Part shown: piece by piece, positions 1 through 22,857 of the stretch
How the letters are laid out: the number at the start of each line of letters is the position of its first letter
Numbering within the stretch: the stretch's first letter is position 1
IMG/VR virus record: IMGVR_UViG_3300006101_000074
Coordinates: 1-22,857 of that record
DNA: 22,857 nt
Reading direction: 5' to 3' (one strand)
Source: a virus
The notes under the pieces: model-generated
What the model was told of the DNA's origin: nothing
Databases searched by the model: none
Seen by the model: the letters and a program-made list of their open reading frames with translations, nothing else
Program-made: the position numbers and the translations under genes

Positions 1-761
1 ATTGTTATTCCAGCTGGTGTCATTACTATACTAGAAGAACCAACTTTAAAAGTAATCTGTGTTGGAGATGTTACTGTGATATTTGATCCGCTAGAATCAA
101 CAGTAATGTCCCCGCTGCTATTAAGATGAATCAAACCACCAGTTGCTGTAACACTAAAATCTTGAGCTACGTTATAATGAACGCCACCTTCTTCAACAGC
201 AAATGTTAAATCGCCAGCGTGATGCATATGTCCATCACCACCCTTCGAATATATTTTACCAGAAGATTCAGTGGCTGCTGTTACAGCTCCTGCTACTGCC
301 TTAGTTTCATGCTCGCCATTTTCATGATGAGTACCATTTTGTGCTTGTGAACGAGACCCACCACCAACTCTTTCATCACTATGTCCAACGCTATCAGATG
401 ACTTAGCTTGTGAAGAGCTCTTATCAACACCATGTTTAATGCTACTGGTGTTACCATCACCATCTTGATGAGTAGTGGTCCAATAACCATCCTTGTTCAT
501 TTTTGCATGCATGTTTCCCATATTAGTAGGATCATGAGAATCAACTGATACAGAAGTAGGAGTGGACGTTACTTGAACTAATGGAAATTTTCCTGGATTT
601 GGTTGAGGATCAACTCTTTTGTTCTGTGTTACTGGTGCCTTTGAAACACCTGCAGCTGCAGGATCATATGTTTGTGTTATCCCACCGACAGTGAATGTAT
701 CACCTGCCTTTGCATCAGGGTTAGCAGCTGCATATGCTGCGCTTGGATTATCAAATGACAT
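1..761 (-). CDS. gp5 C-terminal-like baseplate spike protein (partial, runs off window)
   Basis: The start ATG (761-759) overlaps the stop of the upstream 554-residue gene as TAATG, which implies translational coupling. The reading frame stays open to base 3 and leaves the window, so the C-terminus is missing. The first ~100 residues are polar and low-complexity, rich in Ser, Asp, His and Gly. From about residue 170 the sequence becomes a short-period beta pattern alternating hydrophobic and Gly/Ser/Thr residues, ending in SSSIVMTPAGIT. That ending is typical of the triple-stranded beta-helix spike of T4 gp5, VgrG and Mu gp45. I infer that this is the membrane-puncturing spike, made as a separate chain from the OB-fold protein at 2429-2752. 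No lysozyme domain is visible. Family assignment is by pattern only. Confidence 0.7.
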   Translation of the reverse strand, partial: MSFDNPSAAYAAANPDAKAGDTFTVGGITQTYDPAAAGVSKAPVTQNKRVDPQPNPGKFPLVQVTSTPTSVSVDSHDPTNMGNMHAKMNKDGYWTTTHQDGDGNTSSIKHGVDKSSSQAKSSDSVGHSDERVGGGSRSQAQNGTHHENGEHETKAVAGAVTAATESSGKIYSKGGDGHMHHAGDLTFAVEEGGVHYNVAQDFSVTATGGLIHLNSSGDITVDSSGSNITVTSPTQITFKVGSSSIVMTPAGIT

Positions 762-2425
762 TATACTAACCTTGTTCCGTTACCAACAACTACCTGTGTA
801 CCAGCTTGAACTATTGATTTGGCTACATTTTCAGGGGCAGAAATAATTTTATCTCCAAAGGCAGTGACCATAGAAATTTGACCATTAACTGCAGCAGCTA
901 AATTCGCAGTAGCATTAACAGCATTAGCAATTGATTCTGCTCTTGCTTCACCAAAGATATTCTGTGCAACATTATGAGCTGCTTTCGAAAGAGACATTGC
1001 CTTAGTAGCGTTTGTCAATCCTTTTGTCAAATTATTTACATTTGCGCCAGATGCACTGAGGTTAGATAATGAACTAGTAATATTACCACCAATTTGTGGA
1101 AGTAATTTACTTACGTTATTTAATAGACCACTTAATGGAGAACCAAGGATTTTATTTAAACCACCATCAATAATTCCTGCAATACCACCATTAATAATAC
1201 CGCCAAGAGTAGTATGTGTAAATGCACCAGAAGCAATGCCAGGAATAGCGCCAATTCCGATACCAGCTGTGATATCACTTACATTACCAGCTATATGTGA
1301 AACAACCGCTAATGATTGACCAATTGGATTAGTAACACCAAGTGCAGTACTAAGTGTACCTGCAATATCACTTACTGCAGCAGTAGCAATAGCAATATGT
1401 TCATCACCTACCAGAAAAGGAATGTTTTGTGTAAGATGTGGATTAGGTGAAGTAAGAACGCTTGTGTTGATTCTAACACCACCAATAACTTGAGATGTAT
1501 TAAGATAACCACTAGGTCCGACCAATGCAATTTTAGCAGCAAGTGATCCAGGAACAAGACCAAATGCAGGTCCACCAAATGCAGCAACAGCATCGATAGC
1601 ACCAGCTGCACCTGCATTAATAGCATTAACAGCAGCATTGATATTCTGAGAAGTTGAAACAGCCGCAGCAATTTCTGTAGCTGCTAGTGCACCAACAGCA
1701 ACATTATTAATCATTCCCATCATACCAGTGTGTAATGAATTTGTTGCGGAAGCTGTTAATAATCCAGATACAGAAAGATTAGGCATAACACTATTCAATG
1801 CACCAAGCATTGATGTTAATCCATGCGCTCCTGCGAGACCTTGTAATGCTCCACCAATACCACCAGAAGTCATTGAAAGGATACCAGCTGGACTGGTAAG
1901 CTTGTCCATCATCTTTAACATGATCATTGATTGTAATGCTTTCTTAAGCACCATACCGATAGCCTGTGGATCAGCAGCAATCAACGCATCATGAATATTC
2001 TTACTAGGATCTTGTGAAGCAGCAGTTGGATGATCAGTATCTAATCCTTGTGATGCCTTAGTTGTTTTTGCATTATCAACAGCAGAAGCTGCAGGAGGTG
2101 TTTTAGCTGTATCTGGTTTACCAACATTTACGTTGTTGATACCATAAGCTTTATCTGAGCTTTTAAGTGCTGCCCATGCATCTGTTGAAGCAACAACACC
2201 CTTACCATCAGAGCCAACAATTGGTGGCATTTTGTACTCAGGAATACCCTGAATTGGTTTGTCATACGACATTGGACCAATTGGCGCTGAGGGATTTGGT
2301 GTTGATAATTGTTTAGATCCGTCTGCTTCTGTAGTATCAGGAGCAGCAGGAGTTTGTGATTGTGGTGCTGTAGCATCTGGTACTTCTGTTACTGTCGCAC
2401 CATCTTGTGAATATACTAGTGCCAT
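761..2425 (-). CDS. Ala/Gly-rich baseplate-operon protein of unknown function (554 aa)
   Basis: I do not recognise a family. Start ATG at 2425, seven bases after a GGAAG ribosome site, three bases after the stop of the OB-fold gene. Residues 1-150 are Pro/Ala/Thr/Asp-rich and look disordered. From about residue 155 to the end the protein is dominated by Ala, Gly, Ser and aliphatic residues, with many GxxxG/AxxxG-like stretches and several long apolar runs that could be membrane-interacting or form bundled helices. It lies inside the baseplate operon between the gp5-type OB protein and the beta-helix spike, so a virion, hub or injection role is likely by position. A minor tape-measure or pilot protein is possible but not shown. 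Confidence 0.85.
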   Translation of the reverse strand: MALVYSQDGATVTEVPDATAPQSQTPAAPDTTEADGSKQLSTPNPSAPIGPMSYDKPIQGIPEYKMPPIVGSDGKGVVASTDAWAALKSSDKAYGINNVNVGKPDTAKTPPAASAVDNAKTTKASQGLDTDHPTAASQDPSKNIHDALIAADPQAIGMVLKKALQSMIMLKMMDKLTSPAGILSMTSGGIGGALQGLAGAHGLTSMLGALNSVMPNLSVSGLLTASATNSLHTGMMGMINNVAVGALAATEIAAAVSTSQNINAAVNAINAGAAGAIDAVAAFGGPAFGLVPGSLAAKIALVGPSGYLNTSQVIGGVRINTSVLTSPNPHLTQNIPFLVGDEHIAIATAAVSDIAGTLSTALGVTNPIGQSLAVVSHIAGNVSDITAGIGIGAIPGIASGAFTHTTLGGIINGGIAGIIDGGLNKILGSPLSGLLNNVSKLLPQIGGNITSSLSNLSASGANVNNLTKGLTNATKAMSLSKAAHNVAQNIFGEARAESIANAVNATANLAAAVNGQISMVTAFGDKIISAPENVAKSIVQAGTQVVVGNGTRLV

Positions 2426-2428
2426 AAA

Positions 2429-2752
2429 TTAGCTTCCATAATCTGGTAAGGCAGATCTATGCATGCTGCCAAGAATAATTGGTATCTGTTTTGTTTCTGG
2501 ATCTAACCAAAATCCAACGACTGTACTTCCTGGCATATAATTGACAGTTGTGCCAATACCATTAAGCGAAGGAGAATTATTCATGAGACAATGACCCCAT
2601 GGTAGATCTTCATCTGCAATTGGTTCATCACCAACATTATGATGACCATGAACAATTAATTTAACTTTGCCGCTGCCATTGTCAGGATCTTTAACATCTC
2701 TAACTTCAGCAACAAACATATGCATGTGACTGCCAAGTGAATTATCTGTCAT
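2429..2752 (-). CDS. 5: gp5-type OB-fold baseplate hub protein (107 aa, no lysozyme domain)
   Basis: Resembles the N-terminal OB-fold domain of the T4 hub protein gp5. The matching elements are a strand around GSGKVKLIVHGHHN, then the DLPWGHCLM segment, then TTVNYMPGSTVVGFW, and finally IPIILGSMH near the C-terminus. In T4 this domain sits on the gp27 trimer and is followed by a lysozyme domain and a beta-helix in one chain. Here the protein stops after the OB fold at 107 residues. The start ATG (2752-2750) overlaps the end of the gp27-like gene by four bases (ATGA type), so the two are probably co-translated. The spike continuation appears to be the separate product encoded at 1-761. Confidence 0.85.
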   Translation of the reverse strand: MTDNSLGSHMHMFVAEVRDVKDPDNGSGKVKLIVHGHHNVGDEPIADEDLPWGHCLMNNSPSLNGIGTTVNYMPGSTVVGFWLDPETKQIPIILGSMHRSALPDYGS

Positions 2753-3981
2753 TGTACTTTATCCTCAAATGCACCCTTAAGACATTCTAAATTAGTAACA
2801 TATCTAGGTCTAACATCTGGACGTCTAATCTCATGATGTGACTTTGCAATTAACCAACGTCCGCTCATCTGAGGATCAGCTTCTTTATTATTTGTTTGTG
2901 ATGTAATTTTAGGAACATTAGCCATGATTGTTTTTCCTGGCTCTAAAATAGGATCACCGATTATTGTCATGTGCATAAGTTGTTCTTGCATTTGAGCCAT
3001 ATTCAGTTGTTTGTATGGGATAGATGCAGGAACATTACTTTTATCGACTTTAATATTTTTATTTGGATTCACAACTCTGAAAACTGTTTTATTAGCTTTT
3101 GGAAATAAATTTGCAAATGTTGCAAGTGTAGTAATGAGACCCACACCTAAACTGATTAGCTCTTCAGCTTTAGGTTTAAAATCTTGACTTACAAACTTAT
3201 GAGTATGTGGATCATAAGTGCAAACTCTCTGATTAATAACACCAGCATGAATACGATTCATTGCATCCATATTTTGTTGAACTTTGATCGCAAGAATATT
3301 ATTTTCGATGTTGCTATTAATAGAATGACCGACTGTATTTTCTTGTTTGAATGTTTTAACATCACCTTGTTGTAACATATATTCGAGCGACTGGAAATAT
3401 AATCCTCTCCAAGTTTGCCAGAACATAAAATTCGAACCTTTGTTTTTTGCTGATACTGCTTCTTTCCTTAACATTTCAACTGCATGAAATGAAGGCTGGT
3501 TAGTAATTTTAAAATTACGATTGCCTTTGGTAGGCTCAGCAAACAATGGAAGATTTGAGTTATGATAATTTTTATGGAGATCTTGAATAATTTGATCAAT
3601 AGTAGTATTATATGCTTTCTGAACATGATTTGCCTGACCAGAAAGAGATTCACGAGTAATACAATCTAACTTATACACCTTTGATTTTAAAGCGCCAAAA
3701 GGTTCTACTTCTTTAACGCTGTTCAAATGGAACATGTAACTTACAGGAATCCCATTAGGTTTACGCATTGTGAAAGCTACTTGCTCGTCACCAGCGATTT
3801 TTAATTGTCCGATGTAATCTTGATCATCAACAACTTCAATTTCAGCTGTTACTGCTGGAATAAAAATAGTTTCTAAAATATTGCATGATAGAAAATTGCG
3901 AGCCATATTCCAAGCAGTAGTTCTTGGAGATATGATAGTTAAGTTATCGATAAAAATATCACCTGGATTAAAACTTGCCAT
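2749..3981 (-). CDS. 27: gp27-like baseplate hub protein
   Basis: A 410-residue protein, close to the 391 residues of T4 gp27. It begins with a gp27-like segment (FIDNLTIISPRTTAWNMARN, residues 10-30), followed by beta-rich hub-domain text that ends in a YKLDCITRESL strand, then helices ending in FMFWQTWRGLYFQSLEYML. In T4, gp27 trimers form the pseudo-sixfold ring that joins the spike (gp5) to the tail tube. It is directly upstream of, and overlaps by four bases, the gp5-type OB gene, the same pairing as in the T4 hub. Start ATG at 3981 directly follows the gp53-like stop. The C-terminal 70 residues contain a basic stretch. Assignment is by motif layout and neighbours. Confidence 0.8.
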   Translation of the reverse strand: MASFNPGDIFIDNLTIISPRTTAWNMARNFLSCNILETIFIPAVTAEIEVVDDQDYIGQLKIAGDEQVAFTMRKPNGIPVSYMFHLNSVKEVEPFGALKSKVYKLDCITRESLSGQANHVQKAYNTTIDQIIQDLHKNYHNSNLPLFAEPTKGNRNFKITNQPSFHAVEMLRKEAVSAKNKGSNFMFWQTWRGLYFQSLEYMLQQGDVKTFKQENTVGHSINSNIENNILAIKVQQNMDAMNRIHAGVINQRVCTYDPHTHKFVSQDFKPKAEELISLGVGLITTLATFANLFPKANKTVFRVVNPNKNIKVDKSNVPASIPYKQLNMAQMQEQLMHMTIIGDPILEPGKTIMANVPKITSQTNNKEADPQMSGRWLIAKSHHEIRRPDVRPRYVTNLECLKGAFEDKVQ

Positions 3982-4881
3982 TTATTGACTCAACAGTTTT
4001 TTGACATTACTGATATAGCTAGGAAGTAAATTAGGTTGTAGTACAAGAATTGACTTATTACCTTCATTTTTTTCCGATTCCATATCATAATAATATACAG
4101 CAGACCAATATGATAATTCTGTATCACTAATATTATTGCTTGTAGATTGAACAGAATTGATTAATACATTAGAGTTGCTTTCTGTGCCATAAACATAGCT
4201 AGCAGCAGTAAATGAATTATTGCTTGGAAATACGTTATTGAATGTGTGCTGGACAATTACAGTAGATGAATTAGAAGCCATTACTTGCGCTTTACCATTA
4301 TTTGTATTTGCATCAGCATAAGTGTAATTAATATTAACAATTTCATCAACCGTGAAATTAGAATTACCAGAAATATTGAAAGTGTAAATTTTATTTGTGG
4401 ATGATTTCCAATCTTCTCTGATTCTCACATAATTAATAATTTGTGAATGACTTCCAAAAGTTGGAGTCCAATATTTTTTTAATTCTGGTGCTAATGCATT
4501 ATATCCAGAAATAGATAATGCATTTTGCTCGACCCAATTATTAATATAATATGCAACTTTCTGTGTTGCATTTTGTAATGATCCGTATTTATTAACTATG
4601 AATGAAAGAAACTGATCTTGAGTTAAATACCATTCATAGTATGGATCAATGATATCATTTGAAAGATATAATGACCAGCTGGTGTAAGGATCACCATATA
4701 CATTATTGGTGATCGTATCTGCCCTTGTACCATCAACAATATCTAATGGATAATAAACATTTGGATTTTTTTCAACGTTGTTTAATGTTACAACGCGCTC
4801 TGTGATATCAACAACAGCGACATTAGATGTGCTGTTTCCATATTGAATAATATTAAAGTTTTTAAAATATGATTCTGGCAT
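3982..4881 (-). CDS. 53: gp53-like baseplate wedge protein
   Basis: The N-terminal 120 residues carry the gp53 family signature: YFKNFNIIQYG, a short ITERV strand, the segment YPLDIVDGTRADTITNNVYG, then DPYTSWSLYLSNDIIDPYYEW and FIVNKYGS. In T4, gp53 bridges neighbouring baseplate wedges and joins gp25 and gp6 in the inner baseplate. At 299 residues it is longer than T4 gp53 (about 196); the extra Asn/Ser-rich beta-like C-terminal half (residues 165-299) is specific to this lineage. The start ATG (4881-4879) overlaps the stop of the gp48-like gene by one base (TAATG type). Confidence 0.82.
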   Translation of the reverse strand: MPESYFKNFNIIQYGNSTSNVAVVDITERVVTLNNVEKNPNVYYPLDIVDGTRADTITNNVYGDPYTSWSLYLSNDIIDPYYEWYLTQDQFLSFIVNKYGSLQNATQKVAYYINNWVEQNALSISGYNALAPELKKYWTPTFGSHSQIINYVRIREDWKSSTNKIYTFNISGNSNFTVDEIVNINYTYADANTNNGKAQVMASNSSTVIVQHTFNNVFPSNNSFTAASYVYGTESNSNVLINSVQSTSNNISDTELSYWSAVYYYDMESEKNEGNKSILVLQPNLLPSYISNVKKLLSQ

Positions 4882-5843
4882 TATGGTAAAACCGTTGTTG
4901 ATCCAGCTGATTCTGATCCTGATGTTGATAAATCAGGTCCAGGATTGCTGGTATTTTTGGTAATGAAATCTTTTAGTCCTTGTAGATTTAAATTTTGACC
5001 AATAGATGTTGCTGCACCGTAATCACTTGCAAGCCAGTATTCAATTTCAGTAAGTGATAATCTAATTTCAACTTCTGTTGGTGCTCTTGTGGCACCAAAA
5101 AAAGATGGTTGACCATTTGGAGCGAAATTAATTTCAAGACCTTCAATAACAGCTGGTTTGAAATTGTATGTAAAATATGCAGTTTGACCGGCAGTAACAG
5201 TTATTTGTACGATATGTGGGTAACTTAAAAGAGTACCACCAGCAGCATTAGTTTGATCTGGAAGTTGATTATATCTGAATGTATTAATGATAGCATTAAG
5301 TACAGCTGATTCAGAAACATTTGAAGGAGATAATTTCCAACTAAAAGAATGTTGTTTGAAAGCAGGAGACTTGAACATCATAGTAAGGAATGGATTTACC
5401 GCAACACCATTAATTTGACCGATCAATCCAGCACCTTTGCTACTAGCAGCTGCTTGAGCTTTATCTTGAGCTACTCCTACTAAAGGTACTCCACTTGCTG
5501 CCAATACATTAGCACTAGCAGCTGCTAATCCAGCAGCATTACCTTGATTAATAGCAGAACCAAGAGCAATATCTAAGTTCTCTTCACTATAAAGAACTCT
5601 TTGATTGTCAGCCATATTATTTGGTAATGGGAGGCGAATTGTGCCAGCATCAGCTAGAATAGGATTGCCAGAAAAATTTGGTCTGTTGTATTCGTAGAAT
5701 GTAAATGACATATAAAAATCTTGATCTTCGAGATCAAGAGGAAATACCAATCTACCACCAGACTGATTATTTGTAATACCAGTTGAAATGCCACCGTTTG
5801 CAGCGGCTCCTCCTGTTGGTAAGCTAATTGGTTGTGAAGCCAT
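4881..5843 (-). CDS. 48: gp48-like baseplate tail-tube cap protein
   Basis: Resembles the T4 tail-tube cap gp48. The diagnostic stretch is NPFLTMMFKSPAFKQHSFSW followed by the P-x-N-x-S/E-S element, an AIINTFRYNQLPD helix, a SYPHIVQITV strand, and a C-terminal GLEINFAPNGQPSFF to LTEIEYW block. In T4 it caps the hub and nucleates the tube together with gp54. I chose the ATG at 5843 rather than the TTG two codons upstream because AAGGA (5854-5850) is six bases from it. First gene of the minus-strand baseplate operon, divergent from gp4. An alanine-rich insertion at residues 95-140 is unusual. gp54 is the alternative name, but the gene at 6941 fits gp54 better. Confidence 0.7.
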   Translation of the reverse strand: MASQPISLPTGGAAANGGISTGITNNQSGGRLVFPLDLEDQDFYMSFTFYEYNRPNFSGNPILADAGTIRLPLPNNMADNQRVLYSEENLDIALGSAINQGNAAGLAAASANVLAASGVPLVGVAQDKAQAAASSKGAGLIGQINGVAVNPFLTMMFKSPAFKQHSFSWKLSPSNVSESAVLNAIINTFRYNQLPDQTNAAGGTLLSYPHIVQITVTAGQTAYFTYNFKPAVIEGLEINFAPNGQPSFFGATRAPTEVEIRLSLTEIEYWLASDYGAATSIGQNLNLQGLKDFITKNTSNPGPDLSTSGSESAGSTTVLP

Positions 5844-5853
5844 CTTCAATCCT

Positions 5854-5861
5854 TATAAATA
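5854..5861 (+). promoter_or_regulatory. T4-type late promoter for the gp4 operon
   Basis: Exact TATAAATA, the T4 gp55-recognised late promoter box, 26 bases before the gp4 start codon. Transcription would start about 12 bases downstream, leaving a very short leader. It lies in the divergent gp48/gp4 interval. Confidence 0.7.
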
Positions 5862-5870
5862 CTTTTTTAC

Positions 5871-5878
5871 TATTTATT
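5871..5878 (-). promoter_or_regulatory. Probable late promoter for the gp48-gp53-gp27-gp5 operon
   Basis: On the minus strand the sequence reads AATAAATA, one mismatch from the late box, 28 bases upstream of the gp48-like ATG at 5843. Together with the plus-strand box at 5854-5861 it forms a compact back-to-back late promoter pair in which each transcript starts across the other's box. Confidence 0.45.
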
Positions 5879-5886
5879 TGAGTGCC

Positions 5887-6339
5887 ATGAAAACATACAA
5901 AGGTTATTTCAACCCTAAGAACCCAAAAAAGTATCGTGGTGATCCACGTAACATTATTTATCGTTCTCGCTGGGAATCTATTGTTATGGATATGTTTGAT
6001 CGACATCCAGATGTTATAGAATGGTCGAGCGAAGAAATAGTGATACCGTATCGTTCTCCCGTAGATGGTAGAATGCATAGATACTTTGTTGATTTTTATG
6101 TTAAAAAAAGAACACCAACTGGTAAGATAGAAACATCATTGGTTGAAGTAAAACCGTTAGCACAGACTAAACCTCCTATTCTTAAAGAAGGTAAGTCAAA
6201 AATGACACGTAATTATGTTAATGCTGTAATGACATGGGGTGTTAATTCTTCAAAATGGGAAGCTGCTGAAAAATATTGCAATGAACGAGATTGGTCGTTC
6301 GTTATCATAACTGAAAAAGAATTAGGATTAAACTTCTGA
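5887..6339 (+). CDS. 4: gp4-like head completion protein (TnsA-like nuclease fold)
   Basis: A 150-residue product, the same length as T4 gp4 (gene 50/4), which finishes DNA-filled heads so that tails can attach. It opens with a GYFNPKNPKKYRGDPRNIIY block and shows a PD-(D/E)XK-like nuclease arrangement: SRWE (Glu near residue 27), VDFYVK (Asp near 65) and VEVKP (near 80). This agrees with proposals that gp4 trims packaged DNA ends. I start it at the ATG at 5887, because the longer open frame would run into the divergent gp48 gene and its promoters. The stop overlaps the next start as TGATG. Confidence 0.85.
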   Translation: MKTYKGYFNPKNPKKYRGDPRNIIYRSRWESIVMDMFDRHPDVIEWSSEEIVIPYRSPVDGRMHRYFVDFYVKKRTPTGKIETSLVEVKPLAQTKPPILKEGKSKMTRNYVNAVMTWGVNSSKWEAAEKYCNERDWSFVIITEKELGLNF

Positions 6340-6941
6340 TGGCAAAGTTATTCGAAACAATATTACAAAAAGGTAAAGTCGAGGGATTTGATAATCCTAA
6401 TTCCGATGATGCTATGGATTGGCTTCGTGAACAAGCATTGAAAGTTAATAAAGCTAATCCAAAGGAAATTATTGATCAAGCTGGACCATTTAAACGTATA
6501 CAGGAACTAACTGGTAATTCAATTGGTAAAATGTACATGTTCAGTTATGATCCAAAAACAAAAGCTACGCTTCCATTCTATGACACATATCCATTAGTAT
6601 TCCCAGTAGAATATTATGGTGATGGATTCCTTGGAATTAATTTACATTATCTTCCACCAATGCTTCGTGCAAAGTTGATGGATGCTTTGTATGACAACCT
6701 AAATAATAAGAAGTATGATAAAACTACTAAATTGAAAATTTCATATGGAATACTTAAAGGCGCGGCAAGATTTAAATATTTCGAACCATGTTTGAAAAGA
6801 TATCTATTTGATCATGTGAAATCACCATTTGTTTACATTTCTCCTGATGAATGGAATATCGCTTTGATGTTACCCACCGAAAGATTTGTTGGCGCTTCAA
6901 AATCAACTGTTTACCAAAACTCAACACGCATGGCACGATAA
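6339..6941 (+). CDS. Conserved T4-type virion assembly protein, possibly gp2-like DNA end protector
   Basis: A 200-residue soluble protein coupled to gp4 (TGATG) and to the following tube-like gene (TAATG). Recognisable features are IGKMYMFSYDPKTKATLPFYD, then YPLVFPVEYYGDGFLGINLHYLPP at residues 82-106, a basic helical segment, and a C-terminal FEPCLKRYLFDHVKSPFVYI and EW element. In T4 the gene beside gene 4 is gene 2, which protects packaged DNA ends. That neighbour relation and general size make gp2 my best guess, but T4 gp2 is longer (274 residues) and I cannot confirm similarity by eye. A wedge or neck protein is an alternative. Confidence 0.85.
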   Translation: MAKLFETILQKGKVEGFDNPNSDDAMDWLREQALKVNKANPKEIIDQAGPFKRIQELTGNSIGKMYMFSYDPKTKATLPFYDTYPLVFPVEYYGDGFLGINLHYLPPMLRAKLMDALYDNLNNKKYDKTTKLKISYGILKGAARFKYFEPCLKRYLFDHVKSPFVYISPDEWNIALMLPTERFVGASKSTVYQNSTRMAR

Positions 6942-7645
6942 TGGCATTTGACATAGAAGAATTTAAAGCACGCATCGAAGACGGCGGAATACTTCAGACA
7001 AACAAGTATGACGTACAGATATATTTTCCATATGGTTCACCAATGGTTAATGCATTAATTCCTAATTCAGCTGATGGCGCTTCTTCAAGTCAAGTGCTTG
7101 AAGATCTATCGTATCGTTGTATTGCAGCTTCGATTCCAGGTGTTGCTCTTAGAACTTCTGACAATAATCGTTTCGGTGTTGGTGTTAGTGAAAAGATTCC
7201 ATTCTCCGCTGGTTATACAGACGTTTCATTAACTTTTGTTTGTGATAGATTTGGAACAGCGTACAACTTCTGGTACACTTGGTTCAATTATATCTTTGCT
7301 GCAAATGGTCATGAAACACAGGGTACTAGCTCTGGTAGAAATTTTTATACCACAGAATATAAAGATAACTATGCTGCTAATATTGTAATAACTGTTTATG
7401 ATACTAGTGGTGAACCTGCAATTCAAACTGTTCTATTAAAAGCATTTCCAATCAGTCTTAATGATGTTTCATTGAGTTGGTCTGACAACAACAACCTCGT
7501 AAAAATTACTGCAAATATAACATTCAGAGAATGGTCGCTTGGTGAAGTTCAAGCACAGCCTGCATTGAGTGTATTTGGATTGGCGATTAATACTGTGAGC
7601 AACATTATCTCTAACGTTGTTGATAGTGTTACAAGATTATTTTAA
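6941..7645 (+). CDS. 54: Tail-tube-fold protein, probable gp54-like baseplate tube initiator
   Basis: A 234-residue beta-rich protein with the pattern of T4 gp19/gp54 tube proteins: N-terminal helix, NKYDVQIYFP strand, LSYRCIAASIPGVALRT (the 'ce-A-lPG' element of tube proteins, residues 60-76), a DVSLTFVCDRFGTAYNFWYTW block, then a TEYKDNYAANIVITVYD strand pair and KAFPISLNDVSLSW. It is encoded in the baseplate/hub block rather than beside a sheath or portal gene, so gp54 fits better than the major tube gp19. Start chosen at ATG 6941, which overlaps the preceding stop by one base; the longer frame upstream overlaps a real gene. Fewer residues than T4 gp54 (320). Confidence 0.65.
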   Translation: MAFDIEEFKARIEDGGILQTNKYDVQIYFPYGSPMVNALIPNSADGASSSQVLEDLSYRCIAASIPGVALRTSDNNRFGVGVSEKIPFSAGYTDVSLTFVCDRFGTAYNFWYTWFNYIFAANGHETQGTSSGRNFYTTEYKDNYAANIVITVYDTSGEPAIQTVLLKAFPISLNDVSLSWSDNNNLVKITANITFREWSLGEVQAQPALSVFGLAINTVSNIISNVVDSVTRLF

Positions 7646-7660
7646 TAACTGGAGTATACC

Positions 7661-8374
7661 ATGGCGTTACCAAAAATTGACTACCCTACAATTTTGATTG
7701 AATTACCTTCTGACAAGAAAACTTATATGTTCAGACCGATGCTTGTAAAGGATGAAAAGCTCCTTTTGATGGCGAAGGTAAGCGAAGATGATACAGATAT
7801 TCTTACTGCTATTAAACAGGTTGTGAATAACTGTAGCCTTGATCCGACACTTAATATCGACAAGATTCCATTGTTCGCGCTCGAGTATTTATTCATTAGA
7901 CTTAGAGGTTTCTCGATCGGTGACATGATTAAAGTCGCTTACAGAGATCTTGAAGATGATAAAACATATGAATTCGATATTGATCTCAAAGATATTACCA
8001 TTAAGTATCCTGAAAAAACAGATACAAAAATCGAAGTAACTAAGACTTCTGGTTTGGTGATGAAGTATCCTTCAGCTAGCATTTATAGCGATAAGGAATT
8101 CCTTAAAGCAACTGGTGAAGAAACTTTCTATCGTCTTGTTGTCCGTTGCATTGATCAGATTTATGATGAAGATAATGTATATGAAGGCAAAGATTTCTTA
8201 GAAGATGATATTTTAGAATTTATCGAACTTATGGATATTACGAGCTTTGAAAAAGTTCGTTCATTCATGACTAACCTACCTTCTTTGTATTATAAAATTG
8301 AATATAAAAATGCTATGGATCATGACAAGGCGATCGAATTGACGACGTTATCCGATTTTTTTACCTTGCGCTGA
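7661..8374 (+). CDS. 26: gp26-like baseplate hub assembly protein (zero-frame product)
   Basis: A 237-residue acidic protein of the T4 baseplate gp26/gp51 family (PF12322 type): it begins with LPKIDYPTILIELPSDKKTYMFRPMLVKDEK, followed by a LLLMAK helix, IKQVVNNCSLD, and LPLFALEYLFIRLRGFSIGD, all characteristic of that family. Start ATG is six bases after GGAG. The zero-frame product ends at TGA 8372-8374, ten bases after a run of seven T residues (8356-8362) that fits a T_TTT_TTT slippery heptamer. A -1 slip there would extend the protein by 60 residues. In T4 these proteins act in hub assembly and are not in the mature virion; position just ahead of the large tail protein also fits a tail-assembly chaperone. 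Confidence 0.85.
   Translation: MALPKIDYPTILIELPSDKKTYMFRPMLVKDEKLLLMAKVSEDDTDILTAIKQVVNNCSLDPTLNIDKIPLFALEYLFIRLRGFSIGDMIKVAYRDLEDDKTYEFDIDLKDITIKYPEKTDTKIEVTKTSGLVMKYPSASIYSDKEFLKATGEETFYRLVVRCIDQIYDEDNVYEGKDFLEDDILEFIELMDITSFEKVRSFMTNLPSLYYKIEYKNAMDHDKAIELTTLSDFFTLR
8356..8362 (+). promoter_or_regulatory. Candidate -1 ribosomal frameshift slippery site (T TTT TTT)
   Basis: Seven Ts read in the gp26 frame as GAT TTT TTT ACC. This is an X XXY YYZ heptamer with both tRNAs able to re-pair after a one-base backward slip, continuing TAC CTT GCG. Only four codons (ACC to the TGA) separate it from the zero-frame end. I see no strong stem or pseudoknot downstream; a weak stimulator or the homopolymer itself would have to suffice. 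Confidence 0.6.
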
Positions 8375-8544
8375 GTCATAACACTCTAGACAATTATTAT
8401 CAAACTGTCTTTTCTCTTGCTCAGCATCATAAATATTCTTTAACAGAAATTGAAAATCTAATTGTTTTCGAACGAGACATATATATTGAACTTTTAACTG
8501 GATATCTTAGAGAACAAGAGGAAAGACAGAAACAACAAGGTTAG
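8362..8544 (+). CDS. -1 frame extension of gp26 (60 codons, no start codon of its own)
   Basis: In the -1 frame from base 8362 the sequence encodes 60 residues beginning YLALSHNTLDNYY and including SLAQHHKYSLTEIENLIVFE, RDIYIELLTGYLREQEER, ending at TAG 8542-8544, three bases before the next gene's ATG. The text is clearly protein-like (amphipathic, helical, acidic). The frame contains no ATG, GTG or TTG, and is closed upstream by a TGA at about 8322, so it cannot easily be translated alone. Fusion through the T7 site would give a 294-residue product. It occupies the place of T4 gp51, and resembles in logic the lambda gpG-gpGT tail chaperones. A miscounted homopolymer giving one continuous gene is the main alternative. 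Confidence 0.6.
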   Translation, partial: YLALSHNTLDNYYQTVFSLAQHHKYSLTEIENLIVFERDIYIELLTGYLREQEERQKQQG

Positions 8545-8547
8545 TGA

Positions 8548-10854
8548 ATGGCAAAGGCTCCAGGTAAGTTAGCGGGTTCTCTCGGTAATACCAAATACTA
8601 TTATACCAAAGATGGTAAGATCGTAGACGAAGCTGGCAAGCCAGTAAGCGATAAAATTGCTGTTGTTTTCGAACCTGCTCCTTCTGCTGCAACAGAACCA
8701 AAAATGGAAGATGTTTTTCCAGAAACATTTGCTGGCGGAAAGAAACAGAGAAAAACTCGTGCCTCAGTAGACACTGACAAAGAATCTTCTGAATATAAAA
8801 GAAATGCCCAAGAACTTAGAATGACGTTTGAAAACGTCGAAGATTTGTTACGTGATAATAACGTCATTCTAAAAGATCAGATTGTACTCCAGGAAAGATC
8901 ACTTGTACTACTTGAAGAAGTTGTACAAGCAATCAAGAACAAAACTGGTGGCGGTGGTGGGGGCAATTTACCTAATATAAAAAGTAGTTTAAATTTAAAA
9001 AATATCTATGGTAAAGTAGGTAACATTGCCAAGACAATGAATATTATGTCTGTTATGGCTGACATAAACAATCTTACCAAAGAAGATATTGAAAATAAAT
9101 TAAATCCTCCTGCAGATGATATTATGAGTCAACCAATGACAAAAGTTATTGGTGATTGGTGGTCTGGTGGAAAACAAGACGATGCAGCAAGTTTACAACC
9201 AAAAACTACTCTTAGCGTTGCTCCTGGTAGCGAAGGTAAAGATACAGCAGCATTAGTAGCTGAAATGACTGCACGTGCAGAAGCAGCAAAAAACGATGCA
9301 GGAACAAAAACAAACGGAACAAAACAAACTGCCGCTGTTACTGCTGCCGCTGCAGCAAAGGTCCAATCAAAAAATACATTGACATTTAAAGGTGATGAAT
9401 TAAAATTCATTGCTGATAAACTCACATTCGATGTTCAAACATTAAAAATTGAATCGAAAACAGCACCACAGAATAACCAACAAGCAGGCGCACCTGCTGC
9501 ACCTACGCCAGCAGCACCTGGAACTGGTGGTCCAAATGCATTAGGTAATGGTCCTGGACCACAACAAAGTGGTGTTGTTAATACTCCAGGCGGAACAGCT
9601 GCTCCTGATAGATCAAGAAACCTTGGCAATCCAGCATTTACTGGAAACACTGGAGCTGGAACTACTGGTCCTTCATTTGCAGGCATGGGCGCTGGCGGCG
9701 GACAACCACTTAAGTTAGGAAGATCAGCAGTTAATCCACAAGAAATGTATAGCTACCTACGTTCAAAGGGTGTTGATCATGAACACGCTGTTGGTATGCT
9801 TGCTAACGTACAGGCAGAATCAAATTTCAATAGTTCTTCTATTGGCGATAATGGAACGAGCGGTGGTTTGTTCCAACACCATAATGAACGTTTTGCAGCA
9901 ATGAAAAGAGCAGCTGGACCAGATTGGAATAAAAATTGGAAAGGTCAAATTGATTATGCTCTAACAGAACCAGAAACTAAAAAATATTTAAAAAGACAAG
10001 TTGGTTCTGGTCAAGAAGCAGCAAGATATTTTGTCGGCGATTTCGAAAAACCAAAATATGCGGCTGCAGCAATGCAAGCTCGCGCTGGTATGGCTGGTAA
10101 TTTCGAAACTTTCTCTACTTCAACAGCAGCTACAGCTCCAGTTCCTGTAGCTGCTGCAACAACACCAGCACCAGCAGCAACAGCGACTGCTAAACCTGCA
10201 GTTGGTTCTGGTCGCGGTAGTGGTGAAGCTGAAATGGCTCAACGTCATGCTGACTCTGTTGGTGGTGGTCGTGGTAACATTGTCGAAAAAGATGGTGAAA
10301 GAGCTGCAGCCAATAGAGTGTGGCAAAAAGATTATAAGGGTCGTGAAGGTCAGTGGGTTCGTGAAGGACGTAATACACATTTTATTGCACGAGCTGATAT
10401 TGAAGCGCAAGAACAATCTAAAAATGTTGAAGAAGATACAAGAGCAAAATATATCGAAGAAGCAAGATCTAATGCAGCTAAAACAACTAATCCATTAGCT
10501 CTTGGAAATGCTAAGATGGAAGCAGCGATACAAACTGCTAAGTTAGAAGAATCAAAACCAAAGTATTCTGCTGGCGCTCTTGCTATGGGAATGATACCAC
10601 CATCATCACTTGGTGTGCCTCCAAATCCTGGAAGAGGTTCTGGAGCATACCGAGAACAAGCTGGTGAACGTGAAAAATATCAAAAAACAAGTAAGAAAAA
10701 TAACCGTCTAGACCATGAAACGCCAAAGACAGTTGCTCCTGGTGGAGATATGATGTCTAATGCAGCCAACAAACATCCATATCTACCAATCGCTGCAGCT
10801 ATGGGTCTTCTTGCTGCTGCAGTTGGTATTGCTGCAATGAGAGGACACAGATAA
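8548..10854 (+). CDS. Large tail/baseplate protein with phage-tail lysozyme domain (768 aa)
   Basis: Modular protein. Residues 75-135 form a helical/coiled-coil segment (DLLRDNNVILKDQIVLQERS) followed by a Gly run. Residues 270-305 form a short beta segment (LTFKGDELKFIADKLTFDVQ). A Pro/Ala/Gly-rich linker spans about 310-390. Residues about 397-520 match the phage-tail lysozyme family: YLRSKGVDHEHAVGMLANVQ, then AESNFN with Glu424 as the likely catalytic acid, GTSGGLFQHHNERF, and AARYFVGDFEKP. A low-complexity region follows and the last ~25 residues form a hydrophobic helix (PYLPIAAAMGLLAAAVGIAA). Directly after gp26 with AAGG seven bases from ATG. It probably cuts peptidoglycan during infection, and by position could also be the tape measure or hub. 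Confidence 0.85.
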   Translation: MAKAPGKLAGSLGNTKYYYTKDGKIVDEAGKPVSDKIAVVFEPAPSAATEPKMEDVFPETFAGGKKQRKTRASVDTDKESSEYKRNAQELRMTFENVEDLLRDNNVILKDQIVLQERSLVLLEEVVQAIKNKTGGGGGGNLPNIKSSLNLKNIYGKVGNIAKTMNIMSVMADINNLTKEDIENKLNPPADDIMSQPMTKVIGDWWSGGKQDDAASLQPKTTLSVAPGSEGKDTAALVAEMTARAEAAKNDAGTKTNGTKQTAAVTAAAAAKVQSKNTLTFKGDELKFIADKLTFDVQTLKIESKTAPQNNQQAGAPAAPTPAAPGTGGPNALGNGPGPQQSGVVNTPGGTAAPDRSRNLGNPAFTGNTGAGTTGPSFAGMGAGGGQPLKLGRSAVNPQEMYSYLRSKGVDHEHAVGMLANVQAESNFNSSSIGDNGTSGGLFQHHNERFAAMKRAAGPDWNKNWKGQIDYALTEPETKKYLKRQVGSGQEAARYFVGDFEKPKYAAAAMQARAGMAGNFETFSTSTAATAPVPVAAATTPAPAATATAKPAVGSGRGSGEAEMAQRHADSVGGGRGNIVEKDGERAAANRVWQKDYKGREGQWVREGRNTHFIARADIEAQEQSKNVEEDTRAKYIEEARSNAAKTTNPLALGNAKMEAAIQTAKLEESKPKYSAGALAMGMIPPSSLGVPPNPGRGSGAYREQAGEREKYQKTSKKNNRLDHETPKTVAPGGDMMSNAANKHPYLPIAAAMGLLAAAVGIAAMRGHR

Positions 10855-10855
10855 T

Positions 10856-12865
10856 ATGGGTATTATCAACGGATTAACAGATTATCTTGTTAAAAGAGAA
10901 ACATCGGCTAATCAACCTAAAAAAAATCTCAAGAAAGCATTTCCTGAGACATATAAAACTAATACAAAATCAAGAACCGCTAAGAAGGTAAACAAGCCTA
11001 GTGCAATTTCTGATTCTGTTGATACGCTCAGTGAATCTGTTAAAATAACAAACAGTGTTTTGGTTAATATCGCTGAAATACAAACACAACAGAATGTTAT
11101 TCTTGGTGAATTGATCAACGCTATTCATGATATGAAATCATATCAGAAAGGTTTCTTTGAAAACCTTCTTGATGATATGAGCATGCCAAATATTCCTGAA
11201 AAGGAAAAGATAAAACCAAAGGAAGTTGGTGAAGGTAAAGGCAAGCCAAAAACTGTAAAGACGAAACCAGGATTCAAATATAATGAAAAAACTCAAAGAT
11301 ATCATGAGGTCAAACCTGATGGTAAAATGGGTAAGATGGTCACTGAAGAAACAGCGACAGGTGTTCCAAAAGCTGGTAAGCCAGTTGGTCCTCCTGTTGA
11401 ATCTACTGGTGCTTCTAAAATGGCTAAATTCAGTCGACTTGGTGGTGCAGCCATGGCGGGCGCTGGTGGTGCACTTGCAGGTTATGAAGAATATCAACAG
11501 AGCGGTAATCTAGGTAAAGCAACTGCAGTTGGTGCAGGTTCTGCTGTTGGTGGATGGGCTGGTGCAGAATCTGGCGCTATTCTTGGTGCTACTATTGGTG
11601 CTGCTGGTGGTCCGTTTGCTTGGCTAACAATTCCGCTCGGTGGTATCATTGGTGGTGTTGCTGGTGGCATTGGTGGATCAATGGCAGGTGAATCTATTGC
11701 CAGAACAGGTTATGATTACATAGCTGGTGAAGATCCTAAAAAACCAAATGATGCGAAACCAACTGAAGTTAATAAAGACGGTAGCAAAGTTTATTCTGGC
11801 GACATATTAAGTTTTGAAGGTAAAGAAATAACATTTACCGCAAATGAGATGATACTCAGAACAACTGAATTATTGATCAATGGAGCTAGTTCCGAATCAT
11901 TTAGTAATGGTGGTGCAGATTTAAGTTCTGTTGCAACACCTACTGTCAATGCAGGAACTGATCAAGGCGAACAAGTTAATTTAGATTTAGTTGACATTAC
12001 TACTTCTTCTGGTAGAAAAGCAAAAGTTAATAGAGCTTATGCTGCTAATTTCCAAGGATTTATTAATGAACTTGAAGCTACTGGTTATAAAATTAACAGC
12101 ATTGGTGGATATGCAAACAGAGCAAATGTTAATAATCCATCGGTAAAGAGCTATCATGCTCTTGGTGCTGCGATTGATATTAATCCAGGATCTAATCCAA
12201 ATGGTTCAACAAGAACAGATCTACCACCACAGACTGCTGCGATAGCCGCAAAATATGGTCTTGGATGGGGTATGAATTGGAGATCTGTTAAAGATCCGAT
12301 GCATTTTTCTATTGCTAAATCTGAACAAGGTAGTGTGAATATTTCTCGTACTGGTTTTATGTCAGGTGAAGTACAAGGCGGTGCTGCAACTGGTGGTAAT
12401 GGTGCTCAACAACAACCAAAAACTCAAGCAGCACCACCAGTTACTGCAAGTAGCCAAGCGCCAGCACAAACACCAACAACTTCTGCAACTCCACCAGCAG
12501 CTGTTCCAGCACCTGCACCACAAGCAGCTCCACCTGCTCCTGCTGCAACTCCTGTTGCTTCAGCTCCACCACCTGCTCCTGCTGCAACTCCTGTTGCTTC
12601 AGCTCCACCACCTGCTCCTGTTGCCCCAGCTCCGATGCCTGTTAATGAACCAAAAACTGCACCTCCGCCACCACCACGCAGACCAAGTAATATTGTTACT
12701 TCAACAAATGGTCCATCAACTCAACAGAGCACAGTAACACCATCAGCTAGAAGTAATAAACAACCAGCTGTATCATCTGATAAAGATAAAGTATCAGAAC
12801 AATCTGCACTAATGTCGTTACCATCGACAGTATTATTAGGACATTATTTAACTGCTGCCGCATAA
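10856..12865 (+). CDS. Large tail protein with M15 (VanY/endolysin-type) peptidase domain (669 aa)
   Basis: Begins one base after the preceding stop. Residues 45-105 are helical (LVNIAEIQTQQNVILGELIN), residues about 185-280 an apolar Gly/Ala-rich stretch with several GxxxG repeats, residues 313-345 a beta segment (DILSFEGKEITFTANEMI), and residues about 370-490 an M15 zinc peptidase: SYHALGAAIDINPG supplies His434 and Asp441, WGMNWRSVKDPMHF supplies His483. The C-terminal 150 residues are Pro/Ala-rich with a 13-residue tandem repeat. Members of M15 cleave peptide cross-links in peptidoglycan. The helical and beta modules resemble those of the lysozyme-bearing neighbour. Virion-associated wall peptidase is more likely than a free endolysin given size and linkers. 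Confidence 0.85.
   Translation: MGIINGLTDYLVKRETSANQPKKNLKKAFPETYKTNTKSRTAKKVNKPSAISDSVDTLSESVKITNSVLVNIAEIQTQQNVILGELINAIHDMKSYQKGFFENLLDDMSMPNIPEKEKIKPKEVGEGKGKPKTVKTKPGFKYNEKTQRYHEVKPDGKMGKMVTEETATGVPKAGKPVGPPVESTGASKMAKFSRLGGAAMAGAGGALAGYEEYQQSGNLGKATAVGAGSAVGGWAGAESGAILGATIGAAGGPFAWLTIPLGGIIGGVAGGIGGSMAGESIARTGYDYIAGEDPKKPNDAKPTEVNKDGSKVYSGDILSFEGKEITFTANEMILRTTELLINGASSESFSNGGADLSSVATPTVNAGTDQGEQVNLDLVDITTSSGRKAKVNRAYAANFQGFINELEATGYKINSIGGYANRANVNNPSVKSYHALGAAIDINPGSNPNGSTRTDLPPQTAAIAAKYGLGWGMNWRSVKDPMHFSIAKSEQGSVNISRTGFMSGEVQGGAATGGNGAQQQPKTQAAPPVTASSQAPAQTPTTSATPPAAVPAPAPQAAPPAPAATPVASAPPPAPAATPVASAPPPAPVAPAPMPVNEPKTAPPPPPRRPSNIVTSTNGPSTQQSTVTPSARSNKQPAVSSDKDKVSEQSALMSLPSTVLLGHYLTAAA
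12527..12628 (+). repeat. 39-bp tandem repeat encoding a Pro/Ala 13-residue unit
   Basis: Two and a half near-identical copies (12527-12562, missing one codon; 12563-12601 complete; 12602-12628 partial). Each encodes PPPAPAATPVASA. It lies in the C-terminal linker of the M15 protein and would vary in copy number by slippage. Confidence 0.85.
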
Positions 12866-12879
12866 TAAGGAATAATAAA

Positions 12880-13410
12880 ATGGCTAAATTCGGTAAATCA
12901 ATCGTGAGTGATGAAGACACAGTTCCTGTCGCTACACCTACAATTCCTACTCCACCACCTGCGCCTGCACCAGTTGCAGCTGCACCAAGCGTCACTGTTG
13001 TTGATATTAATAACAATAACAATAATGGACAATCTTCTGTCATGGCACAACAAACTGTGCAAATGGCATCTGTCCAAGCAACTGCACAGGCGCAAGCTTC
13101 TGTTGGATTGGCAGATGTTTCTCTTGATAAAGAGATTGTTGAGAATCAATTAGAAAAACAAGATGAACATTGGATGAAAGCATATTGGAGACCAGCAATG
13201 GGCTGGCTCTATATGTTAATGTGTTTCTGTGACTTCATTGCATTTCCAATTCTATCAATGTTTTTACCATTAATCACCAAACTTCCATACGTTGCTTGGC
13301 AGTCATTAACTCTAAGCAATGGTGGAATGATTCACCTATCAATGGGCGCCATTCTTGGTGTAGCCGCATATTCTCGCGGACAGGAAAAAATGAAGAGCAT
13401 GGGACAATAA
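12880..13410 (+). CDS. Holin-like membrane protein (3-TM holin type)
   Basis: A 176-residue protein. Residues 1-95 are Pro/Ala/Val-rich and then Gln-rich, probably disordered, and include a run of five Asn. From about residue 100 it carries the pattern YWRPAMGWLYMLMC, a long apolar stretch (about 107-135), then LTLSNGGMIHLSMGAILGVAAYSR (about 145-168) and a short basic tail. The WRP…GW and NGG…H…GAILG elements are what I associate with the 3-TM holin superfamily of alphaproteobacterial phages and gene transfer agents. AAGGA is nine bases before the ATG. Last gene of the plus operon, after the two wall-cutting tail proteins. The long N-terminal extension is unusual for a holin. Confidence 0.7.
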   Translation: MAKFGKSIVSDEDTVPVATPTIPTPPPAPAPVAAAPSVTVVDINNNNNNGQSSVMAQQTVQMASVQATAQAQASVGLADVSLDKEIVENQLEKQDEHWMKAYWRPAMGWLYMLMCFCDFIAFPILSMFLPLITKLPYVAWQSLTLSNGGMIHLSMGAILGVAAYSRGQEKMKSMGQ

Positions 13411-13437
13411 AAAAAGGGGAGCGATTAAGCTCCCCTT
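13411..13437. terminator. Bidirectional terminator between holin-like gene and gp32
   Basis: Perfect nine-base-pair hairpin AAGGGGAGC / GCTCCCCTT (13414-13422 with 13429-13437, six-base loop). On the minus strand the hairpin is followed by six Ts, an excellent intrinsic terminator for gp32. On the plus strand it follows the holin-like stop directly but the trailing T-run is poor, so it works best for gp32. Confidence 0.85.
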
Positions 13438-13442
13438 AAGTT

Positions 13443-14381
13443 CTATTCGTTAGCAATCTTCTGGAAGTACGACATAGTCTCATCGTCTTCGTCGTCATCA
13501 AACTTAGGTGCTGCCTTCTTCAAAGAAGGTGCAGCAGCTGCTGGTGCAGACCAAGGAAGATCTTCATCCTCTGCAGTAGAAACCGTAGCTGCCTTGGCAC
13601 GTGCCGCAGCAGGGGTAACACCGAGAGTTGAACCATCAATACCAAGAACCTTATTCAGCTTGCCCTTAAGCTCTTCATATGACTTGAAGTTCGAAGGAGC
13701 AAGGAATGCCTGAAGTGAATGGGTCTTCTTCCAAACCTTCTCCATTTCATCATCGTTACCAAACAAAGGAGAAGTGCCAGCAAACTCAGACTTATCGTAG
13801 TTACGATATCCTTCGACATTACGGATCTTGAGCTTGAAGTTAGCACCATCCCAAAGATCGAATGGGTTCAAAGGCTTCTCATCAGCAAACTGAGGATTCA
13901 TAGCCTCATTGAGCTTATCGAAAAGCTTCTTGCCATACTTGAACAAGAACACCTTACCTTCATTCTCAGGATTCTGCTGATCAGTGATGATGTAAACATT
14001 GCTGATAAAATTAAGCTTGCGCTTCTGCTTTCGTGCAATTTCCTTATCGGACTCAATACCACTGTTCCAAAGCTGAGTATTTAGCTCTCCAACGGGATCC
14101 TGCTTGCCGATAGTGGTGAGTGAATTTTCGATATACCAAGAGCCAGTCGGACCCTTGAAGCCATGCTCAAACATGCGGATGAACGGGACATCTTCGTCAC
14201 CGGGAGCAGGGAGAAAGCGAATAACGGCATAACCGTTGCCTGCCTTATCAACTGCAGGATACCAGAAGCGATCATCGCCCTTCTTTGAATCCTGATTACC
14301 ATTTAGCTTGGTGAGTTCGGCAGTAAGAGACTCGAGGGACTTCTTACCAGACATAGCCTTAAGCTTAGAAAAATCTACCAT
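13443..14381 (-). CDS. 32: gp32-like single-stranded DNA-binding protein
   Basis: A 312-residue T4 gp32 relative that coats single-stranded DNA during replication, recombination and repair. Order of elements: short basic N-terminus (VDFSKLKAMSGKKS) equivalent to the cooperativity domain with its K/S-rich LAST motif; OB-fold core with VIRFLPAPGDEDVPFIRMFE, WYIENSLTTIGKQDP, KRKLNFISNVYIITD and KVFLFKYGKKLFDKL; C-terminal Ala-rich linker and acidic tail (FDDDEDDETMSYFQ) that in T4 recruits partner proteins. I start at ATG 14381 (GGAGA six to seven bases upstream). The protein has no cysteine, so T4's zinc site is absent. It has both a host-type and a late-type promoter upstream. Confidence 0.93.
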   Translation of the reverse strand: MVDFSKLKAMSGKKSLESLTAELTKLNGNQDSKKGDDRFWYPAVDKAGNGYAVIRFLPAPGDEDVPFIRMFEHGFKGPTGSWYIENSLTTIGKQDPVGELNTQLWNSGIESDKEIARKQKRKLNFISNVYIITDQQNPENEGKVFLFKYGKKLFDKLNEAMNPQFADEKPLNPFDLWDGANFKLKIRNVEGYRNYDKSEFAGTSPLFGNDDEMEKVWKKTHSLQAFLAPSNFKSYEELKGKLNKVLGIDGSTLGVTPAAARAKAATVSTAEDEDLPWSAPAAAAPSLKKAAPKFDDDEDDETMSYFQKIANE

Positions 14382-14445
14382 TTGTATTCTCCGTATTGTT
14401 AATATTGACATTATTGTCTTGTTGGACTGTTTCAGCGCCCAACAT

Positions 14446-14453
14446 TATTTATA
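14446..14453 (-). promoter_or_regulatory. T4-type late promoter upstream of gp32
   Basis: Exact TATAAATA on the minus strand, 64 bases upstream of the gp32 start. It lies downstream of the sigma70-type promoter, so gp32 would be transcribed early and late. Confidence 0.65.
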
Positions 14454-14476
14454 AAACTTATTCGCTTTATTATCAT

Positions 14477-14505
14477 ATAATAGCTTATTTAATGACAAAA
14501 GTCAA
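14477..14505 (-). promoter_or_regulatory. Sigma70-type promoter upstream of gp32
   Basis: Minus strand: TTGACT (14505-14500), 17-base spacer, TATTAT (14482-14477). The -35 hexamer is part of a short inverted repeat, TGAC-AAAA-GTCA on the plus strand. The -35 and spacing match the two early promoters at 20878-20906 and 22810-22838. Confidence 0.65.
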
Positions 14506-14517
14506 CTAAATAATAAT

Positions 14518-14585
14518 GTCCATCGCGGATCCCCCAATCCCATGGACTCTATCGCTAACAAGGAGCAACAGCATGGATATTTATG
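14518..14585 (+). repeat. Shared 5' leader, copy A
   Basis: Matches copy B (17195-17265) in ordered blocks at the same offsets: GTC, TCGCG (+5), CCAAT (+16), GACTCTAT (+27/28), ACAAGGAG (+40/41), ACAGC before the ATG, then ATATTTAT inside codons 2-4. Includes the ribosome-binding site of the zinc-finger gene. Confidence 0.8.
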
Positions 14586-14944
14586 ATCCCCTTTCGAAAG
14601 CATTAGGTTTAACGCCAATGCATTCTACTTACGATATTTCTTCGTATAGTTCAGAAGATATAAAAACGATAAACTCAGAAACTGCTAGAAAATTGCAATT
14701 ACTAAGATCAGATGCAGGAGAACATCAATGGTCTGGTGATGGTTCTTTTCAAAGAAAAATTCAGTTAGAGAGAGTTTTAAAAAACACCCATCCATTTCAA
14801 GGAAACCATGAATATTGGAAAATGGGCGCTGCTAGTATAAATCATCCTTCTAAAACTAAATCAGTTTGTCCTCATTGTGGAAAAATTGGACAAACTTCTA
14901 ATATGAAACGCTACCATTTTAACAATTGTAGCCGAATCAGCTGA
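14573..14944 (+). CDS. Small zinc-finger protein, probable remnant or accessory of a homing endonuclease
   Basis: A 123-residue protein encoded against the gp32/gp59 genes and lying between them. Its C-terminus carries CPHCGKIGQTSNMKRYHFNN-C, a C2-x-HC finger common in phage homing-endonuclease genes. I see no GIY-YIG, HNH or LAGLIDADG catalytic core, so it may be a decayed or trimmed endonuclease. The ATG at 14573 is chosen because AAGGAG lies eight bases upstream; an earlier in-frame ATG at 14516 lacks such a site. Its 55-base leader and first codons nearly match those of the GIY-YIG gene at 17253. In T4 the homing endonuclease SegG also sits between genes 32 and 59. Its 3' end overlaps gp59 convergently by eight bases. 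Confidence 0.75.
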   Translation: MDIYDPLSKALGLTPMHSTYDISSYSSEDIKTINSETARKLQLLRSDAGEHQWSGDGSFQRKIQLERVLKNTHPFQGNHEYWKMGAASINHPSKTKSVCPHCGKIGQTSNMKRYHFNNCSRIS

Positions 14945-15518
14945 ATTTGTCAATGACAATCTTTTTTACTTTTTCTCGATCATAATTTAAAAATGGTCGA
15001 TACTTGGCAATCTTTGTCAGGACTTCTCCAACGACTGGATCGTACTCATGCTTCTTGCTCCAGTGATTAGAACACTTCACTAGGTCAATGAGCATCACCA
15101 ATGTCTCGAAACTGATCTGCTTTTGCAAGAACAATTTCAATACATATGGGTGGCTGTTATCCTCTGCTCGGAAGTTCGAATCAAAATTTTCCTTAAGCTT
15201 GGACAATTCTTCTTTAAACAAATAAAGGAGAGACTGCTGACGCTTCTGCCAATCATTATAGATCTGCTTCGAAGTGTCGCCATATGCAAGCTCTTTGATC
15301 CATGCTTTGCTATTCACGAGCAAATTAGAAACCATCAGACCACGAGGATCAGGATGTTTCGCTAGCTTCTGGAAATAGAGCTTGTCGTTTCTCTTCTCAA
15401 ATGTTTGGACTGTGGCATTACGTGTCTTACCATTGTACTTGAAATAATCGTAGGAAGGCAACGTAAAATGATTCTTGAGCGCCAAGTATTCTTGATAGCA
15501 TTCAAAAGCTGACATCAT
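14937..15518 (-). CDS. 59: gp59-like replicative helicase loader
   Basis: A 193-residue, helix-rich basic protein whose layout follows T4 gp59 (217 residues): YQEYLALKNHF…YDYFKYNGK, then FEKRNDKLYFQKLAK, a LMVSNLLVNSKAWIKEL segment, and C-terminal ISFETLVMLIDLV, YDPVVGEVLTKIAKYRPFLN and a final VIDKF helix. In T4 gp59 binds fork DNA and gp32 and loads the gp41 helicase; gene order 33-59-32 is also the T4 order. Two adjacent ATGs (15518 and 15515) are possible; the first overlaps the upstream stop as ATGA. The C-terminal eight bases overlap the opposing zinc-finger gene. Confidence 0.82.
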   Translation of the reverse strand: MMSAFECYQEYLALKNHFTLPSYDYFKYNGKTRNATVQTFEKRNDKLYFQKLAKHPDPRGLMVSNLLVNSKAWIKELAYGDTSKQIYNDWQKRQQSLLYLFKEELSKLKENFDSNFRAEDNSHPYVLKLFLQKQISFETLVMLIDLVKCSNHWSKKHEYDPVVGEVLTKIAKYRPFLNYDREKVKKIVIDKFS

Positions 15519-15784
15519 ACACTAACTTTGTTGTAATATTCTGCGAAAAATGCACCAAGCTCTTTTTCCATTTGAGGTCCAGCACCATTGTCAGACTTAT
15601 ATGTTAGATACAGCTGCCAGATCTTTTTGTCTAGATCAGCCATGTTATCAAAGGTAGAATGATTGATACCTTCCATAACAGTATAACCCTTATCTTCAAG
15701 ATAATCAACGATATCATCTTCTTCAAAATCACTGAGATGAACATCAACCTCTGTTTCTACGTATGCTGTAACACGCTTACCCAT
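15515..15784 (-). CDS. Small acidic protein of unknown function (89 aa)
   Basis: I do not recognise it. It begins with a GKRVTAYVETEVDVHLSDFE strand pair followed by EDDIVDYLEDKGYTV, an arrangement that looks like a small alpha/beta fold; the C-terminal half is helical and ends AFFAEYYNKVSV. The ATG overlaps the end of the SprT-like gene (eight bases) and its stop overlaps the gp59 start (ATGA), so the three are co-translated. Position beside gp59 suggests an early or replication role only by association. Confidence 0.8.
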   Translation of the reverse strand: MGKRVTAYVETEVDVHLSDFEEDDIVDYLEDKGYTVMEGINHSTFDNMADLDKKIWQLYLTYKSDNGAGPQMEKELGAFFAEYYNKVSV

Positions 15785-16232
15785 TGTTCAACCTTTCATT
15801 ATCAAGAAATTTAAAATACAAACCCTTCTCGCGTCCGTGAGCTTCTATCTCCCATGGATGATCCCAATAGTCCATTGATTCATCATATATCTTACCGTTG
15901 AATTTCACACGCTTCATTCGCATGTAATCTTTCATTTCACCTTTGGCATATTGCTTTACATGGACCATCTCATGAGCCAACACGAGAAGAGTTTGTTTCT
16001 TGCTTAGATTTGGTCTGATTGTTATTGTGAAATCTCTGGAACGAGTATTCTCATCGTTCCAGTCGCAGTAGCCGTACACATCTCGACCAATTGTCGGATC
16101 ATTAAATACAAGCTCAACTTCTATTTTATTAAAAAGATTATCGGAGAGTAATTTCTTACCGTAGAAGAGAACAGCTTTCTTACAGAGTGCTAGTGGAATC
16201 TTTTTTGGTTTCCCAGCAGTTCTTAGATGCAT
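15777..16232 (-). CDS. SprT-like zinc metalloprotease
   Basis: A 151-residue protein with HEMVH (residues 87-91) within LVLAHEMVHVKQYAKGEM and a downstream WDHPWEIEAHGRE element supplying a likely third ligand, the arrangement of small SprT/WLM-type metallopeptidases. Relatives act on DNA-protein cross-links or as regulators; the phage substrate is unknown. I place the start at ATG 16232 because GGAGG lies four to five bases upstream and is inside the alternative start at 16244. A TATAAATA box at 16262-16255 gives it its own late promoter. The gene is inserted between gp33 and gp59, which are adjacent in T4. Confidence 0.8.
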   Translation of the reverse strand: MHLRTAGKPKKIPLALCKKAVLFYGKKLLSDNLFNKIEVELVFNDPTIGRDVYGYCDWNDENTRSRDFTITIRPNLSKKQTLLVLAHEMVHVKQYAKGEMKDYMRMKRVKFNGKIYDESMDYWDHPWEIEAHGREKGLYFKFLDNERLNNG

Positions 16233-16254
16233 ATCACCCTCCATCTTTTTAAAT

Positions 16255-16262
16255 TATTTATA
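16255..16262 (-). promoter_or_regulatory. T4-type late promoter for the SprT-like gene
   Basis: Exact TATAAATA on the minus strand overlapping the last codon and stop of the gp33-like gene (stop at 16260-16258). Predicted start is a few bases before the GGAGG of the SprT-like gene. Confidence 0.6.
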
Positions 16263-16482
16263 TTGGAAGGCGAGCACTTCTCTTTAAGACGTTAAGATTT
16301 TCTGCTTCTTCTTGAATTTTAAATCTCATCACTGCATCTTTTTTAATAAATGAAGCAGCATATTCAACTTCGATCTTATTCTTATCACACCAATGCACAA
16401 CTGCATCGATGTATTCCATATTCTTGGCTCGTCTAAGTTTTTCAATATCTTCAATGAATGACGTGTGACTCAAATTGATCAT
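16258..16482 (-). CDS. 33: gp33-like late-transcription coactivator
   Basis: A 74-residue helical protein. Its core, MEYIDAVVHWCDKNKIEVEY, then AASFIKKDAVMRFKIQEEAENLNVLK and a terminal LPI, matches the pattern of the T4-type late-transcription coactivator gp33, which bridges RNA polymerase and the sliding clamp with gp55 for transcription from TATAAATA promoters. It is shorter than T4 gp33 (112 residues), as in several distant T4 relatives. ATG 16482 follows GGAG by five bases. Location upstream of gp59 and gp32 matches T4. Presence of late boxes throughout the window agrees with this role. Confidence 0.75.
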   Translation of the reverse strand: MINLSHTSFIEDIEKLRRAKNMEYIDAVVHWCDKNKIEVEYAASFIKKDAVMRFKIQEEAENLNVLKRSARLPI

Positions 16483-16494
16483 AATAACTCCACA

Positions 16495-16522
16495 AAGAAA
16501 AAAGGGTGGAATTACCCACCCT
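16495..16522 (-). terminator. Intrinsic terminator of the outer-membrane protein gene
   Basis: Seven-base-pair hairpin AGGGTGG / CCACCCT (six-base loop, 16503-16509 with 16516-16522) followed on the minus strand by TTTTTTCTTT. Directly after the barrel gene and before gp33. Confidence 0.85.
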
Positions 16523-16529
16523 CTAATAA

Positions 16530-17066
16530 TCAGAACTTGTAGTTAACACCAAGCGTAACACGATCGTCTGAATTACGATCCTTCTTTTCAATAGCATCAG
16601 TGTGGCGATAACGAGTGTCAAGCTCAATATTACGAGCAAACTGATACTTCACACCACCACCAACGTTGTAGATAGAACGATCACGTGAAATAGAATCCCA
16701 ATTATATCCAACGCCAGCAAGACCATAAACAGAAGCGCCAGTCCCAAACAAAGGCAACTGAGGAACAGCATTTACAGCAACTGTCTGCTTAGAATCACGC
16801 TTGCCTGCAATTTCCTTGCTTGGGCTGGCATAATCATATGTCATTTCGGTAGCAAGATATTCACTGGCATATGCGCCGAGAGAAATACCACCAGAATAAA
16901 CACGAGTCTTATCACTATTACTTCCAATGTTAGCACCAACAAAATAAGGAAGTGATCCTTCATGAATTGGAGTTGGAGGAAGAGGAATGCTCTTCGAAGG
17001 CAAATCAGAAGCCAAAGCTCCAACAGTACCAGCCAAGAATGCGATAGTGGATAGTGTGTACTTCAT
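16530..17066 (-). CDS. Phage-encoded outer-membrane beta-barrel protein (Omp25/Lom-like)
   Basis: A 178-residue protein with a classic signal peptide (MKYTLSTIAFLAGTVGALA, predicted cleavage after ALA at 17-19), a Pro-rich stretch, and about eight alternating beta strands with aromatic edges (for example LPYFVGANIG, VYSGGISLGAYAS, LATEMTYDY, VYGLAGVGYNW, YNVGGGVKYQF, IELDTRYRH), ending in VTLGVNYKF with the terminal Phe required for BAM insertion. The fold resembles small 8-stranded OMPs of Rhizobiales (Omp25/Omp31) and lambda Lom. Start at the second ATG (17066), seven bases after AAGGA; the ATG two codons earlier is too close. It follows tRNA-Arg and has its own terminator. Function may be surface change or superinfection exclusion. 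Confidence 0.85.
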   Translation of the reverse strand: MKYTLSTIAFLAGTVGALASDLPSKSIPLPPTPIHEGSLPYFVGANIGSNSDKTRVYSGGISLGAYASEYLATEMTYDYASPSKEIAGKRDSKQTVAVNAVPQLPLFGTGASVYGLAGVGYNWDSISRDRSIYNVGGGVKYQFARNIELDTRYRHTDAIEKKDRNSDDRVTLGVNYKF

Positions 17067-17099
17067 TTTCATTTCCTTTACATTATAGTCGTTTAGATA

Positions 17100-17176
17100 T
17101 GGCGATTCCTGTTGGACTCGAACCAACGACCCTCAGATTAGAAGTCTGATGCTCTATCCAGCTGAGCTAAGGAACC
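17100..17176 (-). tRNA. tRNA-Arg (anticodon TCT), CCA encoded
   Basis: Full cloverleaf on the minus strand: acceptor GGTTCCT/AGGAATC (one G-T pair), D arm GCTC…GAGC, anticodon stem TCAGA/TCTGA with loop CTTCTAA giving anticodon TCT for AGA codons, T arm GTTGG-TTCGAGT-CCAAC, discriminator G, and a genomic CCA at 17102-17100. AGA is common in this AT-rich genome, while CGN dominates in many alphaproteobacterial hosts, so it likely helps translation. Confidence 0.95.
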
Positions 17177-17182
17177 AATTAG

Positions 17183-17190
17183 TATAAATA
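17183..17190 (+). promoter_or_regulatory. T4-type late promoter for the GIY-YIG gene
   Basis: Exact TATAAATA on the plus strand, 63 bases before the endonuclease ATG and five bases before the shared leader. Late promoters often drive T4 homing endonuclease genes. Confidence 0.6.
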
Positions 17191-17194
17191 GATT

Positions 17195-17265
17195 GTCAGT
17201 CGCGATACTACCAATATCCACTGACTCTATGTCTTACAAGGAGATCACAGCTATGCATATTTATA
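17195..17265 (+). repeat. Shared 5' leader, copy B
   Basis: Near-copy of 14518-14585 with the same order and spacing of short identical blocks (TCGCG, CCAAT, GACTCTAT, ACAAGGAG, ACAGC, ATATTTAT). It contains the ribosome-binding site of the GIY-YIG gene and its first four codons. Confidence 0.8.
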
Positions 17266-17879
17266 CAGGTTACGTTTATATCTGGTACGATACCAAAGCA
17301 AAATTTTTCTACATTGGTGGTCATTATGGTAAAGTTAATGACTCTTATATTTGTTCCAATGAGATGATGAAACGAGCTTATAAGAAAAGACCAGAAACCT
17401 TCAAATTCAAAGTTTTAGAATATGTATATTCAGACACAAAGGCTCTCCGTGAGGCTGAGCAAAGGTGGCTTAATATGATTCGTGATGAAGAACTTTACTG
17501 GACCCCAAATATATACAACAAAACAACAAAGTACTACAACAAAAAGAAATCTGCTGTTGGCGGTAATGGATTTGGAACCAATAAAGGTAAATCTACAATA
17601 GGTGGTTGGAATCGAGGATTGAAACTTGATTATGATGTTTGGAACAAAGGAATGACTGGTTTAGTAAGGTCTCAAGAAACAAGAGATAAAATTAGAGCTT
17701 CTAAAACTAAAAACGCCAAAAGAATTATTAAATGTGAAACTTGTGATAAAGATATAGAAACAACTATACCAACAAAACGATTTTGTTCTCGTCAATGTTC
17801 AGGGTCTGCAAATGGAAAAATAAGGCGACAGGGATTAGGTAATACGGTTCCCTGTCAGACCGCAGACTCAGTTAATTAA
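17253..17879 (+). CDS. GIY-YIG homing endonuclease (free-standing)
   Basis: A 208-residue protein. Residues 6-24 carry the GIY-YIG core as GYVYIW…FFYIGGHYG, followed by a helix with the likely catalytic Glu (ALREAEQRWLNMI). The middle has a NUMOD-type DNA-binding stretch (NRGLKLDYDVWNKGMTG, SQETRDKIRASKT), and the end a four-cysteine finger (CETC…CSRQC). ATG 17253 is chosen because AAGGAG is nine bases upstream; the TTG at 17193 is inside the leader. The gene is opposite to all its neighbours, lies between tRNA-Arg and the tmRNA, and its last 20 codons run antisense through the tmRNA terminator and tag stop. These are signs of a mobile gene. Confidence 0.88.
   Translation: MHIYTGYVYIWYDTKAKFFYIGGHYGKVNDSYICSNEMMKRAYKKRPETFKFKVLEYVYSDTKALREAEQRWLNMIRDEELYWTPNIYNKTTKYYNKKKSAVGGNGFGTNKGKSTIGGWNRGLKLDYDVWNKGMTGLVRSQETRDKIRASKTKNAKRIIKCETCDKDIETTIPTKRFCSRQCSGSANGKIRRQGLGNTVPCQTADSVN
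17258..17265 (-). promoter_or_regulatory. Possible late promoter toward tRNA-Arg and the outer-membrane protein
   Basis: Exact TATAAATA on the minus strand, inside codons 2-5 of the GIY-YIG gene and 82 bases upstream of the tRNA. It is the only recognisable promoter for tRNA-Arg and the barrel gene, but the sequence is also coding, so it may be chance. Confidence 0.35.
17816..17856 (-). terminator. tmRNA terminator hairpin
   Basis: Minus strand: perfect eight-base-pair stem GACAGGGA / TCCCTGTC (17856-17849 with 17834-17827, 14-base loop), then GCCTTATTTTT. It lies 20 bases after the tag stop. It may instead be the terminal stem of the mature coding RNA. The GIY-YIG gene reads through it on the other strand. 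Confidence 0.75.
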
Positions 17880-17932
17880 GCAGCAACTTTCATTGCTGAA
17901 TAAGGAACATTGTCGTTTGATGCATATGTTGC
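17876..17932 (-). other. tmRNA proteolysis-tag reading frame
   Basis: Eighteen codons from the resume GCA (17932-17930), ATYASNDNVPYSAMKVAA, then TAA at 17878-17876. The AAC GAC AAT core (SNDN) and VAA end match alphaproteobacterial tags. A second in-frame GCA at 17923-17921 could be the resume codon instead, giving a 15-residue tag. Confidence 0.85.
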
Positions 17933-17994
17933 ATTTACGAGTTTACTTAGTCTAATCGTAACTTTATCACAGCCTGTCGAACCTATACACCCCC

Positions 17995-18065
17995 ATCATA
18001 AGCACTACTCGACTTACATTCCCCTGCATACGGCATTTCTGGTGCAGCTAATGCGTTAGTGCTTA
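17995..18065 (-). other. tmRNA intervening segment removed on maturation
   Basis: Joins the CCA end of the acceptor piece to the first G of the coding piece. Its ends are a perfect nine-base-pair inverted repeat TAAGCACTA (18065-18057) / TAGTGCTTA (18007-17999) that stacks on the acceptor stem and presents it to tRNA-type processing enzymes. Removing it produces the two RNAs. Confidence 0.8.
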
Positions 18066-18135
18066 TGGTGGAGGTGGGGAGATTTGCACTCCCGTCCAAA
18101 CTGTCTATTCCTTACGCCTCAACAACCAAGCAATA

Positions 18136-18169
18136 TATTTATATTACTACGTTAGCACGTAGGTGTCAA
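18136..18169 (-). promoter_or_regulatory. Dual promoter of the tmRNA gene
   Basis: Minus strand: perfect -35 TTGACA (18169-18164), 17-base spacer, -10 TAATAT (18146-18141), overlapped by an exact late box TATAAATA (18143-18136). The spacer holds a perfect inverted repeat, CTACGT-GCTA-ACGTAG (18162-18147), a possible operator. The -35 starts three bases after the upstream gene's stop. Confidence 0.7.
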
Positions 18170-18171
18170 TA

Positions 18172-18594
18172 TTATTCGGTAACAATCCGCTTCCACTCAT
18201 CGTTGATCTTCAGCCATAGATGTCCATCTTTACCAACAGACATAGCAACCTTGGTTTCTTCATCAAATTGATTAGGAGAACTTTCGATCTTCATACCTTC
18301 TCCCAAAATGATATTGTGCGGCTGTGCTAAAGCAATGTAATCAGTAACCCAACCATCGCCAGCATCAACAACTTGAAGATATCTACCAGAGCCACCACCA
18401 CCTCCACCACCAATGAATGTTTGAGACCATTCAGGATACTTTGAAGTAGGAGGTGGTGGTTTATGAGCAGTCAACGTCATCAATTCCTTTTCAGGAGCCA
18501 TTGACGTTGGTTGCGTTTTCGCCATAGCCTCAACAGCCATTAGCATACCAATTGGAGCAGCAGGAAGAAAGGAGAAGAACGATCTACGGTTCAT
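18172..18594 (-). CDS. Secreted protein with Tat-like twin-arginine signal (140 aa)
   Basis: I do not recognise a family. N-terminus MNRRSFFSFLPAAPIGMLMA has adjacent arginines (residues 3-4) followed by SFF and an apolar stretch ending AMA, which is Tat-signal-like. Next come a Pro run (PPPPT), a seven-Gly linker, and a C-terminal beta-rich part (GRYLQVVDAGDGWVTDYIAL to HLWLKINDEWKRI) of the kind seen in tail-fibre or coat-like repeats. ATG 18594 is chosen because AAGGA is six bases upstream and its ATGA overlaps the previous stop; the longer frame start is inside that gene. Last gene of a six-gene chain, directly before the tmRNA promoter. The Gly linker and beta end also fit a small virion decoration protein. 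Confidence 0.8.
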   Translation of the reverse strand: MNRRSFFSFLPAAPIGMLMAVEAMAKTQPTSMAPEKELMTLTAHKPPPPTSKYPEWSQTFIGGGGGGGSGRYLQVVDAGDGWVTDYIALAQPHNIILGEGMKIESSPNQFDEETKVAMSVGKDGHLWLKINDEWKRIVTE

Positions 18595-18824
18595 GAGTGA
18601 TCCTTGATCCAAGCATCAGCCTCTGGACGGTACATGTAGTACCGAAGAAGCACCTCAAGAGCATTTGCTGTTTCCTTGAACATCCAAAGGTCTTCTCGTT
18701 CGTAATCATGAACGAATCCTTTACTCAACAGGCGATGGATGTCATCCTGTGCAGAGATATAATCCTTCTTAAACCGTTCAACAATGATATTATCAAGAAT
18801 CGAGTCATCAATTTCAATTTGCAT
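18591..18824 (-). CDS. Small acidic helical protein of unknown function (77 aa)
   Basis: Not recognised. MQIEIDDSILDNIIVERFKK opens a helical protein that is acidic at the ends. I prefer ATG 18824, nine bases after GAGG; two earlier in-frame ATGs (18839, 18833) lie directly on or before that site. The start is inside the last codons of the preceding gene and the stop overlaps the next start as ATGA, so expression is coupled. Confidence 0.8.
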   Translation of the reverse strand: MQIEIDDSILDNIIVERFKKDYISAQDDIHRLLSKGFVHDYEREDLWMFKETANALEVLLRYYMYRPEADAWIKDHS

Positions 18825-19032
18825 TTGTTTCATCCTCATTTTCTGTAATCACATGTTCCCAATAACGACAATAGAAGTGGTCGCCACAAGCATCAATTTC
18901 CTTCTGAGGATAACCGTGCTCGACTAGCCATTCAAGAACACGACCCTTTGATTCTTGAAGATCAATTGGCATAGGGAAGCCATACTTCCAACCCGAAGGC
19001 GGATCAATCATCATCACAGTTTTCTTAGACAT
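18814..19032 (-). CDS. Conserved-type small phage protein of unknown function (72 aa)
   Basis: Not assigned. MSKKTVMMIDPPSGWKYGFPM is followed by a helix (KGRVLEWLVEHGY) and a CGDHFYCRYWEH segment whose Cys/His residues could bind a metal, then an acidic tail. ATG 19032 overlaps the HAD gene stop as TGATG. PPSGW-type small proteins occur in other T4-like phages, as far as I recall. Confidence 0.8.
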   Translation of the reverse strand: MSKKTVMMIDPPSGWKYGFPMPIDLQESKGRVLEWLVEHGYPQKEIDACGDHFYCRYWEHVITENEDETNAN

Positions 19033-19472
19033 CAAAAATCTCCGTTAGCAACTTGCATGCAGCGGATACCATTCTCTCGCCACATCTTCACAACACGATC
19101 ACGGTCTTCAAAAACCATAACAGGATTATACCCTGATGCACGCAGTTTGTCAAGCATTTCCTTCTTGATTACTGAATCATCTCGACGATCTCCAGCTGGG
19201 CGCATATACAATCCATCAACTCCGATGTCATTTTGATCCAACCAAAATTGAGAGACAGAACGGTATCCTTCATCGCGACCAGTGCAGATGAACACAGGTA
19301 TACCACTTGCAACTGCAAAATCATAAAATTGAGCTACATCCTCGTGCAGTGGATCCTTATCCATGTTACGGAACCAACCAGCCCAATCCTTTTTCCCACC
19401 AGCAAGGAAGTGCTGACGATGGTCGCTATTGCACAGCGTGCCATCCATATCAAAGATCCAACAGTCAATCAT
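19032..19472 (-). CDS. HAD-family phosphatase resembling the T4 PseT 3'-phosphatase domain
   Basis: A 146-residue HAD hydrolase. Motif I IFDMDGTL (nucleophile Asp8, acid/base Asp10), motif II FICTGRDEG, and motif IV near the end (VFEDRDRVVKMWRENGIRCMQVANGDF). The YMRPAGDRRDDSVIKKEML element and the VVxMWRxxGIxCxQV ending resemble the C-terminal 3'-phosphatase half of T4 polynucleotide kinase. No P-loop kinase half is present, so it would remove 3' phosphates from nucleic acid or act on a small phosphate ester. The ATG (19472-19470) overlaps the end of the preceding gene by one base. Confidence 0.85.
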   Translation of the reverse strand: MIDCWIFDMDGTLCNSDHRQHFLAGGKKDWAGWFRNMDKDPLHEDVAQFYDFAVASGIPVFICTGRDEGYRSVSQFWLDQNDIGVDGLYMRPAGDRRDDSVIKKEMLDKLRASGYNPVMVFEDRDRVVKMWRENGIRCMQVANGDF

Positions 19473-19747
19473 TAGAATTCCTTCCAGGTGTATACAGAGT
19501 TCTTTGTCTTGAACTTCACAGTCCAGTAACCATCTTCATTGATCTTCTCTTCAAGGATCTCAGTCACTGGTGTTGTTTGCCAATAGTCCTGTGATGAATA
19601 TGTGCGACCATAAGGCGAACCTACTCGGATACCAAAGCCAAGCCGAGGGTAGTCGCCATCAACTGGACGATAGTTCTCAGGATCAAGAATTTGGCACATA
19701 GATCCAGAGTCACCAGCACCGTCTTCGCGAACCAAAGAATATCTCAT
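19472..19747 (-). CDS. Small protein of unknown function (91 aa)
   Basis: Not recognised. MRYSLVREDGAGDSGSMCQI…RVGSPYGRTYSSQDYWQTTPVTEIL then a strand-rich C-terminus (WTVKFKTKNSVYTWKEF). It resembles the regular beta pattern of short phage accessory proteins. ATG 19747 overlaps the previous stop as TGATG. The stop overlaps the HAD gene start by one base. No regulatory sites of its own. Confidence 0.8.
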   Translation of the reverse strand: MRYSLVREDGAGDSGSMCQILDPENYRPVDGDYPRLGFGIRVGSPYGRTYSSQDYWQTTPVTEILEEKINEDGYWTVKFKTKNSVYTWKEF

Positions 19748-20856
19748 CACATAACCCTCAATAGAATTGTATTCTCGTTAATTCGGTATGCTAGAGGAGC
19801 ATCTTTCAGATCAACTAGCGCCTTCTTGAGTATCATCTTACCGCCTGTGGTGATAGAAGTCAAGTGTTTCTCAGGTTGACGACCTGTTCTTTTTGTAACA
19901 CTTGTTGCTTCATCATATCCGATGATACTAGTTCCCTTGACTTGGAGCCCACCACGATCCAATGCACGGAGCACAGTAATCGTCTTGTACTTGGTGTTGA
20001 ACGTCCATAGCTCTTGTGCTCCGATAATCTTCTCTGGATTAATCGAGGCAATCTTATAGTTGTTATCTTCTTTTTGAAACTTTAACCCCTTAAGCTTCTT
20101 CTCAACAGAGACAGTGCGAGGCTTACGTGGTGCACGAGTCTTCTTGGTAACATCACCGTAGCGATGAGCATCTTCTAGAAGCTTGGAGAACAGCATAATG
20201 CGTTCCTTGAGCTTCTTCTTACTCATATAGGAATATGCCTCCTTGACCTGCTCGTCGTCTCCCTCGAATGCTTCGAACAATTCCTCAAGCCAGGGAGTGT
20301 AGTACTGAATGATAGCCGTGCAGTAGGATGCAGGAATCTCCTTGGACTTCAACCAATCGTAAAGAGAAAATTCAATACCATTATCAATCATCTCTTCGAT
20401 GTCACCAAGAATATCACTCTGGCGTTCGCGCATACGATCTTGGATCGAGATTGTATTTTTCTCGTTGGACGTTTCCTCCTTGGAAACTCGATCCAGAGCC
20501 TTAGCTAGTTCCTTTTCTAGAAAATCACCCTCATTAGGCACTTCATACCCACGATCGAGCATACGACAGCGCCAAGCCACTGTCGTAGGAACCCAACAAT
20601 TGTCGAGCTTGGCAAGAAGCTTTGCCTCTGGCTTTCGATTGCGCTTGACAAGATAATCAGTAATGTACTCACGTGCATCGTTGTTGCTGCACATTGCATT
20701 GTACCAATTCAATGCAAACCCATACTCACCATGAGTCATTGCACCGAGAAACTCTGGCTCGGGTCCCATGTATTTGAGGTTGACCAAATACGTTGTGTCT
20801 CTCGACACTCGAGTGGTCTTAGCCTTTTTAGCGATAATTGCGGGACGACGAGCCAT
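19747..20856 (-). CDS. Lysine-rich phage protein of unknown function (369 aa)
   Basis: First gene of the six-gene chain, behind the TTGACT-17-TACAAT promoter; start ATG 20856 with AGGAG eight bases upstream. N-terminus MARRPAIIAKKAKTTRVSRD is basic. The middle (150-235) is helical and acidic (SQDRMRERQSDILGDIEEMI; EAFEGDDEQVKEAYSYMSKK), then a strongly basic linker (TKKTRAPRKPRTVSVEKK), and a C-terminal beta-rich domain (YKTITVLRALDRGGLQVKG…). This helix-linker-beta design suggests a nucleic-acid-binding or structural role. I cannot name a family; similar proteins occur in T4-like cyanophages as far as I recall. Confidence 0.85.
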   Translation of the reverse strand: MARRPAIIAKKAKTTRVSRDTTYLVNLKYMGPEPEFLGAMTHGEYGFALNWYNAMCSNNDAREYITDYLVKRNRKPEAKLLAKLDNCWVPTTVAWRCRMLDRGYEVPNEGDFLEKELAKALDRVSKEETSNEKNTISIQDRMRERQSDILGDIEEMIDNGIEFSLYDWLKSKEIPASYCTAIIQYYTPWLEELFEAFEGDDEQVKEAYSYMSKKKLKERIMLFSKLLEDAHRYGDVTKKTRAPRKPRTVSVEKKLKGLKFQKEDNNYKIASINPEKIIGAQELWTFNTKYKTITVLRALDRGGLQVKGTSIIGYDEATSVTKRTGRQPEKHLTSITTGGKMILKKALVDLKDAPLAYRINENTILLRVM

Positions 20857-20877
20857 ACTGATTCTCCTATTTCAATG

Positions 20878-20906
20878 ATTGTACGCTATATCTAGCTGAA
20901 AGTCAA
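20878..20906 (-). promoter_or_regulatory. Early-type sigma70 promoter for the six-gene chain
   Basis: Minus strand: TTGACT (20906-20901), 17-base spacer, TACAAT (20883-20878). The -35 hexamer overlaps the stop codon of the 72-residue gene (20905-20903). Identical hexamers and spacing occur at 22838-22810. Confidence 0.8.
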
Positions 20907-21121
20907 GGAAAGGAGAAATACGAATCAACGATTGCCTTGATCTGAATCTCAGCATCCTTGTAATACTCCTCGTCCATGATCGAGAGCAACACTTCCTCGT
21001 AGTCCTCGATGGTCAAGAACCGTTTACAGAGGAACAGATATTCTGCTCCAACAGTAGGAACCTTAACAGCCTGACCCTTGACGATAACTGAATCAGTGGG
21101 GAATTCGATAACCTTGGTCAT
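20903..21121 (-). CDS. Small protein of unknown function (72 aa)
   Basis: Not recognised. TKVIEFPTDSVIVKGQAVKVPTVGAEYLFL then an acidic helix (FLTIEDYEEVLLSIMDEEYYKDAEIQ) and YFSFP end. AGGAG is six bases before the ATG. It lies nine bases after the GIY-YIG-domain gene and its stop is inside the -35 of the following promoter. Confidence 0.8.
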   Translation of the reverse strand: MTKVIEFPTDSVIVKGQAVKVPTVGAEYLFLCKRFLTIEDYEEVLLSIMDEEYYKDAEIQIKAIVDSYFSFP

Positions 21122-21130
21122 TGATTGCTC

Positions 21131-21820
21131 CTAGGACATGAACTTCTTGAACAACACGATCACTTCATCGATAGACTCGACAGTGATAGCAAACTTTTGC
21201 TTCTTGCCATCTGGGAAAGGAGCCGATCCATTCTTTTTATTATAGCCGTTTGAGCTCAGCCAGTCAAACATTTTATTTTTTATGTGTTCGAGCTTCTGGT
21301 CGTCGCCCTGATTGATCTCGAATGTGACCTTGATGCTTTCGTCCGTCGAGGACCAGTACCACATCATGTACATAGAGTTGCGAGCATTGCTGATCATGAA
21401 CGTAGAGCTAGAGCGAATTTTGATTTCCGCGATTCGATTCTTGAACGTATCATGATAATTATCAATATACCAGTCAGGGAACTTCTCGAAATTATCGAAT
21501 TGGTCTGATTGGAAGTCAGAGAACATTGAAGACAGAGAAGCCACTTTGAAACATTCCTTGTAGTGTCCCGCGACAATATTGTCCTGCGGATGACGATTGC
21601 TGATCATATAAGATTCAAGAAGCAGAGAGGGTTTGTCGATGAACTTCTCCAAATTCCTCGCCACAATATGACAGTGATCGATGACGTAGCCTTTGTCTTT
21701 CAGGTGCACCAAACAACGATCACCAACTCCTTTGCCAACATAAAGTATGAGTCCATTGTTGTCGACGTACTCATAAATGTACTGACCGAGAGTTTCGAAA
21801 AACTCCGCTGTTGGTCTCAC
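21131..21820 (-). CDS. GIY-YIG (LEM-3-like) domain nuclease-like protein, GTG start
   Basis: A 229-residue protein. The N-terminal half has a GIY-YIG core as QYIYEYVDNNGLILYVGKGVG (residues 13-33) with Arg35 and Glu69 (LLLESYMI) as likely catalytic residues; the YVGKG-x-GxR form resembles the LEM-3-type subgroup rather than classic homing enzymes. The C-terminal half (residues 90-229) is unassigned, with a beta-strand/helix mix and a Lys/Gly linker. The GTG at 21820 overlaps the DUF932 stop as GTGA, and GGAGG is four bases upstream, which decides the start. Coupling to DUF932 implies early expression. Confidence 0.78.
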   Translation of the reverse strand: MRPTAEFFETLGQYIYEYVDNNGLILYVGKGVGDRCLVHLKDKGYVIDHCHIVARNLEKFIDKPSLLLESYMISNRHPQDNIVAGHYKECFKVASLSSMFSDFQSDQFDNFEKFPDWYIDNYHDTFKNRIAEIKIRSSSTFMISNARNSMYMMWYWSSTDESIKVTFEINQGDDQKLEHIKNKMFDWLSSNGYNKKNGSAPFPDGKKQKFAITVESIDEVIVLFKKFMS

Positions 21821-22773
21821 GCTGCCTCCGCCATTTCAACCGCAGTCTCAAGAGCCTTTGTCTTGACACCCTTGTAGTAACCGTACCAAGCAGAAGTCAA
21901 GCGGCTGTCCGTGGTACGACCAATCACATGATCGGTCAGGAACGTAACAGCGTTGAATGCCTGCCACCAAGAACCAGCAGCGTACTCTGCACCAGGTTGA
22001 GTCTCGAGAATGTCCAGAGCGTACTGAGCATTCTTGGACACTTCCTTCTTCTTTTCACCCGAACCAGTGACAGGGAAGATCCGAGTGAAGTACTCAACGA
22101 TATTTTCTTCGGTGTAACGCTTGGAGCCGAGGAACTGAGCCATATCCTTGTACTTGGCAAGCTTCTCAGTAGCAATCCCAAGCATGCCCTTCACGTCATC
22201 AGGACGGAATTCCTTGCGGTGAGAGACCTTAGCCATCCGCTCGACCTTGCTGTTCAGAGACAGGGTCAGCGTGTTATTGCACACGACGCGGATAGGAGTG
22301 AAGCGGACGTCAGTCGAGAAGCCATACTTGTGGAAGTTGGAGAACAGCAGATAGGAATCAATCTTGTCACCCTTGAACAGCTCGAAGCTCTCCTTAACCT
22401 TGGCGAGACCCCAGATGATCTGACCATCACGGAGAGAGCCAGCCGTATGCATCTCCATATCACCAGCCGCAACGAACTCATTGAAGAAGTCAAAAGCCTC
22501 TGCGTTCTGGACGGGATTCCAGTCATTCGAAACAACGTCGAGGATCTGATTGTCAGAGGAACGAACAAGCGCCGACTGACCGATATTGACATTCTTGCCA
22601 CCAACCTTCGCGAAGGCAGGAATCTTCTCAACAGACCAGTCGAGACCAGCAGCTTCGAGCATCTGAGCCGGAGTCAGATCATTGGGAACCTTAGTTCCGA
22701 GACCGTGCCAAGGAAGCTCCCCAGCGTATGCCATCTGAGCCTTACCGTTAACCATTTCAATCATGTGAGCCAT
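21817..22773 (-). CDS. DUF932 phage/plasmid-like protein
   Basis: A 318-residue protein of the DUF932 type: N-terminal PWHGLGTKV and DWSVEKIPAF, then LDVVSNDWNPVQNAEAFDFF, a central FTPIRVVCNNTLTLSL element, and C-terminal NAVTFLTDHV. Such proteins are widespread in phages and plasmids; function is not established. First gene behind the promoter at 22810-22838, AGAGGA about eight bases before the ATG. Its base composition is clearly more GC-rich than the structural genes, with few AGA codons. Confidence 0.9.
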   Translation of the reverse strand: MAHMIEMVNGKAQMAYAGELPWHGLGTKVPNDLTPAQMLEAAGLDWSVEKIPAFAKVGGKNVNIGQSALVRSSDNQILDVVSNDWNPVQNAEAFDFFNEFVAAGDMEMHTAGSLRDGQIIWGLAKVKESFELFKGDKIDSYLLFSNFHKYGFSTDVRFTPIRVVCNNTLTLSLNSKVERMAKVSHRKEFRPDDVKGMLGIATEKLAKYKDMAQFLGSKRYTEENIVEYFTRIFPVTGSGEKKKEVSKNAQYALDILETQPGAEYAAGSWWQAFNAVTFLTDHVIGRTTDSRLTSAWYGYYKGVKTKALETAVEMAEAA

Positions 22774-22809
22774 TGTGTCAGTCCTCTTTGTTTCATCAGC
22801 CTATAAGAG

Positions 22810-22838
22810 ATTGTACCGCATACTTGTTTTAAAGTCAA
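22810..22838 (-). promoter_or_regulatory. Early-type sigma70 promoter for the DUF932 operon
   Basis: Minus strand: TTGACT (22838-22833), 17-base spacer, TACAAT (22815-22810), 37 bases before the DUF932 start. Identical hexamers to the promoter at 20878-20906. Confidence 0.8.
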
Positions 22839-22857
22839 ACGAATAATTTTCTCTCGT

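Follow-up and report, generated by a model that had tools for sequence, protein, structure and literature searches.

A predicted programmed −1 frameshift in gene 26 of T4-like phages and its candidate stimulators

The question raised by this locus is how a protein-like stretch of 60 codons behind gene 26, lying in a frame that has no ATG, GTG or TTG, might come to be translated. The window, meaning the whole 22,857-base virus record that was analyzed, carries T4-like tail and replication genes. A first-pass annotation had proposed a programmed −1 frameshift fusing gp26 to this extension, and the heptamer, the frame, their conservation and a covarying stem give that proposal support at the sequence level. 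We consider it very likely, from sequence and a structural model, that one gene gives 2 tail assembly chaperone isoforms through −1 slippage at T_TTT_TTT.

Gene 26 and the −1 frame in the window

The gene 26 homologue is encoded on the plus strand at 7661..8374, and its 237-aa product, the candidate short isoform (TAC-N, or gpG-like), belongs to PF12322 (T4_baseplate) by a profile search scoring E = 4.6e-49, with 167.5 bits against a curated cut-off of 24.5. It also matches phrog_150 'baseplate hub' at E = 1.5e-52. The 3' end of the gene reads GAT TTT TTT ACC TTG CGC TGA, with the TGA stop at 8372-8374. The slippery heptamer T_TTT_TTT is at 8356..8362 on the plus strand, and the gp26 codons GAT (8354-8356) TTT TTT put this X_XXY_YYZ motif in the zero frame and inside the overlap of the 2 frames, the register that had been claimed for it. 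The stop was said to come ten bases after the heptamer; it does begin at the tenth base, with 9 bases intervening.

The −1 frame on the same strand is open for 72 codons at 8326..8544, ending in the TAG at 8542-8544, three bases short of the next ATG at 8548, as first described. The 60-codon C-terminal extension at 8362..8541 (plus strand), the predicted gpT-like part, had been called highly protein-like; it matches phrog_634 'baseplate hub assembly catalyst', the gp51 family, with E = 2.5e-24 over profile positions 58-115 of 121, so that the predicted long form of this PF12322 locus carries the gp51 C-terminal domain. Substitutions in the extension are distributed over the codon positions of the −1 frame as 32/20/48%. 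The statement that it has no possible start codon holds for ATG, GTG and TTG, which are absent from the whole −1 frame of the window, and needs the qualification that the non-canonical ATT, ATC, ATA and CTG are present.

In the mechanism that we propose, most ribosomes would read gene 26 to its stop, giving the short form of 237 aa, and a minority would slip by −1 on T_TTT_TTT, with help in the window's clade from a stem-loop lying 7 nt past the heptamer. The slipped ribosomes would bypass the gene 26 stop and add 60 residues, giving a long form of about 294 aa. The short and long forms would be the counterparts of T4 gp26 and gp51 and of lambda gpG and gpGT. Both forms would presumably cover or accompany the tape-measure/hub complex, bring in tube subunits, and then leave. 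What the analysis shows is the heptamer, the frame, the lack of a start codon, the conservation, the covarying stem, the homology to gp26/gp51 and the chaperone fold; the slippage itself, its efficiency and its role in assembly are predictions.

Two other genes of the window may be mentioned. At 16530-17126 the minus strand has a gene whose product is a beta-barrel protein of the outer membrane (PF13505, E = 2.4e-15), which is unusual cargo for a phage, and a DUF932 protein (PF06067, E = 2e-38) is encoded on the minus strand at 21817-22773, where a long open frame runs antisense to it.

Conservation of the heptamer and other routes to the extension

Two scans, of IMG/VR and of records of isolated phages, yielded 165 loci with both parts, and removal of near-copies left 114 non-redundant viral relatives. 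The extension domain is in the −1 frame at 165/165 loci, and an in-frame T_TTT_TT stands at the gene 26 junction in 114/114 relatives, so that the heptamer and the overlap, for which an alignment of orthologues had been suggested as a check, prove to be conserved. The base after T_TTT_TT is T in 63, C in 44 and A in 7 of the 114. The codon ahead of the heptamer varies (GAT, AGT, TCT, GCT, AAT, TTT) and always ends in T, the residue there being D, S, N, A or F. CPKCG-like cysteine pairs are found just ahead of the junction in Mendera, Vibrio phage phi-ST2 and T4 (L183, L167 and L166), and none is found in the window protein. At other gp26 codon positions, an in-frame T_TTT_TT occurs with a frequency of 0.07%, giving an expectation of 0.014 per 20-codon 3' end, and its presence at this one place in 114/114 is therefore far beyond chance. 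Codon choice at the site compared with background use gives log10 P of −40, a value not corrected for relatedness. The heptamer is exactly where the −1 frame becomes open in 32/114, and the first 8 codons past the heptamer are free of ATG, GTG and TTG in 85/114.

Further scans with gene 26 queries from Citrobacter, Sinorhizobium and Vibrio phages added 40 more distinct sequences, all 40 with the heptamer (last base T in 28, C in 9, G in 3); T_TTT_TTG and T_TTT_TTA are also found in relatives beyond the 114. Isolates bearing the site include S-PM2, S-MbCM6, P-SSM4, P-HM2, HTVC008M, Melnitz, pf16, Milchi, phiN3, RL2RES, phiM9, phi-ST2, Ci1, Asswx_1, Aeh1, Mendera and XG4. To judge from sequence, frameshifting appears to be found in almost every T4-related relative examined. 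Hundreds of public genomes carry the pair, and those inspected annotate it as 2 genes or omit the extension.

Among explanations that do without ribosomal frameshifting, the one that survives best, though improbable, is transcriptional slippage on the T run, by which an mRNA with an added U would be read straight through. T runs among the 114 range in length from 6 to 9, and the runs of 7-9 in 67/114 could permit some polymerase slippage, but the other 47/114 have six Ts only and then another base, and the conserved Shine-Dalgarno-like elements and covarying stems described below are stimulators of ribosomes.

Very improbable is that the extension forms a small gene of its own, gp51 as it stands in databases, with translation by reinitiation or coupling downstream of the gene 26 stop. 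TAATG or TGATG overlaps do occur at the gene 26 stop in some Vibrio, Rhizobium, Stenotrophomonas and Pseudoalteromonas phages, so that in those distant relatives the extension could be translated on its own. Normal start codons in relatives had been named beforehand as evidence against frameshifting; they exist in these few, with the heptamer kept in all save Vibrio phage K474 (L179, around 3190-3405). There the heptamer is absent and the extension begins at a TAATGATG overlap, so that frameshifting seems to have been lost in this phage. Against a separate gene elsewhere, the starts that annotation gives in Melnitz, HTVC008M and P-HM2 would remove part of the conserved domain, and in T4-type phages the domain is fused within the long protein gp51. 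For the window itself a separate small gene is rejected for lack of ATG, GTG or TTG in the extension frame.

An error of sequencing or assembly hiding a true run of eight Ts, with gene 26 continuous into the extension, is the least credible of the three, even granting that homopolymers are error-prone and that the Stenotrophomonas phage IME-SM1 record shows T5 against T6 in its relative Mendera, since the eight-T run that was to be looked for is excluded by the same −1 arrangement in relatives (165/165 loci, and 47/114 distinct ones with T6 only), and the close relatives L002 and L003, from separate contigs, have the identical T7. The five Ts of IME-SM1 (L176, NC_054952, 3250-3254) put its annotated gene 26 in the wrong frame and are probably an indel error in that record.

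A downstream stem and a Shine-Dalgarno-like element

The relatives fall into the window's clade, 50 relatives with the same longer overlap (...ACCTTGCGCTGA), and a marine/cyanophage clade of 64. In the window's clade, the 70 nt 3' of the heptamer fold better than shuffles, with a mean z of −3.9 over 50 sequences; the window's own fold is −13.4 kcal/mol with z of −2.93. Pair counting and covariation delimit a 9-bp stem on the plus strand, with its 5' arm at 8370..8378, 7 nt past the heptamer, and its 3' arm at 8417..8425. Over 48 distinct sequences, 94.0% of the cells of this explicit stem are paired, against 20-39% in slid controls. Its covariation score was matched by 0/500 shuffles, with 17 cells changed on both sides, counts which, like those for the other stimulator, are supportive and not exact probabilities because the shuffle controls keep relatedness. 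One pair of the stem is GC in 19, AU in 13 and GU in 10 sequences. These compensatory changes replace amino acids encoded by each of the two arms, a point in favor of RNA pairing. The window's copy has one mismatch in the alignment register, or a one-base bulge in the MFE fold. RNAalifold, run on the full set of 49 sequences, gave no consensus structure, for which a few differently folding members are probably responsible, and Rfam gave no family at the site, with two hits far below the gathering score.

In the marine/cyanophage clade, a Shine-Dalgarno-like element, GAGGG at a cyanophage site, is found 10-14 nt upstream of the heptamer, the anti-Shine-Dalgarno windows starting 14-17 nt before it. 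It scores at or below −4 kcal/mol in 83% of the 64 relatives versus 4% of the background. The corresponding upstream peak was sought in the window's clade and none was found. Each clade has one of the stimulators associated with programmed −1 frameshifting, at a standard distance: the stem belongs to the window's clade, the Shine-Dalgarno-like element to its sister. A search of the available literature found no description of the covarying stem or of the alternative Shine-Dalgarno-like element.

How much of this is new can be drawn more narrowly. G-T frameshifting has been called widespread 'except T4' (PMC5009743, 2016). According to PMC10885494, citing Vladimirov 2022, some T4-like phages do without frameshifting and carry a short chaperone gene together with a fused long one; PMC12846349 cites poly-T slippery sites as known among T4-like phages. 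Going by the papers that cite earlier work, frameshifting at the gene 26 locus is to be treated as probably reported already, and the stimulators are the part for which no description was found. The combined picture, of one homologous site with 2 lineage-specific stimulators not described before and a T4-type escape from frameshifting by duplication into genes 26 and 51, stands evenly poised in our estimate.

Chaperone fold, T4 gp26 and gp51, and known systems

The AlphaFold2 model of window gp26 has a pLDDT of 90.6. Its residues 1-95 match 3fgx with Z = 8.3, HK97 gp13 (2ob9) with Z = 7.2 and YqbN (3klu) with Z = 7.1, the matches spanning 84-86 residues and the next one scoring Z = 2.8. These 3 structures are phage tail assembly chaperones (PMC9603447), which assigns the modeled domain to the tail assembly chaperone fold. 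Used by itself on this model, Foldseek gave HK97 gp13 only a weak rank, and a search of the PDB sequences by profile yielded no relative and no match to a solved chaperone. A model of T4-type gp51 gave no clear PDB match, a result that says nothing against a shared fold.

A large tail protein had been noted after the extension, and the gene at 8548..10854 (plus strand) encodes a 768-aa product with a tail lysozyme domain (PF18013, E = 6.3e-17). It also matches the phrog_9570 tape measure at E = 4.7e-12, mainly over the lysozyme region, and by its size and place it is a likely candidate for the tape measure. The stretch 8548-12865 contains 2 adjoining large tail genes, one with the tail lysozyme domain and the other with an M15 peptidase domain and long proline-rich stretches.

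In lambda, the tape measure and tube proteins are what gpG and the −1 product gpGT act on, and both chaperones leave the virion (PMC5009743). Judged by sequence and model, the window's locus gives a T4-like phage a system of the lambda gpG/gpGT type, and the analogy drawn in the first-pass annotation gains support from the chaperone fold (Z of 7.1-8.3) and from the homology of the fusion to gp51. A lambda-like chaperone role is inferred from the fold, the gene position and the two-isoform logic.

The relation to T4 is where the 2 forms can be matched one to one. T4 genes 26 and 51 are divergently transcribed, and their products match PF12322 at E = 8.8e-64 and 3.9e-52, respectively. They are paralogues, with an hhalign score of E = 2.5e-22; gp51 matches phrog_150 too, and it alone of the T4 pair matches phrog_634. 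Over residues 15 to 292 the conceptual frameshift fusion aligns with T4-type gp51, unbroken at the junction (hhalign E = 8.3e-24), and T4-type gp26 aligns with the fusion as far as the junction (hhalign E = 2.9e-25). By these alignments, the zero-frame product corresponds to gp26 and the −1 fusion to T4-type gp51; that is, T4 gp26 is the predicted short isoform and T4 gp51 (249 aa) the equivalent of the whole fusion. The proposed link to the separate T4 genes stands, with the refinement that gp51 answers to the whole fusion and not to the 60-residue extension alone.

A heptamer was found in 0/16 T4-type genes 26, though Phe-Phe is often retained (T4: GAG TTC TTT), and on this sequence comparison it is lost there. 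RB43 has long and short genes in tandem. In a quick unrooted tree, a branch with SH-aLRT 99 sets the frameshift type on one side, apart from both T4-type groups; the Straboviridae members Ci1, Asswx_1 and phi-ST2 fall on the frameshift side, and RB43 gp26 is placed beside gp51. Read most simply, frameshifting is old and gave way to duplication in the T4 branch, an order that we infer only, the tree being quick and unrooted.

Predicted frameshifting at gene 26 bears on an older puzzle. Sullivan 2010 (PMC3037559) described cyanophage gp51 as lacking its first ~200 residues and gp51 as missing in Aeh1, and the accessible portion of that paper holds no explanation for the short or missing gp51. 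In Aeh1 (L269, around 1756-1980), gp51 does exist, left out of the annotation, as a −1 extension that follows GAT TTT TTC. The 'truncated' and the 'missing' gp51 would both be explained if gene 26 supplies the missing part via frameshifting. The locus also offers a natural case of one recoded gene and 2 duplicated genes for the same job, with RNA signals that are testable.

Among known systems, the −1 chaperone loci of Vandenendeviridae and Andersonviridae (PMC12846349) likewise carry a poly-T slippery motif where the short-form gene ends, but in other phage families and with a GTTTTT motif. With lambda gpG/gpGT and HK97 gp13 the window shares the logic of a short and a minor −1 product directly 5' of a large tail gene, and the N-terminal fold of gp26 matches 2ob9, 3fgx and 3klu; it differs from them in that gp26 goes on past the matched domain with a further C-terminal part of about residues 96-237, in the T_TTT_TTN type of the heptamer, and in having no sequence match to a solved chaperone. 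Bacterial −1 signals of the dnaX type combine a heptamer with an upstream Shine-Dalgarno-like element and/or a downstream stem, whereas here the 2 stimulators are divided between 2 clades of one homologous site. To T4 gp26 and gp51 the likeness is full-length homology with short and long forms, and the difference is that T4 has 2 diverged, separately transcribed genes without a slippery site, where the window has one gene and a predicted −1 frameshift.
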